A stretch of 64,000 bases of DNA from Alkalicella caledoniensis (GTDB lineage: Bacteria; Bacillota; Proteinivoracia; Proteinivoracales; Proteinivoracaceae). The stretch is from the NCBI RefSeq assembly GCF_014467015.1, contig NZ_CP058559.1, positions 2,108,001 to 2,172,000 on the forward strand. Reading direction: 5' to 3'. Below, piece by piece: positions 1 to 64,000 of this stretch (the first letter of the stretch is position 1; every line of letters starts with the position of its first letter). The notes under the pieces were generated by a model that ran no database searches, was not told the origin of the DNA, and saw only the letters and a program-made list of their open reading frames with translations. The position numbers and the translations under genes were made by a program.

Positions 1-1
1 T

Positions 2-289
2 CAACTTAAAAACAAGGACAAAGCTATGAGAGTTCTTAGGGCTAGGCTTTTGGAAAAATACGAAGAAGAGCAAAGGTCAGAGATGGCAGAAAACAGAAAA
101 AGTCAAGTGGGTACTGGAGACAGAAGTGAGAGAATCAGAACATATAACTTCCCACAAAGTAGGGTGACAGATCATCGCATTGGTTTAACGTTACACAAGT
201 TAGACTATGTCCTAGCAGGTGATTTAGATGAGATTATCGATGCACTAAATACAGCTGACCAAATGGAAAAGCTGAAGAAGGTAGAATAA
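2..289 (+). CDS. prfA: Peptide chain release factor 1, C-terminal part (5' end outside window)
   Basis: This is the C-terminal ~95 residues of class I release factor RF1, which recognises UAA/UAG in the ribosomal A site and triggers peptide release. The frame is open from base 2, before the first ATG at 26, and reads [19 protein letters not shown], typical of the RF1 segment that follows the catalytic GGQ loop. The [14 protein letters not shown] motif further on is also an RF1 hallmark. The GGQ and the codon-reading domain lie upstream of the window. It abuts prmC, which methylates the GGQ glutamine, with no gap; this is the usual functional pair. Confidence 0.95.
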
Positions 290-1168
290 ATGTCACAAAC
301 CATTAAAGAAGCCCTAATATGGGCTTCTTCCTATCTAAAAGAGAATAATATTGAAAATCCCTACTTTGAAAGCCAATTGTTACTACGCTATTTGCTAGAC
401 ACTACCTTTGCAAAACTAAAGATATATGAAGACACACATCTAAAATCAGAAGACCTAATTATATATAAAGAGTATGTTGGAAAAAGGGGTAGTGGTTACC
501 CCTTTGCATATATCGTGAAAGAGAAACAATTTATGGGCTTGGATTTTTTTGTTGATGAAAGGGTACTAATCCCAAGGCCAGACACGGAGAATTTAGTCCA
601 ATGGGCTCTAGGATATATAGAAAGAAATGGCTCTGGGGAACTTAAAGTGGTTGATATAGGCACAGGAAGTGGGGCCATATCATTATCCATAGCAAAACTT
701 TCAAAGGCTTATGTTTATGCAGTGGACATTTCCAAGGACAGTTTAGATGTTTGTAGGATTAACAGAACTCGCCTAGATCTAGAACATAAAGTAGAGTTAT
801 TTAATGGCAGTCTGTCATTACCCCTTTTGGAAAAAAACATAAAAGTTGATCTCGTGCTGGCTAATTTGCCATATATCCCAGAGAAACAATTTTCGACATT
901 ACAAAAAGAAGTAAAAGAGCATGAACCCTATGGAGCCCTCATAGGTGGGTATACAGGGCTTGAGATATATGAGGAGCTACTAACACAAATAGCAGGAGTA
1001 CTTAACCCAGGTGGGGCAATGGCCATAGAAATTGCATACCATCAAGGTCAAGAGGCTACGGCACTACTAAAGGATAGTGGTTTTGAAGAAGTTTATATTG
1101 TAAAAGACCTATCGGGACACGACCGAGTTGTGATAGGTGAAAATTACGCCGAAAAAAAACACCTATAG
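290..1168 (+). CDS. prmC: Release factor glutamine N5-methyltransferase PrmC (HemK)
   Basis: PrmC methylates the glutamine of the GGQ motif in release factors, using S-adenosylmethionine. The 292-residue protein has the N-terminal helical RF-binding domain (about 1-80), the SAM-binding motif DIGTGSGAI at 122-130, and the RPDTE segment around residue 96. The normally invariant NPPY substrate-glutamine motif reads NLPY at 192-195. I see no frame disruption, so the protein is probably active, but the proline-to-leucine change is notable. The ATG directly follows the prfA stop, so the two genes are co-transcribed. The stop codon lies inside a terminator hairpin. Confidence 0.93.
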   Translation: MSQTIKEALIWASSYLKENNIENPYFESQLLLRYLLDTTFAKLKIYEDTHLKSEDLIIYKEYVGKRGSGYPFAYIVKEKQFMGLDFFVDERVLIPRPDTENLVQWALGYIERNGSGELKVVDIGTGSGAISLSIAKLSKAYVYAVDISKDSLDVCRINRTRLDLEHKVELFNGSLSLPLLEKNIKVDLVLANLPYIPEKQFSTLQKEVKEHEPYGALIGGYTGLEIYEELLTQIAGVLNPGGAMAIEIAYHQGQEATALLKDSGFEEVYIVKDLSGHDRVVIGENYAEKKHL

Positions 1169-1177
1169 GGTGTTTTT
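1155..1177 (+). terminator. Rho-independent terminator of prfA-prmC
   Basis: The arms AAACACC and GGTGTTT flank a short loop and are followed by a run of T. The prmC stop codon sits in the loop. This separates prfA-prmC from the sigG promoter downstream. Confidence 0.8.
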
Positions 1178-1239
1178 TGTATTCGTATAAAAATATTGCC
1201 TTAAAAATTGAAAAAAAAATAATAATATCTAAAAAATAT

Positions 1240-1270
1240 GTATAGAACACCTTATATTCTGTCAATAATG
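1240..1270 (+). promoter_or_regulatory. Candidate sigma-F-type promoter for sigG-spoIIR
   Basis: GTATA at 1240-1244 fits the forespore -35 consensus GYWTA. After exactly 16 bp comes GTCAATAATG at 1261-1270, matching nine of ten positions of the sigma-F -10 consensus GGNRANAHTR. It lies 39 bp before the sigG start. Known biology (sigG and spoIIR are early-forespore genes under sigma-F in Bacillus) agrees. The call is inferred from sequence only. Confidence 0.6.
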
Positions 1271-1308
1271 TAGTTTAGCAAGAAATGGAATATGAGGGGG
1301 AACTTAAA

Positions 1309-2085
1309 TTGATTATAAATCAAAAAGTAACTGTAAGCGGTGTAGATACATATAACCTGCCTGTGATATCTGTTAAAAAAATGGACGAACTTTTTAAGAA
1401 GAAGCTACAAGGTGATATGGCAGCTAGGGAAACCATAGTAAATGGGAATTTAAGGCTGGTACTTAGTGTACTTAAACAATTTAAAAATCGTGGTGAAAAT
1501 ATAGACGATCTTTTCCAAATAGGTTGTATAGGACTATTAAAAGCAGTGGATAATTTTAATCCTAACTTAGGTGTAAGGTTTTCCACATATGCAGTCCCTA
1601 TGATAATGGGTGAAATCAGAAGATATCTTAGAGATAATAATACTATAAGAGTAAGTAGGTCTGTTAGAAGGATAGCCCATAAAGCATTGCAAAAAAGAGA
1701 AAACCTTGCAAAGGAGTTAGGTAGAGAGCCAACTATGAAAGAAATAGCAGCAGCTCTAGAATTACCAGAAGAAGAGATCGTTTTTGCCTTAGACGCAAAC
1801 TACGAACCAATGTCTTTGAACGAACCTGTTTTTAGCGATAATCAAGACCCAATATTTATAGAAGAGCAAGTTAGGGATAATGAAACAGATGAAAGCTGGC
1901 TGCAAAAAATCCTTTTAAAACAAGCATTAGATAAGCTTTCCAGTAGAGAAAAAGAGATATTGTCAAAGAGATTTTTCTCTGGAAAAACACAAGTAGAGGT
2001 AGCTAAGGAGATAGGAATCTCACAAGCTCAGGTATCGAGATTAGAAAAAGTTGCGTTAGATTTTATAAAAAGTTATATAAGGTAG
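1309..2085 (+). CDS. sigG: RNA polymerase sporulation sigma factor SigG
   Basis: SigG is the late forespore sigma factor. The N-terminus contains VSGVDTYNLPV, the GVDT-x-LPV stretch that distinguishes SigG from SigF. Region 2 carries NGNLRLVLSV and DLFQIGCIGLLKAVDNF, with FSTYAVPMIMGEIRRYLRD following. Region 4 ends in the helix-turn-helix segment around TQVEVAKEIGISQAQVSR. A strong ribosome site (GAGGGGG, 1294-1300) sits 8 bases before TTG 1309. The in-frame ATG at 1285 has no such site, so I chose TTG, giving 258 residues, the usual SigG length. It is unusual that sigG lies between prmC and spoIIR rather than next to spoIIGA-sigE. It shares a transcript with spoIIR (9-bp gap). Confidence 0.93.
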   Translation: MIINQKVTVSGVDTYNLPVISVKKMDELFKKKLQGDMAARETIVNGNLRLVLSVLKQFKNRGENIDDLFQIGCIGLLKAVDNFNPNLGVRFSTYAVPMIMGEIRRYLRDNNTIRVSRSVRRIAHKALQKRENLAKELGREPTMKEIAAALELPEEEIVFALDANYEPMSLNEPVFSDNQDPIFIEEQVRDNETDESWLQKILLKQALDKLSSREKEILSKRFFSGKTQVEVAKEIGISQAQVSRLEKVALDFIKSYIR

Positions 2086-2094
2086 GGGATAAAA

Positions 2095-2667
2095 ATGGGG
2101 AAAATAAAAATATTAGCTTTTTTAATTACACTTAGTTTACTGACATTTTTTTCAAGGAGTGTTCAAAGTCAAGAAATATTAAGAATACATATTATAGCCA
2201 ACAGTAATAGCCCTCAGGACCAATTTGTAAAATATCAAGTTAGAGATGAAATAATGAATAATTTTAGAGAGGAACTTTCTAAATTAAAAAGCCAGAGGGA
2301 CCTAAATGAATTCATAAGTGAAAACCTAGATGAAATGGTAGATATATCTATAACTGTTCTTAGTGAAAGTGGGTATAAATATTCAGCTAAAGCCGAAGTT
2401 GGAGACTTTGATTTTCCCACAAGGATGTATATGGAAACTGTTTACCCAAGTGGAACATATAAGGCAGTAAGGGTTGTGTTAGGTGAAGGTGCAGGTGATA
2501 ACTGGTGGTGTGTGATGTTCCCTCCCCTGTGTTTTGTGGGAGAAGTAAAAGAAAATAGCGAAAATATAGAAAGTGGTTCCATGGCACAGGAGTTAGATGT
2601 AGAATATGATTTTATTATAGTTAAATGGGTAAAAGGAGTTGTAAGCTTTTTAAGTAATATTTTTTAA
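2095..2667 (+). CDS. spoIIR: Stage II sporulation protein R (SpoIIR)
   Basis: SpoIIR is the secreted forespore signal that makes SpoIIGA cleave pro-sigma-E in the mother cell. The 190-residue protein has an N-terminal hydrophobic segment (about residues 5-22, signal peptide or anchor), the conserved LRIHIIANSNSPQDQ motif, and the family signature GDNWWCVMFPPLCFV. It starts at ATG 2095 behind GGTAGGGG. It follows sigG by 9 bp, so it should be expressed with sigG from the sigma-F-type promoter. Its own terminator has been split by the adjacent insertion sequence. Confidence 0.93.
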   Translation: MGKIKILAFLITLSLLTFFSRSVQSQEILRIHIIANSNSPQDQFVKYQVRDEIMNNFREELSKLKSQRDLNEFISENLDEMVDISITVLSESGYKYSAKAEVGDFDFPTRMYMETVYPSGTYKAVRVVLGEGAGDNWWCVMFPPLCFVGEVKENSENIESGSMAQELDVEYDFIIVKWVKGVVSFLSNIF

Positions 2668-2677
2668 AAAGGCGATA
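2666..2677 (+). terminator. Left arm of the spoIIR terminator, split by an IS
   Basis: AAAAAGGCGATA here pairs (one bulged G) with TATCGCTTTTT at 4590-4600 on the far side of the IS. Removing the IS and one 3-bp target duplication restores a hairpin with a GAGA tetraloop followed by T residues. In the present genome the arms are about 1.9 kb apart. Confidence 0.75.
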
Positions 2678-2680
2678 GAG
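2678..2680. repeat. Target-site duplication, left copy (GAG)
   Basis: GAG here equals GAG at 4586-4588 directly after the other IS end. A 3-bp duplication is typical for IS150-type IS3-family elements. Confidence 0.65.
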
Positions 2681-2706
2681 TGAACATGCCCCTGTCAAGT
2701 AGACAG
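2681..2706. repeat. IS terminal inverted repeat, orfB-side end
   Basis: Starts TGAACATGCCCC and ends TAGACAG. It matches the opposite terminus read in reverse at the outermost TGA, a CCC block and the inner GTAGACAG, with a diverged centre. Confidence 0.65.
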
Positions 2707-2822
2707 TAGAAAAAACAAAAAATACTATGCCGTCAATCATTAATTTGATTGGCGTTATTTTTTTGAAGGTTTTATTTATTTTACCCGCATTTATTCCACG
2801 GTCCTGTTGACATGGGGGCCCC

Positions 2823-2909
2823 TGTACCCTCTGGACTCCCATTCTTGGGCGGAAGTTGATACTTGACAAATATTTGGCTTCCGCCACACACATTTTACCA
2901 GAGGGTACA
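2823..2909. other. Nested stem-loop in the non-coding end of the IS
   Basis: TGTACCCTCTGG (2823-2834) pairs perfectly with CCAGAGGGTACA (2898-2909). Inside, GGCGGAAG (2848-2855) pairs with CTTCCGCC (2878-2885). The stretch codes for nothing recognisable and lies between orfB and the IS end. It could be an RNA structure, a terminator-like block to read-through, or a protein-binding site. Confidence 0.5.
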
Positions 2910-2942
2910 CCCCATATAAACAGGCTTTCGCGGCATAAAAGC

Positions 2943-3863
2943 TTATGCTACCTTACTTAAAAGGTGTTGCCTATACTCCATTGGAGTCATACATTCAAGC
3001 CTCTTCTGATAACGATGATTATTGTAATACTCTATGTATTCAATGACAGCAGATTCCAATTCCTGATATGAGCTGAATTTGTTGAGATAGTACATTTCTG
3101 ACTTAAGGGTACCAAAAAATGCCTCCATAGGGCCGTTATCTATACAACGGGAGATTCTAGACATACTCTGTGTCATACCCGCATTATCCAACTTGTTTTT
3201 GAACATTTTTGAGGTGTATTGAAATCCCCTATCACTGTGGAAAATTGGCTTTGCATCAGGGTGCTGCTCATGGGCAATGTCAAACGTTCTAAATACCAGT
3301 GCATTGTTATTTGAATGACCCAAGACAAAGGACACTATGCTCTTATCTCCGAGGTCAAGTATGGCACTTAGATAGGCTTTTCCACTGATTCCATATTTCA
3401 TCTCTGTTACATCAGTAAGCCATTTCTCCCCAAATCCATTTGCATTAAAGTTCCTGCTTAGTACGTTTTTTGCAGTTATTTCTGGTGTGGATTTGATGTA
3501 GTTCTTTCTCTTTCTACGGCATACAGATTTTAAACCTAGTATTTTCATCAGTCTGTAGATTCTCTTATGGTTTACATGGAATTCTTGCTCTCTGTTTAAC
3601 TTGATTGTCATCTGACGATACCCAAGTATACCGCCTCTCTCTTCATATGCATCTCTGATTAATGGTATTAAAGTTTTGTTAAATTGTTCATTAGTACTTG
3701 CTTCTCTGTTTAACCATTTGTAATATGAGGAACGTTGAACCTTCGCAAAAACACAGAGTTTTGTGATTGAATAACCTTTAGTCTTTTTAAGTTCCTGTAT
3801 CGTAAGATAGATCGTCTCATATCTTACTTGGCTTAAAACCGCCCCCTTTCTATTTCTTTCAAC
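2943..3863 (-). CDS. IS3-family transposase OrfB (DDE integrase domain), made by -1 frameshift
   Basis: This is the catalytic half of the IS transposase. The frame is open from the slippery site at 3863-3869 to the TAA at 2943-2945, but no ATG, GTG or TTG with a ribosome site opens its N-terminal part. The first ATG, at 3611, would cut off about 80 residues, including an upstream helical segment with GGILGYRQ. The DDE residues are visible in order: the D of WLTDVTEM, the D of IFHSDRGFQY, and the E of DNGPMEAFFGTLKSE. Translation as an OrfAB fusion, as in other IS3-family elements, is the best explanation. Confidence 0.85.
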   Translation of the reverse strand, partial: VERNRKGAVLSQVRYETIYLTIQELKKTKGYSITKLCVFAKVQRSSYYKWLNREASTNEQFNKTLIPLIRDAYEERGGILGYRQMTIKLNREQEFHVNHKRIYRLMKILGLKSVCRRKRKNYIKSTPEITAKNVLSRNFNANGFGEKWLTDVTEMKYGISGKAYLSAILDLGDKSIVSFVLGHSNNNALVFRTFDIAHEQHPDAKPIFHSDRGFQYTSKMFKNKLDNAGMTQSMSRISRCIDNGPMEAFFGTLKSEMYYLNKFSSYQELESAVIEYIEYYNNHRYQKRLECMTPMEYRQHLLSKVA

Positions 3864-4516
3864 TTTTTTAAAAAATCTATCTCCATTTGCTTCTGGCGAA
3901 TTTCAGCTTCAAGTAGTTTGTTTTGGGCTTTAAGTTTGTCCATTTCAGACATGTCATCTTCTGACTTTCTTTTGCCTCGCTTGTCTTGAAGGGCTTCTAT
4001 ACCTTTTTTTAGGTATTTATTAGTCCATGAATTAACCTGCTGGTAAGATACATTAAACTTCTGTGCTGTTTCAACATAGTTGCATTTATTCTCAATACAG
4101 TACTTTACTATTTCTACTCTTTCATCAAAATGGGTCTTTCTTCCTTTAGTCATGATAGATACTCCTCCAGTACCAGAAGATTTTAATTTCTCATGACTAT
4201 TATACTTCATAACCCATGTATGAAGTATCCCTGTAGAGCGTATTCCATATTGAAAACATATATCATGCAAAGAACCCTTACCAGAAAGGTATTCCTTTAT
4301 CGCTAATTCCTTTGCATTTGAAGAATGGCTAGTATTCTTTGCACTAGTAGTCAACCCATCAACACCCAACGACATATAATTACTGACCCATCTCCTCATG
4401 GTATCTTTACTGACACCGATTAACTTAGCTGCATGGCTAACTGAATTTTTTCCTTCTATACACATAAGAACATACTCTAACTTTTCTTCTGGTGAGAATT
4501 TACTTTTCCGACCCAT
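3833..4516 (-). CDS. IS3-family OrfA (double helix-turn-helix DNA-binding protein)
   Basis: A 227-residue OrfA with two homologous helix-turn-helix domains. The first is about residues 8-55 (SPEEKLEYVLMCIEG ... GVSKDTMRRW) and the second about 130-175 (HFDERVEIVKYC ... NVSYQQVNSW). A coiled-coil or leucine-zipper tail follows (about 190-222), rich in K, E and L. The double domain is typical of the IS150 group. OrfA binds the IS ends and modulates transposition. Translation starts at ATG 4516 after a GGAGGAG site. Its 3' end contains the slippery heptamer that leads into OrfB. Confidence 0.85.
   Translation of the reverse strand: MGRKSKFSPEEKLEYVLMCIEGKNSVSHAAKLIGVSKDTMRRWVSNYMSLGVDGLTTSAKNTSHSSNAKELAIKEYLSGKGSLHDICFQYGIRSTGILHTWVMKYNSHEKLKSSGTGGVSIMTKGRKTHFDERVEIVKYCIENKCNYVETAQKFNVSYQQVNSWTNKYLKKGIEALQDKRGKRKSEDDMSEMDKLKAQNKLLEAEIRQKQMEIDFLKKLKEIERGRF
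3863..3869 (-). promoter_or_regulatory. Programmed -1 ribosomal frameshift site (A AAA AAG)
   Basis: On the minus strand the orfA codons TTA AAA AAG contain the canonical heptamer A AAA AAG. A one-base backward slip leads straight into the orfB frame (GTT GAA AGA ...) with no stop before the DDE domain. OrfA itself ends 10 codons later at TAA 3833-3835. Confidence 0.75.
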
Positions 4517-4559
4517 AAAAAATACTCCTCCTTGTTGTAAACAGTTTTTATTATTTTAA

Positions 4560-4585
4560 CTGTCTACCACAAGGGGAGCATATCA
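4560..4585. repeat. IS terminal inverted repeat, orfA-side end
   Basis: Read on the minus strand this end begins TGATATGCTCCCC and continues to GTAGACAG, pairing with 2681-2706. The GAG target duplication follows at 4586-4588. Confidence 0.65.
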
Positions 4586-4600
4586 GAGATATCGCTTTTT
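4586..4600 (+). terminator. Right arm of the split spoIIR terminator
   Basis: GAG (the second target copy) is followed by ATATCGCTTTTT. TATCGCTTTTT pairs with the arm at 2666-2677. The sigma-A promoter of the isc operon begins 5 bp further on. Confidence 0.7.
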
Positions 4601-4604
4601 CCTT

Positions 4605-4633
4605 TTGACTTTTCAAGATAAATGGTTTATAAT
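4605..4633 (+). promoter_or_regulatory. Sigma-A promoter of the isc operon
   Basis: TTGACT (4605-4610), 17 bp, TATAAT (4628-4633). This is a near-perfect housekeeping promoter. The predicted start near 4640 falls inside the operator-like sequence. Confidence 0.85.
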
Positions 4634-4658
4634 AAACTCGACTAAATAACTCGGATAT
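4634..4658 (+). promoter_or_regulatory. IscR-type operator overlapping the isc promoter
   Basis: The 25 bp from AAACTCGACT to CTCGGATAT match the Escherichia coli type-1 IscR consensus (ATASYYGACTRWWWYAGTCRRSTAT) at about 21 positions by eye. It overlaps the end of the -10 box and the transcription start, ideal for repression by the Rrf2 regulator encoded next. A third CCGAGT half-site lies at about 4677-4682. The similarity is seen in the sequence; the regulation is inferred. Confidence 0.65.
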
Positions 4659-4709
4659 ATTTTTTTATTTATAAAGCCGAGTGAATTAGTAGGGATAAGG
4701 AGGGTTTAT

Positions 4710-5129
4710 ATGAAACTTTCTACAAAAGGTGAGTATGGAGTGAGGGCTTTAGCAGTATTAGCTCATTGCTATGACGAAGGACCTATTCCCTTAAGAGTAA
4801 TAGCTAGTAAAGAACATTTGTCTGAAACTTACTTAGAGCAGCTTTTTAGGGATCTGAAGAAAGCTGGGTTAATAGATAGTACTAGAGGACCAAAGGGTGG
4901 TTATGTTCTAGCCAAAGAACCGAAAAAGATAACTGTAGGGGATGCTGTTAGAGCACTGGAAGGTCCATTAGGCCCAGTTGATTGTGTTTTGGAAAACAAG
5001 ACTACACAAGAGTGTTGTACCAAAGAAGGTAGTTGCATAACAAGGTTTGTTTGGGCTAAATTAAGGGATAGTATGGCTAAAGTTTTAGACGATATAACTT
5101 TTGAAGATATTGTAAAAGATATTAAATAG
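4710..5129 (+). CDS. iscR: Rrf2-family, IscR-like iron-sulfur cluster regulator
   Basis: A 139-residue winged-helix Rrf2 regulator starting MKLSTKGEYGVRAL. The recognition helix is in LSETYLEQLFRDLKKAGL and the wing in RGPKGGY (59-65). Cysteines at 92, 102, 103 and 109 form the expected cluster-ligand region; IscR uses 92, 98 and 104, so the spacing differs. It is the first gene of an operon with iscS and iscU, so a sensor of Fe-S status controlling its own operon is the natural role. CymR-like cysteine regulators lack this Cys cluster, which favours IscR. ATG follows AAGGAGGG. Confidence 0.85.
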   Translation: MKLSTKGEYGVRALAVLAHCYDEGPIPLRVIASKEHLSETYLEQLFRDLKKAGLIDSTRGPKGGYVLAKEPKKITVGDAVRALEGPLGPVDCVLENKTTQECCTKEGSCITRFVWAKLRDSMAKVLDDITFEDIVKDIK

Positions 5130-5160
5130 ATAAAATTTTAAAAAGGAGAGTGCTTTAAAG

Positions 5161-6360
5161 ATGAGAAGGATTTACTTAGATCACGCTGCCACCACACCTA
5201 TTAGTCCAAAGGTGTTAGAAGCTATGTTGCCATTTTATAACGAATTATTCGGTAATCCATCTAGTATACACGGATTTGGTAGAGAAGTTGCGATACATGT
5301 TGATAAAGCTAGAGAAAAAGTAGCTAAAGCCATAGGGGCAGCATCTCCACAAGAAATATATTTCACTTCAGGGGGTACGGAAGCTGACAACCTAGCTATT
5401 TTTGGTGTGATTGAAGCATTGCAAAATAAAGGAAAACATATTATTACTTCAGCCATCGAACACCATGCTGTATTAGATACTTGTGAAGCCCTTGAAAAGA
5501 AAGGCTTTGAAGTTACAAAGCTGCCTGTTGATGAAAACGGGGTAATTGACTTAGAAGTACTGAAAAAATCCATTAAAGATGATACAATACTAATTACCTT
5601 AATGCATGCAAACAATGAAGTTGGTACTATTCAACCTATAGAGGAAGTAGTCAAAATAGCTAAGGAAAAAGGAGTTTATGTGCACACAGACTCAGTTCAA
5701 ACCTTAGGTAGCATACCTGTAAATGTCCAAGAGCTAGGTGTAGATTTGCTCTCCATTTCTGCACATAAAATTTACGGACCAAAGGGAGTAGGAGCCTTAT
5801 ACGTAAAAAAGGGTACTAAACTTAAAAGCCTTGTTTTTGGTGGAGGGCAAGAGAGAAAAATTAGACCAGGGACAGAAAATGTAGCAGGAATTATCGGTTT
5901 TGGTGAAGCAGCTGAAATTGCCACTTTATCTCTCGCTGACAATGAAAGAATTTCTAAACTTAGAGATAAACTCATAGAGGGACTTTTAAAAATAGAAGAC
6001 GTCAAATTAAACGGGCATCCCATAAACAGACTGCCCGGCAATGTTAATGTTTCTATAGAGTATATAGAGGGTGAAGCCTTGTTACTAAGTCTTGATATGG
6101 AGGGAATTGCAGCATCAAGCGGCTCTGCCTGTACATCTGGGTCCCTTGACCCATCCCATGTTCTTATGTCTATGGGCTTATCCCATCAAACAGCACACGG
6201 ATCATTAAGGTTAACACTTGGTAAAGGTACAACAGAAGAAGATATAGACTACTGTTTGAAAGTTATACCTGAAGTGGTTCATAGACTTAGAAGTATGTCA
6301 CCCCTAGGAAAAAATATCATGACAGAGAGGAGTGAATGTCCATGTACTCAGAAAAAGTAA
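5161..6360 (+). CDS. iscS: Cysteine desulfurase IscS/NifS
   Basis: A PLP-dependent enzyme that takes sulfur from cysteine (and often selenium from selenocysteine) as a protein-bound persulfide. The 399 residues start MRRIYLDHAATTP. Key residues are visible: His in SAIEHHAV (about 101-102), the PLP lysine K203 in SAHKIYGPKG, and the mobile-loop cysteine C324 in SSGSACTSG. It sits 31 bp after iscR. Its last 19 bases overlap iscU, pointing to translational coupling with the scaffold partner. It may also feed selenium to the YedE/TusA/DUF3343 set and the Sec-containing glycine reductase. Confidence 0.95.
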   Translation: MRRIYLDHAATTPISPKVLEAMLPFYNELFGNPSSIHGFGREVAIHVDKAREKVAKAIGAASPQEIYFTSGGTEADNLAIFGVIEALQNKGKHIITSAIEHHAVLDTCEALEKKGFEVTKLPVDENGVIDLEVLKKSIKDDTILITLMHANNEVGTIQPIEEVVKIAKEKGVYVHTDSVQTLGSIPVNVQELGVDLLSISAHKIYGPKGVGALYVKKGTKLKSLVFGGGQERKIRPGTENVAGIIGFGEAAEIATLSLADNERISKLRDKLIEGLLKIEDVKLNGHPINRLPGNVNVSIEYIEGEALLLSLDMEGIAASSGSACTSGSLDPSHVLMSMGLSHQTAHGSLRLTLGKGTTEEDIDYCLKVIPEVVHRLRSMSPLGKNIMTERSECPCTQKK

Positions 6361-6713
6361 TGGATCATTTCAAAAACCCAAGGAACGTTGGGGAACTGGA
6401 AAAAGCAGACGGTGTAGGTGAAGTTGGTAATATTAAATGTGGGGACATTATGCGAATTTACCTTCAAGTAGAAGAAGGTATAATCAAAGACATTAAGTTT
6501 CGCACTTTCGGTTGTGGTGCTGCAATTGCCACAAGTAGCGCTGTAACTGAAATGGCTAAGGGTAAAACTTTAGATGAAGCTCTGAAACTCACAAACCAAA
6601 TGGTAGCAGAAGAACTAGGTGGCCTTCCGCCATTAAAAATGCACTGCTCAAACCTTGCAGCTGATGCCCTAAAAGCTGCAATCGAAGATTATAAAAAAAG
6701 TAACAACCTATAA
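6342..6713 (+). CDS. iscU: Fe-S cluster assembly scaffold IscU
   Basis: The scaffold on which IscS-derived sulfur and iron form clusters. The 123-residue protein begins MYSEKVMDHFKNPRNVG and holds the three ligand cysteines: C33 in IKCGDIM (with D35), C58 in FGCGAAIA and C102 in MHCSNLA. Two ATGs are possible. GGAG lies 9 bases before the one at 6342 but only 3 before that at 6336, so 6342 was chosen. The gene overlaps the end of iscS and is the last of the operon. The usual neighbours hscBA, fdx or mnmA are absent. Confidence 0.93.
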   Translation: MYSEKVMDHFKNPRNVGELEKADGVGEVGNIKCGDIMRIYLQVEEGIIKDIKFRTFGCGAAIATSSAVTEMAKGKTLDEALKLTNQMVAEELGGLPPLKMHCSNLAADALKAAIEDYKKSNNL

Positions 6714-6720
6714 GATCAAA

Positions 6721-6749
6721 GAGCCGATAATAATATCGGCTCTTTTTTT
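6721..6749 (+). terminator. Terminator of the isc operon
   Basis: GAGCCGATA and TATCGGCTC form a perfect 9-bp stem with loop ATAA, followed by seven T. Confidence 0.92.
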
Positions 6750-6892
6750 ATATATGAATATCAACAATTCTACTTTGCGACATTCAACTGTAGTTTTACA
6801 ATATAAGCAAATTTTATAGTATATATAAAGGAATCGTGGGGGAAGGGTTAGAATATAAATATTGTGAATAAATTAACAAGGAGGGTCTGCAA

Positions 6893-7993
6893 TTGAATTT
6901 TTTTAAGAAGCAATATATCATCATTGCGGGAATTATTATTGGTTTTTTAGGTGCATTTCTAGTTAAATTAGGTAATCCAGGCAACATGGGTGTTTGCGTA
7001 GCATGCTTTGTAAGGGATATTGCCGGAGGTGTAGGGCTTCACAGGGCAGGTGTTGTACAATACATCCGTCCTGAGGTCATTGGATTTATATTAGGATCAT
7101 TTTTTATATCACTAGCTTTTAAAGAGTTCAAGGTAAGGGGTGGGTCATCACCACTTACGAGATTTGTTTTAGGTTTTTTTGTTATGATTGGCGCATTAGT
7201 GTTTTTGGGATGCCCTTTCCGTATGATACTTAGATTAGCCAATGGGGATCTTAATGCAGTTGTTGCACTGTTAGGTTTTATCTCTGGAATTTTCATAGGT
7301 ATTAAGGCACTTAAGGGTGGTTTTACATTAGGAAGAACTACAGAGCAAAATATATCCGGTGGTTTTACTATGCCTATAATTGTTGTACTTTTACTGGCTT
7401 TCTTGATCGTAAAGCCTGATTTTATATTTTTTAGTCTAGAGGGGCCGGGATCATTTACTGCTCCTATACTTATAGCCCTCGGGGCAGGTTTAATAGTCGG
7501 TGTATTTGGTCAAAGATCAAGGTTTTGTATGGCAGGTGGGATAAGGGACTCAATAGTAATAAAAGACTTCCACATGTTAAGTGGATACATCGCAGTTTTT
7601 ATTGTGGCCTTGGCAACTAATCTAATTTTCAATGGCAATGGCATTGATTTTAAATTAGGTTTCGAAGGTCAACCTATTGCTCACACAGACCACCTGTGGA
7701 ATTTTTTGGGGATGGGGCTAGTGGGGCTAGGGTCTGTTTTACTAGGTGGTTGTCCGCTAAGGCAGTTAATTTTAACTGGAGAAGGAAATTTAGACTCTGC
7801 AGTTACAGTTTTAGGTATGGTTATGGGAGCAGCCTTTGCCCACAACTTTAGTTTGGCTGCAACACCTGCAGGAGTGGGAAGTAACGGAAAGGTTGCAGTT
7901 ATTATGGGTTTTATAGTTATGGCAGTAGTCATAGTAAGTCATTCTAAATATATTTTTGTAAGGAGGGGAAGAAATGCGACAATTGGACGCTAG
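6893..7993 (+). CDS. yedE: YedE-family putative selenium/sulfur-compound transporter
   Basis: A 366-residue membrane protein with about 9-10 hydrophobic segments and two homologous YeeE/YedE halves. Conserved cysteines appear at GVCVACFVRD, LGCPFRM, RSRFCMAGG and LGGCPLRQ, as in thiosulfate-type YeeE channels. The length, the sequence and the link to a TusA-like gene match the YedE subgroup associated with selenium metabolism. The selenoprotein genes at the far end of this window fit that reading. Substrate specificity cannot be read from sequence; sulfur import remains possible. TTG start after AAGGAGGG; the end overlaps the next gene by 20 bp. Confidence 0.82.
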   Translation: MNFFKKQYIIIAGIIIGFLGAFLVKLGNPGNMGVCVACFVRDIAGGVGLHRAGVVQYIRPEVIGFILGSFFISLAFKEFKVRGGSSPLTRFVLGFFVMIGALVFLGCPFRMILRLANGDLNAVVALLGFISGIFIGIKALKGGFTLGRTTEQNISGGFTMPIIVVLLLAFLIVKPDFIFFSLEGPGSFTAPILIALGAGLIVGVFGQRSRFCMAGGIRDSIVIKDFHMLSGYIAVFIVALATNLIFNGNGIDFKLGFEGQPIAHTDHLWNFLGMGLVGLGSVLLGGCPLRQLILTGEGNLDSAVTVLGMVMGAAFAHNFSLAATPAGVGSNGKVAVIMGFIVMAVVIVSHSKYIFVRRGRNATIGR

Positions 7994-8177
7994 GGGCTTA
8001 TCTTGTCCTGAACCTCTACTGATGTTTCGTCAGGAGGTACAAAAGGGTGGAAAGTTTGAATTAACAGTTGATACAAATGTAGCAAAAGAGAATATAGAAA
8101 GGTTTTGTCAATCTAAAAGAACTGCCTATAATGTTAGAGAACATAGCGGACTATACACTTTCGTGGTTGGGGAATAA
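7974..8177 (+). CDS. yedF: TusA/SirA-like sulfur (or selenium) carrier protein, YedF-type
   Basis: A 67-residue TusA-fold protein. It begins MRQLDARGLSCPEP with the persulfide-carrying cysteine in the CPxP motif. The longer YedF proteins carry a second DsrE-like domain after the TusA domain; that part is missing here, and the following separate gene may stand in for it. The start overlaps yedE by 20 bp behind GAGGGG, so the two are translationally coupled. Likely role: accept sulfane sulfur or selenium coming from YedE or IscS and pass it on. That role is inferred. Confidence 0.8.
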   Translation: MRQLDARGLSCPEPLLMFRQEVQKGGKFELTVDTNVAKENIERFCQSKRTAYNVREHSGLYTFVVGE

Positions 8178-8396
8178 ATGAAGATTATAATAACTTTCTA
8201 TACAACATATGATAACTTAAAAGCCGAGGAACTCCTCTCAAATGAACAAATACCCATTAGAGTAAAGCCCGTTCCAAGACATATAAGTTCAGATTGTGGC
8301 TTAGCCATAGAAGGAAACATAGAGGATAAAACCAAAATAGAAGAGGTATTACAAAGAAACGAAATTGAATATGAAAATGTTCATATCATAAAATAA
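8178..8396 (+). CDS. DUF3343 protein, putative Se/S carrier
   Basis: A 72-residue soluble protein of the DUF3343 type. The N-terminus (ITFYTTYDNLKAEELL) is followed by a PVPRHISSDCGLAIE block with the single conserved cysteine. Such proteins cluster with yedE and yedF in selenium-using anaerobes and are thought to handle selenium or sulfur. The ATG follows the yedF stop directly, so it belongs to the same operon. A paralogue lies at 8561. The biochemical role is not established. Confidence 0.75.
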   Translation: MKIIITFYTTYDNLKAEELLSNEQIPIRVKPVPRHISSDCGLAIEGNIEDKTKIEEVLQRNEIEYENVHIIK

Positions 8397-8422
8397 AGGC
8401 GCAGATTTGCGCCTTTATTTTT
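8395..8422 (+). terminator. Terminator after the first DUF3343 gene
   Basis: AAAGGCGCA and TGCGCCTTT form a 9-bp stem followed by ATTTTTG. It separates the first DUF3343 gene from its paralogue. Confidence 0.88.
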
Positions 8423-8560
8423 GTCCATTATTTGTGTCATTGTTAGTGAATCCTTTTAGTGGCTCCCTTTGGGCTTTTTTAAATATACTATGGCTAAGGT
8501 GATAGCAATGGGGTAAAATACAGTTATGAACAATCTTAAAATGACTTAAGGAGGAAGACA

Positions 8561-8782
8561 ATGGAGAAGAGCAAGTTGCTGGCTTTTGAATCTACCCATG
8601 ATTCCCTCAAAGCCGAGGATATAATTTTATCAGAAGGGATAAAAGTTAACCCTATCCCATTACCAAAAAATATTACAGCCAGGTGTGGTCTAGGCCTTAA
8701 AATTGTAGAAAGCAAACTAGAAGAGGTTTTAAACCTTTTAAATAATAGCCACATTGATTATGTTATACATGACATAGAATAA
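8561..8782 (+). CDS. DUF3343 protein, second paralogue
   Basis: A 73-residue paralogue of the protein at 8178. Both begin with an aromatic/Thr strand and KAED or KAEE, then share PVPRHISSDCGLA versus PLPKNITARCGLG around the single conserved cysteine. It has its own strong ribosome site (AAGGAGG) and lies after a terminator, so it is probably transcribed separately. Role as for its paralogue: probably a carrier or adaptor in selenium/sulfur trafficking, by genomic association only. Confidence 0.75.
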   Translation: MEKSKLLAFESTHDSLKAEDIILSEGIKVNPIPLPKNITARCGLGLKIVESKLEEVLNLLNNSHIDYVIHDIE

Positions 8783-8831
8783 ACTGTAACAAACTCTTTA
8801 CATTATAATTACATAATATGGAAATATGAAA

Positions 8832-8862
8832 TTGACATTGAAACAATATATGGTAGGATAAT
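8832..8862 (+). promoter_or_regulatory. Candidate promoter of the Na/Pi cotransporter gene
   Basis: TTGACA (8832-8837) and GATAAT (8857-8862) with a long 19-bp spacer. The -35 is perfect, but the spacing is not ideal. Confidence 0.45.
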
Positions 8863-8900
8863 TGTGGGGCAACTAATTAACGAAATGGAGGACTCTTTAA

Positions 8901-10541
8901 ATGGGTGATATTGCTTTAAAAGAGTTAATTTTTGGTGCAATAGGAGGACTAGCTCTCTTTATTTTTGGTATGCAGTTGATGGCAGAAGGATTGCAGAAAG
9001 CTGCTGGAGATAAACTGAGAAGAATACTTGAGGTATTAACAACAAATCGTTTTATGGCTGTTATCACGGGTGTAATTATAACTGTTTTGGTTCAAAGTAG
9101 TAGCACAACAACTGTAATGGTGGTAGGGTTTGTAAATGCTGGATTGATGTCTTTAGCTCAGGCTGTTGGTACTATCTTTGGTGCCAATATCGGGACAACT
9201 GTTACTGCTCTTTTAGTTTCCTTTAAGGGTTTTAATGAACTAGCATTACCTGCAGTGGCTGTGGGTGTACTTTTTAGTTTTTTTGCGAAAAAAAGAGCAT
9301 ATAGATATATGGGGCAGGTCATATTAGGTTTTGGTATTTTGTTTTTGGGTATGAACACTATGTCTGCTTCTTTGAAAGTGCTAAGAGGAGCCCCTGCATT
9401 TTTAGCCTTTGTTGAATCATTTGGACAAACTCCAATTTTGGGTATTATAGCTGGGGCAGTATTTACAATGTCTGTTCAAAGTAGTAGTGCTGCCACTGGT
9501 GTTATCGTGGCCATGACTTTAGAAGGCATATTACCACTGCCATCTGCTTTAGCATTAGTGCTAGGGTCAAATATTGGAACTTGTGTTACTGCCATGCTTG
9601 CTAGTATAGGTGCTAACCTTACTGCTAGAAGAGCAGCAGTTTCCCATGTTGTGTTTAATGTAATGGGTGTTGTCTTTTTCCTAATAATTTTACGACCCTT
9701 TACTGAATTAGTAGTTCGTATAACACCTGAATATAATAATCCAGGAGTTCTAGTGGCAAGGCAGGTTGCAAATGCTCATATCATTTTCAATGTGACTAAC
9801 TCTCTGTTGTTTTTACCCTTTATAAACCAATTTGTAAAGCTAATTGTTAGATTGGTTCCAGGGGAAGAGCTAGTAGTTGAACGTGGTGTTAAGTTCATTG
9901 ATAGAAGAATGTTTAAAACACCAGCCCTAGCATTAGGAAGTGCAGAAAAAGAAGTAGCAAGGATGGGCGATATAGCCAATTATATGGTGACAGATTCCAT
10001 AAATATACTTTTTGAAAATAGAATTGACATAATGAAAGATGTTGAACAGCGGGAGTCAGTGGTTGATGAATTAGAGAAAGAAATTGCTATTTATTTAGCG
10101 GAACTTTCCAACAAAGGATTGACAGGAAAGGACTCAGAAAGACTAACTATGTTACTTCACGCAATTAACGATATTGAACGGATTGGTGATCATGCAGAAA
10201 ATATAGCTACATTATGTGTAGGCAAAATTGAAGATGAGATACCCTTCTCTGATAAAGCTAGGGAAGAGCTTGCAAGTATGCATGAGGCTGTTATTAAGAT
10301 GACCACAAAGGCCATGAAAGCATTTAAGGATAATGATTCTGCTCTAGCAAAACAGGTTATAGAAGAAGATGATGTAGTGGATGATTTAGAGAGAAACTTA
10401 AGAAATCGTCATATAGAACGTATAAACCTAGGGAAATGTCATCCTACTTCAGGTGTTATATACTTAGATGTTATAAGTAACTTTGAAAGAATAGGTGACC
10501 ATGCTGTAAACATAGCACAAATAGTCCTAGGGGAATATTAA
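8901..10541 (+). CDS. Na+/phosphate cotransporter family protein with C-terminal PhoU domain
   Basis: A 546-residue type II Na/Pi cotransporter homologue. The membrane part (about 1-310) has the inverted repeat typical of the family, with the QSSS signatures VQSSSTTTVMVV and VQSSSAATGVIV and the paired GANIGTT and GSNIGTC motifs. From about residue 350 follows a PhoU-like helical domain, with ERIGDHAENIA and ERIGDHAVNIA near its two ends. It likely mediates phosphate uptake or Na-coupled export, with PhoU as a regulatory module. It is a single-gene unit ended by a terminator. Confidence 0.9.
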   Translation: MGDIALKELIFGAIGGLALFIFGMQLMAEGLQKAAGDKLRRILEVLTTNRFMAVITGVIITVLVQSSSTTTVMVVGFVNAGLMSLAQAVGTIFGANIGTTVTALLVSFKGFNELALPAVAVGVLFSFFAKKRAYRYMGQVILGFGILFLGMNTMSASLKVLRGAPAFLAFVESFGQTPILGIIAGAVFTMSVQSSSAATGVIVAMTLEGILPLPSALALVLGSNIGTCVTAMLASIGANLTARRAAVSHVVFNVMGVVFFLIILRPFTELVVRITPEYNNPGVLVARQVANAHIIFNVTNSLLFLPFINQFVKLIVRLVPGEELVVERGVKFIDRRMFKTPALALGSAEKEVARMGDIANYMVTDSINILFENRIDIMKDVEQRESVVDELEKEIAIYLAELSNKGLTGKDSERLTMLLHAINDIERIGDHAENIATLCVGKIEDEIPFSDKAREELASMHEAVIKMTTKAMKAFKDNDSALAKQVIEEDDVVDDLERNLRNRHIERINLGKCHPTSGVIYLDVISNFERIGDHAVNIAQIVLGEY

Positions 10542-10553
10542 ATTTATTGTTTC

Positions 10554-10595
10554 AAAAGCCTAGAATCCTCACGTATTAAATATACGCTGGGGTTC
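10554..10595 (+). terminator. Terminator after the Na/Pi cotransporter gene
   Basis: A long imperfect stem: AAAAGCCTAGAA... pairs with ...GGTTCTGGGTTTTT, with CGTAT/ATACG closing the loop, followed by T residues. Confidence 0.8.
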
Positions 10596-10714
10596 TGGGT
10601 TTTTGTGTCTCTTACCTGAAGGTTTTTGAGCAGCTTGTGAGTCCAAACACTTTTTTTGTTGTATGTTTTTTAGTAGAAAAATGTTGTTAATTAAAACATT
10701 ATTATTTTTTGTGT

Positions 10715-10743
10715 TTGACACAAAAAAAGGGGTAAACTATAAT
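10715..10743 (+). promoter_or_regulatory. Sigma-A promoter of the fur-family gene
   Basis: TTGACA, 17 bp, TATAAT: a consensus promoter about 70 bp before the ATG. The rest of the 10596-10812 stretch shows nothing else clear. Confidence 0.88.
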
Positions 10744-10812
10744 TTAAAAAAGGGCAGAAATGACCTAGCCCAATAAATCTAGTTTGAAAGAAACTTTTGA
10801 GGGGGACTAAGA

Positions 10813-11259
10813 ATGTCAATTACAGAAAAAGCTAAGGAAATATTGGCAAATAGTGGATATAAAGTAACGAATCAAAGGAAAAGAATACTTGAGATAATTT
10901 TAGACAATACTCACAGGCATATGAGTGCAGAAGAAATTTATGAAATTGTGAAGGATGAAAATCTTGACGTTGGTTTAGCCACAGTTTATAGGGCCCTAGA
11001 ATTATTTGAAGAACTAAATATCATACATAAAATGAATTTTGGAGATGGCAGAAGCAGATATGAGCTAAAGGAAGAGGACCACCACCATCATCATTTAGTA
11101 TGCACTAGCTGTAACGAAGTTTTTGAAGTTGATGAAGACTTACTAGACCAACTAGAGGAAAAAGTGGAAAAAAAATATAAGTTTAGAATAACAGGACATC
11201 ATTTAAAATTTCTTGGTATCTGTGAAAATTGTCATGAACAACAAAGGTTAGGAGATTAA
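10813..11259 (+). CDS. fur: Fur-family metal-responsive transcriptional regulator
   Basis: A 148-residue Fur-family repressor. The winged-helix domain is at about 1-85 (YKVTNQRKRILEIIL ... GLATVYRALELFEE), followed by a histidine-rich stretch EEDHHHHHLVC. Two CxxC pairs follow (CTSC about 97-100, CENC about 137-140) that bind structural zinc. The motifs match Fur more closely than PerR or Zur, but the sensed metal cannot be fixed from sequence alone. It starts at ATG after GAGGGGG and is followed 3 bp later by yibE/F, so both share one transcript. Confidence 0.88.
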   Translation: MSITEKAKEILANSGYKVTNQRKRILEIILDNTHRHMSAEEIYEIVKDENLDVGLATVYRALELFEELNIIHKMNFGDGRSRYELKEEDHHHHHLVCTSCNEVFEVDEDLLDQLEEKVEKKYKFRITGHHLKFLGICENCHEQQRLGD

Positions 11260-11262
11260 AAA

Positions 11263-12468
11263 ATGAAACAATTTAAGATAGGGATTTTTGTCATACTATT
11301 AATACTGATATGTAGCATATCAGTATTTGCTGTAGGACTACCAGGAGATGAGGACTTAGATGATGAACTGGATTTCAATGATGAAGCACCATTTACTCAA
11401 GATATAGAACAGAATTCTGACGATTTTCAAGATTTACCTGCTATAACTCTTAAGGGTACAGTGACCCATGTGGGACCTTTTGAACCAGCCCCTGAAGAAG
11501 ATTTTTTCTTTAAAGGGCGAGAAGAAATAACTGTTGTGGTTACTTCCCGGGGAGATTATTATGGGAGGGAGTTTCAGATAGAAAATGTATTTATGGGACA
11601 TCCCCTTTATGATCTAGAACTAAGGGAAGGGCAAAGGGTAGTACTTTATGCTGAGATAGATAATGGGGAGATTGCTACAATTGGTATTCAAGGATATGCT
11701 CGGGACTATTATATATATATTCTTCTGGGTATTTTCGTAGCGGTTTTGTTGCTAATAGGTGGAAAAAAAGGTTTGCTGGCATTGGTTACCTTGGTATTGA
11801 TGGGCGTTGTCATAGTTTTTGCCCTATTACCCCTGGTGCTTAGAGGGTATAACCCGCTAATGCTCGCCATAGTTTTTTCAAGTTTAATAGCTGTCGTAAC
11901 GTTGTTCATTGTAGGTGGATTTAATAACAAGTCCCTAGCTGCCATTTGCGGTGTGATAGGAGGACTTATCTTTGCAGGTATTTTAGCAGTTATTTTCGGC
12001 AACTCTGCCTATTTGACAGGCTTTAGCTCTGAAGAAGCTCAAATGCTTACATTTATTGATGAAGCACAAAGCATTGATATAAGGGGTTTACTATTTGCGG
12101 GCATAATAATAGGAACACTTGGGGCGGTACTAGATGTTGGTATGTCTGTGGCTTCTTCAATGTTTGAATTAAAAAAGTCAGTGCCAAATATTAAACCTAT
12201 GGATTTGTTTAACACAGGAATGAATATTGGAAGAGACATTATGGGAACTATGGTAAACACACTCATACTAGCATATACAGGGGGAGCATTACCACTGTTA
12301 CTTATATTTAGGGCGTACGAAATCCCTTACGAACAGATTATAAATATGGACCTCATAGCTACAGAAGTAGTAAGATCTTTAGTGGGAAGTCTAGGTCTAA
12401 TGACAGCCATACCTCTAACGGTACTATTTTTTGTGCTATTTACTAAAAGACACGAACAAAAAGGATAG
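11263..12468 (+). CDS. YibE/F family membrane protein
   Basis: A 401-residue membrane protein: signal/TM segment at 5-24, an extracytoplasmic acidic linker and a small beta-rich domain to about residue 145, then about 7 transmembrane helices. The YibE/F core is recognised by GIIIGTLGAVLDVGMSVASSM and by GRDIMGTMVNTLILAYTGGALPLLL. The function of the family is unknown. It lies 3 bp after the Fur-type gene, so metal-linked regulation is possible. Confidence 0.82.
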   Translation: MKQFKIGIFVILLILICSISVFAVGLPGDEDLDDELDFNDEAPFTQDIEQNSDDFQDLPAITLKGTVTHVGPFEPAPEEDFFFKGREEITVVVTSRGDYYGREFQIENVFMGHPLYDLELREGQRVVLYAEIDNGEIATIGIQGYARDYYIYILLGIFVAVLLLIGGKKGLLALVTLVLMGVVIVFALLPLVLRGYNPLMLAIVFSSLIAVVTLFIVGGFNNKSLAAICGVIGGLIFAGILAVIFGNSAYLTGFSSEEAQMLTFIDEAQSIDIRGLLFAGIIIGTLGAVLDVGMSVASSMFELKKSVPNIKPMDLFNTGMNIGRDIMGTMVNTLILAYTGGALPLLLIFRAYEIPYEQIINMDLIATEVVRSLVGSLGLMTAIPLTVLFFVLFTKRHEQKG

Positions 12469-12474
12469 TTGGTA

Positions 12475-13512
12475 ATGAAAAATACAAAAATACTAGGTGT
12501 AAATACACTTGACATCAAAGAAGCGGCAATGGCTTTGAAAAAGGGTAAAACTGTTGTTTTTCCAACAGAAACAGTCTACGGGCTTGGAGCCAATGGGCTA
12601 TGCACAGACGCAGTTAAAAACATTTATAGGGCAAAAGGAAGGCCTTCAGATAACCCTCTAATTCTACATGTGGCTGAATACTCTTGGATAGAAAAACTTG
12701 CAAGAAATATACCCCAAGAGCTAAATGTACTTTTTAATACATTTTGGCCTGGGCCTTTAACAGTTGTTTTAGAAGCAAACACAGATATAATTCCCTCTGT
12801 TACATTAGGAGGTCTTGACACCGTTGCAATTAGAATTCCAGGTCACCCATTAGCCATTGAACTATTAAAGGAAGCAGACGTTCCAGTGGCGGCCCCATCT
12901 GCAAATAGCTCTGGGCGACCAAGTCCTACAGAATTTGAGCATGTACTTGAGGACCTTGACGGAAAAGTTGACTATATTATAAGGGCAAGTGGAACAGAAA
13001 TAGGTATAGAGTCAACAGTTTTAGACCTTACTGGTTATATACCGAAGATACTAAGACCAGGGTCTTTAACCTATGAAGAACTACGGGAAGTTATTGAGTT
13101 AGAACCCTATGAAGAGCATATTGGCGGGCCCGTTTTGTCACCAGGAGTAAAATATAGGCATTATCAACCCAAAGCCACCATGGAAGTATTTATAGGGGAC
13201 GATTCCAAGACCGTAGAAAAAATGAAAGAACGCATAGGGGAAATTAATAAAACAAACCAGTTTAAGAACATAGGGATACTATGCTATGAAGAAAACATAG
13301 CGGAGTTTCCACCATCTTATAACATTATATCCATGGGACCCAGGAGCGACTTAAAGACTCTTGCTAACTCCCTGTATAACTCTCTACGTAAATTTGATGC
13401 ATTAGGAGTGGAGTATATAATTTCCCAAGGAATAGAAAAACCCCAAGGGTTAGGCATCGCTATAATGAATAGGTTAATGAAGGCTTGTGGGAATAATATT
13501 CACAAGGTGTGA
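12475..13512 (+). CDS. ywlC: L-threonylcarbamoyladenylate synthase (TsaC/Sua5 type)
   Basis: Makes threonylcarbamoyl-AMP from threonine, bicarbonate and ATP for t6A modification of tRNAs decoding ANN. This is the long Sua5 form (345 residues): YrdC domain about 1-200 with FPTETVYGLGANG, KGRPSDNPLILHV and APSANSSGRPSPT, then the C-terminal Sua5 domain from about 235. ATG 12475 was preferred over TTG 12469, which is too close to the AAGGA site. It overlaps the preceding region tightly and begins the ywlC-ywlD-ywlE order known from Bacillus subtilis. Confidence 0.93.
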   Translation: MKNTKILGVNTLDIKEAAMALKKGKTVVFPTETVYGLGANGLCTDAVKNIYRAKGRPSDNPLILHVAEYSWIEKLARNIPQELNVLFNTFWPGPLTVVLEANTDIIPSVTLGGLDTVAIRIPGHPLAIELLKEADVPVAAPSANSSGRPSPTEFEHVLEDLDGKVDYIIRASGTEIGIESTVLDLTGYIPKILRPGSLTYEELREVIELEPYEEHIGGPVLSPGVKYRHYQPKATMEVFIGDDSKTVEKMKERIGEINKTNQFKNIGILCYEENIAEFPPSYNIISMGPRSDLKTLANSLYNSLRKFDALGVEYIISQGIEKPQGLGIAIMNRLMKACGNNIHKV

Positions 13513-13556
13513 ATAAAGTATTTAGGAGGGCGACGCTAAAAGGGGTTGGTTATTTT

Positions 13557-14231
13557 ATGGGGAAAAAGACCATTGTTTATATTAGAAAAAAAACTTCTAG
13601 GGTATTACTAGTCTTTTTAATGGCAGGGATAATGATCTGGATGCTTCCACAAATTGAAATACCAGCATTTAAAGACAGTGCAAATATCTTTAGTGAACAG
13701 TTTTTAGCTTTGGTTCTTATGGGGATAGCATTAGGCACAGACGCCTTTAGCCTATCAATTGGGATAGGTATGAAAAAGGTTTGTGCAGTAGATATTATTA
13801 AAACTAGTGTGGTTATAGGCATTTTTCATATTATCATGCCCTTAGGAGGAATGATATTAGGTGAAGTATTCGGCGCCGTATTGGGAATTTATGCATTTTA
13901 TATAGGTAGACTACTAATAATTTTTATTGGGGCTAACATGATATATGAATCCTATAAAGGCAGCGAGAAACCCTGTGAAGACAAACTTATAGGTCTTAGC
14001 CTTATCTTGTTAGCCTTTAGTGTTAGTTTAGACGCCCTTACTATAGGCTTTGGCTTAGGTGCTTTTGGTTTTTCTATACCATTAGTTATTGCTGTATTTG
14101 GTTTTTTTGGAGCTACGATGACAGCAATAGGATTATCTTTTGGAAGATACATAGGTGGGTGGATAGGAGAGCGTTCTGAAATGATAGGTGGAACAGTTCT
14201 TGTTGTACTGGGCATAAAAATGTTGCTCTAG
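13557..14231 (+). CDS. mntP: MntP-type manganese efflux pump (YwlD)
   Basis: A six-helix membrane protein of the MntP (former DUF204) family, with the two related halves marked by MGIALGTDAFSLSIGIG and LLAFSVSLDALTIGFGLG. The acidic residues in those helices are the metal-binding ones known for MntP. It exports Mn2+. Start uncertain: ATG 13557 has AAAGGGG 11 bases upstream, while an in-frame GTG at 13509 would add 16 residues and overlap ywlC. Either way there is an extra N-terminal hydrophobic segment before the first conserved helix, giving a protein longer than the usual ~185 residues. Confidence 0.85.
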   Translation: MGKKTIVYIRKKTSRVLLVFLMAGIMIWMLPQIEIPAFKDSANIFSEQFLALVLMGIALGTDAFSLSIGIGMKKVCAVDIIKTSVVIGIFHIIMPLGGMILGEVFGAVLGIYAFYIGRLLIIFIGANMIYESYKGSEKPCEDKLIGLSLILLAFSVSLDALTIGFGLGAFGFSIPLVIAVFGFFGATMTAIGLSFGRYIGGWIGERSEMIGGTVLVVLGIKMLL

Positions 14232-14241
14232 GAGTGATTAG

Positions 14242-14691
14242 ATGAAAATAGTATTTGTATGTACAGGAAATACATGTAGAAGCCCTATGGCAGAGGTATA
14301 TTTATCCAAATTGTTAAAGGATAGGGAAGTAGAAATCGAGTCAGCAGGTATAAATACTGTGGATGGTTTGCCAGCTAGTAAAAACACAGCTTTAGTTCTA
14401 GCTAGTCAAGGTGTCAATTTAGATAACCATAAATCAGTGATGCTCGACGAAAAAATGGTTTCAAAGGCTGATTTAATACTTACAATGACATCAAATCACA
14501 AAGAGTATGTCAAAATACTTTTCCCAAAGGCTAGGGAGAAAATTTTTACATTAAAGGAATTTGCATTTGATGGAACAGAAGCTAATGAAGACATATCCGA
14601 TCCCTTTGGACAGGATAAATTTGTATATGAAAAAACTTTTTTAGAAATAAAATATAGTATAGATGAGATTATAAAACGAGATAAAATATAA
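14242..14691 (+). CDS. ywlE: Protein-arginine phosphatase YwlE / low-molecular-weight phosphatase
   Basis: A 149-residue low-molecular-weight phosphatase. The P-loop C7-T-G-N-T-C-R13 is followed by SPMAE, and the general acid is D120 in the DPFG motif. Threonine 11 is the residue that makes Bacillus YwlE specific for phospho-arginine, instead of the isoleucine of tyrosine phosphatases, so arginine phosphatase is preferred. The partner kinase McsB is not in the window. Gene order after mntP matches B. subtilis. Confidence 0.9.
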   Translation: MKIVFVCTGNTCRSPMAEVYLSKLLKDREVEIESAGINTVDGLPASKNTALVLASQGVNLDNHKSVMLDEKMVSKADLILTMTSNHKEYVKILFPKAREKIFTLKEFAFDGTEANEDISDPFGQDKFVYEKTFLEIKYSIDEIIKRDKI

Positions 14692-14724
14692 CAAAGTGGC
14701 GAAAGAGCTACTTTGTTATATTTT
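14683..14724. terminator. Terminator after ywlE
   Basis: The 15-base arms AAAATATAACAAAGT and ACTTTGTTATATTTT are perfectly complementary and flanked by A/T runs on both sides. The left arm overlaps the ywlE stop. It would work in either direction. Confidence 0.85.
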
Positions 14725-14904
14725 ATTTATGGGAGTGTTCTGACCATTTAGGCGTAGCGCTTCTTGTATTACAGTGTTAATACTGTCAAGCATTTTTTTC
14801 TCTTACTTAGGGTATTTTTTAGGTATTTTGTCACTTTAAGAAGGAATTTGTGGAAAAAAGTAGAATAATACTAGAATTAGCATAAGCGCCTAAGGAGGTA
14901 TAGT

Positions 14905-17073
14905 ATGAGTAAAAGTAAAGAGCTTCTTACAAAAGGGATTAAAATGTTAAAAAGCATTCCCGCAAAAATTAGGGAAATAAAGATTCCTGCAATTAAAAAA
15001 TCAAGATCTTCGCAGGCACTGGCAAGCAATGTAAAATCTACTAATAAGAAAAAAAACAAGTTTAACTTTAAAAAAATTAACCTGAGAGGGTTAAGTCTAA
15101 AAAGAATAAACCTGAAGGGCCTAAATGGCAAGATACTAGCTATAAGTGTCGGAGCAGTTTTTGTTACTGTAATACTATTATTAGCTATAATACTTCCTAC
15201 AGTGCAAAGTCACTTAGCAGCACAAGTTGAAAATAATCAGCTTGCTTTAGCGGAACGATTAGTTGAAACTGTCAATGACTATATTCGGGATATGGATACT
15301 ATAACTAAAAATGTAGCGGAAACTCCAGACCTTAGGCGAGAAGAATTTGTGTCCACAAGACAATACTTATTTAGCTATGCAGGTGGAGATGAGAAAATAA
15401 ACAGGATCAGTGTGTACGACTTAGAGGGCACTGAACATGTAAGAACAACTGGATTCTTTGGAGAACCTAAAGCGCCAGGACAAGGCTATCAAGAAGCTAT
15501 TCAAGGGAAAACCCATAATTCTGGTTTTTATGTAGGGGAAAATGGTACTCCCGCTGTGAATATATTTATGCCAATTTACTCTAACTTGAATGTTAATCAG
15601 GTTGTGGGAGTTATAGAGGTTGAATATAACTTGAGGAGTTTATGGAATTATACAAATAACTATATTGTTGGAAGAACTGGAGGGGCAATGGTCCTTGACT
15701 CAAAGGGTTTGCCCATAGCCCATAGGGACAATGCATATGTTTATACTTCTGTAGACATGGGGCAGGACATGCCATGGGAAACTGTATTAGGTTCCCCCCG
15801 TGGCAATATGGTTTATAATCATAACAATACAGAGAATCTTGCTGCCTTTGCCCATATAAATGCTTATGATTGGGTAGCAGTTATATACCAAAGTCAAGAT
15901 GAAGTTATGGAAGGGGCTATAGCCATTCGAAATAACACCATCAAAGTAGCCTTGGGGCTTTTGGTTTTGGCTATTATTATAACCTTAGTTTTTGTAAGCA
16001 GGACATTTAAACCATTGCGTGTTCTTGACAATGGAGCACGGGCCATTGCAGAAGGTGATTTGTCACAAAGCTTCAATATAAACACAAATGATGAAATTGG
16101 TAAATTGGCATCTAGCTTCACTGCTATGGTTGTATCCTTACAAGAGCTTGTGGGTAACTCACTTTATTCTGCAGAATTAACAGAGGGCACTGCACGAGAG
16201 CTAAGTATAGCTGCAAACGAAGCAGCCATGGCATCCCAGCAAATTGCTACCACTGTTGAGGAAGTAGCAAGGGGTGCGGAAGATCAGACATTGGCAAGTC
16301 AGAGGGTTGTGGATAAAATCAACCATGTGGCAGAACTGGCTAGGGATATTGCACAACGTTCTAGTATGGCCACACAGATAAACAAAGAGATGGTTGATAC
16401 AATTGAAGTTAATATGAAGAGTATGGTGGAACTTATAGATGCTCTAAAAGAAATAGTGAGTGGGAATATCCACGTTTCTAAAAATATAGAGACACTTGAA
16501 GAAGAGGCACAAAAAATAGGGAAAATTATCACTGTGGTTACAGATATAGCAGGTCAGACAAACCTATTAGCATTAAATGCTGCTATAGAGGCTGCAAGAG
16601 CTGGCGATGCTGGTAGGGGTTTTGCAGTAGTTGCAGAAGAGGTTCGAAAGCTATCTGAAGAGACATCTAAAGCCGCAGGGGAGATTAAAAAAATTATCCA
16701 AGCAATACAAAGCAGGGTTACAGATACCTCTGATGCCGTGAACATCCAATCATCTAAAGCCCAAGGACAATTAGAACTTATAGATAAAGCAAATAGGGCC
16801 TTGGAAAATATATCAAAGACTTCTGAGACAACACTAGAAGTAATTATGTCCATAAATAATCAAGCTCAATTACAGGATAATGAGGTAAAACAAGTTGTTG
16901 AGGATGCTAAAAAGGTTGCCTATGTAGCTGAACAGACATCTGCTTCAAGTCAAGAAGTTGCAGCTACCACTCAGCAACAAACCGCAAGTTTGCAAGAAAT
17001 TACATCCACAATGCAATCACTGACAGATATGGCTGCAGAAATGAAAGAACAAGTTAATAAATTTAAATTATAA
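14905..17073 (+). CDS. Methyl-accepting chemotaxis protein with basic N-terminal extension
   Basis: A 722-residue chemoreceptor. Order: cytoplasmic basic extension (1-76), TM1 (about 78-99), extracytoplasmic double-Cache-like sensor (about 105-345), TM2 (about 350-368), HAMP (about 370-425), long coiled signalling domain with the hairpin tip [19 protein letters not shown]. The extension is unusual: 23 Lys/Arg against 2 Glu, ending in [17 protein letters not shown]. The start is firm, since TAAGGAGG lies just before ATG 14905. The gene is inserted into the otherwise conserved ywlE-rpiB order and has its own terminator. The ligand is unknown. Confidence 0.9.
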
Positions 17074-17104
17074 TGAGTATTATATAGATGATAGATATTT
17101 ATGT

Positions 17105-17128
17105 ATGGGCAGACTAGAGTCTGCCCAT
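17105..17128 (+). terminator. Terminator after the chemoreceptor gene
   Basis: ATGGGCAGACT and AGTCTGCCCAT form an 11-bp perfect stem with a 2-base gap. The T-rich tail is weak (TTGAGAGTTTT). Confidence 0.7.
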
Positions 17129-17137
17129 TTGAGAGTT

Positions 17138-17166
17138 TTGACTTATATTTTTCGCAGTAATATGGT
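17138..17166 (+). promoter_or_regulatory. Promoter of rpiB-ywlG-glyA-upp
   Basis: TTGACT (17138-17143), 17 bp, TATGGT (17161-17166), 39 bp before rpiB. Confidence 0.65.
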
Positions 17167-17204
17167 AATATTTAAATATAAGAAATAGAAGGAGGTTTTA
17201 TATC

Positions 17205-17642
17205 ATGAAAGTGGCCGTAGCCAGTGACCATGGTGGTTATAAACTAAAAGAGGAAATAAAGGTTTACCTAGAGGAACTTTCAATAGAATATAAAGATTTT
17301 GGTTGTCATAACGAGGAAAGTGTTGACTATCCAGAATATGCTGCAATAGCCGCAAAGGCTGTTGCCAGTGAGGAATATACATGCGGGATCATAATATGTG
17401 GTACTGGAATAGGTGTATCAATTGCTGCAAACAAAATTAAAGGTATACGTGCTGCTAACTGTCACGACTGTTTCTCTGCCCAAGCAACAAGGGAGCATAA
17501 TGATGCAAATGTATTGACCCTTGGTGAAAGGGTTGTAGGACCTGGCCTTGCTAAAATGATAGTTAAAATCTTCCTTGAAACAGAGTTTCAAGGTGGTAGA
17601 CACCAAAGAAGAATAGGACAAATTACTGAGTTGGAAATGTAG
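17205..17642 (+). CDS. rpiB: Ribose-5-phosphate isomerase B
   Basis: Interconverts ribose 5-phosphate and ribulose 5-phosphate in the non-oxidative pentose phosphate pathway. The 145-residue protein starts MKVAVASDHGGYKLKE (RpiB/LacAB family). Its catalytic cysteine lies in GIIICGTGIGVSIAANK, followed by EHNDANVLTLGERVVG. ATG follows AGGAGG. It is first of a tight run rpiB-ywlG-glyA-upp as in B. subtilis. Confidence 0.95.
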   Translation: MKVAVASDHGGYKLKEEIKVYLEELSIEYKDFGCHNEESVDYPEYAAIAAKAVASEEYTCGIIICGTGIGVSIAANKIKGIRAANCHDCFSAQATREHNDANVLTLGERVVGPGLAKMIVKIFLETEFQGGRHQRRIGQITELEM

Positions 17643-17652
17643 GTGAAACTAA

Positions 17653-18207
17653 ATGGTTAGTAATGTTGAAAACATATATACACAACTATCAGAACTCTTA
17701 GATGAGTTTCAAAGTCTAGCTAGACTTAAAAAGGGGGATATGGTTGTAATAGGTTGCAGCACCAGTGAAGTCATAGGAGAAATCATTGGCACATCTTCTA
17801 GTCAAGAAACTGCTGAGCAAATTATTAAAGCTCTACTGGAAAAATCGAGGCAATATCAATGGGCACTAGCCATACAGTGTTGTGAACATCTAAATCGGGC
17901 ATTGGTTATAGAAAAAGAGACTTTGGAGCAATATATCCTTGAAGAAGTAACTGTTATACCACACCCTAAAGCTGGAGGAGCTTTATCAGCTGAAGCTATG
18001 AAAAAATTTCGTGAGCCTGTTGTTGTTGAAAATATCGGAGCTAAGGCAAAGGGTGGTATAGATATAGGAAACACTTTAATTGGTATGCACTTAAAGCATG
18101 TTGCGGTACCACTTAGGTTTAAAACTAAATATATTGGGAAAGCATTTGTAACTGGGGCAAGAACTCGTCCAAAACTAATAGGTGGAGAACGAGCAAAATA
18201 TGAGTAG
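17653..18207 (+). CDS. ywlG: YwlG/TIGR01440 family protein of unknown function
   Basis: A 184-residue conserved protein of the family found between rpiB and glyA in Firmicutes. Conserved stretches include [27 protein letters not shown] and [17 protein letters not shown]. The fold is probably related to metal- or nucleotide-binding alpha/beta proteins, but no function is assigned. It lies 10 bp after rpiB and 17 bp before glyA, so it is expressed with them. Confidence 0.88.
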
Positions 18208-18224
18208 GGAAGGGAGTTGTTTTT

Positions 18225-19457
18225 ATGGAGAATCTAAAGAAAGTTGATCCAAAGATTTATGAGGTTATTCAGCAGGAGCTAGGTAGACAAAGGGATAAAA
18301 TAGAACTTATTGCTTCTGAAAACTTTGTAAGTCAAGCTGTTTTAGAGGCTCAAGGTTCTGTACTGACAAACAAATATGCAGAAGGTTACCCAAATAAGAG
18401 ATACTATGGTGGGTGCGAATATGTTGATGTTGTAGAGCAATTAGCCATAGATAGGGCTAAGGAACTTTTTGGGGCGGACCATGCCAATGTTCAACCACAC
18501 TCTGGCGCATCGGCTAATATGGGAGTATATTTCGCCATACTAAAACCTGGGGATAAGGTTCTAGGTATGAACCTATCCCATGGAGGACACTTGACTCACG
18601 GAAGCCCAGTGAATATATCAGGGGTTTACTATAATTTTCATCCTTACGGTGTTGAAGAAAGCACAGGGAAGGTTGACTATGAAGTAGTTAGAAAGTTAGC
18701 CCATGAAATTAAACCTAAGCTGTTAGTTGCTGGTGCAAGCGCCTATCCACATACTTTAGATTTCGCTAAATTTAAAGAGATCGCAGATGAGGTTGGTGCA
18801 TATCTAATGGTTGACATGGCTCACATCGCAGGCCTTGTTGCTGTAGGACTACACCCAAGCCCAATTCCTTACGCAGATTTTGTAACCACAACCACTCATA
18901 AAACCTTAAGAGGTCCAAGAGGCGGCATGATCCTTTGTAAAGAACAACATAAGAAGCTAATTGATAAAGCAATTTTCCCTGGACTTCAAGGGGGACCACT
19001 AATGCATGTTATTGCAGCTAAAGCTGTAGCTTTAAAGGAAGCCATGGAACCTGATTTTAAAAACTACATTGAGCAGGTTATGAGTAACGCCAAAGCTCTA
19101 GCTAAGGGGTTAATGGATAGAGGAGTTACCTTAGCTGGTAATGGTACAGACACCCATAAAATGTTAGTGGACTTAAGAAGCCTAAACCTTACTGGAAAAT
19201 ATGCCGAACATATACTAGACGAAATTGGTATAACAGTTAACAAAAACACCATACCCTTTGACCCACAGAGTCCCTTTGTTACCAGTGGTATAAGAATTGG
19301 GACACCTGCTGTGACAACCAGAGGCTTTAAAGAAAAGGAAATGGATGATATAGCTGATATTATTGTTACAGTTTTAAAATCTAACGAAGATCAAGAAATA
19401 CTTGAAAGTTGTAAAAAAAGAGTAGAAACACTATGCAAAAGCTTACCTTTATATTAA
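18225..19457 (+). CDS. glyA: Serine hydroxymethyltransferase
   Basis: A PLP enzyme converting serine and tetrahydrofolate to glycine and methylene-tetrahydrofolate, reversibly. The 410-residue protein has [10 protein letters not shown]-like [14 protein letters not shown] near the start, YPNKRYYGG, and the PLP lysine K226 in [14 protein letters not shown]. In this organism it links serine, one-carbon units and glycine, the substrate of the glycine reductase encoded at the end of the window. ATG lies behind AGGGAG. Confidence 0.97.
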
Positions 19458-20583
<1,126 letters not shown>

Positions 20584-20591
20584 ATTTAGAG

Positions 20592-20632
20592 AGAACATCA
20601 TTATTCGGCCTTCCGTATAATGATGTTCTTTT
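20592..20632 (+). terminator. Terminator after comEB
   Basis: AGAACATCATTAT and ATAATGATGTTCT form a 13-bp perfect stem, followed by TTTT. Confidence 0.9.
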
Positions 20633-20762
20633 AGAATACTAGATGTTTCTAATAATAGATAACCAGTTACCATGGAAACAATCATAAAAATTGCATCAGG
20701 TTTTTGCTTGGCTAGTTTGGCTAAGCTAATCAAAATATTAAGTATTTAAAGGAGTGTTCTGC

Positions 20763-21719
20763 TTGAAAAAAAGATTTGCCAAAGGGCTTTTAGTTTTAGC
20801 TATTGCCATTGGCGTGTTGATAAACATAGCATTACTTATAAGAGACTTCCACCCAACAACCGTAGAAAGCTTAAAGGCCATAGACAAAAACCTAATAATA
20901 ACACTACTATTCCTTTTAATCCTAAGCTGGCTAATTGAAGGTCTTAGGCTAAAGTGGTTATCTAATAAACTAAAGATAAATCTAAACCTAAAAGATGCCA
21001 TAAAACTTCACTTAGTTACAATGTTTGGAGCATTTTCCACACCCTTAGGAAGTGGTGAAATTCCTATGTTTATGTATTGGGGTTTAAAAAAGGGAGAAGA
21101 CTTAGAAAGCTTTAGTGCCTTGGCCATACTTAGACTTTTATTTACAAAAATGATTTTTCTTAGCTTTATAGTTGCAAACTATATTATCTACAGAGGCAAT
21201 AGAGGTTGGGGAGCCGTTGGAGAGGGAGCTTTTTACGCTGTAACTGTGATGGTCTTAGGAACATTCCTATTCTACACAGCACTAGTATTTAAACTTAATT
21301 CTTTAAAAAAACTAACAAAATTTATCAAGTTTTTACCTAATAAATTTAAAGACAAGGAAGTTGTTGTGACCCCGCAAGTAAAAGAAATATTATTACATAA
21401 ACCTTTTATACCTTTTTTATTAACACTGTGCTACTGGATAGTATTTTTCTCCCCAGCTATAATTTTGGCCCAAAGGCTAAATTTACCTTTGAATCCAATA
21501 GGGCTTCTTTTTCAACAAGCAACTGTATATATGACCATACCTTTATCTCCCGTACCGGGAGGTGCAGGAGTTGTTGAACTTTTGTATTACGGTATTTTTT
21601 CAAACCTTTTATCAGGAGGTCAGCTTGCTGTTTTTATATTGATTATCAGATTCATAAATTTTTATATCCCTCTTATGGTAGGAGCCTTTATAGCCATAAG
21701 GGAAACTAAACTGTTCTGA
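20763..21719 (+). CDS. YbhN/UPF0104 (LPG-synthase TM-like) membrane protein
   Basis: A 318-residue integral membrane protein with about 8 helices, resembling the flippase-like membrane domain of lysyl-phosphatidylglycerol synthases. Visible motifs are FGAFSTPLGSGEIPMFMYWG, near the middle, and PLSPVPGGAGVVELLYYG toward the end. No soluble aminoacyltransferase domain is attached. Probably it moves a lipid or lipid-linked molecule; substrate unknown. TTG 20763 lies 9 bases after AAAGGAG; the GTG at 20754 is too close. Confidence 0.82.
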   Translation: MKKRFAKGLLVLAIAIGVLINIALLIRDFHPTTVESLKAIDKNLIITLLFLLILSWLIEGLRLKWLSNKLKINLNLKDAIKLHLVTMFGAFSTPLGSGEIPMFMYWGLKKGEDLESFSALAILRLLFTKMIFLSFIVANYIIYRGNRGWGAVGEGAFYAVTVMVLGTFLFYTALVFKLNSLKKLTKFIKFLPNKFKDKEVVVTPQVKEILLHKPFIPFLLTLCYWIVFFSPAIILAQRLNLPLNPIGLLFQQATVYMTIPLSPVPGGAGVVELLYYGIFSNLLSGGQLAVFILIIRFINFYIPLMVGAFIAIRETKLF

Positions 21720-21867
21720 AAAATTTTACTGAATGTTACGTATTCAGCCCATGCCTTACAAAGAGGTCTACTTCTGTCTACCTGAGAAAATTATAAAGAT
21801 TTTGCAGGAAAAAAAGCAGAAATGGAGAATTTGATAGTAAAACCAAACAGTAAAAGGTGATGTTTAA

Positions 21868-23820
21868 ATGGAAAACCATAATATATTTGCTTTGGATATA
21901 GGTACAAGAACCGTTATAGGACTGATAATTAAGAATTCTGGTGAAAACCTTGAAGTAGTAGCTCAACATGTGGAAACACATCAAGATAGAGCAATGAAAG
22001 ATGGACAAATACACGATGTAAATAAAGTGGCAGCTGTTGTAAAAAAAGTGAAAGAAAATTTGGAGAAGAGAAGCAAAACTAAGCTAACCAGTGCCGCAAT
22101 AGCTGCAGCTGGAAGAACCTTGCGCACAGTAAGAGGCTCTGCAACTCAGGATTTTTCCAACATATCACTTATAAATCATAGCCACATACAGCAAGTTGAA
22201 GTAGAGGCCCTAGTAAGATGTAAAAATGAGATTGCTAAACTCTTTCCCGATGAACCACTATATTGTGTAGGATATTCCATACTAACACAAAAATTAAATA
22301 ACTATAATATAGATACCCTAGAGGGACAAAAGGGTGGCCTTGTGGAAATGGAGATTATTGCTACTTTCTTGCCAAATATAGTTATTGATAGCTTATTTGA
22401 AGTCCTTAAGAAGGTTGATTTAGCCATAGAATCTCTGACCCTAGAGCCTATTGCGGCTATGGAAATAGCTATACCCCCTCGGTTTCGCATGCTCAATTTA
22501 GCGTTAGTAGATATAGGTGCAGGCACCTCGGACATAGCTATCTCAAAAGGGGGCACCATAATAGGATATAAAATGGTACAAAAGGCAGGAGATCTAATAA
22601 CAGAAGCTGTAGCTGGACATTACTTAATTGATTTTCAGACAGCTGAGGAACTAAAAATAACATTATCAAGGCAGGAGAAAGCAAACATTACCGATATTTT
22701 GGGAATTGCTCAAGAAATCACTAGGGATAGCTTTAATACTGCAATTGAAATGGCTGTCTCAGATTTGGCTGACGATATTTCCAAAGAAATAATTGACTTA
22801 AATGGGAAGCCTCCTAGCGCAGTGTTTTGTGTGGGTGGTGGTAGTCAAGTTGGTCTCCTAAGGGAAAAGCTAGCAAACAACCTGTCCTTGCCCCTAGAAA
22901 GGGTAGCTGTTAGGGATAGGGAAACCTTAGAAAACGTTAAATTTAAAAATACACGCACTAAGAGTTTGAGGGGGCCTGAGATCGTAACGCCCCTTGGCAT
23001 AGGTGCTATAGCAAAAAAGAAGGCTATTCACCACTTTATTACAGTTTATGTTAATGAAAAAGAAGTAACCTTATTTAACGCTAAAAGAACCACTGTGGCA
23101 CAGGGTCTATTCTCTGCAGGAGTTAAAGTAGAAGATATCCTTAAAGGTGGAATGGGAAAAGACATAAAATATAAAATACAAGGGGAAGAAATAGTTATAA
23201 AAGGTACTAGAGGATTTCCTGGTGAAATATACTTAAATAATAAAAAGGCTACCCTCGATGATAAAGTAGTTGAGGGAGATAGCATTACAGTCATATTCCC
23301 CCATAACCCTCAAAATGCCCTTATGCTCATAAAAGATGTAATTAAGCCATACAAAAAGTATGTTGCTGTAAACCATGAAAAAGTTAGTGTTATAGACGAG
23401 GTATTGGTGAATGGTATAAATGTTTCCGAAGAATACAACATAAAAACAGGGGACCAAATTGAATTTATCTATAAGTTACGCTTACATCAACTTAACCTAG
23501 GGATTAATTTTGATGAACATGAAGTGTATTTTGATGGAGAAATAATAACAGGAAATCCGTCTTTAACAGGGGTACAAGAGATTACATACAAAAAAAAACA
23601 ACAAGATTCGGGAACTAAACTTAAAAACATTTCAGTAAATGCCAATGGACAAGAAATTATTATTACAAAGGAAAACCCTTTAGTTGTTGATGTTTTCGAT
23701 AAACTGAATTTTGATATCTCAAACCCTAAAGGAGTTTTAGTAATTAAAAAAAATGGTCTAGAATCTAACTTTGCAGAAAGTGTTGTGCACCACGATAAAA
23801 TAGAAATACACTGGAACTAA
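21868..23820 (+). CDS. FtsA-like actin-fold protein with long C-terminal extension
   Basis: A 650-residue protein. Residues 1 to about 385 form an FtsA/PilM-type ATPase: [14 protein letters not shown] (phosphate 1), [13 protein letters not shown] (phosphate 2), [11 protein letters not shown] (adenosine), with an FtsA-like SHS2 insertion near [11 protein letters not shown]. The last ~265 residues are beta-rich and repeat-like (for example [13 protein letters not shown] and [12 protein letters not shown]). This long form is common in Clostridia next to or in addition to true ftsA. No ftsZ is nearby. Role in division or envelope assembly is inferred from the fold only. kal follows after 19 bp. 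Confidence 0.75.
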
Positions 23821-23839
23821 AAAAAGGGAGGAAGAAAGT

Positions 23840-24232
23840 ATGGAAAAGGCTATGATTAGAGTTAGAATCAGTCAACACGATGCTCATTATGGTGGGGGAC
23901 TTGTGGATGGAGCTAAGATGTTGCAACTATTCGGAGATGTAGCCACAGAGCTTTTAATTAGAAATGATGGAGATGAAGGTCTTTTTGTAGCATATGACGC
24001 AGTTGAGTTTAAAGCCCCTGTGTATGCAGGTGACTACATAGAAGCAGTTGGAAAAATAACCCACTTGGGGAACACTTCTCGTAAAATGGATTTTGAAGCA
24101 TGGAAGGTAATACGCCCACTCCCTGGTGGTGAACCATCCCAGGCAGAAGTTCTTTCGGAACCTATTTTAGTTTGCAAGGCTTCGGGAACCTGCGTCGTTC
24201 CTAAAAATTTGCAAAGATTAAAGGGGGAATAA
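23840..24232 (+). CDS. kal: 3-aminobutyryl-CoA ammonia-lyase (lysine fermentation)
   Basis: A 130-residue hotdog-fold enzyme that removes ammonia from 3-aminobutyryl-CoA to give crotonyl-CoA. The start ([20 protein letters not shown]) and [21 protein letters not shown] match Kal rather than generic thioesterases. It is followed 3 bp later by kce, the enzyme acting just before it in the lysine pathway, which makes the assignment firm. Other pathway genes (kamA, kamDE, kdd) are not in the window. Confidence 0.88.
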
Positions 24233-24234
24233 GT

Positions 24235-25050
24235 GTGAAACCTTTAATAATAACAGCTGCCCTTACAGGTGCAGAGACAACAAAGGCCCATAATCCTGCT
24301 TTGCCAATAACCCCAAAGGAGATAGCTGAAGAAGCATACAAATGCTACAAAGCTGGTGCGTCTATAATACATCTACATGTGCGTGATGAGCAGGGGAAGC
24401 CTACACAATCGGTGGAAACATTTAAAAAAACCATAGATCTAATTAAAGAAAAGTGTGATGTGATAATACAAATTTCTACAGGTGGAGCTGTGGGAGCACC
24501 TATAGAAGAAAGGATGGCGCCCCTTGCACTCAAACCGGAAATGGCTACATTAACAGCGGGCACTGTAAACTTCGGTAATGATGTATTTTTTAACTCTCCA
24601 CAGTATATAAAAGCCTTTGCAGAAAAGATGCAAGAATATGAAGTGAAACCAGAGATAGAGGTATTTGAAAGTGGAATGATTGACAATGCTGTCCGCCTAG
24701 CAAAAAAAGGATTAATAGCAGAACCCATGCATTTTGATTTTGTATTAGGAGTGCCTGGAGCTATGGTGGGTGGGATTGAAGAACTTCTCTATTTATCCAA
24801 AAGATTACCTGAGGGATCAACCTGGAGTGTTGCAGGGATTGGTAGACATGAGCTAACACTTGGGACACATGCAATTCTAATGGGAGGACATGTTAGAGTA
24901 GGCTTTGAAGACAATATTTACTTCGCTAAAGGGGAGTTAGCACAGTCTAATGCTCAGCTGGTAAAGAGGATAGCTGACTTAGCAGGAATTTTGGGTAGGG
25001 AAATTGCAGATACAAGTACAGCTAGGAAGATTCTAGGGCTATCAAATTAA
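24235..25050 (+). CDS. kce: 3-keto-5-aminohexanoate cleavage enzyme (BKACE/DUF849 family)
   Basis: Kce condenses 3-keto-5-aminohexanoate with acetyl-CoA to give acetoacetate and 3-aminobutyryl-CoA. The 271-residue TIM barrel has the zinc-binding HLHVRDEQG strand, TGGAVGAPIEER, and AGIGRHELTLGTHAILMGGHVRVGFEDN near the end, where the last His/Arg-Glu region is family-typical. GTG start after AAAGGGGG. The BKACE family acts on many beta-keto acids, but the neighbour kal supports the lysine pathway. Confidence 0.88.
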   Translation: MKPLIITAALTGAETTKAHNPALPITPKEIAEEAYKCYKAGASIIHLHVRDEQGKPTQSVETFKKTIDLIKEKCDVIIQISTGGAVGAPIEERMAPLALKPEMATLTAGTVNFGNDVFFNSPQYIKAFAEKMQEYEVKPEIEVFESGMIDNAVRLAKKGLIAEPMHFDFVLGVPGAMVGGIEELLYLSKRLPEGSTWSVAGIGRHELTLGTHAILMGGHVRVGFEDNIYFAKGELAQSNAQLVKRIADLAGILGREIADTSTARKILGLSN

Positions 25051-25094
25051 CAAATACAGGTTGGCAGTTTTAACTGCCAACCTGTATTTGTTAA
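25047..25094. terminator. Very long perfect hairpin after kce
   Basis: Two 23-base arms (25047-25069 and 25072-25094) are fully complementary with only TT between them. The left arm includes the kce stop codon. There is no T-tract on the + strand side (TCAAAAAG), so simple rho-independent termination is not certain; it may act as a terminator/stabiliser in either direction. Confidence 0.75.
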
Positions 25095-25185
25095 TCAAAA
25101 AGTATTAGAGTATTAAAGCAGATTATAAATTGATAATTAGCAATTTACAGAATGAGTGGAGGTATGTTAATATTATGTGAAATAT

Positions 25186-25210
25186 TTAACATGTTGTTAA
25201 CCTAGGTTAA
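25186..25210. promoter_or_regulatory. Phased GTTAA sites over the atp promoter -35 region
   Basis: TTAAC, 5 bp, GTTAA, 5 bp, GTTAA. The last two include a perfect palindrome TTAACCTAGGTTAA (25197-25210). Half-sites repeat every 10 bp, one helical turn, and overlap the -35 element. It looks like an operator for an unidentified regulator. Confidence 0.5.
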
Positions 25211-25222
25211 ATGTGGTAAAAT
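25194..25222 (+). promoter_or_regulatory. Candidate sigma-A promoter of the atp operon
   Basis: TTGTTA (25194-25199), 17 bp, TAAAAT (25217-25222). A second possible promoter (TTGTTT, 17 bp, TATAAT at 25285-25313) would start too close to the first ribosome site. Confidence 0.6.
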
Positions 25223-25328
25223 ATCGATATATAGCGCACCCAATTATCGACACTATGTGATTTAATTCTCTTTACATAAGTAAATTGTTTTTTATTAGTA
25301 TATATTGTATAATTATGGGGTGGAAATT

Positions 25329-25541
25329 TTGGAAAAAAAACACTTGCTAGAAGTATTTAAATATCTAGGCCTAGTTACATACATCGGTATACTAATGACA
25401 GCAAATATACTTGTGGGATACTACCTAGGTGTATACATACAGAACATTACTGGAAGCTTTTTGCTGTTTGTTTTATTCATTTTTTTGGGTATATTTTCTG
25501 GATTTTGGACCATTTACAAATTTATAATTAAACTCTTTTAA
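25329..25541 (+). CDS. atpZ: AtpZ/AtpI-like small membrane protein of the ATP synthase operon
   Basis: A 70-residue protein with two transmembrane helices (about 15-35 and 43-66), of the AtpZ type that precedes atp genes in many Firmicutes and may help assemble the c-ring or transport Mg/Ca. Start choice: TTG 25329 lies 5 bases after GGGGTGG; upstream TTG/GTG codons overlap that site. First gene of the atp operon. Confidence 0.7.
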   Translation: MEKKHLLEVFKYLGLVTYIGILMTANILVGYYLGVYIQNITGSFLLFVLFIFLGIFSGFWTIYKFIIKLF

Positions 25542-25556
25542 GCTTGGAGGTGGCAC

Positions 25557-25991
25557 ATGCTACCACAGAATGTAGAAGCGGAATTTAAGAAAATAGCTAA
25601 ACGTGTTACTATTGTTGTGTTATTACTGGCTACATCTGCTTTTGTTTTTAGTAATATTTCAGTTGTTTGGGGTATTATAATAGGTGGCATGATGGCAATA
25701 ACAAACTTTAGGCTTATTGCCCTATCTACAGTACAGATTTTAGAGCTTACGAGCCCCACGCAGGCGAAGGCAAAGGCTATAGTCAAATATTTAATAAGAG
25801 CTTCTCTGACCATAGGGGTTATGTATGTGTCATTCACTAATGATTGGATTAGCTTTCCAGCATTAGTTGTAGGGCTTTTATTGGTTAAATACATAATCTT
25901 GTTTGAAGCAGTATACTTGTTTGTAAAAAACAGTATGAAAGAATTTTTTCATAAACAAAAACTAAAGTACGAGAGGGGGGACAACAGATAA
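25557..25991 (+). CDS. atpI: ATP synthase subunit I-like membrane protein
   Basis: A 144-residue protein with four hydrophobic segments, in the position and with the size of AtpI, the chaperone for c-ring assembly. The sequence is poorly conserved in this family; NFRLIALSTVQILE and the basic C-terminus (HKQKLKYERG) fit. The ATG follows GGAGGTGG. The stop is one base before atpB. Confidence 0.72.
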   Translation: MLPQNVEAEFKKIAKRVTIVVLLLATSAFVFSNISVVWGIIIGGMMAITNFRLIALSTVQILELTSPTQAKAKAIVKYLIRASLTIGVMYVSFTNDWISFPALVVGLLLVKYIILFEAVYLFVKNSMKEFFHKQKLKYERGDNR

Positions 25992-25992
25992 T

Positions 25993-26658
25993 ATGGAACA
26001 ACTTCTTGAAGGACCTCGGGTAGTCTTGGAAATTTTTGGTTTGGAAATAACAGAATCCATTCGTAACATGTGGATTATAATGGCTGTGATAATAATTTTA
26101 GCTATAATCATGAAAAATAGTATGAAAAGGGAAGTCCCAAATGGTCTTCAAAACTTTACAGAGTTTCTAGTTGAAACAGTTAACTCACTGGTTTCATCAA
26201 CAATGGGTGACGAAAGGAAAAGCTTTGCTCCATATATGGGTACCCTGCTACTGTTTATTGGTATCTCCAATATATCTGGAATATTTGGTATATTGCCACC
26301 TACAGCAGATATAAACGTGACAGTGTCTTTGGCAGTTATGACTTTTTTACTAATCCATTATAATGGATTAAAGAAAAAGGGTTTTGGACATATTAAAGGC
26401 TTAGCTGAACCTGTTTTTGTATTTTTCCCATTGAATGTTATAGGCGAACTAGCAAAACCAGTTTCCTTAGCATTTCGTTTGTTTGGTAACATTTTCGCAG
26501 GCTCTGTTATTTTGGCAATGATTTATGGGGAGTATGGTATATTATCACTATTTATACCAATACTTCCACATATGTACTTTGATTTATTTGCAGGATTATT
26601 ACAATCATTTATTTTTGTAATGCTTACAATGGTTTTCATAACCTTAGCATTAGAATAA
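25993..26658 (+). CDS. atpB: ATP synthase F0 subunit a
   Basis: The stator channel subunit of the membrane rotor. 221 residues, about five helices, with the essential arginine R162 in SLAFRLFGNIFAG and the NVIGELAKP segment before it. It works against the c-ring, whose sequence here indicates sodium as coupling ion. Confidence 0.95.
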   Translation: MEQLLEGPRVVLEIFGLEITESIRNMWIIMAVIIILAIIMKNSMKREVPNGLQNFTEFLVETVNSLVSSTMGDERKSFAPYMGTLLLFIGISNISGIFGILPPTADINVTVSLAVMTFLLIHYNGLKKKGFGHIKGLAEPVFVFFPLNVIGELAKPVSLAFRLFGNIFAGSVILAMIYGEYGILSLFIPILPHMYFDLFAGLLQSFIFVMLTMVFITLALE

Positions 26659-26671
26659 TTTTTTACACTAA

Positions 26672-26947
<276 letters not shown>

Positions 26948-26960
26948 TCCACAGGTAAAT

Positions 26961-26998
26961 GGGGAATTGGAGTACTCCTCTAATTCCCTTACTTTTTA
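26961..26998 (+). terminator. Attenuator-like hairpin between atpE and atpF
   Basis: GGGAATTGGAG pairs imperfectly with CTCCTCTAATTCCC, followed by TTACTTTTT. It would let only part of the transcripts continue, giving more c-subunit than b-subunit, as the ring stoichiometry needs. Confidence 0.7.
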
Positions 26999-27097
26999 CC
27001 AACCGTTATAAGGATGAGCTGGCTGCAAAAAAATAGTAAAACCACAAGTGTAAATAACACTTCATATAATTACCTTCAGTGAAAGGAGGGCCTTAAT

Positions 27098-27581
27098 TTG
27101 TTAGATTTAGATATAGGTAGAATTATTATAATAACAATTAATATCATAGCTCTTTTCCTTATTCTTAGATGGCTTTTATTCAAACCAGTTACAGAGGTTT
27201 TGGATAAGAGGACTGAAAAAATTAGATCTGATTTAGATATGGCGAAAAACAATAGAGAAGAAGCAGATAAGCTAAAAGAAGAGTTGAATAATAGACTTGA
27301 AAACGCTAAAGGTGAAGCTAAGACTATTATTGACAGTGCCGTAGCTAAAGGTCTAGAGGAAAGGGCAGAAATAGTTCGTGAAGCTAAAATAGAAGCAGAC
27401 AAAATAATACAACGGGCTAAAAACGAGATAGAATTAGAAAGAAATAAAGCTATTACATACCTTAAAGAAGAGGTGGCTGTGCTAGCTTCGATGATAGCTT
27501 CTAAGGCAGTTGAGGATTCCATCAGCCCTAAAAAAAGTGCTGAACTTATAAATGGAGTTATTGAAGGGATGGGAGAATCAT

Positions 27582-27601
<20 letters not shown>
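27098..27601 (+). CDS. atpF: ATP synthase F0 subunit b
   Basis: The peripheral stalk subunit: one N-terminal helix in the membrane (about 6-26) and a long charged coiled coil to the end. 167 residues. TTG start 8 bases after AAAGGAGGG. Its 3' end overlaps atpH by 20 bp. Confidence 0.92.
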
Positions 27602-29659
<2,058 letters not shown>

Positions 29660-29684
29660 CCCTATAAAGGAATGAGGTGATGCT

Positions 29685-31932
<2,248 letters not shown>

Positions 31933-31943
31933 GTGGCTAATCT

Positions 31944-32345
31944 ATGAAATTTTTATTTGAATTGGTTACCCCTGAGAGGAAACTTATTTCTGAAGAGGTA
32001 GATATGATTATAGCCCGAGCTGTAGATGGTGACCTGGGTATTATGGCAAACCATGCACCCCTTTTAACACCAGTGACAATAAGTCAGCTTCTTGTAAAGA
32101 ACGATGGCTTAGGCAAACTGATTGCTGTGGGGGGCGGTATTTTAGAGGTAAGTAAAGAAAAAACTGTACTTCTTGCGGATACTGCGGAATTACCCCATGA
32201 AATAGATGTTGAAAGGGCAGAAGAAGCTAGACAAAGAGCGGAAGAACGATTAGCTAAGGATAAAAATGTTATAGATGTTAAACGAGCAGAAGTGGCCTTG
32301 CGAAAGGCCTTGACTCGTATTGATGTTGCTGGAAAAGGAGAATAG
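31944..32345 (+). CDS. atpC: ATP synthase F1 subunit epsilon
   Basis: The rotor-associated inhibitory subunit, 133 residues. N-terminal beta sandwich (FELVTPERKLISEEVDMI, GDLGIMANHAPLLTPV) and C-terminal two-helix part (ERAEEARQRAEERLAKD). Last of the atp subunits; the yueI-like gene follows 3 bp later. Confidence 0.94.
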   Translation: MKFLFELVTPERKLISEEVDMIIARAVDGDLGIMANHAPLLTPVTISQLLVKNDGLGKLIAVGGGILEVSKEKTVLLADTAELPHEIDVERAEEARQRAEERLAKDKNVIDVKRAEVALRKALTRIDVAGKGE

Positions 32346-32348
32346 ATC

Positions 32349-32918
32349 ATGGATGAGAGGGATAGAATTAAGGGCCTAGCTTCGAAGGATAAGCTTGAGC
32401 AATACTTAATAAAGGGTCAAGGTGTCTCAGAACTCAAAAAGGAAGAGAAGGCTCTTTTCTTAGGTGAGTTTCGAGAAAGGGTCCTTAAAGCTTTGACAAT
32501 CCCACAACTTCATGAACAAGGTACTTATAAAGAGATTGAAGACGCCATAAAGGACACACGTTCAAAAAAACTAGTTATAAATAGAAAAGCTGACTTAAAA
32601 AAAGCCGCTGAGTACATTAGACTGGCAAAGCAGAACAATGTAAGCTTTACAACAGTTGAAGGGGATTCATTTAAAGGAGACCTCGGGCTTGTGGTAGCAG
32701 CTGAACGGGCAGTGGATATTGAAGATGTTCTAGTAAAAACACGTAGGGAAAAATTATTAGATCTGGGCCTTCCAGAAAAAATCGTAGATAATCCAGGTCT
32801 AAAGGTTTGTAAGGATTGCTACAACAAGATTAAGGAGTTAGCTCCTTACGAGCTAAGAAACTACAGTTTAATGACATTACTAGATAAGTTAAAAGGTACA
32901 AAATGCACAGGATGTTAA
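32349..32918 (+). CDS. YueI/DUF1694 family protein with Cys-rich tail
   Basis: A 189-residue protein whose first ~145 residues match the YueI (DUF1694) family: FLGEFRERVLKALT, YKEIEDAI, then GDLGLVVAAERAVDIED. Family function is unknown. After the domain comes an extra tail with CKDC at about 155-158 and CTGC at the very end, a possible metal site. It is appended to the atp operon with only 3 bp between and has the operon's terminator. Confidence 0.72.
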   Translation: MDERDRIKGLASKDKLEQYLIKGQGVSELKKEEKALFLGEFRERVLKALTIPQLHEQGTYKEIEDAIKDTRSKKLVINRKADLKKAAEYIRLAKQNNVSFTTVEGDSFKGDLGLVVAAERAVDIEDVLVKTRREKLLDLGLPEKIVDNPGLKVCKDCYNKIKELAPYELRNYSLMTLLDKLKGTKCTGC

Positions 32919-32950
32919 AGCAGACAAATTTGTCTGCTTTTTCTTTTTGT
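32917..32950 (+). terminator. Terminator of the atp-yueI operon
   Basis: AAAGCAGACAAA and TTTGTCTGCTTT are perfectly complementary and followed by TTCTTTTT. The left arm overlaps the stop codon. Confidence 0.9.
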
Positions 32951-33094
32951 AAAGCCTATTTCTTTATCTCCTTTGTAATTCTTTAATCCTATGGTTTTTT
33001 TTATAATATTTTTTTATGTTTTGTAAAAAATAACTGTATAGAATTACACTTAGTAGTCAACAATTTAAATTACTTAGAGATAGGGGGAGAGATT

Positions 33095-33862
33095 ATGAGG
33101 AAAAAATATTTGTTGTTATCTATACTACTTGTGTTATTATTGTCTATAAGCACTGCGTTGATAAGTGTAGAGCAAAGTCGTCATAATATACAAGATGAAA
33201 CAGGACTATTATTATATGGGGCAAATAGCATGGATGGTGATATATTAGGTTACAGTATCAATGGATACCTGGCTATAGAAGGGGAAAATAATAAAGAAGA
33301 TATGGCAATGTACATGAAAGAGATTGTATCAAATTTAGGCCTAGACACTTTTGACTTTGACAATGTTTATATCAATGACCAAGAAGATAATGAATATGCA
33401 TCAATGGACTGGTATTACCAAAAGAATTATTATAAAACTATCCTGAATTTAAATGATAGTAAACTTTACATATCAATAGCTGTAGATTTGGCTAAAGACG
33501 CTAAAGTAAATGAGATATATGATCGTGTATCAAAAGAATTAACAAAGATTGAGCATACGTTAGATGTTGAAAGTTCTCTGGTTATAAATACAGCTATTTA
33601 CAAGGAGTTACCAGGGGAGTTAACAAGAAATGAAGTCATTGAGCAGATTTACTTAGGTTTCAAGAATATGGGAGCTAAACTGGTATCTGACTACAGCAAT
33701 GAAGGAGGATCCATGGGTTTTATTGGTTATAGCCCACTTCTTAAAAATACTGTTAACATGAATGATAAGAAGTATAATCTTCATATGGCAGTATATTATG
33801 ATGAAACCATTGAGCAATATTATTTAACAATAGCTAATCCAGTTATCGAATCAAGCTACTAA
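33095..33862 (+). CDS. ywmB: YwmB-like secreted/membrane-anchored protein
   Basis: A 255-residue protein with an N-terminal signal anchor (about 5-25) and a two-part mixed alpha/beta exterior domain. It lies between the atp operon and murA, the exact place of ywmB in B. subtilis, and has the YwmB size. The sequence itself is weakly conserved, so position contributes much to the call. The family is linked to sporulation-era envelope genes, with no proven activity. Confidence 0.7.
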   Translation: MRKKYLLLSILLVLLLSISTALISVEQSRHNIQDETGLLLYGANSMDGDILGYSINGYLAIEGENNKEDMAMYMKEIVSNLGLDTFDFDNVYINDQEDNEYASMDWYYQKNYYKTILNLNDSKLYISIAVDLAKDAKVNEIYDRVSKELTKIEHTLDVESSLVINTAIYKELPGELTRNEVIEQIYLGFKNMGAKLVSDYSNEGGSMGFIGYSPLLKNTVNMNDKKYNLHMAVYYDETIEQYYLTIANPVIESSY

Positions 33863-33881
33863 AAATTAGGAGTGAAGTAAT

Positions 33882-35132
33882 ATGGAGAAAATATATGTCA
33901 CAGGGAAGATGGGACCTTTAAAAGGTACTGTAAAAGTTAGTGGGGCAAAAAATGCAGCTTTACCAATTCTAGCAGCCTCACTGCTATGTCAAGGGAAAAC
34001 AATTCTAGAAGAAATACCGCCCCTAGAAGATGTTAATGTTATACTCAAGGTGCTAGAAAGCTTAGGAGCTAAGGTTGAAGAGAATGACGGCATTTATAGT
34101 ATAGATAGTAGCAACCTCACTAGCACTACTGCACCTTATGAGCTAATAAGAAAAATGAGAGCTTCCTTCTTGGTAATGGGACCTTTACTAGCAAGACTAG
34201 GGCAAGCAAAAATCTCCCTGCCAGGGGGATGTGCCATAGGAACAAGACCCATTGATTTACATTTAAAGGGTTTTCAAGCCTTAGGAGCAGAAATAATAAC
34301 CGGTCATGGTTTCATTGAGGCTAAGGCATCAAAACTTGTGGGTAATCGTATCTATCTAGACTTTCCCAGTGTCGGGGCAACTGAAAACATAATGATGTTA
34401 GCTACATATGCCCAAGGGCAAACAATTATTGAAAACGCAGCTGCGGAGCCAGAGATCGTAGATCTTGCAAACTACCTTAACTCCATGGGGGCAAAGGTTA
34501 GAGGAGCAGGGACTAATGTAATTAAAATAACTGGGGTTGAAAAGTTGTCATCAAATAGATATACAGTAATACCAGATAGGATAGAAGCTGGTACATATAT
34601 GGTGGCAGCTGCTTTAACAGGTGGAGATGTATTCATATCGAACTGTATTTATGATCACTTAAAACCTGTAGTGGCTAAATTACAAGAATGTGGAATGGAA
34701 ATAATAGAAGAAGATAATGGCCTTAGGGTGAAATCTAAAGGAGTAATTAAATCAATTGATGTTAAGACACTACCCTACCCTGGCTTTCCCACTGATATGC
34801 AACCTCAGATGATGGCCCTGCTAACAGTGGCAGAGGGAACAAGTGTAGTAACTGAAACAGTTTTTGAGAACAGATTTATGCATGTGGATGAACTAAAAAG
34901 AATGAATTCTAAAATTAAGATTCAAGAGAGATCAGCTGTTGTAACTGGTGTTAAAGAACTAACAGGAGCCCCCGTATTCGCAACAGATTTAAGGGCTGGA
35001 GCAGCTTTAATACTAGCAGGGCTAATAGCTGATGGAGTCACAGAAATAGGAAACATATACCATATAGATAGAGGATATGTAGACATAGTAGGCAAACTTA
35101 ATAGCTTAGGAGCAAAAATTGAGCGTAGATAA
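33882..35132 (+). CDS. murA: UDP-N-acetylglucosamine 1-carboxyvinyltransferase MurA
   Basis: First committed step of peptidoglycan precursor synthesis: transfers enolpyruvate from PEP to UDP-GlcNAc. 416 residues, with the K23-N24 pair in SGAKNAALP and the catalytic cysteine C117 in [14 protein letters not shown]. Cys at this place means fosfomycin-sensitive type. RBS GGAG just upstream; followed by a terminator. Confidence 0.96.
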
Positions 35133-35157
35133 ATATCTTGTACTAAATACACCAATG

Positions 35158-35201
35158 AAACCCAGGTATTCACCTTTTTAATGTGAATACCTGGGTTTTT
35201 A
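35158..35201 (+). terminator. Terminator after murA
   Basis: AAACCCAGGTATTCAC and GTGAATACCTGGGTTT form a 16-bp perfect stem, followed by TT. Confidence 0.92.
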
Positions 35202-35278
35202 TATAAAAATTAATTTCAAATATAGTTCACTAATCAATTGACTATTACTTGCATTACCAAATCCTTCATAACTATTTG

Positions 35279-35307
35279 TAATCATCCCCTTATATCCTAC
35301 ATAGAAT
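35279..35307 (+). promoter_or_regulatory. Candidate sigma-E promoter of spoIID
   Basis: CATAGAAT (35300-35307) matches the sigma-E -10 consensus CATACAMT in 7 of 8 positions. TAATCAT 14 bp upstream matches the -35 (KMATATT) in 5 of 7. The spacing is right, and spoIID is a mother-cell sigma-E gene in Bacillus. Confidence 0.45.
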
Positions 35308-35339
35308 TTATAAATACTCTTTACGAGGGGGCAAATAAT

Positions 35340-36320
35340 ATGGGAAAAAATATAGCAATTTATTTTATAACATTTTTGATTGCTGTGGTAGTACTACCAG
35401 CTATCTTAGTTAGGAGCTGTAAGGGGCCAAGCATCCCAGAATACGTGGAAGAAGAAGAGCTATTAAAGATAAACGTATATTTTCATAAAGAGAATAAACT
35501 TAAGGAAATGTACCTAGAAGAATATATTGTGGGGGTAGTTGCTGGAGAGATGCCAGCTTCATTTGATATAGAAGCACTAAAGGCCCAAGCTGTTATCGCT
35601 AGAACATATGCAGTGGCTAGAATGAGGCAGTTTGGTGGAAATGGTTATAGTGGATACCCCCAAGCTGATATATCCACTGACTATGCAGAAAACCAACATT
35701 ATGTCACAGAAGAAGAGGCCAAATCTAACTGGAGTTTCTGGCAAAAAAATGCTAACTGGGAAAAAATAACTGAAGCAGTATACTCAACCATGGGAGAAAT
35801 AATAACCTACGAAGGAACAACAATAGATGCTTTGTACCACTCCACATGTGGAGGTGCTACTGAAGATTCAGAGGATGTTTTTACAAATGCTATTCCCTAT
35901 TTAAGAGGGAAGGAGTGCTCTTTTTGCAAAGATTCATCTAGATTTAACTCTAAAGTTACATATACCAAATATCAACTTGGGCAAATTTTACAACAGGAGG
36001 GACTACAACACGTAATAGGGGCTACAAAAATAGATATGGAACCTGTGTCAAAAACAAATTCTGATAGAGTAATACAATACAGAATTGGGGATAAAATATT
36101 TAGGGGCAATGACGTAAGAATGTTATTTAAACTAGATTCAGCAAGGTTTACATATAAATATGATGGAAATAACATAACTTTTACCGTGGTGGGCTATGGG
36201 CACGGAGTAGGCATGTGTCAGTATGGTGCTAATGGAATGGCAAAAAAAAGCTATAACTATAAAGATATTATAAATTTTTATTATACTTCAGTAGAAATTG
36301 CTAACATCTTGGAATATTAA
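35340..36320 (+). CDS. spoIID: Stage II sporulation protein D (lytic transglycosylase)
   Basis: SpoIID cleaves peptidoglycan during engulfment. 326 residues: N-terminal membrane anchor (about 5-24), then the SpoIID domain with the catalytic glutamate in VVAGEMPASFDIEALKAQAV, a Cys region (HSTCGGATEDSEDV, CSFC), and GYGHGVGMCQYGANGMA near the end. ATG 35340 has GAGGGGG 8 bases upstream. An in-frame extension to 35238 has neither site nor homology. Confidence 0.94.
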   Translation: MGKNIAIYFITFLIAVVVLPAILVRSCKGPSIPEYVEEEELLKINVYFHKENKLKEMYLEEYIVGVVAGEMPASFDIEALKAQAVIARTYAVARMRQFGGNGYSGYPQADISTDYAENQHYVTEEEAKSNWSFWQKNANWEKITEAVYSTMGEIITYEGTTIDALYHSTCGGATEDSEDVFTNAIPYLRGKECSFCKDSSRFNSKVTYTKYQLGQILQQEGLQHVIGATKIDMEPVSKTNSDRVIQYRIGDKIFRGNDVRMLFKLDSARFTYKYDGNNITFTVVGYGHGVGMCQYGANGMAKKSYNYKDIINFYYTSVEIANILEY

Positions 36321-36363
36321 AAATAAATGGGGTTATAATACCACCTTGAGGGGTGGTATTATT

Positions 36364-37176
36364 ATGGAAAAAATGAACAAAATAAAAAATGTAATTAAAA
36401 AAGGATTTATCCAAACTAAGGAGTTTTTTACAAAGGTCTTTAAGTCTATTAAAGAAAATGTAGTTAAGGGGTTTACAAAATTCTTAGCCCTACCTAAATA
36501 CATGAAAACAACCATTGTATATATTTGCTTAGTGGCAATAATATTCGGTGGAGTTACATGGTGGCAAAGGAGCCAAATGCCCTTTAACATAATAGCGAAC
36601 AGACCGCCTGTTGAAGACCCTGTAGAAAAGGAACCTGATCTACCCGGTGAAACTGATTTAGATGACCCAGAAGATGATAAAAGAGAGTCCCCTGGAAAAG
36701 AAGAGGAAGATGAAGAAATCTCAGAGGAAGATATAGACTCTGAACCGGTTTTTGACATTAGTAATGAAATAATGTGGCCAATTGACGGGCTCAGGTCAAT
36801 TGAAGGAAAGTTTCGCGAAGAGTTTCAGTATAGGGATGATGGACAACCATACTATTTAGATGGCATTATCATAGCCGCAACAAAGGGTAGTAATGTGAGG
36901 GCTGCGCTACCTGGGGAAGTTGTAGATATTGCAGAATCATACCTTTATGGTAAAGTAGTCAAAGTTGTTTATGTAGACCAAGATAAGGTTCTTTGGGAAA
37001 GTATTTATTATAACCTAGAAAACACTAAAGTGGAGATAGGACAAAACTTAACTGTAGGTGACAGTATTGGTTCAGTTGGTTCTAACTACTTAAACCAAAG
37101 CTTTAGCGAAGAACACCTATACTTTGAACTTAAGAAAAACAAACAGAATGTTGATCCTGAGCTATATCTTAATTAG
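36364..37176 (+). CDS. spoIIQ: SpoIIQ-like degenerate LytM (M23) protein
   Basis: The forespore membrane protein that joins SpoIIIAH across the intermembrane space. 270 residues: basic cytoplasmic start, TM about 49-68, an acidic Pro/Glu/Asp linker (about 85-130), and an M23/LytM fold to the end. The zinc ligands of active M23 enzymes are missing: the HxGxD region reads YLDGIII, and HLH reads HLYFEL, leaving at most one histidine. It is thus a structural, not an enzymatic, domain. ATG 36364 lies behind GAGGGGTGG. It sits between spoIID and spoIIID; a generic M23 protein is the alternative. Confidence 0.82.
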   Translation: MEKMNKIKNVIKKGFIQTKEFFTKVFKSIKENVVKGFTKFLALPKYMKTTIVYICLVAIIFGGVTWWQRSQMPFNIIANRPPVEDPVEKEPDLPGETDLDDPEDDKRESPGKEEEDEEISEEDIDSEPVFDISNEIMWPIDGLRSIEGKFREEFQYRDDGQPYYLDGIIIAATKGSNVRAALPGEVVDIAESYLYGKVVKVVYVDQDKVLWESIYYNLENTKVEIGQNLTVGDSIGSVGSNYLNQSFSEEHLYFELKKNKQNVDPELYLN

Positions 37177-37196
37177 GTCCCTCATATTGGGACCTA
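37174..37196 (+). terminator. Hairpin after spoIIQ
   Basis: TAGGTCCC and GGGACCTA form an 8-bp stem; the T-rich tail (TATTACTTTTATTT) is weak. The left arm overlaps the stop codon. Confidence 0.6.
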
Positions 37197-37272
37197 TATT
37201 ACTTTTATTTAGAATATCCCTTCAACGAGGTGAATATAATTGAATAGTATTTTAGTTGAGGGGGGCTCTGAG

Positions 37273-37554
37273 ATGCACGATTACATTATTCAACGGGTAA
37301 TAGAAATTAGTGAACACATGATAAACACAGGTGAGACAGTAAGGGAAATATCTAAAAGATTCGGAGTGAGTAAGTCTACAGTCCACAAAGACTTAGTAGA
37401 AAGGTTACCGATGATTAACACAGATCTTTATGAACAAGTACGGGATGTACTAGAAAAGAACAAAAATGAGAGACACTTAAGAGGTGGCGAATCCACTAGA
37501 CTCAAGTATATGATTGATGAAAAAGATGGTAAGCTTGTAGAAATAATAGAGTAA
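37273..37554 (+). CDS. spoIIID: Sporulation transcription factor SpoIIID
   Basis: The mother-cell DNA-binding regulator that modifies the sigma-E regulon. 93 residues starting MHDYIIQRVIEISEHMI, with the helix-turn-helix in ISKRFGVSKSTVHKDLVERLP and the basic ERHLRGGESTRLKY segment near the end, as in Bacillus. ATG 37273 has GAGGGGGG upstream; an in-frame TTG at 37240 would overlap this site. Confidence 0.95.
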   Translation: MHDYIIQRVIEISEHMINTGETVREISKRFGVSKSTVHKDLVERLPMINTDLYEQVRDVLEKNKNERHLRGGESTRLKYMIDEKDGKLVEIIE

Positions 37555-37646
37555 AACATTTATTTGGAATTTAAAGGATTTTTTAAAACTATGTAGAATA
37601 TTATGGTAAGTATTCTTGAATTTTTTGGGATTGAGGGGGAAATTAA

Positions 37647-38669
37647 ATGATGAGTTTTAGCAAGGATATTGGAGTTGATTTAGGAACTGCCAGTGTATTA
37701 GTTACTGTTAAAGGCAAAGGAATCGTACTACATGAGCCCTCAGTAGTTGCAGTGGATAGTGACACCAACAAAACCCTTAAAGTAGGGGAAGAAGCCAGGC
37801 TTATGCTTGGTAGGACACCTCTGAACATAACGGCTGTAAAACCATTAAGGGATGGTGTCATAGCGGATTTTGATTTGACTGAGGTTATGCTTAAGCACTT
37901 TATATCAAAGGCTGCAGGTAATACCTTATTCTTTAAGCATAGGGTTATGGTTTGCGTACCTGCAGGTATCACTACAGTTGAGAAAAGAGCAGTAGAAGAA
38001 GCAGTGTATAGAACAGGCGCTAAAGAAGTATTTTTAATTGAGGAGCCTAGAGCTGCAGCAATAGGAGCAGGTTTAGAAATATTTGAACCCTGTGGTAATA
38101 TGGTTGTTGATATAGGCGGTGGTACCACAGACGTTGCTGTACTTTCTTTGGGTAGTATCGTTGAAAAAGAAAGCATTAGAGTTGGTGGTAATCGCTTTGA
38201 TGAAGCAATTATCAGGCACATTAGGGACAAGCATAACCTAATGATAGGGGAAAGAACGGCGGAAGACGTCAAAATTAAAGTTGGTACGGCACATTTAAAA
38301 TCTAGAAACGAAAAAATGGAGATTAGGGGAAGGGACATTGTAAGTGGCCTTCCTAAGACCATAGAGATTGACTCACATTCAGCTTATCAAGCTATGGAAG
38401 AACCTATTTACGCCATACTAAGAAGCACACATAAAGTATTAGAACGAACTCCACCAGAACTGGCAGCAGACATTATGGATAAAGGAATATTTATGACAGG
38501 TGGAGGAGCTATGCTTCATGGTCTCGATGTTTTCTTATCTGAGCACTTAGGTAGCCCGGTTATTCTAGCTGAGGACCCTATAACCTGCGTGGTTAGGGGT
38601 ACAGGCCTAGCATTAGAAGTTTTAGACTCTATACAAGATACTTTAGTGGGAAGTAAAAAAAGCAGTTAA
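37647..38669 (+). CDS. mbl: MreB-like rod shape protein Mbl
   Basis: An actin homologue guiding lateral wall synthesis. 340 residues: DIGVDLGTASVLV (phosphate 1), VVDIGGGTTDVAVLS (phosphate 2), FMTGGGAMLHGLD (adenosine). Position between spoIIID and flhO/flhP is the Mbl position in B. subtilis, so mbl is preferred over mreB. RBS GAGGGGG upstream. Confidence 0.92.
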   Translation: MMSFSKDIGVDLGTASVLVTVKGKGIVLHEPSVVAVDSDTNKTLKVGEEARLMLGRTPLNITAVKPLRDGVIADFDLTEVMLKHFISKAAGNTLFFKHRVMVCVPAGITTVEKRAVEEAVYRTGAKEVFLIEEPRAAAIGAGLEIFEPCGNMVVDIGGGTTDVAVLSLGSIVEKESIRVGGNRFDEAIIRHIRDKHNLMIGERTAEDVKIKVGTAHLKSRNEKMEIRGRDIVSGLPKTIEIDSHSAYQAMEEPIYAILRSTHKVLERTPPELAADIMDKGIFMTGGGAMLHGLDVFLSEHLGSPVILAEDPITCVVRGTGLALEVLDSIQDTLVGSKKSS

Positions 38670-38701
38670 AGTGAAGGCTAAGCCTTCACTTTAACTTTTT
38701 T
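38668..38701 (+). terminator. Terminator after mbl
   Basis: AAAGTGAAGGC and GCCTTCACTTT with a tiny loop, followed by AACTTTTTT. Confidence 0.87.
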
Positions 38702-38859
38702 AATTCCCTTGGAGGAAATAGGCACTGTCCTTTAATGAAGATTCAAAGCAAAAGCGTATTTTCGGGCGTTTTTAAGCCTTATTTACCATTGACATAAGCC
38801 ATTAAATAGTCTACTCTTTATTATAAGGAGTAGTATATCCACTGGGAGGTAATTGAATT

Positions 38860-39642
38860 ATGATAAGAGGTTTACATATATCAAAGACAGGCATGATTAC
38901 ACAACAAAGAAAGCAAGAAAACATAGCTAACAACATAGTAAACTCTAATACAACGGGCTTTAAAAAAGCTTCTAGCGCCATAGCAGCGGACAAAGATTTA
39001 TTTCTACATAGATTAAATGATGAGATTCTTAGAACCTCTTTTGGGAATACTGATAAAAAACCAGCGGTGGGTCCCTTAGGAATGGGAGTATTCCTTGATG
39101 AGACACTGACTAACTTTCTTCAAGGTAATATGATTGAAACAAACATAAAATCAGACTTAGCCATTGCGGGCAATGGATTTTTCACTGTTGAACAGGGAGG
39201 ACAACTGTTTTTAACAAGGGATGGTTCCTTCAACATAGACTCCCAAGGAAACCTTGTAAATGGAGATGGTTTGTACTTACATGGGAGCAATGGGAGGATA
39301 ACGCTGCCACAGGGACATAATGGCCAATTCTCTGTTTCCACCAACGGACAGATTTCTGTGGGTGATCAATTTATAGATACAATAAGAATTACTACCATAC
39401 AAAATCCCCATAGTTTGGACAAACTAGGAAACAACCTTTTTGCTACAACAGCAAGAACAACAGAAGGTGGAGTTCAAGGGGAAATTATTCAGGGATACTT
39501 GGAAGGCTCAAACGTCGATTTGGCAGATGAAATGGTAGAACTAATTGCAACAATGAGGGCATACGAAGCAAACCAAAGAGCTATTCATGCCCATGATGAG
39601 ACTTTAGGAAAAGCAGTAAATGAAATAGCTAGTGTTAGATAA
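38860..39642 (+). CDS. flhO: Flagellar hook-basal body rod protein (FlhO/FlgF type)
   Basis: A distal/proximal rod component. 260 residues with the N-terminal ANNIVNSNTTGFKK rod signature, a central FlgE/F/G D-domain (SDLAIAGNGFFTV), and a C-terminal EGSNVDLADEMVELI helix for coiled packing. The pair after mbl corresponds to flhO-flhP in B. subtilis. It implies a motile cell; the main fla/che genes lie elsewhere. Confidence 0.88.
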   Translation: MIRGLHISKTGMITQQRKQENIANNIVNSNTTGFKKASSAIAADKDLFLHRLNDEILRTSFGNTDKKPAVGPLGMGVFLDETLTNFLQGNMIETNIKSDLAIAGNGFFTVEQGGQLFLTRDGSFNIDSQGNLVNGDGLYLHGSNGRITLPQGHNGQFSVSTNGQISVGDQFIDTIRITTIQNPHSLDKLGNNLFATTARTTEGGVQGEIIQGYLEGSNVDLADEMVELIATMRAYEANQRAIHAHDETLGKAVNEIASVR

Positions 39643-39663
39643 TAGTAGGAGGGATAAATAATA

Positions 39664-40431
39664 ATGATTCGTTCTTTATACACAGGTGCATCAGGAATAA
39701 TATCAGGACAAAGACAAATTGATACAATATCTAACAATATAGCAAATGTAAATACAGCAGGATTTAAAGAAAGCAGAACTAACTTTCAAGATCTTTTTTA
39801 CGCAAACCTTCAACAAAATAAAAATCTCGAAAATCCTAACCGGTTGAGTAACTTAGGTATAATGATAGGACATGGAGTAAGACCTGGCTCCACAACTAAA
39901 AACTTCACCCAAGGTCCACTTATAGGAACCGATGGTCCCTTGGACTTGGCAATACAAGGAAACGGGTATTTTGGGATGAACAAAGATGGACAAATGCATC
40001 TAACAAGGCACGGGAATTTTCAAATAGATACAAATGGGGTATTAACAAATAGTGACGGTTACCCTGTAATGGGAAACTTTGTTGGAAATTTAAGTGATTT
40101 CAGTAACCTTAGCTTCTCGCCCGAGGGGATTTTGACAGGCACAAATGCACAAGGGGAAATACAAGAACTAGGAAGTATTACAATTTTTGATGTTCCAAAC
40201 AGTGGGGGACTATTGGCTCAAGGGGCAAATCTCTTTGTAGCCACAGAGAACTCTGGACAGCCCAATATTGTAGGAACTAATTTGAAACAGGGTTTTTTGG
40301 AAGGTTCTAATGTAAACCTTGCTGATCAGTTTAGCCAGATGATCATAAATCAAAGGGCTTTGGAGGCAAGTGCAAAAATAATCCACACTGCCGACGAAAT
40401 GATGTCCCATGCAAACAATATTAGAAGGTAG
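39664..40431 (+). CDS. flhP: Flagellar hook-basal body rod protein (FlhP/FlgG type)
   Basis: Paralogue of the preceding gene, 255 residues: MIRSLYTGASGIISGQRQ start, SNNIANVNTAGFKE rod motif, PLDLAIQGNGYFGM, and EGSNVNLADQFSQMIINQRAL at the C-terminus. It lies 21 bp after flhO and 6 bp before an unknown membrane protein gene, forming a three-gene run. Confidence 0.88.
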   Translation: MIRSLYTGASGIISGQRQIDTISNNIANVNTAGFKESRTNFQDLFYANLQQNKNLENPNRLSNLGIMIGHGVRPGSTTKNFTQGPLIGTDGPLDLAIQGNGYFGMNKDGQMHLTRHGNFQIDTNGVLTNSDGYPVMGNFVGNLSDFSNLSFSPEGILTGTNAQGEIQELGSITIFDVPNSGGLLAQGANLFVATENSGQPNIVGTNLKQGFLEGSNVNLADQFSQMIINQRALEASAKIIHTADEMMSHANNIRR

Positions 40432-40437
40432 GGAATT

Positions 40438-40896
40438 ATGGTGTTTAATATCATAATAACTATATTCGGGACGATAGTCGGATTAGTATCTTTAGCAATA
40501 TTAGAAAATATCGCCTATCAATCATCCATTTTAGTTGGAATATTAGCTTTATTAAATCCTTTTGTTGGAAGCAAATTTGCCACTTTAAGTGTGGCCATTT
40601 CAGCAATGCTACTTTTAAATGGAGATATAACCTTTAGAATCATATCTTTTTTAGGTCTGGTACTGTTTATTGTTATTTATAACTACTTTGTGGAGAAAGG
40701 ATACAAGGAAGGCGAAAACAAGTCTTTGGTGCAATTCACTTTTATAGGCATAGGCCTAGGGTTACTGGCCAAAAATATTATTTTCTTTTTCCTAGGATAT
40801 CCAGTTGAAACTATAGTCTTAGATCTAATAGCTGCAGTGGCTGGGGTTTTTATGGTAAGCTATCTTGGCCCAATTATAAAAAAATATAAAAAATAA
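40438..40896 (+). CDS. Hypothetical membrane protein after flhP
   Basis: A 152-residue protein, mostly hydrophobic, with about five transmembrane segments and a basic end (PIIKKYKK). I do not recognise the family. It begins 6 bp after flhP and ends at a terminator, so it is co-expressed with the flagellar rod genes; a role in flagella is possible but not shown. Confidence 0.65.
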   Translation: MVFNIIITIFGTIVGLVSLAILENIAYQSSILVGILALLNPFVGSKFATLSVAISAMLLLNGDITFRIISFLGLVLFIVIYNYFVEKGYKEGENKSLVQFTFIGIGLGLLAKNIIFFFLGYPVETIVLDLIAAVAGVFMVSYLGPIIKKYKK

Positions 40897-40900
40897 AAAT

Positions 40901-40928
40901 AAAAACGAACTATTCGTTTTTATTTTTT
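40901..40928 (+). terminator. Terminator of the flhO-flhP unit
   Basis: AAAAACGAA and TTCGTTTTT flank CTA; followed by ATTTTTT. Confidence 0.88.
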
Positions 40929-40997
40929 AGTTTACCCCCTAAAATTACTGTTTTACATACGTATAAACTAGTGAAACAAGATAATGGAGGGATGTAT

Positions 40998-41888
40998 ATG
41001 AAAAAAATAGCAGTAATACTATTGATGTTTATGTTAGGGCTAAACACTGTAGCTTTTGCAGAGGAGCCAATAATCTCTGTTGTAGAAGACAGCGAGGAGA
41101 GCATTGGGGATATAGAATTTCCCGAACAGATTGACCTTACAGAGGATGAATTTTTGGAAGAAGTTATAACTCCAGAGTCTGAGGTTTACACTATTAAAAG
41201 ACTATTTGAAGAGTTGAAGGGATACTTCTATTCACTAGACAACCAAAAACTAGATTACTATACAGAACTAGCTGAGAAGAGGTTGATAGAATTAGACCTT
41301 ATAGAAAACGAAGAGGAAAAGTTCGGGTATATAGAGCTGCTAATAGCAGATTTTATAAATTACATGGAACTAGCCCAAGAAGTTGCTGATAACATAGATG
41401 AAGAAGAGTTAGAAGCTATCGATGAAGATGAAGAAAATAATGTACAAGATGAAGAAGAGGTAGATGTAGATTTAGACGAAAACGAAGAAGATAATGATGA
41501 AATGTTAGAAGAAGTACTAAATAAAAACGCACAAAAGCTTCAAAAATTTAATGAGCAGAGGGAAAGACTTCAACACAAATTTGAAGTGAAAATAGAATCT
41601 GCTCCTGAAAGTGCGAAGCCAGGCTTGCAAAGGGCTTTAGCTAATATTTCTAAAGGGCAAGAACAAAGAATAGCAAATATTCTTAGGAAAGACCCTTCTT
41701 TGAAAACTGATGAAGTAACAGAGGAGAATACTGAAGAACTATTGCAAGATGATGTAAAAGAAGAGATTTCTGTTGAAGTTTCTACGGAAAGTGAAGTAAA
41801 TAAAAATAACAAAAACAACAAAAACAACAAAAACAACAATGGAAATGGCGCAAAAAATAGCAATAAAAACAGTAAACACAATCGTTAA
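40998..41888 (+). CDS. Secreted acidic protein (DUF5667-like) with Asn/Lys-rich tail
   Basis: A 296-residue exported protein: signal peptide about 1-20 ending in VAFAEE, a helical region (about 50-135), a very acidic stretch with many D and E (about 135-175), a second helical region, and a low-complexity Asn/Lys tail. The helical part with YTIKRLFEEL and LAEKRLIELD resembles DUF5667 proteins that occur with sporulation and envelope genes. No function is known. ATG 40998 has GGAGGG 6 bases upstream; an earlier in-frame start lies before it. Confidence 0.6.
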   Translation: MKKIAVILLMFMLGLNTVAFAEEPIISVVEDSEESIGDIEFPEQIDLTEDEFLEEVITPESEVYTIKRLFEELKGYFYSLDNQKLDYYTELAEKRLIELDLIENEEEKFGYIELLIADFINYMELAQEVADNIDEEELEAIDEDEENNVQDEEEVDVDLDENEEDNDEMLEEVLNKNAQKLQKFNEQRERLQHKFEVKIESAPESAKPGLQRALANISKGQEQRIANILRKDPSLKTDEVTEENTEELLQDDVKEEISVEVSTESEVNKNNKNNKNNKNNNGNGAKNSNKNSKHNR

Positions 41889-41891
41889 ATC

Positions 41892-41918
41892 AAAAGGTCA
41901 CTATGTGGCCTTTTTTTT
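41892..41918 (+). terminator. Terminator after the secreted acidic protein gene
   Basis: AAAAGGTCAC and GTGGCCTTTT (one G-U pair), followed by T residues. Confidence 0.85.
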
Positions 41919-41997
41919 AATGAAAATGATAAAAAACCTTAAAAGTATACAGGAAAATACTTTGAGATAGCGAATATAAATAGTTGGAGGTGATATT

Positions 41998-42591
41998 TTG
42001 AATAAAGAAAGAATACTGTCTATCTTAAATAACTCTTTAGCAGTTATAAAATCTAGCTACTCAAAATTCTCAACATATTGCAATAAACAAGTTTTTGCCA
42101 CAAGTACGATGCTTGTGGGACTGTTTATACTTGTACTGAACTTAACACTATCTAGTAGGTTGGTGATGGTTTACCCATTTATCCTTGGTATTTTCTTTTT
42201 AGTACTTTACTTTATTTACAGAAGAAACCATTATTTTTCCTTCATGGCCTCACATATGCTTAGCCTCGGTCTATATATTATACTATTATTAACAGACCTC
42301 TTTCCTGATGGAGGAGACTCTGCAGTTGTGTTTTTTGTAGGGTCAGGGTTCTTAGTCTTTTATGCCCTAGAGGGTAAATGGAAGGATTATTGGCCACTGA
42401 TACCTGGAATAACAATTTCACTTTTTGGAGCACTACTATACTTACATACCACAAACACAGTACAGATGAATTTTATTGTTCTCATAGGAAAGTTTTGGCC
42501 ACTGACAATTGTATTGTTTGGCTTAATAAGTCTATTTATAAATCCATTAAAAAGTATCTGCAACCAGTTTATTAAAAAAATACAAGCATAA
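41998..42591 (+). CDS. Hypothetical integral membrane protein
   Basis: A 197-residue protein with five or six hydrophobic helices. Two WPL motifs (YWPLIPGITI, FWPLTIVLFG) recall the four-helix LiaF/SpoIIQ-cluster membrane proteins (LiF-type TM domain), but I cannot assign a family. TTG start behind GGAGGTGAT. It converges on the BON-domain gene and shares its terminator. Confidence 0.6.
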   Translation: MNKERILSILNNSLAVIKSSYSKFSTYCNKQVFATSTMLVGLFILVLNLTLSSRLVMVYPFILGIFFLVLYFIYRRNHYFSFMASHMLSLGLYIILLLTDLFPDGGDSAVVFFVGSGFLVFYALEGKWKDYWPLIPGITISLFGALLYLHTTNTVQMNFIVLIGKFWPLTIVLFGLISLFINPLKSICNQFIKKIQA

Positions 42592-42624
42592 AAAGAGGAC
42601 TACCCTTATGGGTTAGTCCTCTTT
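42592..42624. terminator. Bidirectional terminator between convergent genes
   Basis: AAAGAGGACTA...CCC pairs with GGG...TTAGTCCTCTTT around loop TTAT. It contains the end of the BON gene and serves both strands. Confidence 0.85.
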
Positions 42625-43281
42625 ATCGTTGTTTACTTGACTGTGGAAAATGTCATCAAGGGTAGGTTCTTTATGTGATGTTAGGTTCTGAACTTGGGTT
42701 ACTCCCCGAGCAGTTTTTATTGCGGCAATGACATCTTTAATATCATTATTAGTTTCTCCAAATAGTGTAACAACACCGTCATTTACTTTGATATTTAATT
42801 CCTTATAATCTAAGTTTCTTAGGTTTAGTTCTTCAATTAACTCTTGCTCTACATCCTTATCTACTATGTGGCCATCAGTACTGATGCTAATACTGTTAAC
42901 CACAGGTAGATCATAATGGGTTTGAACCAATTTTTGCGCATATTCCTTTTCTGATAAAGCATCAACTATCCCAGTGATCTCTATTTGCCTTTGATTACAA
43001 TATACTCTTATATCATAGTTAGCTAAGTTAGTATCGTTGTTAAAAATACCTTGAATCTTGTTTTGAAGATCATTATCAGTAGCCTGATATACTTGGCTTT
43101 TTTTTACATCCCCTTCAATCTTGCTCTCAATAGGGGTTTTTACATCTTTATTATCTAAAATAGAATGTTCGTTACTGTGTAGTTGAGTTTCTTGAGATTT
43201 TGATTCCCTAGGTCTAGCATTATCCAGGTACCTCAAATCTAGCCTTGAAGCACCATCTTGGTACTCTTCTTTCTTACCCAT
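42613..43281 (-). CDS. Protein with two BON domains
   Basis: A 222-residue protein without a signal peptide. The first ~70 residues are polar and variable. Then two BON modules follow: about 75-140 (DLQNKIQGIFNND ... IEITGIVDALSEKEYAQKL) and about 145-210 (VEQELIEELNLRN ... GVVTLFGETNNDIKDVI). BON domains bind membranes or lipids and are often in stress proteins. GGGAGG lies before the ATG. Confidence 0.78.
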   Translation of the reverse strand: MGKKEEYQDGASRLDLRYLDNARPRESKSQETQLHSNEHSILDNKDVKTPIESKIEGDVKKSQVYQATDNDLQNKIQGIFNNDTNLANYDIRVYCNQRQIEITGIVDALSEKEYAQKLVQTHYDLPVVNSISISTDGHIVDKDVEQELIEELNLRNLDYKELNIKVNDGVVTLFGETNNDIKDVIAAIKTARGVTQVQNLTSHKEPTLDDIFHSQVNNDKED

Positions 43282-43477
43282 ATTTAAACCTCCCTATATT
43301 TATTGTTTTGTGTTTTCTTTTTTATTATCCGCTTAATGTTAGATAATCATTTATGTAAAATAGAGAAAAAATAAAATTTCAGATTTATTGTTATGATATA
43401 AGTAAAATAGGTTGTTATAAAATAATTGCTGGGGTAAAATTATATTTACCCTACACTTAAAATTAGGAGGTTTTAAA

Positions 43478-44257
43478 ATGAATTTGGGGATATCCACAGC
43501 ATCTTTTTACCCAAAAATATATACAGAAAATACCATAGAACTTATTTCTGAACTGGGAGTAGATAAAATAGAAGTGTTTTTGCAGACACAGAGCGAATAC
43601 AAGGAAGAGTATATAAAGAATCTATCTGAAAAAATCAAAATGAATGGACAGCAGGTATACTCTGTACATCCAAGCTCTGCAAGCTTTGAACCACTGTTGT
43701 TTTCAGATTATAAAAGGGAAGTGGATGACGCTATAGAGATTTTTAAAGTAATATTTAAGTGTTGTAAGATTTTAGGTGCGAAGTATTATAATTTTCATGG
43801 ACCAAGGCTTGTAAGCTCACCTGTTAATCAGTGGCCCATGATAATAGATAGAGTGCGCAAAATAACAGATATAGCGAAAGAATATGATATTGGCATATCC
43901 CAAGAGAATGTTTCATGGTGTGTCAGTGGTAAAATGGAATTTGTAGAATTTCTCAAAGGAGAAAAAATAGAAAATCTATATTACACCTTGGATAACAAAC
44001 AAGCAGTAAAGAGTCTTGTAGACCCCAATAAGCTAGCCAAAGTAATGGGAACAGACTTGGTAAACGTTCATATTAGTGATATAAAAGAAAAGGATGTAGG
44101 TATTTTCCCGGGGTTTGGCAATTTCGAGTTTGATGATTTTTTTATCAATCTAAAAGAGCTCAAATATACTGGCCCAGTTTTTATAGAAGTGTACGGCAAG
44201 TATCTGCCCCATGACCTAAAGGGAGAATTTAAGAAGTTTAAATTAAAGTATTTCTAA
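43478..44257 (+). CDS. Sugar phosphate isomerase/epimerase-like TIM barrel protein
   Basis: A 259-residue TIM-barrel protein of the AP-endonuclease-2/xylose-isomerase-like superfamily. Visible metal-site motifs: YNFHGPR, SQENVSWC, LDNKQA, and VHISDIKEKD. It could be an isomerase, an epimerase or an inosose-type enzyme; the substrate is not evident from the neighbours. ATG lies behind AGGAGG. Confidence 0.75.
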   Translation: MNLGISTASFYPKIYTENTIELISELGVDKIEVFLQTQSEYKEEYIKNLSEKIKMNGQQVYSVHPSSASFEPLLFSDYKREVDDAIEIFKVIFKCCKILGAKYYNFHGPRLVSSPVNQWPMIIDRVRKITDIAKEYDIGISQENVSWCVSGKMEFVEFLKGEKIENLYYTLDNKQAVKSLVDPNKLAKVMGTDLVNVHISDIKEKDVGIFPGFGNFEFDDFFINLKELKYTGPVFIEVYGKYLPHDLKGEFKKFKLKYF

Positions 44258-44267
44258 AAATTTTACA

Positions 44268-44297
44268 TTGACAATACCATGTATAAAATGATATTTT
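44268..44297 (+). promoter_or_regulatory. Candidate promoter of the small membrane-protein pair
   Basis: TTGACA (44268-44273), 18 bp, TATTTT (44292-44297), about 30 bp before the first small gene. Confidence 0.5.
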
Positions 44298-44328
44298 TTA
44301 CTTATTAAATAAAAAGGGATGGGGAGAA

Positions 44329-44457
44329 ATGTACAAAGTAGTATTTACCATTTTATTTCCTGTAGCTGGATTTGTTGTGGGAGCCTATTTGGCGTTGGAT
44401 GTTATAAAAATGTTAGTTAATATGGTTTATACAGAACAGGGTGAAGAACATGAATAG
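44329..44457 (+). CDS. Small membrane protein, 42 residues
   Basis: An unrecognised short gene: ATG behind GGGGAG, 42 residues, one hydrophobic helix (about 5-33, MYKVVFTILFPVAGFVVGAY), then an acidic end (TEQGEEHE). It has a ribosome site, a promoter-like sequence upstream and an 8-base overlap with the next short gene, which argues for translation. No homologue comes to mind. Confidence 0.55.
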   Translation: MYKVVFTILFPVAGFVVGAYLALDVIKMLVNMVYTEQGEEHE

Positions 44458-44608
44458 AATTCTCTCTATTTTTGTTGAAGGTATTTATAACATAACTGGT
44501 GTGAACGGTGCACTACTTTTTGCCTATGGTTTTTTTACCGGACTACTACTTATTTTTTCCGGAACCCTTCTTGTAATCATGTACAACCTGTGGGCGAGAA
44601 CTAACTAG
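44450..44608 (+). CDS. Small membrane protein, 52 residues
   Basis: Begins inside the end of the previous gene (ATGAATAG overlap) with GGGTGAAG upstream. 52 residues: amphipathic start MNRILSIFVEGIYN, then a hydrophobic helix (about 20-45, LLFAYGFFTGLLLIFSG) and WARTN at the end. It is likely translationally coupled with its partner, and the two may form a membrane complex. Unknown family. A strong terminator follows. Confidence 0.55.
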   Translation: MNRILSIFVEGIYNITGVNGALLFAYGFFTGLLLIFSGTLLVIMYNLWARTN

Positions 44609-44616
44609 CATTTCAT

Positions 44617-44666
44617 AAAGATAAATAAAAAACCCTTATGGGTTTTTTTATTTATCTTTATTTTTT
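44617..44666. terminator. Strong terminator after the small-protein pair
   Basis: AAAGATAAATAAAAAACCC and GGGTTTTTTTATTTATCTTT form a ~19-bp stem with loop TTAT, followed by ATTTTTTG. Confidence 0.88.
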
Positions 44667-44767
44667 GTAGAAGATTAATAGGGTATCAAAGTTTTATGTA
44701 TTTTTTTGTCTTCCAAAATTAAAACTAAAATAAGGATTATCATATTTTAACTCAGGAGGAAAAAAAT

Positions 44768-45982
44768 ATGCAGATGCAAGTTACTAATGATATAGGGAAA
44801 CTTCAAAAGGTTATTGTTCATAGACCGGGAGAAGAACTTGAATACTTAACACCTAAATTTTTAGAAGAACTTCTATTTGATGAAATTCCTTGGCTTAAGA
44901 GAGCTAGGGAAGAGCATGACGGATTTGTAAAAATTATGAGAGATGAAGGGGTAGAAGTCTTATACATTACAGAACTGATGGCTGATGTTTTAAATGAAAA
45001 GTCACAACTAAAGGAACAATTTATAGGTGAACACTTAGACTTAAGCCACATAGCCAATATGGATACAAGGGAAGCAGTATATGATTACCTGATGGAAAAA
45101 GATAATAGCTATGTTATAGATACCCTTATAAGAGGCTTAAAAAAGGACTATGTTCAGACAATTAAGGACAGTGAGTCCCTTGCTGATCTTACAAAATCGA
45201 GCTTTCCTTTTTACCTAGCACCATTACCTAGTATGTATTTTTCTAGGGACCAAGGGATAGCAATGGCAAATAGTATGTTAACGGGATCTATGTTCAATGA
45301 CACTAGAAGAAGAGAGACTTTATTTATTGAGTACATACTAAAACATCATAACGTATTCAAAAATATAGAACCCATATGGGGGAGTTCGTTACCACCAGGA
45401 GTAGAAGGTGGTGACATAATAGTTTTGTCAGAGAAGACTATTATGATAGGTTTAAGCGAAAGGACTACAGTTCAGGCAATAGAAACAGTTGCGAAGGAAA
45501 TTCTTATAGAAAAACAACTGGCTGAAGAAATACTTATTGTTCAAATACCTGCTAAGAGAGCTTATATGCATTTAGACACTGTGTTAACCATGGTAGATCA
45601 TGATAAATTTTTAATGTATCCAGGGATAAAAGACAGAACATATACATATTTAATGACTGCTGACAAAAAAGGCAAAGTTAAAGCAAAAAAAGGTAATGGT
45701 TTAAAAGAGGATCTAGAAAAATCCTTAAATAGGCCAGTAAAAATAATATTTTCAGGGGAAGATGACCCAATCATCGCAGCACGGGAACAATGGGGTGACA
45801 GTACTAACACCCTAGCAATAGCACCAGGGAAGGTACTGGTTTACAACAGAAATATGGTTACCAACAAACAGTTGAAAAAAGAAGGAATAGATATACTTGA
45901 ATTTGAGGGATCTGAACTTGTTAGGGGCCGTGGTGGCCCAAGATGTATGAGCATGCCCATATCCAGAGAGAATCTCAAGTGA
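44768..45982 (+). CDS. arcA: Arginine deiminase
   Basis: Converts arginine to citrulline and ammonia. 404 residues. The catalytic set is present: Asp in SRDQGIA, Glu in VEGGDIIVLS, His and Asp in YMHLDTVLTMVDHD, and the nucleophilic cysteine in GRGGPRCMSMPI at the C-terminus. The segment around SRDQGIAMANSM differs from the more usual RDPFA type. The partners arcB and arcC and an antiporter are not next to it, so citrulline use must be encoded elsewhere. RBS AGGAGG. Confidence 0.92.
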   Translation: MQMQVTNDIGKLQKVIVHRPGEELEYLTPKFLEELLFDEIPWLKRAREEHDGFVKIMRDEGVEVLYITELMADVLNEKSQLKEQFIGEHLDLSHIANMDTREAVYDYLMEKDNSYVIDTLIRGLKKDYVQTIKDSESLADLTKSSFPFYLAPLPSMYFSRDQGIAMANSMLTGSMFNDTRRRETLFIEYILKHHNVFKNIEPIWGSSLPPGVEGGDIIVLSEKTIMIGLSERTTVQAIETVAKEILIEKQLAEEILIVQIPAKRAYMHLDTVLTMVDHDKFLMYPGIKDRTYTYLMTADKKGKVKAKKGNGLKEDLEKSLNRPVKIIFSGEDDPIIAAREQWGDSTNTLAIAPGKVLVYNRNMVTNKQLKKEGIDILEFEGSELVRGRGGPRCMSMPISRENLK

Positions 45983-46013
45983 AATGTATTTCAACATTAA
46001 AACGAAGCATGTT

Positions 46014-46046
46014 AAGCAGACTAGTTTCCCAAGTCTGCTTTTTTTT
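46014..46046 (+). terminator. Terminator after arcA
   Basis: AAGCAGACT and AGTCTGCTT with loop, then a run of T. Confidence 0.88.
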
Positions 46047-46085
46047 GATAATATATATGATAGTAAGAATATAGGAGGAGATTAC

Positions 46086-46883
46086 ATGGAAAAACGCGGT
46101 TTAATAACACTTACTGTCTCAGAGTCTAAAAGACTAATAGCTAAAGCAGTTGCAGAATTGCCACAAATACAAAAAGCACTAGAAAAAGGAATAATCATAG
46201 TGGCTGGAGGTACAACAAATGGGTACATAGTCGAAGAACTTCTAGGTCAAAGTATCGAAAAGGATAGATATACAGCTGGAGTTATCGTAAAGGGTCTAGC
46301 CTGTATTACCCCAAATGAAGAGAGGCTGCAACCAGTTGTTATAAAAGATGGCCAGCAAGTCCACCTGCCATGGACAGAAGCCTTGGGTGAAATGCAAAAA
46401 GGGGATGTTTTTATTAAAGGTGGAAACGCTCTAGATTTACAAGGAAATGTAGGGGTCATGGTTGCACACCCTCAAGGGGGGACCATTGGAACAGCCCTAT
46501 CAACCCTGATGGCAAAGGGTATTGACCTAGTCCTTCCAGTGGGATTAGAGAAACTAGTTCCTTCAGTTGTTTTAGCAGCTAAAGAAGGTGGAATACATAA
46601 GATAGATTACTCCCTAGGCATGTCATGTGGGATGATCCCTGTATCCACAGGCCAAATAGTATCAGAGATAGAGGCGCTGAGTTTCCTATTCGGAGTAGAC
46701 GTGGTTCCGTATGGTGCAGGGGGAATTGGTGGAAGTGAAGGGGCTCAAACACTACTATTTATTGGTGAAGAAGAAGATGTAAAGGAAGCTTTTGAATTCC
46801 TTAAAGAACTCAAAGGAGAGCCATCCTTAAAGGGAATAAAACAAAAATGCCCTTGTGGAAATCCTTGTCATCTATTTAAATAG
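46086..46883 (+). CDS. Conserved hypothetical protein with Cys-rich C-terminus
   Basis: A 265-residue soluble alpha/beta protein I do not recognise. Gly-rich motifs stand out: IIIVAGGTTNGYIVEELLG near residue 40, and VAHPQGGTIGTALSTLMAKG and VPYGAGGIGGSEGAQTLLF later. The end is KCPCGNPCHLFK, three cysteines that could bind a metal. ATG 46086 follows AGGAGG and a terminator; an earlier in-frame start would read through that hairpin. It is alone between terminators, so no operon context helps. Confidence 0.6.
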   Translation: MEKRGLITLTVSESKRLIAKAVAELPQIQKALEKGIIIVAGGTTNGYIVEELLGQSIEKDRYTAGVIVKGLACITPNEERLQPVVIKDGQQVHLPWTEALGEMQKGDVFIKGGNALDLQGNVGVMVAHPQGGTIGTALSTLMAKGIDLVLPVGLEKLVPSVVLAAKEGGIHKIDYSLGMSCGMIPVSTGQIVSEIEALSFLFGVDVVPYGAGGIGGSEGAQTLLFIGEEEDVKEAFEFLKELKGEPSLKGIKQKCPCGNPCHLFK

Positions 46884-46912
46884 AAAAACGGACCTTAAGG
46901 GTCTGTTTTTTT
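46884..46912 (+). terminator. Terminator after the Cys-tailed protein gene
   Basis: AAACGGACC and GGGTCTGTTT (with G-U), followed by T residues. Confidence 0.85.
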
Positions 46913-46968
46913 ATTTAAAGCTGTAATATAATATTCCTAGAGTCTAAATATTGGGAGGCAATAATAAA

Positions 46969-47910
46969 ATGGCTAAAAAAACTATGCCAATACACTTTTT
47001 TTCGGGGCTAACATACGCAACCATCTTCGGTTTTTCTTTTCTTTTTACCTCAAGGGTGCTGCAGCACATAGAACCATTTCATCTTTTGAGCTTTAGGTTT
47101 TTATTGGCTTTTTCAGTAATGACCATACTGAAAATCACAAGGGTTATAGATATCCCCTTAACAAAAGAACTTCTTAATCCATATCTATTTTTATTAGCTT
47201 TATTTCAGCCACTATTGTATTTTACAGGGGAGACCATAGGTGTAAAGATGACATCTTCCTCTGAATCTGGCTTAATGATAGCACTTATACCTATACTGGT
47301 GGCTATATTTAGTGCAGTTTTTTTAAAAGAGTACCCAACAAAAAAACAAATACCTTTTATTATTTTATCTACCATTGGGGTTTCTGTAATAGTATTATTT
47401 CAGGATAGCGTGGAATTTGGAAGTAGCCTCTTAGGCTTTTCCATGCTTTCTCTAGCAGTAATATCCGCAGCATTTTTTAACATACTATCTAGAAGTTTAT
47501 CAAATCAATTAAAGCCACTACAGATAACATACTTTATGATGGGTTTTGGCTCAGTATTTTTCTCGATAGTAGCCGTTTCCCAACATATATCTAATAATAG
47601 CTTAGGGGAATTTTTCTTACCACTGCAGCAAAGTGAAGTACTAGTAGGATTAGGCTATCTAAGCATACTATCCTCTATTATTGCATTCTTTATGGTTAAT
47701 TTTACTTTATCAAAGGTAACGGCATCTCAGGGAGCAGTATTTGCAAACCTTGTGACAGTGATTTCAATTTTTGCAGGTGTTTTTATTGGGAAGGAGAGTT
47801 TTTACCTATACCATATAGTAGGCAGTATTCTTATAATATTCGGGGTATGGGGGACTAATAAATTTGTTTTAAAAGACAAGGGAACTATAAGTATTGAAGA
47901 GGTAGCGTAA
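46969..47910 (+). CDS. DMT-superfamily (EamA) transporter
   Basis: A 313-residue permease with ten hydrophobic helices in two EamA repeats; the second contains GYLSILSSIIAFFMVNFTLSKV and the closing ITIFAGVFIGKE-like SIFAGVFIGKESFY. Such proteins export or import amino acids and metabolites. Substrate unknown. ATG 46969 is 10 bases after GGGAGG; an upstream TTG (46951) overlaps that site. Confidence 0.85.
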   Translation: MAKKTMPIHFFSGLTYATIFGFSFLFTSRVLQHIEPFHLLSFRFLLAFSVMTILKITRVIDIPLTKELLNPYLFLLALFQPLLYFTGETIGVKMTSSSESGLMIALIPILVAIFSAVFLKEYPTKKQIPFIILSTIGVSVIVLFQDSVEFGSSLLGFSMLSLAVISAAFFNILSRSLSNQLKPLQITYFMMGFGSVFFSIVAVSQHISNNSLGEFFLPLQQSEVLVGLGYLSILSSIIAFFMVNFTLSKVTASQGAVFANLVTVISIFAGVFIGKESFYLYHIVGSILIIFGVWGTNKFVLKDKGTISIEEVA

Positions 47911-47911
47911 A

Positions 47912-47945
47912 AAAATGAGTGACTTTTTGGAAAGTCACTCATTTT
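47912..47945. terminator. Bidirectional terminator between DMT transporter and uvsE
   Basis: AAAATGAGTGACTTT and AAAGTCACTCATTTT form a 15-bp stem with loop TTGG; the uvsE stop lies in it. Confidence 0.88.
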
Positions 47946-48895
47946 ATCTTAATTTTGGCCCCTGGACCTACTGAGATTCCTTGGACCTTCTTCAACTCTG
48001 AAAGTAGTTTTAAAAGGGCAGTATCCTTAGCCTTTGCTTCTATCATAATATCTAGGTTAGCAGCTTTACCTTGAATGATCTCAATGAAATTCATGAATTG
48101 AGTGACATCTATAAAATCAGCATGGTGCCTAAAATGTTTTTCATTTTTAGGGCTAGATATGTGTACCTTGGGTATTTGACCCTTCCAGGTTTTAAAGATA
48201 TCACTAATCAACTCTTCTAAGGGGAATGGTCCTTTATTACAAAGATAATGATGATAATCAAGTACCATAGGAAGCTTAACCCTTTGACAAAGAGTTAAAA
48301 CCTCCTCTGCAGTGTAAGATTTATCATCGTTTTCCACAATGATTCTATCCCTTAATGGTAAGGGGAGTTTATCCAGATTTTCTGCAAACCTTTCCAGACC
48401 CCTTTCTTTATTGCCATAGGAACCCCCTACATGCAATACCAGGCTACTATTAGGTAAACCCATAGCTTGGAAGAGTTTATGGTGATACTGTAAATCCTTG
48501 ATGGATGCACTAAGTACATCTTCTTTAGGAGTGTTAAGGACAGTAAAGTGATCGGGGTGGGCACTTACTCGAAAGCCTTTTTCCTTTATATAAGTACCAA
48601 TTTTTAAAAATAAATCATTAAATTCATTTGTATAATCGAAGCCCTGGGAAATTGGGTGGGTAGCCATGGGTACAAGTTTGGAAGTTAGTCTAAAAACTTC
48701 AATGCCAAGGGAAGCATTGTGGTATAGTAATCGTAAAGTGTTATTAAGATTAGTTTCTGTAAGTTTACGTAAATGAAAGAGCTGACTTTCTTTATCAGGC
48801 AGCTTATCTAAAGATTTTAGAGTAATTGTTTTTGAAGGAGAACAGTCCTTAACCTCAAGGGACATTGCCACATAACCTAAACGAATTTCCAACAA
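47939..48895 (-). CDS. uvsE: UV damage endonuclease UvsE/UvdE
   Basis: Nicks DNA 5' of UV photoproducts in an alternative excision pathway. 318 residues starting MLEIRLGYVAMSL, the UVDE N-terminus. TIM-barrel metal-site motifs: FRVSAHPDHFTVL, LVLHVGGSYG, IIVENDDKSYT, MVLDYHHYLCNKG, KVHISSPKNEKHFRHHADF. TTG start behind GGGAGG. Common in spore formers. Confidence 0.92.
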   Translation of the reverse strand: MLEIRLGYVAMSLEVKDCSPSKTITLKSLDKLPDKESQLFHLRKLTETNLNNTLRLLYHNASLGIEVFRLTSKLVPMATHPISQGFDYTNEFNDLFLKIGTYIKEKGFRVSAHPDHFTVLNTPKEDVLSASIKDLQYHHKLFQAMGLPNSSLVLHVGGSYGNKERGLERFAENLDKLPLPLRDRIIVENDDKSYTAEEVLTLCQRVKLPMVLDYHHYLCNKGPFPLEELISDIFKTWKGQIPKVHISSPKNEKHFRHHADFIDVTQFMNFIEIIQGKAANLDIMIEAKAKDTALLKLLSELKKVQGISVGPGAKIKIK

Positions 48896-49018
48896 AATAC
48901 CTCCCTTAATAAGTTTTCAAAGTACTCTTGATTATTATCACCTTACTTATATAAAAACATTATAAAACTACAAAAATAAATAAAGATATGATACAATCAT
49001 GAAAATGGAGGGATGAAA

Positions 49019-49900
49019 ATGGGAAAAATAATAGTTGTTGGAAGTATAAATATGGACTTATTATTTAGGACAAAAAAGCGGCCTAACCTTGGAGAAACAG
49101 TGAAAGGTATAGAATTTGCTCAATTTCCAGGGGGAAAGGGTGCAAACCAAGCAGTGGCAGCGTCCCGACTAGGATCGCAGGTTCAGATGGTAGGTAGTGT
49201 AGGCAAAGATGAATATGGTAAGATTTTAAAAGGGCATCTAGCAAATGAGGGAGTTCATATTAGTACCATAAAAGAAGTGGATGACTCCACTGGTCTAGCT
49301 AATATCGTATTAGATTCAGATGGTGAAAACTCCATTATAATAATTGAAGGTGCAAACTCAAAAGTGCATAGCACAGATATTGATGATCAATTATTTGAAA
49401 GTGATGACATATTATTACTCCAACTGGAGATACCCATAGAAACTGTAATTTACGCAGCTAAAAGTGCAAAAGCTAAAGGAGCAAAGGTTATATTTGACCC
49501 TGCTCCCGTTAAAGAAATACCTGAAGAATTGTATCAATACATAGATATAATCAAACCTAACCAATGGGAAGCCATGGAACTTACAAAAACTAGTAATGTT
49601 GATCAAGCAGCATCCATTTTGTTAGAAAAGGGAATAAATAATGTAATCATAACCCTTGGGGGAGATGGAGCCAAGCTATACACAAAAGATATTATAAAAC
49701 ATTTTGCTCCACGGAAGGTAGAAGTAGTAGATACAACTGCAGCCGGTGATAGCTTCTCTGGAGCACTAGCCACGGCATTAAATAAAGGTAAGGAGCTAGA
49801 TGAAGCCATTAACTTTGCCATAAAAGTTTCTAGCTTAACGGTAACACGCTTAGGGGCACAATCATCTTTACCATCCATAGATGAAATAGGAGGAGAATAA
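49019..49900 (+). CDS. rbsK: Ribokinase-family sugar kinase
   Basis: Phosphorylates ribose. 293 residues: VVGSINMDLLF, FPGGKGANQAVAASRLG (substrate loop) and the catalytic-base motif DTTAAGDSFSGALA near residue 240. The following nucleoside hydrolase releases ribose, so the pair can salvage ribose from nucleosides. ATG 49019 lies 6 bases after GGAGGG; the in-frame ATG at 49013 touches it. The hydrolase ATG overlaps the stop by one base. Confidence 0.9.
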   Translation: MGKIIVVGSINMDLLFRTKKRPNLGETVKGIEFAQFPGGKGANQAVAASRLGSQVQMVGSVGKDEYGKILKGHLANEGVHISTIKEVDDSTGLANIVLDSDGENSIIIIEGANSKVHSTDIDDQLFESDDILLLQLEIPIETVIYAAKSAKAKGAKVIFDPAPVKEIPEELYQYIDIIKPNQWEAMELTKTSNVDQAASILLEKGINNVIITLGGDGAKLYTKDIIKHFAPRKVEVVDTTAAGDSFSGALATALNKGKELDEAINFAIKVSSLTVTRLGAQSSLPSIDEIGGE

Positions 49901-50820
49901 TGAAAATAATTTTAGATGTTGATCCAGGAATAGATGACGCAATGGCCATAGCATTGGCACTGAAGACCAAAGGTGTACAACTGCTAGGTCTCACCACTGT
50001 AGGGGGAAATCTTCCCTTGAACAAAACAACAGACAATGCAGCAAAAATCCTAAAGTTATTAGGTGCAAACTGTAAGGTTTACCCAGGAATGGCAGGTCCT
50101 CTAATAAGAGAATTGCACACGGCAGAACAAATCCACGGACCAACAGGTTTAGGGTATTTAGACCTGCCAGCAGCCCAAGAGTATATTGGGAATAAACATG
50201 GAGTAGATTTTATTATTGATGAAATCAATAATAACCCCCATGAAGTAACCCTTATAGCGGTAGGACCTTTGACCAATGTTGCCAATGCTATTAAAAAAGA
50301 CAAAAGTGTTATAGATAAAGTGAAAGAGATTATAATTATGGGCGGTGCAGTTTATACAGGGGGGAATGTTACACCCGCTGCTGAATTCAATATATATGTT
50401 GACCCCGAAAGTGCCCAAATAGTTTTCAACAGTGGAGCTAACATAACGCTGGTGGGTCTTGATGTAACTTTGCAAGCTCTCTTAACGGAAGAACATATAG
50501 AAATCCTCAAAGAAAAAGGTGGAAAGATAGGGCAAGCCATAGGTTCTATGACAGATTTTTACTTGGAACGATATAAAGACCACAACAAACTGAAAGGATG
50601 TGCATTACATGACCCCTTAGCAGTGGGTGTGGCCTTAGATAAATCCTTAGTTAAAACTCAGAAGGTTTTTGTGGCAGTTGAGACTAAAGGGGAATTTACC
50701 AGAGGTGAAACCCTTGGAGATGTCCACGGACGCTTTGGTAAAGAACCAAACATAAATGTTTGTATAGAGGTTGATGAAAAAAGATTTATAAACTCATTTA
50801 TGGAAACACTGACAAGTTAG
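49900..50820 (+). CDS. Inosine/uridine-preferring nucleoside hydrolase
   Basis: Hydrolyses nucleosides to base and ribose. 306 residues with the calcium-binding motif DVDPGIDDAMAIALA at the start, GPLTNVANAI, and MGGAVYTGGNVTPAAEFNI-type residues near 150. Base preference cannot be fixed. It starts one base into the rbsK end and ends with a 4-base overlap with the oppositely oriented pgeF. Confidence 0.92.
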   Translation: MKIILDVDPGIDDAMAIALALKTKGVQLLGLTTVGGNLPLNKTTDNAAKILKLLGANCKVYPGMAGPLIRELHTAEQIHGPTGLGYLDLPAAQEYIGNKHGVDFIIDEINNNPHEVTLIAVGPLTNVANAIKKDKSVIDKVKEIIIMGGAVYTGGNVTPAAEFNIYVDPESAQIVFNSGANITLVGLDVTLQALLTEEHIEILKEKGGKIGQAIGSMTDFYLERYKDHNKLKGCALHDPLAVGVALDKSLVKTQKVFVAVETKGEFTRGETLGDVHGRFGKEPNINVCIEVDEKRFINSFMETLTS

Positions 50821-51551
50821 AGCATTGCCACAAGGTTTACAATACGGCCCGTTTCTTTACCATCTCGCCTTACGGAAAATAGCCTGTCATCACAATAATT
50901 ACAGAGATTTAATTCTTTAAAATCACCTGTATATCCAGCTTCCCTTAAGTTATATTGGGAAGCTAATTTTATGTCCACAGCATAATGACCATCCACTTCT
51001 TCTATAATATCTAGGGGATAACAATATTGTTGAATGAAAACATCCCTAAGGTATTCATTATGCTGGACGTAGCAATCTCTACAGATACCGGGGCCATAGG
51101 TTATCTCTAAATCATCTATTTTACTTCCCATTTCTATCATTTTATTCATTATTTTGACTTCAAGTTGTTCTACAATACCTCTCCAACCACAGTGGGCAAG
51201 CCCTAAAATATCATTGACTGGATCGTGGATAATTACTGGAAAACAATCTGCGGTGGTAATGGCTATATATAAATTTTTGTCCCTTGTAATGATTCCGTCG
51301 TAACCTATAAGGTTTTGCTTATCAGGAAGGACTCCGTCCCCGCCTTTAGCCCTATCAACTTCAATAAATTCACTGGAGTTCTTTAAAATAACCCTTACTA
51401 CCTTATTTAAATCAATACCCGTAGACTGAGATAGCCTTTGATAATTTTCATAAACTTCTTTTCCACCCATTTGGTAGAGCATATTGCCATTTTCCTTTGT
51501 TGAAATTACAATATCAAGCTTATTATTATTAAACCTTAAAAAATTTTTCAT
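50817..51551 (-). CDS. pgeF: Purine nucleoside phosphorylase / multi-copper-like protein (YfiH/PgeF)
   Basis: A 244-residue YfiH-type protein (LACC1 family): adenosine, inosine and guanosine phosphorolysis has been shown for related enzymes; an amidase-like role in peptidoglycan editing for others. Zn-site residues: TADCFPVIIHDP, LAHCGWRG and the GPGICRDCY block. It converges on the nucleoside hydrolase with overlapping stop codons and no visible terminator. ATG after GGAGG. Confidence 0.88.
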   Translation of the reverse strand: MKNFLRFNNNKLDIVISTKENGNMLYQMGGKEVYENYQRLSQSTGIDLNKVVRVILKNSSEFIEVDRAKGGDGVLPDKQNLIGYDGIITRDKNLYIAITTADCFPVIIHDPVNDILGLAHCGWRGIVEQLEVKIMNKMIEMGSKIDDLEITYGPGICRDCYVQHNEYLRDVFIQQYCYPLDIIEEVDGHYAVDIKLASQYNLREAGYTGDFKELNLCNYCDDRLFSVRRDGKETGRIVNLVAML

Positions 51552-51652
51552 TTTTTTCCTCCTTTTATATAGACTTAAAAAGTTGGGTATATTAAAATAT
51601 AGATTGAGTGTTTTACTATGCTACATAATATTCTATTTAAGGAGGATTATAT

Positions 51653-52036
51653 ATGAACAAGAAAGTAATTTCAACTCAGAATGCTCCAGCTGCAATAGGT
51701 CCTTACTCACAAGCTATCCAAATTGGTAACCTGTTGTATACCTCAGGTCAAGTTCCATTTGATCCACAAACCATGGAAGTTGTATCTCAAGACATTAAAG
51801 AACAAACTAAAAGAGTTATGGAAAATCTTAAGGCTATCTTTGATGAAGCAGGTACTTCCTTTGACAAGGTAGTTAAAATGACTGTATTCATTAAAGACAT
51901 GAACCAATTTGGTGACATCAATGAAGTATACGCAACATACTTCGGAGATACCCCACCAGCAAGATCCTGCGTAGAAGTGGCAAGACTACCAAGGGACGTA
52001 GGAATAGAAATAGAAGCAATAGCAATAGTTGACTAA
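51653..52036 (+). CDS. ridA: RidA-family enamine/imine deaminase
   Basis: Hydrolyses reactive enamines from PLP enzymes. 127 residues with [23 protein letters not shown]-type start, the conserved arginine in [13 protein letters not shown] and the C-terminal [19 protein letters not shown]. Monocistronic with its own terminator. Confidence 0.93.
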
Positions 52037-52037
52037 C

Positions 52038-52077
52038 AAAAAGATGTCTGCGAAAAACGCAGACATCTTTTTGTTTT
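52038..52077. terminator. Terminator after ridA
   Basis: AAAAAGATGTCTGCG and CGCAGACATCTTTTT, 15-bp perfect stem with loop AAAAA. Confidence 0.92.
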
Positions 52078-52088
52078 AAAAAAATCTA

Positions 52089-52302
52089 GCCACCAATTGC
52101 ACCACCATGAAAGCTAAGAAATAATCACCAAGGGACACCAATAAAGATAGTCCGCTACTGTATGGTCCATATTGACCAAGATTATTACTTTGCCTTGGAT
52201 TGAGCACTGAATCTAGCATTTAATAAAAGTAGTGGTAATAGCTTAGGTCTATTATCTTTATTGGTGCCAATTGGTGAAATCTTTTTTGGTGTAATTGGTG
52301 GC
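52089..52302. repeat. Imperfect inverted repeat in a gene-free interval
   Basis: The 52078-52393 stretch holds no intact gene. GCCACCAATTGCACCA (52089-52104) pairs with TGGTGTAATTGGTGGC (52287-52302) with one mismatch. CACCAATAAAGATA (52136-52149) pairs perfectly with TATCTTTATTGGTG (52253-52266). Read outward, each arm encodes a similar hydrophobic end with SLLV (SLLVPIGEIFFGVIGG on +, SLLVSLGDYFLAFMVV on -), so it may be the remains of an inverted duplication of a membrane-protein gene. Confidence 0.5.
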
Positions 52303-52393
52303 GAAATGTTTTAAGGGGTTTGCTCTTTGCAGGAATATCAAAAATTTGGTAGAATATACATTAAGTTAAAATCTATTGTAAAGGGTGAAGGAC

Positions 52394-53782
52394 ATGTCAG
52401 AGATTAAATTTGGAACAGATGGCTGGAGAGGACTTCTTGCCAGAGATTTTACATTTGCAAATGTTGAGAAAGCAGTAAATGCAATACTTGCCCATGTGCA
52501 TTATAAAGGTATGGGTAATAAAGGGATAGTAATAGGCTACGATACCAGGTTTTTAGGGGATCAATTTGCCCTCCTAGCCACAGAATTAGCCAATAAATGG
52601 GGTATGGATGTATATCTAACAGATAAACCCACACCCACACCTGTTATTGCTTATGGTGTTAAGGTAAAACAAGCTGCTGGTGCTCTTATGTTTACTGCAA
52701 GCCACAACCCGCCAGAATATAACGGCATTAAGTTTATTCCACACTACGCTGGACCAGCAACAATGGAAATCACCAAGGATATTGAAAATCACTTAAACAA
52801 CCCAAAAGAATACGTATCAGATAAAAAAGGTGAAACATCCACATACAACCCATGGAAAGATTACAAAGAACATCTAAATTCTATTTTGGATTTATCAAAG
52901 CTTAAAGGATTAAAAGTTGTGGTAGATCCAATGTATGGTGCAGGATCTGACTACCTTCCAGAGCTCCTAGAAGAGGCAGGGTGCCATGTTGTGGCAATTA
53001 ATATACATAAGGACCCTTACTTTGGTGGCAACCTTCCAGAGCCAAACCTAGAGCACCTAGGTGACTTGGTTGAAATGGTAAAAGAAGAAAATGCACAACT
53101 GGGGTTAGCTTTAGATGGGGATGCTGATAGATTTGGTATAGTTGACCATGAAGGTAGCTACTATGTACCTAATCAGCTGATACCCCTAATGTTCCAATAC
53201 CTTGCAAAGGAAAATACAACTGAGAAGAGAGTTATTCGTACAGTTGCCACAACTCATCTAATTGATAAAATGGCTGATGAGATGGGATTTGAAGTTACAG
53301 AAACACCTGTTGGCTTTAAATACGTTGGAGAAGCAATGGAGCAAGGTGGAGTACTTATAGGAGGGGAAGAAAGTGGAGGAGCAAGTATCCACGGACATAT
53401 CCCAGAAAAAGACGGGCTTTTAGTGGATTGCTTAGTTGCTCTTATGGTTGTATCCTCAGGTCCGTTAAAGGAACAATGGGAAAAACTGTTGGCTAAGTAC
53501 GGCAACTTTGTAAGCAAAAGACTTGACCTTAGGGTGCCAGAAGACAAAAAAGCAGAGATACTAAATAACCTTAAGGAAAACACACCTACTGAAGTTGCAG
53601 GACTAAAGGTAGTTGAAGTTAACAGAAAAGATGGAACAAAAATGTTATTGGAAGATAAAAGTAGCTGGGTACTCTTTAGACCATCAGGTACTGAACCACT
53701 TTTAAGGGTATATATAGAAAGTGATACCCAGGAGACATTTGATAAAATAGCAGCATGGGCAAAAGATTACCTAGCAAGCTAA
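52394..53782 (+). CDS. Phosphoglucomutase/phosphomannomutase family protein
   Basis: A 462-residue alpha-D-phosphohexomutase. The phosphoserine is in TASHNPPEYNGIKF, the metal loop in LALDGDADRFG, the sugar loop in GGEESGGASI and the phosphate loop in RPSGTEPLLRVYIE, so all four active-site loops are intact. Sugar preference (glucose, mannose or glucosamine phosphate) cannot be fixed from this. ATG 52394 lies 9 bases after AAAGGG. Confidence 0.92.
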   Translation: MSEIKFGTDGWRGLLARDFTFANVEKAVNAILAHVHYKGMGNKGIVIGYDTRFLGDQFALLATELANKWGMDVYLTDKPTPTPVIAYGVKVKQAAGALMFTASHNPPEYNGIKFIPHYAGPATMEITKDIENHLNNPKEYVSDKKGETSTYNPWKDYKEHLNSILDLSKLKGLKVVVDPMYGAGSDYLPELLEEAGCHVVAINIHKDPYFGGNLPEPNLEHLGDLVEMVKEENAQLGLALDGDADRFGIVDHEGSYYVPNQLIPLMFQYLAKENTTEKRVIRTVATTHLIDKMADEMGFEVTETPVGFKYVGEAMEQGGVLIGGEESGGASIHGHIPEKDGLLVDCLVALMVVSSGPLKEQWEKLLAKYGNFVSKRLDLRVPEDKKAEILNNLKENTPTEVAGLKVVEVNRKDGTKMLLEDKSSWVLFRPSGTEPLLRVYIESDTQETFDKIAAWAKDYLAS

Positions 53783-53852
53783 GTAGACAAAGGGGAATAT
53801 TTGCAAAGGGCTATGGAGCTTTATAAGCCAAATGTAAACAGGAGGGGTGCAA

Positions 53853-54254
53853 ATGAAAAGGAGTATAGTTATTATTTGCTTGCTTTTTGTTCTTGTTTTT
53901 GTAATAAGTGGGTGTAAAAATGCTGATAATATTGCTATAGAAACAATAATAATCACAGAATATGTTGACAGTGACTCTGGTTTTAAATTTCAATCTGAGT
54001 ATATTACAGATGAGGAGAAAATAAAGGAGATTTTAGTTGAATTAGAGTCAATAGACTTATCACAGTTATCCGACGACCAGGGATTGCGAGTTGGAGGAGG
54101 GTTAGTTGTGAGGCTTGTAGATGACTTTGATGAGACTTATACCTATGTTTTATATAACAAACTAGTTAGTAAAAACGGAACATTTTATGATACAGAAATT
54201 GACTATGAAGCTAGGATGAGGAATATAGCAAAGACAGTTTCAGATAGCAATTAA
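53853..54254 (+). CDS. Hypothetical lipoprotein
   Basis: A 133-residue exported protein: hydrophobic signal with lipobox VISGC at residue ~20, then a small alpha/beta domain (YITDEEKIKEILVELESIDLS, GGLVVRLVDDFDETYTYVLY). I do not recognise the family; it resembles small Firmicute lipoproteins of unknown role. AGGAGGGG before the ATG; a terminator follows. Confidence 0.65.
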   Translation: MKRSIVIICLLFVLVFVISGCKNADNIAIETIIITEYVDSDSGFKFQSEYITDEEKIKEILVELESIDLSQLSDDQGLRVGGGLVVRLVDDFDETYTYVLYNKLVSKNGTFYDTEIDYEARMRNIAKTVSDSN

Positions 54255-54269
54255 GAGGCTAGATTTTAG

Positions 54270-54322
54270 GGTTCAGGTTACATTTTATCCAAAAGTGGAT
54301 TAATGTAGCCTGAACCTTTGTT
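54270..54322 (+). terminator. Terminator after the lipoprotein gene
   Basis: GGTTCAGGTTACATT pairs with AATGTAGCCTGAACC (with one wobble); then TTTGTTT. Confidence 0.82.
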
Positions 54323-54370
54323 TATGTTATAATGTTATTTAGCAATCATAAAGAATAGGAGTCATGCCAC

Positions 54371-56089
54371 ATGGATATAGATATAACAATTTATGATATT
54401 TTTAAAAGTTTAATAAATAACCTTGGAATAATAGTACTTATAGCTTTTTTACTTACAAAGATTCCACTGTTTAAAACCCTAGTTATAGATAAAGAACGGG
54501 TAGGTGTAAAAGGGCAGATTACTCTGGCTATAATCTTCGGTCTTTTTGGTATCTTAGCTACTTATAATGGATTCCCTGTAAAAGGTGCCATAGCCAATGC
54601 GAGGGTTGTTGGTGTTGTAGCTGGTGGAATCATAGGGGGGCCTGTGGTAGGTTTAGGAGCTGGACTCATAGCTGGTGTTCATCGCTATGGGATAGATATA
54701 GGAGGGTTTACTGCTTTAGCCTGTGGGGTAGCCACCATTGTAGAAGGGCTTATAGGCGGGTATAGCAAAAAGATTTATAAGGGAAAGAATATAAGGCCAA
54801 CAACGGCTTTTTATATAGGGGTAGTAGCAGAAATTACACAAATGGCCTTAATTTTATTGTTAGCGAGGCCATTTCATGAAGCTTTAGAACTAGTACAGAT
54901 TATAATTATACCTATGACTATCCTAAATAGTTTAGGAATTGCCCTATTTATCATGGTTATCCAAAATATCTACGGAGAAAGGGAAAGAACTGCCGCTGAA
55001 CAGGCACAAAAAGCCCTTAAAATAGCTAATAAGACACTGCCTTACTTCAGGCATGGACTGGACTATGAATCTGCTAAGTGGGCCGTAGAAATTATCCATG
55101 AATATAATGAATCAGTGGCTGTGGCCATTACAGATACAACTCAAATACTAGGGTTTATTGGCTTAGGAGAAGACCACCATAAACCAGGTATGGAGATAAA
55201 AACCATCCTTGCAAAAAAGGTAATTGAGTCAGGAAATTATAGTGTAGGCCATACAAAGTATGAGATAGGTTGTAATCATAAAAAATGCAAATTAAGTTCC
55301 GCAGTAATGGTTCCACTAAAAAATAAAGACATGCCCATAGGATCCCTTGTGTTTTTTGGGAAAGCGTCCCATGGAATCTCCTCAATAGATATAGAACTTG
55401 CAACAGGTCTTGCACAGCTATTTTCCACACAAATCGAATTGAGTAATATCGAAAAACAAAAAAGAGACTTAAATAAGGCAGAACTAAGGGCCCTTCAAGC
55501 CCAGATCAATCCACACTTTTTATTCAATGCCATAAACACAATTGTAGCATTTATTAGAACCAAGCCCGATACATCACGGGAGTTATTAATACACTTAGGA
55601 GACTTTTTTAGGAAAAATCTTCAACGAACAAACGAGTTTGTGTCCCTAAATACTGAAATTGAACATGTTAAATCATATCTAGCCATAGAAAAGGCAAGGT
55701 TTGGAGATAAACTAAATGTAGAATTTGAGATAGAAAAAGGAGAGGTGTGCCTAGTTCCGCCACTTATACTGCAACCCCTAGTGGAAAACGCCATAAAGCA
55801 TGGCTTGTTACCTAAAAAAAATGGGGGAAATATTAAGGTATCAGCAGTAAAAGGAATGAAAGATATGGAAATAACCATATCCGATGATGGTGTTGGCATG
55901 TCTTGTTCTTTCAACGGCACAAAAGGAACAGCTGGCTGCGGGATAGGTCTTTCCAACGTAAATGAGAGGCTAATTAACTTATATGGTGAAGAATACCATT
56001 TAGATATTCAGTCAACTGATGGACAAGGGACAACCATCAAAATGCTTATACCACTTGACTCAGGGAGGTCGAACAATGAACATCCTTAA
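54371..56089 (+). CDS. lytS: LytS-type sensor histidine kinase
   Basis: A 572-residue membrane kinase. Six hydrophobic helices of the 5TMR-LYT type (about 1-205, with GGIIGGPVVGLGAGLIAGVHRY), a GAF-like domain (about 220-355), the HisKA-type phosphoacceptor motif QINPHFLFNAINTI near 380, and the ATPase with LVENAIKHGL and GCGIGLSNVNERL. It forms a two-component pair with the next gene and lies upstream of a CstA transporter, an arrangement known for pyruvate sensing (BtsS/LytS). Confidence 0.92.
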   Translation: MDIDITIYDIFKSLINNLGIIVLIAFLLTKIPLFKTLVIDKERVGVKGQITLAIIFGLFGILATYNGFPVKGAIANARVVGVVAGGIIGGPVVGLGAGLIAGVHRYGIDIGGFTALACGVATIVEGLIGGYSKKIYKGKNIRPTTAFYIGVVAEITQMALILLLARPFHEALELVQIIIIPMTILNSLGIALFIMVIQNIYGERERTAAEQAQKALKIANKTLPYFRHGLDYESAKWAVEIIHEYNESVAVAITDTTQILGFIGLGEDHHKPGMEIKTILAKKVIESGNYSVGHTKYEIGCNHKKCKLSSAVMVPLKNKDMPIGSLVFFGKASHGISSIDIELATGLAQLFSTQIELSNIEKQKRDLNKAELRALQAQINPHFLFNAINTIVAFIRTKPDTSRELLIHLGDFFRKNLQRTNEFVSLNTEIEHVKSYLAIEKARFGDKLNVEFEIEKGEVCLVPPLILQPLVENAIKHGLLPKKNGGNIKVSAVKGMKDMEITISDDGVGMSCSFNGTKGTAGCGIGLSNVNERLINLYGEEYHLDIQSTDGQGTTIKMLIPLDSGRSNNEHP

Positions 56090-56798
56090 AGTTTTCCTAG
56101 TAGATGATGAAATGCCAGCTAGAGAAGAATTAAAATATTTACTTTCCCTAAATGACAAGGTTGATTTAATAGGAGAAGCTGATAATCTAGAAGATGCCCT
56201 AGTGGAAATTACTAATAAAGAAATAGATTTGATCTTTTTAGATATTCAAATAAATAACGACAATGGTGTGGAGTTTGCCAAGAAGATAAAACTAAAGGAA
56301 ATTGGAGTAGTGTTTGCTACGGCATATGACGAATATGCCGTAGAAGCCTTTTCCCTTAACGCTATAGATTACTTATTAAAACCCTTTTCGCAAGAAAGGG
56401 TAAATCAAAGCATACAAAAGGCAATAGATAAATTATCTAAAGGTAAAAAAAACGAAAGGTACTTGAAAAAGTTAACATTTTGGAAAGGTGAGAAAATGGT
56501 TGTAATTGCTCCGGAGGATATATTATATTTGACTGTTGATGAGAGAAAGGTAATACTGGAAACAACAAAGGGAACTCTTACTGATGCTGGCCCCCTTCAA
56601 AACACATTTGAAAAACTTGACCCAAATATTTTTATACGCACACATAGAAGTTATATAGTAAACCTAGAGAAGATTGAGGAGATTATACCTTGGTTCAATA
56701 ATACATATAACTTAAAGCTAGTGGATCTAAAAGAAACAGAGATTCCAGTGAGCAGAAGTTACCTTCAGGAGTTCAAAAAACAAGTGGGACTATTATAA
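56076..56798 (+). CDS. lytR: LytTR-family response regulator
   Basis: A 240-residue regulator: receiver domain (about 1-120) with acidic pair D10-D11 and phosphorylation site D56 in LIFLDIQI, then a LytTR DNA-binding domain (about 140-240, IRTHRSYIVNLEKIEEI). ATG 56076 follows GGGAGG inside the end of lytS; an in-frame ATG at 56019 lies well before this. Likely activates cstA downstream. Confidence 0.93.
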   Translation: MNILKVFLVDDEMPAREELKYLLSLNDKVDLIGEADNLEDALVEITNKEIDLIFLDIQINNDNGVEFAKKIKLKEIGVVFATAYDEYAVEAFSLNAIDYLLKPFSQERVNQSIQKAIDKLSKGKKNERYLKKLTFWKGEKMVVIAPEDILYLTVDERKVILETTKGTLTDAGPLQNTFEKLDPNIFIRTHRSYIVNLEKIEEIIPWFNNTYNLKLVDLKETEIPVSRSYLQEFKKQVGLL

Positions 56799-56838
56799 TG
56801 TAATTCATGCACTGATTTGAGTAACTCAGGGCTTAAAT

Positions 56839-56867
56839 CGCCACTTTTTTTATAAAGTTACTATAAT
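56839..56867 (+). promoter_or_regulatory. Candidate activator-dependent promoter of cstA
   Basis: TATAAT at 56862-56867 is a perfect -10, but the position 17 bp upstream (CGCCAC) has no -35. TGAGTAACTCA, a palindrome at 56819-56829, lies further upstream. This pattern fits activation by the LytTR regulator encoded just before; inferred only. Confidence 0.4.
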
Positions 56868-56904
56868 TAAGGTATATCTATAAAATAAAAAGGGGGATAT
56901 ACCT

Positions 56905-58311
56905 ATGTATTCATTTCTAATATCTATTGTCGTACTTATTCTAGGTTACTTCATTTACGGTACTTTTGTAGAAAAAATATTTGGTATCAATGAGAAATCA
57001 AAAACACCTGCCACTGAGCAAGAAGATGGTGTTGACTATGTGCCTATGGATTGGAAGCAAATATTCCTTATCCAATTTTTGAACATTGCTGGTCTTGGTC
57101 CAATATTTGGGGCTATTTCTGGAGCACTATGGGGTCCTGCAGCATTTTTATGGATTGTTTTCGGTTGTATTTTCGCAGGAGCAGTTCACGATTACTTCTC
57201 TGGGATGCTTTCCATTCGTCATAATGGAGCAAGTATTTCTGAAATCGTAGGGATATATTTAGGAGGCGGAGTAAAACAGGTAATGCGTGTTTTCTCTGTT
57301 GTGCTACTAATTTTAGTAGGTACAGTATTTATGACTGGTCCAGCTGGTCTTTTGTCAAACCTTACTGGTATGAATCTTTCTGTATGGGTTGGTATCATAA
57401 TAGTTTACTATTTCCTAGCAACAATCTTACCCGTTGATAAAATCATCGGTAAAGTTTACCCGCTTTTTGGTGCATCACTTATAATCATGGCACTTGGGAT
57501 TGCTGGTGGTCTTTTCATCAAAGGGTATCAAATTCCTGAGATCACCCTTCAAAATCTTCATCCAAATAGCCTTCCCCTATGGCCATTACTATTCGTAACA
57601 ATAGCATGTGGTGCAATAAGTGGCTTCCATGCCACCCAGTCACCGATGATGGCTCGTTGTGTAACTAACGAGAAATACGGTAGAAGAGTATTCTACGGCA
57701 CGATGATTGCCGAAGGTATTATCGCTCTTATCTGGGCTGCTGCTGCTATGACTTTCTTTGGTGGAACTGAAGCTTTACAAGCTGCTGGAGCTCCTGCAGT
57801 GGTAGTAAACACAATTTCAATGGAGCTAATGGGACCAATTGGTGGAGTACTGGCTATGCTAGGAGTAATCGCATGCCCAATAACTTCAGGTGATACTGCA
57901 TTTAGAAGTGCAAGGTTAACAATCGCTGACACCTTTGGAGTAACTCAAAAACCAATAGCTAAACGTCTATTACTTGCAGCCCCACTTTTCGCAATCGGTT
58001 ACAGCTTAACACTAATTGACTTCCAAATTATCTGGAGATACTTTGCTTGGTCAAATCAAGCATTAGCTATGATGGTACTTTGGGCATCAGCTGCATACCT
58101 ATCTGTTAATAACAAACTACACTGGATTGCTACAATCCCAGCCACATTCATGACAGCAGTTTCAGTGACCTATATCTTACAAGCACCAGAAGGCTTTAAG
58201 CTAGCTACAAGCATTTCCTACCCTGTAGGTGTAACAGTAGCTCTAGCACTACTGGTAGGATTCCTACTATTCGGCAAAAATCTACCAGACAAAACTAAAA
58301 TATCAGCATAA
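56905..58311 (+). CDS. cstA: CstA-family transporter (probable pyruvate or peptide transporter)
   Basis: A 468-residue carbon-starvation-A protein, about 13 hydrophobic helices, in the shorter form found in Firmicutes. CstA signature stretches: IAGLGPIFGAISGALWGPAAFLW (positions 70-95 region), DYFSGMLSIRHNGAS, SGFHATQSPMMARC and ITSGDTAFRSARLTIAD. Related CstA/BtsT proteins import pyruvate and are induced by LytS/BtsS kinases, which matches this gene order. Its last codons lie in a long hairpin. Confidence 0.9.
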   Translation: MYSFLISIVVLILGYFIYGTFVEKIFGINEKSKTPATEQEDGVDYVPMDWKQIFLIQFLNIAGLGPIFGAISGALWGPAAFLWIVFGCIFAGAVHDYFSGMLSIRHNGASISEIVGIYLGGGVKQVMRVFSVVLLILVGTVFMTGPAGLLSNLTGMNLSVWVGIIIVYYFLATILPVDKIIGKVYPLFGASLIIMALGIAGGLFIKGYQIPEITLQNLHPNSLPLWPLLFVTIACGAISGFHATQSPMMARCVTNEKYGRRVFYGTMIAEGIIALIWAAAAMTFFGGTEALQAAGAPAVVVNTISMELMGPIGGVLAMLGVIACPITSGDTAFRSARLTIADTFGVTQKPIAKRLLLAAPLFAIGYSLTLIDFQIIWRYFAWSNQALAMMVLWASAAYLSVNNKLHWIATIPATFMTAVSVTYILQAPEGFKLATSISYPVGVTVALALLVGFLLFGKNLPDKTKISA

Positions 58312-58367
58312 AACAAGCCCAAGCCCTCACACACCAGTGTGAGGGCTTGGGTTTGTTTTATGCTGAT
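58302..58367. terminator. Very long hairpin overlapping the cstA end (T1)
   Basis: Two 31-base arms (58302-58332, 58337-58367) pair with a single mismatch around loop ACCA. The left arm includes the last codons and the stop of cstA. Its core (58313-58348) recurs at 58624-58659. Likely a terminator, perhaps also a 3' stabiliser. Confidence 0.8.
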
Positions 58368-58368
58368 G

Positions 58369-58611
58369 ACAAAGTCATTTTTTGGTGAATGTCGCATATT
58401 AAACGCTGTACAAAATTCTGCGTCGAGACTTAAGGCTTCTATCTAAACTACAGAAGGGGACCGCTCCAATTCACCATCCATGGTTCAGTGGAGCTCTCAG
58501 AACGTCCTGTTCTTCGCCCCTTCTTCCGTTTAGCTACTCAGCTCTTAAGTCTATCTCCTCGAATTAATTGTACTGCTTTTTAATATGCACATCTAGGGTC
58601 AATGACTTTGT
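58369..58611. other. Highly structured element, candidate ncRNA or decayed inverted-repeat element
   Basis: No gene is visible here, but the two halves pair in order as nested stems: 58369-58379 with 58601-58611 (11 bp); 58394-58403 with 58579-58588 (10 bp); 58408-58413 with 58568-58573; 58427-58434 with 58544-58551 (8 bp); 58443-58448 with 58528-58533; 58453-58459 with 58517-58523 (7 bp). At the top are two further hairpins: 58463-58468 with 58489-58494, and 58499-58503 with 58509-58513. Terminator-like copies T1 and T2 flank it. It could be a stable RNA of unknown class, or an old inverted-repeat mobile element; strand unknown. Confidence 0.6.
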
Positions 58612-58623
58612 TTAGGTTTGTAT

Positions 58624-58664
58624 ACAAGCCCAAGGCCTCACACACCAGTGTGAGGGTTTCATTT
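58624..58664. terminator. Second copy of the cstA-type hairpin (T2)
   Basis: 36 bases at 58624-58659 match 58313-58348 at 34 positions. CCTCACAC and GTGTGAGG form the stem around ACCA; the tail GTTTCATTTT is T-rich on the + strand, so T2 could end transcripts of the preceding element. Confidence 0.7.
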
Positions 58665-58930
58665 TGTCTAAATGCTTTTAACCGTGAAATTCTCAAGATA
58701 TCGAAACTATTACTGGTTCTCTACCCTTAAAATCATATAATTATTTTGAGATGCTATCTTTTTAAGACCTGTAGTTACGCCATTAAGTTGAAATGATTTC
58801 TTGTCAGCATTTCAATCTATAACAATAAATTATAAAGAACATAAAAAAATCTGAACAATAAAAGCAGGAATTATTCAAAAAAGTTAGAATACCATATAGT
58901 GAGTGCAAGTTATAACATTCACAAAGGGAA
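58665..58930 (+). other. Leader interval before the glycine riboswitch
   Basis: AT-rich, no open frame of note. One hairpin: TTGAAATG (around 58790) and CATTTCAA (to 58817). The promoter for the glycine reductase operon must lie near its end, for example around TATAGT at about 58896, but no convincing -35 is present. Confidence 0.4.
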
Positions 58931-59117
58931 TGAACTTTGCGGGAGAGACTACTTTTAGGTAGCGCCGAAGGAGCAATTTTTGTCAAAATGCCACTGACAA
59001 AATAAAACTCTCAGGTAAAAAGGACCGTGAAGGGACCTAACTCTGGAGAGTCCTCTAAAAGGACACCGAAGGAGCAACCCTAATTTAGGGGAAATCTCTC
59101 AGGTCTAAAGAACAGAG
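58931..59117 (+). promoter_or_regulatory. Tandem glycine riboswitch
   Basis: Two aptamers in a row. The first (about 58937-59020) has GGGAGAGAC, GCGCCGAAGGAGCAA and ACTCTCAGGTAAAAAGGACCG. The second (about 59040-59117) has CTGGAGAGTCCT, ACACCGAAGGAGCAA and ATCTCTCAGGTCTAAAGAACAGAG. These are the conserved cores. Followed by a terminator and then the glycine reductase operon, so glycine should turn the operon on by anti-termination. Confidence 0.95.
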
Positions 59118-59149
59118 ACAATGGCTATTTATTAGTCATTGTCTTTTTT
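59117..59149 (+). terminator. Riboswitch-controlled terminator
   Basis: GACAATG and CATTGTC (extended by CT/AG inside) followed by six T. The left arm follows directly on the second aptamer, as expected for a switchable terminator. Confidence 0.88.
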
Positions 59150-59192
59150 GTTGTAAAATTATAACCCTGAAGATATTAAGGAGTTGATTTAG

Positions 59193-59549
59193 GTGAAAAT
59201 TATCTCAAACAATCCAAAAGTGATAGCTTATGCCACTGTTAATTCCCTAGAAATAATCAAGGCAGTGTCTTTACCAGAGGTACTAAAAAATGCTAGGGAT
59301 ATGGTACATAAAAATCATAAGCTTATAAATCATCCCCTGGTTACAAGTATAAAACCCTATAGCAATTTATATAAGACTATTGTTCTCATTGAAGAAAGCT
59401 CTCTTGATTATCAATCACTAGACATAATGGAAAATTCCATAGCAAAAGCTCAACAATTTCAAAAGGAAGTACCAATAAATGAACAGGCAAAAGAAGATTA
59501 TCAAACCATAGACTTTGGTGTGTTTAAACAAAGTATAGAAAAAATCTAA
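59193..59549 (+). CDS. grdX: GrdX protein of the glycine reductase operon
   Basis: A 118-residue protein matching GrdX, the first gene of many grd operons (ISNNPKVIAYATVNSLEI start, INHPLVTSIKPYSNLYKTIVL). Its function is unknown. GTG start behind AAGGAG; 43 bp after the riboswitch terminator. Confidence 0.88.
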   Translation: MKIISNNPKVIAYATVNSLEIIKAVSLPEVLKNARDMVHKNHKLINHPLVTSIKPYSNLYKTIVLIEESSLDYQSLDIMENSIAKAQQFQKEVPINEQAKEDYQTIDFGVFKQSIEKI

Positions 59550-59562
59550 AGGAGGAATTTAC

Positions 59563-60765
59563 ATGATCTACGACATGATCATAATCGGAGGAGGCCCTGG
59601 TGGATTGACGGCTGGAATATATGGCGCCAGATCCAAGCTTAAAACCCTAATAATAGAGAAGGGTAAAATAGGTGGGCAAGCTGCTACAACAGAAGAAATG
59701 GAAAACTATCCAGGCTTTTTTGACGGAACAACAGGCCCAGGTGTCATGAAAAAGATGGAAGAACATGCATTACACTTTGGGGCGGAGATTGTTAAAGATG
59801 AAGTTAAAAGTATTTCTTTAGATGGATATGTTAAAAAAATCACAACAAGAAATGGTGAGTATCAAACAAAAACCTTAGTTATTTCCACTGGAGCTGAACC
59901 AAGGGTTCTAGGAGTAAAGGGAGAAGGAGCCCTTAGGGGAAGGGGTGTTAGCTACTGTGCCACATGTGATGCAGACTTTTTTGAGGAGTTAGATGTAGTT
60001 GTGGTAGGTAACGGTGATGCAGCTATCGAAGAAGCTATGTATCTAACAAAGTTTGCTGAAAAAGTTACAGTAATAGTCATCCACGAGGAAGGAGTGTTAG
60101 ATGCCACTCCTATTATTCAAGAGAGAGCTTTTCAAAATCCCAAGATAGAATTTGTGTGGAACTCTGTGTTAGAAGAGATTCAAGGGGATGAAATGGTAGA
60201 AGGTGTCAGAGTTAAAAACTTAAAAACAGGAGATGTGTCCGAAATCGAGGTAAACGGTGTATTTATCTTTGTAGGAACTGTACCTAAAACGGGTTTTCTT
60301 AAAGACACTATTGCTTTAGATGAAAAAGGATATATCATCACAAACGAATATATGGAAACATCTCAAGATGGAGTATATGCAGTGGGAGATGTAAGGCAAA
60401 AATTCCTAAGACAGGTAGTGACTGCAGCAGCCGATGGTGCCATAGCTGCTGTGGCAGTGGAAAAATATATCCACGAGGAAGAGATGTTCAAAGATGAGGT
60501 AATAGATGAATCAAAGCCTGTGGCTGTATTATTTTGGACACCAGGTAGCCAAGAATGTATTGATCTAGTATCTCAAATGGAAAAACATATGGATCAAACT
60601 AAAGTCAAACTAGTTAAGATAGATACCTATCGTAATATGAGGATCAAAAATCGTTACAATATCAAATCTGCACCCTCCCTTTTGCTTTTTGAAAATGGTG
60701 AGGTAATAAAAAGAATTGAGGAAATTGATGCAGTTATAAATTTCTCAAGAAATATTGAAGCTTAA
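59563..60765 (+). CDS. trxB: Thioredoxin reductase fused to a thioredoxin-like domain
   Basis: Reduces thioredoxin for the glycine reductase cycle. Residues 1 to ~310 are a standard TrxR: FAD site IIIGGGPGGLTAGIYG, redox CATCDADFF, NADPH site VVGNGDAAIEEAMYL and AVGDVRQKFLRQVVTAAADGA. The last ~80 residues form an extra thioredoxin-like module (KPVAVLFWTPGSQECIDL ... APSLLLFENGE). Where thioredoxins have CxxC, this reads GSQEC, with only one cysteine. Such fused reductases occur in amino-acid fermenters. RBS AAAGGAGG. Confidence 0.92.
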   Translation: MIYDMIIIGGGPGGLTAGIYGARSKLKTLIIEKGKIGGQAATTEEMENYPGFFDGTTGPGVMKKMEEHALHFGAEIVKDEVKSISLDGYVKKITTRNGEYQTKTLVISTGAEPRVLGVKGEGALRGRGVSYCATCDADFFEELDVVVVGNGDAAIEEAMYLTKFAEKVTVIVIHEEGVLDATPIIQERAFQNPKIEFVWNSVLEEIQGDEMVEGVRVKNLKTGDVSEIEVNGVFIFVGTVPKTGFLKDTIALDEKGYIITNEYMETSQDGVYAVGDVRQKFLRQVVTAAADGAIAAVAVEKYIHEEEMFKDEVIDESKPVAVLFWTPGSQECIDLVSQMEKHMDQTKVKLVKIDTYRNMRIKNRYNIKSAPSLLLFENGEVIKRIEEIDAVINFSRNIEA

Positions 60766-60778
60766 AGGAGGTGAATCT

Positions 60779-61093
60779 ATGTTAGAACTTAACAAGGTCA
60801 GTTTTCAAGAAGAGGTGTTGGAATCAAAGGGTTTGGTTTTAGTGGATTATTGGAGTACAAAGTGTGAGCCATGTATTGAATTGATGCCTGAAATAGTTAG
60901 ATTATCAGAGAAATACCAGGAAAAAGTAAAGTTTTGTAAACTCAACATCTTGGAAAATCGACGCTTGGCAATTGGTCAGAAGGTTATGGGGCTACCTACA
61001 ATCATTATGTACAAAGATGGCGAAAAATTATGGTCATTAAGCAGTGAATTTACAGCGGAAGATGTAGAGAAGCAAATCAACAATAGTTTGTAA
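60779..61093 (+). CDS. trxA: Thioredoxin of the glycine reductase system
   Basis: Transfers electrons from TrxB to the selenoprotein A of glycine reductase. 104 residues with the active site CEPC in YWSTKCEPCIELMPE (the usual form is WCGPC) and the cis-proline in MGLPTIIMYKDGE. ATG 60779 lies 6 bases after AAAGGAGGTG; an in-frame upstream start overlaps trxB. Confidence 0.93.
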   Translation: MLELNKVSFQEEVLESKGLVLVDYWSTKCEPCIELMPEIVRLSEKYQEKVKFCKLNILENRRLAIGQKVMGLPTIIMYKDGEKLWSLSSEFTAEDVEKQINNSL

Positions 61094-61108
61094 ATAGGGG
61101 GTGGAAAA

Positions 61109-62395
61109 ATGTCTCTTAAGTTAGGTAACGTTATTGTAACTGATATCACTTTTGGTGATAAAACAGAGGTTAAAGAATCAGTGCTTACAATAAACAAAGA
61201 AGAAATGCTAGAGGTTTTAAGTACTCAATCCAGCATTGCATCCATAGAGCTGGATATTGCAAAGCCAGGGGAACTGGTAAGAATTATGCCTGTTAAAGAT
61301 GTTATAGAACCTAGGGTCAAAATTGATAGTGAAGCAAATATTTTTCCAGGCTTTTTAGGTAAACCTGAGATAGTAGGAGAAGGAATAACCCACGTACTAA
61401 AGGGAGTCAATGTTGTTACAACTGGTAAAATAGTTGGGTTCCAAGAAGGAATTATTGACATGGATGGAGTAGGAGCAGAATATACACCTTTTTCTAAAAC
61501 CCTAAATGTGGTTATCAACTGCCATCCAATTGAAGGTTTAAAACAGCATGAGCATGAAGTGGCAGTAAGGATGATAGGCCTTAAAGCAGCGCAATACCTT
61601 GGTGAAGCAGCTAAAGACGTAGAGGTTAATGAGTATACTGAATATGAAACCCTAAACTTGGTAGATAGCTACACTAAATATAAAGATCTTCCTAAGGTTG
61701 CTTATGTGTATATGTTACAAAGTCAAGGGCTACTCCATGATACTTATGTATATGGTGTAGATGCTAAAAAAATCTTACCAACTCTCATGAAACCCACTGA
61801 GATGATGGATGGAGCTATAATAAGTGGAAACTGTGTGTCAGCATGTGACAAAAACACCACATACCATCACTTAAACAACCCAATTATCCATGATTTATAC
61901 GAAAGACATGGAAAAGAAATCAACTTTGTAGGTGTTATCGTAACAAATGAAAACGTGACACTCTTAGATAAAGTACGCTCATCAAATTTTACAGCTAAAC
62001 TAGTTGAAACCTTAGGTGTTGATGGCGTAATAATCTCTGAGGAAGGCTTTGGAAACCCAGACACAGATTTAATTATGAACTGCACAAAGATTGAGCAAAA
62101 AGGAATTAAGACAGTTCTTGTAACAGATGAGTATGCAGGAAGAGATGGAGCAAGTCAATCATTGGCAGATGCTAATAAACTAGCTAATGCCGTAGTAACA
62201 GGCGGTAACGCTAATGAGGTAATAACCCTACCACCCATGGACAAAATCATCGGTTTTGCGGAAGTTGCAGATGTAATAGCCGGCGGTTTTGATGGAAGTT
62301 TGTCCAAAGATGGTTCAATAACCGTTGAGATTCAAGCCATAACAGGAGCCACTAATGAACTAGGCTTCAATAAGTTATCAGCTAAAAATTTATAA
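61109..62395 (+). CDS. grdE: Glycine reductase component B precursor, GrdE
   Basis: A proprotein of the substrate-binding component B for glycine. It is cleaved at Asn-Cys, giving two subunits and a pyruvoyl group that holds glycine as a Schiff base. In the 428-residue sequence, the site is N241-C242 in ISGNCVSACDKNT, the same position as in Eubacterium acidaminophilum GrdE. Presence of GrdE (instead of GrdI for betaine or GrdG for sarcosine) marks glycine as the substrate. RBS GGGGGTG. Confidence 0.94.
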   Translation: MSLKLGNVIVTDITFGDKTEVKESVLTINKEEMLEVLSTQSSIASIELDIAKPGELVRIMPVKDVIEPRVKIDSEANIFPGFLGKPEIVGEGITHVLKGVNVVTTGKIVGFQEGIIDMDGVGAEYTPFSKTLNVVINCHPIEGLKQHEHEVAVRMIGLKAAQYLGEAAKDVEVNEYTEYETLNLVDSYTKYKDLPKVAYVYMLQSQGLLHDTYVYGVDAKKILPTLMKPTEMMDGAIISGNCVSACDKNTTYHHLNNPIIHDLYERHGKEINFVGVIVTNENVTLLDKVRSSNFTAKLVETLGVDGVIISEEGFGNPDTDLIMNCTKIEQKGIKTVLVTDEYAGRDGASQSLADANKLANAVVTGGNANEVITLPPMDKIIGFAEVADVIAGGFDGSLSKDGSITVEIQAITGATNELGFNKLSAKNL

Positions 62396-62409
62396 AGGAG
62401 GAAGATAAT

Positions 62410-62877
62410 ATGTTTGAGGGTAAAAAGTTTATTATCCTTGGTGACAGAGATGGTATACCAGGCCCCGCCATTGAAGAATGCGTAATTTCTGGCGGCGGAG
62501 AATCAATCTTTACAACCACAGAATGTTTCGTCTGAACGGCTGCAGGAGCCATGGACCTTGAAAACCAAACCCGTATTAAGGATTTGGTTGAAAAACACGG
62601 TGGAGAGAACATTGTTGTTGTACTAGGGGGAGCTGAAGCAGAAGCATCTGGTTTAGCCGCTGAAACAGTGACAAATGGAGATCCAACCTACGCAGGTCCA
62701 TTGGCAGGAGTCCAGTTGGGACTTCTAGTTTATCATATCTTTGAAGAAGAGATTAAAGGATTTGTTGATGACGGGGTATATGACGAACAAGTTAGTATGA
62801 TGGAGATGGTTTTAGAAGTTGACGAGATAGTAAATGAAGTAAAAACCTATAGAGATCAGTTTTGTAAATACCTGTAG
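62410..62877 (+). CDS. grdA: Glycine reductase selenoprotein A (UGA = selenocysteine)
   Basis: Carries the carboxymethyl group on a selenocysteine and passes it to component C. The frame runs from ATG 62410 to TAG 62875-62877, 155 residues, with one in-frame TGA at 62533-62535. It falls exactly in the conserved redox motif: C39-F-V-U42[10 protein letters not shown]. This is a selenocysteine codon, not a pseudogene. Reading only from 62551 would miss the active site. ATG lies behind AAAGGAGG. Confidence 0.95.
62533..62560 (+). promoter_or_regulatory. Selenocysteine codon of grdA and candidate SECIS
   Basis: TGA 62533-62535 is followed by a short hairpin GGCT (62538-62541) with AGCC, loop GCAGG. 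A bacterial SECIS should lie at this distance, but the stem is weak and the call is tentative. Confidence 0.55.
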
Positions 62878-62897
62878 AAGTGAAGGAGGGGAGAAAT

Positions 62898-64000
62898 TTG
62901 AGCAAAATTCGTGTGGTACACTATCTAAACCAATTTTTTGGACAGATAGGTGGAGAAGACAAGGCACACATTGCCCCATTGGTCAAAGAAGAGGTTGTGG
63001 GCCCTGGTATGGCTTTAAAAGCTCAGTTAGGGGAAAGTAGCGAAATTGTAGCTACTGTAATTTGCGGAGACTCATACTTCAATGAAAATATAGATGAAGT
63101 ATCAGCTGAAATAGTTGAGATTATAGCTCAGTACAAGCCAGATATTGTAGTCTGTGGACCAGCTTTTAATGCAGGAAGATATGGAGTGGCATGTGGGGCA
63201 GTAGCAAAGGCCGTTTTTGAAAAGCTTGATATACCAGCTGTAAGTGCCATGTATCAGGAAAACCCCGGTGTTGAAATGTACTCGAAGTACTCATATGTTG
63301 TAAAAGCAAGCGATTCTGCTAGGGGGATGGCCCCTGCCATTGCATCTATGGTAAACATAATTAAAAAACTAGTAGACGGTGAAGAACTACAACCTGTGGT
63401 TGATAACTATTATGAGCGTGGTATAAGGAAAAACTATTTTGCCCAAGATAGAGGTTCAAAAAGGGCTGTTGATATGCTTTTAGCTAAACTTAAAGGTGAA
63501 GAGTTCGTCACCGAGTACCCTATGCCAGAGTTTGATAGAGTGGCACCTAATCAACCAATTACAGACTTAAGTAACGCAAAAATAGCACTGGTTACCTCTG
63601 GTGGAATAGTGCCTAAAGGGAACCCAGATAGGATAGAATCATCTAGTGCTTCTAAGTTTGGCAAATATGATATATCAGGTTTTAACAATTTGACAGATGA
63701 AACCCATGAGACTGCTCACGGTGGTTATGACCCAGTATACGCAAATATAGACAGTGACAGGGTATTGCCAGTGGATGTATTGCGTGAACTTGAGGCGCAA
63801 GGAGAAATAGGTCAGTTACATCAATACTTCTATACAACGGTGGGAAATGGTACATCAGTTGCTAACTCAAAAGCATTTGCAAAATCCATAAGTGAAGAAT
63901 TGGTTAGAGATGGAGTTCAAGCTGTTATCTTAACATCCACCTGAGGCACCTGTACTCGTTGCGGTGCAACGATGGTTAAAGAAATAGAAAGAGCTGGGAT
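62898..64000 (+). CDS. grdB: Glycine reductase component B gamma subunit GrdB, selenoprotein (3' end outside window)
   Basis: The selenocysteine subunit of substrate-specific component B. From TTG 62898 (MSKIRVVHYLNQFFGQIGGE, the family start; AAGGAGGGG upstream) the frame is open to a TGA at 63942-63944, codon 349. It continues UGTCTRCGATMVKEIERAG to the window end; in GrdB this U-GTC motif is the redox centre. An earlier GTG at 62880 overlaps the ribosome site. The C-terminal ~80 residues lie outside. Confidence 0.94.
63942..63944 (+). other. In-frame UGA selenocysteine codon of grdB
   Basis: TGA in the context LTST-U-GTCTRCGA, the conserved position of Sec in GrdB. The downstream sequence ends at the window border, so a SECIS cannot be judged fully. 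Confidence 0.9.

Follow-up and report, generated by a model that had tools for sequence, protein, structure and literature searches.

In the genome of Alkalicella caledoniensis, a stretch of 64,000 nucleotides (hereafter the window) contains, between a cstA-like gene and a glycine riboswitch, a region for which a preliminary description had claimed a series of nested stems at 58369-58611, free of genes and with a terminator on either side. The region was read there as a possible new structured RNA, with a decayed mobile element named as the alternative. Which of the two is it, and could an element of one kind carry the other? The existence of many copies of the region, in its own genome and elsewhere, allowed these questions to be addressed by comparison.

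Structure and boundaries of the element

The nested stems are present where they had been placed. For the 261-nt region 58360-58620, the predicted fold has an energy of -90.2 kcal/mol on the plus strand (z = -8.0) and -94.1 kcal/mol on the minus strand (z = -8.2), the shuffled mean being near -55, and on neither strand did any of 200 shuffles fold as well. Both strands form a single rod, with its helices in order and a two-hairpin head. The outermost stem is formed by GACAAAGTCATT (58368-58379, plus strand), kept in nearly all copies, and its partner at 58601-58612. One hairpin of the head (58463-58494) has an AUGGAU loop on the minus strand, as seen in the structure of the aligned copies and in the Rfam alignment; the other is AGAACAGGACGTTCT (58499-58513, minus strand). 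We found no convincing gene inside the rod region, in agreement with the original claim.

Comparison with 65 other copies delimits an element of 273 bp at 58359-58631, to which no strand is assigned; the stems had been located correctly, and the element proper is slightly wider than the extent first given. Its left terminal sequence, here TATGCTGATGACAAA (own-genome consensus CAGACTGATGACAAA), occupies 58359-58373 on the plus strand, and its right terminal sequence, here GGGCTTGTATACAAACC (consensus CAGCTTGTAGACAAACC), 58615-58631 on the minus strand. The right boundary between element and flanking hairpin is ambiguous over about 8 bases, since the element end resembles the hairpin start (ACAAGC).

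Copies of the rod and duplication of its target

The search for further genomic copies which the preliminary description had proposed returned 42 matching pieces from the complete genome of A. caledoniensis itself, corresponding to about 35-40 element copies. Ten of these are short, at about 270 bp, and with the window's own copy set aside the remaining nine are 93-96% identical; several more diverged copies are also found, as well as copies split mid-element by a 1.66-kb insert. At least 40 rod copies with 76-83% identity are present in one genome of another genus of the same family, where the covariance model finds 48-50. There is no match to the rod covariance model in the family's remaining three genomes or in eight further genomes of the class, although one of these eleven (G004) has a separate TwoAYGGAY match. 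The rod core has no match among plasmids, phages and viral contigs.

In nearly all of the first copies inspected by eye, the hairpin of the left flank, terminator-like and different at each locus, recurs directly to the right of the element. Both flanks are available for 65 copies, and in 57 of these a direct repeat abuts the element on each side (16-36 bp, median 24), compared with 13 of 4160 mispaired flank combinations under the same rule, and the duplicated repeats have a mean folding energy of -11.7 kcal/mol against -1.9 for shuffled letters. In the window, the target is the intrinsic terminator of the cstA-like gene (58313-58356, plus strand, 20 pairs), of which a partly mutated repeat is found at about 58623-58666 on the same strand; the two flanking terminators, ACAAGCCCAAGCCCTCACACACCAGTGTGAGGG... 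and ACAAGCCCAAGGCCTCACACACCAGTGTGAGGG..., are direct repeats of one another. Since each copy of the element has a different terminator, yet one that is alike on both sides, the terminators belong to the target and not to the element. The hairpins noted on both sides had thus been seen correctly, but are best read, from these sequence comparisons, as the target-site duplication of a mobile element.

The 273-bp element has no coding capacity, many dispersed copies, fixed ends and a target-site duplication, the features of a miniature inverted-repeat transposable element (MITE). Many copies with target-site duplications are what the preliminary description had named as speaking against a new RNA. 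Its mobile-element alternative fits the dozens of copies lying between duplicated hairpins, though the word “decayed” does not suit them, as many are intact.

A core matching TwoAYGGAY on the minus strand

According to the preliminary description, the rod resembles no RNA family. At the gathering threshold, the whole window yields only glycine riboswitches and one selenocysteine insertion element (SECIS_4; 63945-63982, 66.5 bits), the latter beyond the downstream end of the glycine riboswitch operon. Using an E-value threshold, however, we found that the minus strand at 58415-58549 matches the full length of Rfam family RF01731, TwoAYGGAY (model positions 1-168), at 41.7 bits (E = 1.2e-5 to 1.7e-5), which is 1.3 bits below the gathering score of 43 bits. 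Two sibling copies score above this cut-off (L079, 44.1 bits; L083, 43.4 bits), and distant terminator-duplicating copies reach 51.8-63.8 bits. The rod also has the two adjacent GGA-loop head hairpins on a shared basal stem by which TwoAYGGAY is recognized (minus-strand loops CAUGGAUG and ACAGGACG).

The core that was aligned to look for the covariation proposed at the outset (58422-58562, no strand assigned) comprises 41 pairs in six helices, and across 26 cores from both genera 98.9% of the cells are paired. Pairing falls to 33-60% (at most 60.4%) when the partner strand is slid, a control that favours the structure, since the alignment tested is also the one from which the structure was taken. 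Compensatory, two-sided changes occur in 12 of the 41 pairs across the two genera, and none of 500 shuffles is as high; related sequences can exceed shuffles, and it is the two-sided changes which are the stronger evidence for the core structure. What remains of the proposed new structured RNA is the conserved structure, with changes that preserve pairs between copies and between genera; a new family is not supported for its core, which is best regarded as the known RNA fold TwoAYGGAY, which at least in several bacterial families appears to be carried by a mobile element. In six copies (L066, L068, L072, L073, L013, L022), an alternative head module, GTAGGGGGTGG...CCCCCTAC, takes the place of half of the TwoAYGGAY head, an exchange resembling GTAG-tagged palindromes.

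TwoAYGGAY was first described, from gut samples, gamma-proteobacteria and Clostridiales, as probably an RNA and one that is not cis-regulatory (PMC2864571); a later proposal made it a CsrA-binding RNA (PMC4333381). The passages on TwoAYGGAY in these two papers make no mention of mobility, fixed ends or hairpin duplication, whereas the rod has all three. Could the locus simply be a stand-alone sRNA gene that sequesters CsrA (PMC4333381), its copies being gene duplications and the terminators its own? Two minus-strand hairpins with GGA in the loop (ACAGGACGU, CAUGGAUG), the presence of a CsrA gene in each of the family's five genomes and the compensatory changes in the core are consistent with such a gene. 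We nevertheless consider it improbable: the terminators, as outlined above, are those of the target, no sigma-70-like promoter was found in the region, and the orientation of the element relative to the host terminator is variable (17 versus 9 among the copies where it is callable). A CsrA-type RNA role and mobility can coexist.

Relatives with IS1182-type ends

An end-motif scan identified, on a viral contig, an insertion sequence of 1.5 kb (L303) with the ends CAGACTGTAGACAAAC and CAGACTGTCGACAAAG; it encodes a 444-aa transposase of the IS1182 family (440 bits, cut-off 270), and the hairpin ATGGGTGCTTGAAGCACCCTT is found on each side of it. Four of eight related plasmid copies (L410, L412, L416, L417) likewise combine similar ends with hairpin duplications of 21-30 bp, and a gene-free relative of only 161 bp (L399) has duplicated AGCCCCTATATCTTTAGGGGCTTT. 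From L303 and the four plasmid copies it follows that one IS1182 subgroup duplicates terminator hairpins, and it is the ends of this subgroup, together with its target habit, that the rod shares.

IS1182-type ends in combination with hairpin duplications are not known as a feature of REP mobility. A REP- or RAYT-type palindrome with a Y1 transposase as its mover would be a most unlikely description of the rod, as the matching hairpin duplications flank DDE-encoding elements, even though the head has CGTC- and GTAG-containing palindromes like those in PMC3733652.

We could not identify, in the complete genome of A. caledoniensis, any IS1182 element or transposase enclosed by rod-matching ends. 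Those IS1182 elements which the genome does contain have the ends TCAGACTGTGTGG, GAGACTGTGTCA and GAGGGTGTCGCAAAA; the third of these types was considered as a parent and rejected, its ends (GAGGGTGTCGCAAAA) having no match to those of the rod. The missing autonomous partner counts against recent activity in this genome, not against the IS1182 type: with no element of matching ends at hand, the mobiliser may have been lost, have diverged or be foreign, or it may act in trans.

Insertion sequences nested in the rod

Thirteen rod copies hold an IS1182-family insertion sequence (499-aa transposase) at a single point of a head hairpin, GAACG/TCC, equivalent to the hairpin at 58499-58513 in the window; it is inserted in one orientation in six copies and in the other in seven. 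The same insertion sequence has seven further copies away from the rod. The rod halves cannot be taken for long ends belonging to a 1.9-kb IS1182 element, with the short copies arising through internal deletions, despite the thirteen insertions at one point: that reading is refuted by the two orientations and by the stand-alone copies, with their own ends, at seven rod-free sites, and other rod copies are occupied by a different IS1182 element (L062) or an IS110 element (L065), and the copies inspected in the second genus carry the rod without that insertion sequence. L062, itself a nested insertion, was likewise rejected as the parent. The nested elements are later arrivals.

The 20 copies of the first insertion sequence (L033-L052, e.g. 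L032 882-2381) are 97-100% identical, and the rod head hairpin is its preferred target (13/20), several of the others lying at GGACG/CGTCC-like palindromes. The IS110-family transposase at L065 (598-1881), of the RNA-guided kind, lies inside a larger rod variant with extra hairpin modules.

Proposed mode of insertion and comparison with known elements

The sequence at 58359-58631 is, with high probability, a MITE-like, non-autonomous IS1182-type element of 273 bp which carries TwoAYGGAY and whose insertion duplicates the target terminator. An IS1182-family DDE transposase would recognize its ends (consensus CAGNYTGWWGACAAA) and attack an intrinsic-terminator hairpin at its feet, on both strands. 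DDE chemistry and the model of PMC5678879 suggest that the 3' ends of the transposon would be joined to the extruded stem-loop at its 5' feet, and gap filling and repair would then leave a copy of the whole hairpin on each side. Because the host gene would always retain a working terminator, insertion should be nearly harmless, and the element could spread with little damage. Its interior is an imperfect palindrome, the minus strand of which, as the TwoAYGGAY structure, would be held by selection; the selected role may be that of an RNA (for example, binding the GGA-recognizing CsrA as a decoy), of an RNA required by the element, or of a DNA or RNA structure aiding mobility.

For IS1182, long and variable direct repeats are listed in ISfinder, and parts of the present findings may already be recorded there. 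Similar to the rod, the EFAR repeats of Enterococcus faecalis are modular palindromic miniature elements with stem-loops as targets, but EFAR insertion removes the greater part of the target stem-loop instead of duplicating it. EFAR has been listed among the MITEs (PMC3733652). YPAL (RU-2) of Yersinia is another short palindromic mobile sequence, with duplications of 3-26 bp and targets that span or adjoin dyad symmetry; compared by description, neither a TwoAYGGAY core nor CAG...GACAAA ends are reported for it (PMC2229807). IS1272 and TnSha1 belong, like the rod's relatives, to the IS1182 family and have terminator hairpins and inverted repeats as targets, yet the stem-loop is deleted or replaced without duplication (PMC4923244; PMC5678879), whereas the target hairpin of the rod is duplicated whole. 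Duplication of a whole hairpin is drawn in PMC5678879 just as a hypothetical alternative, pathway b.

Palindrome- or terminator-targeting miniature elements (YPAL, PMC2229807; also EFAR) and terminator targeting by IS1182 (PMC4923244) are known. As far as the literature searched shows, what appears to be new is that a transposon has TwoAYGGAY at its core, and that whole hairpins are strictly duplicated by both the rod element and an insertion sequence. The orphan Rfam family gains a concrete natural context, and an insertion mode which had been hypothetical for the IS1182 family (PMC5678879) is documented; terminator counts and annotations of 3' UTRs and RNA families in such genomes should allow for elements that duplicate hairpins.

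TwoAYGGAY elements in other genomes

With up to six candidates per genome scored, TwoAYGGAY is found in 30 of 399 genomes of the phylum, mostly in several copies each. Four copies in a genome from another family (G129) and one in a genome from a third (G042) lie between duplicated terminator hairpins, such as AGGGCCGTTTTTACGGCCCT; four of these five start with CAGACTGTAGACAAA, whereas the end of L192 is a variant. In both genera first studied, the element is marked by the same end consensus, CAGNYTGWWGACAAA, and G129 has 63 end motifs against one in the reversed control. Flanking direct repeats exceed the 99% null at 10 of the 66 TwoAYGGAY loci examined, and most of the loci outside G129 and G042 show no detectable duplication, so the terminator-duplicating reading may fail for the Rfam family as a whole. 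We therefore raise only tentatively, as something that has somewhat more against it than for it, the idea that TwoAYGGAY in general could be the heart of widespread terminator-duplicating mini-transposons and not a host RNA family, its GGA hairpins serving either as a structural signal for transposition or as an RNA that interacts with the host, such as a CsrA decoy.

Twelve matches to the head-hairpin pattern in genome contigs proved to be mostly chance; one, on a metagenome-assembled contig of Lachnospiraceae (L184), is a true TwoAYGGAY with 133.9 bits, at which no clear terminator duplication was seen. End pairs lying far apart in G129, and the end motifs of G028, G155 and G307, were rejected as autonomous elements, there being no transposase beside the motif at the sites whose ORFs were listed (two each in G028 and G307, one each in G129 and G155). 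In G251 and G228 (L185, L218-L224), TwoAYGGAY copies lie within longer inverted repeats whose ends are different, a setting in which this RNA may have a second mobile context. The end motifs CAGNNTGWWGACAAA of G028 and G155 (L268-L271, L276) directly adjoin terminator hairpins and enclose different interiors, which suggests several miniature families served by one kind of transposase.
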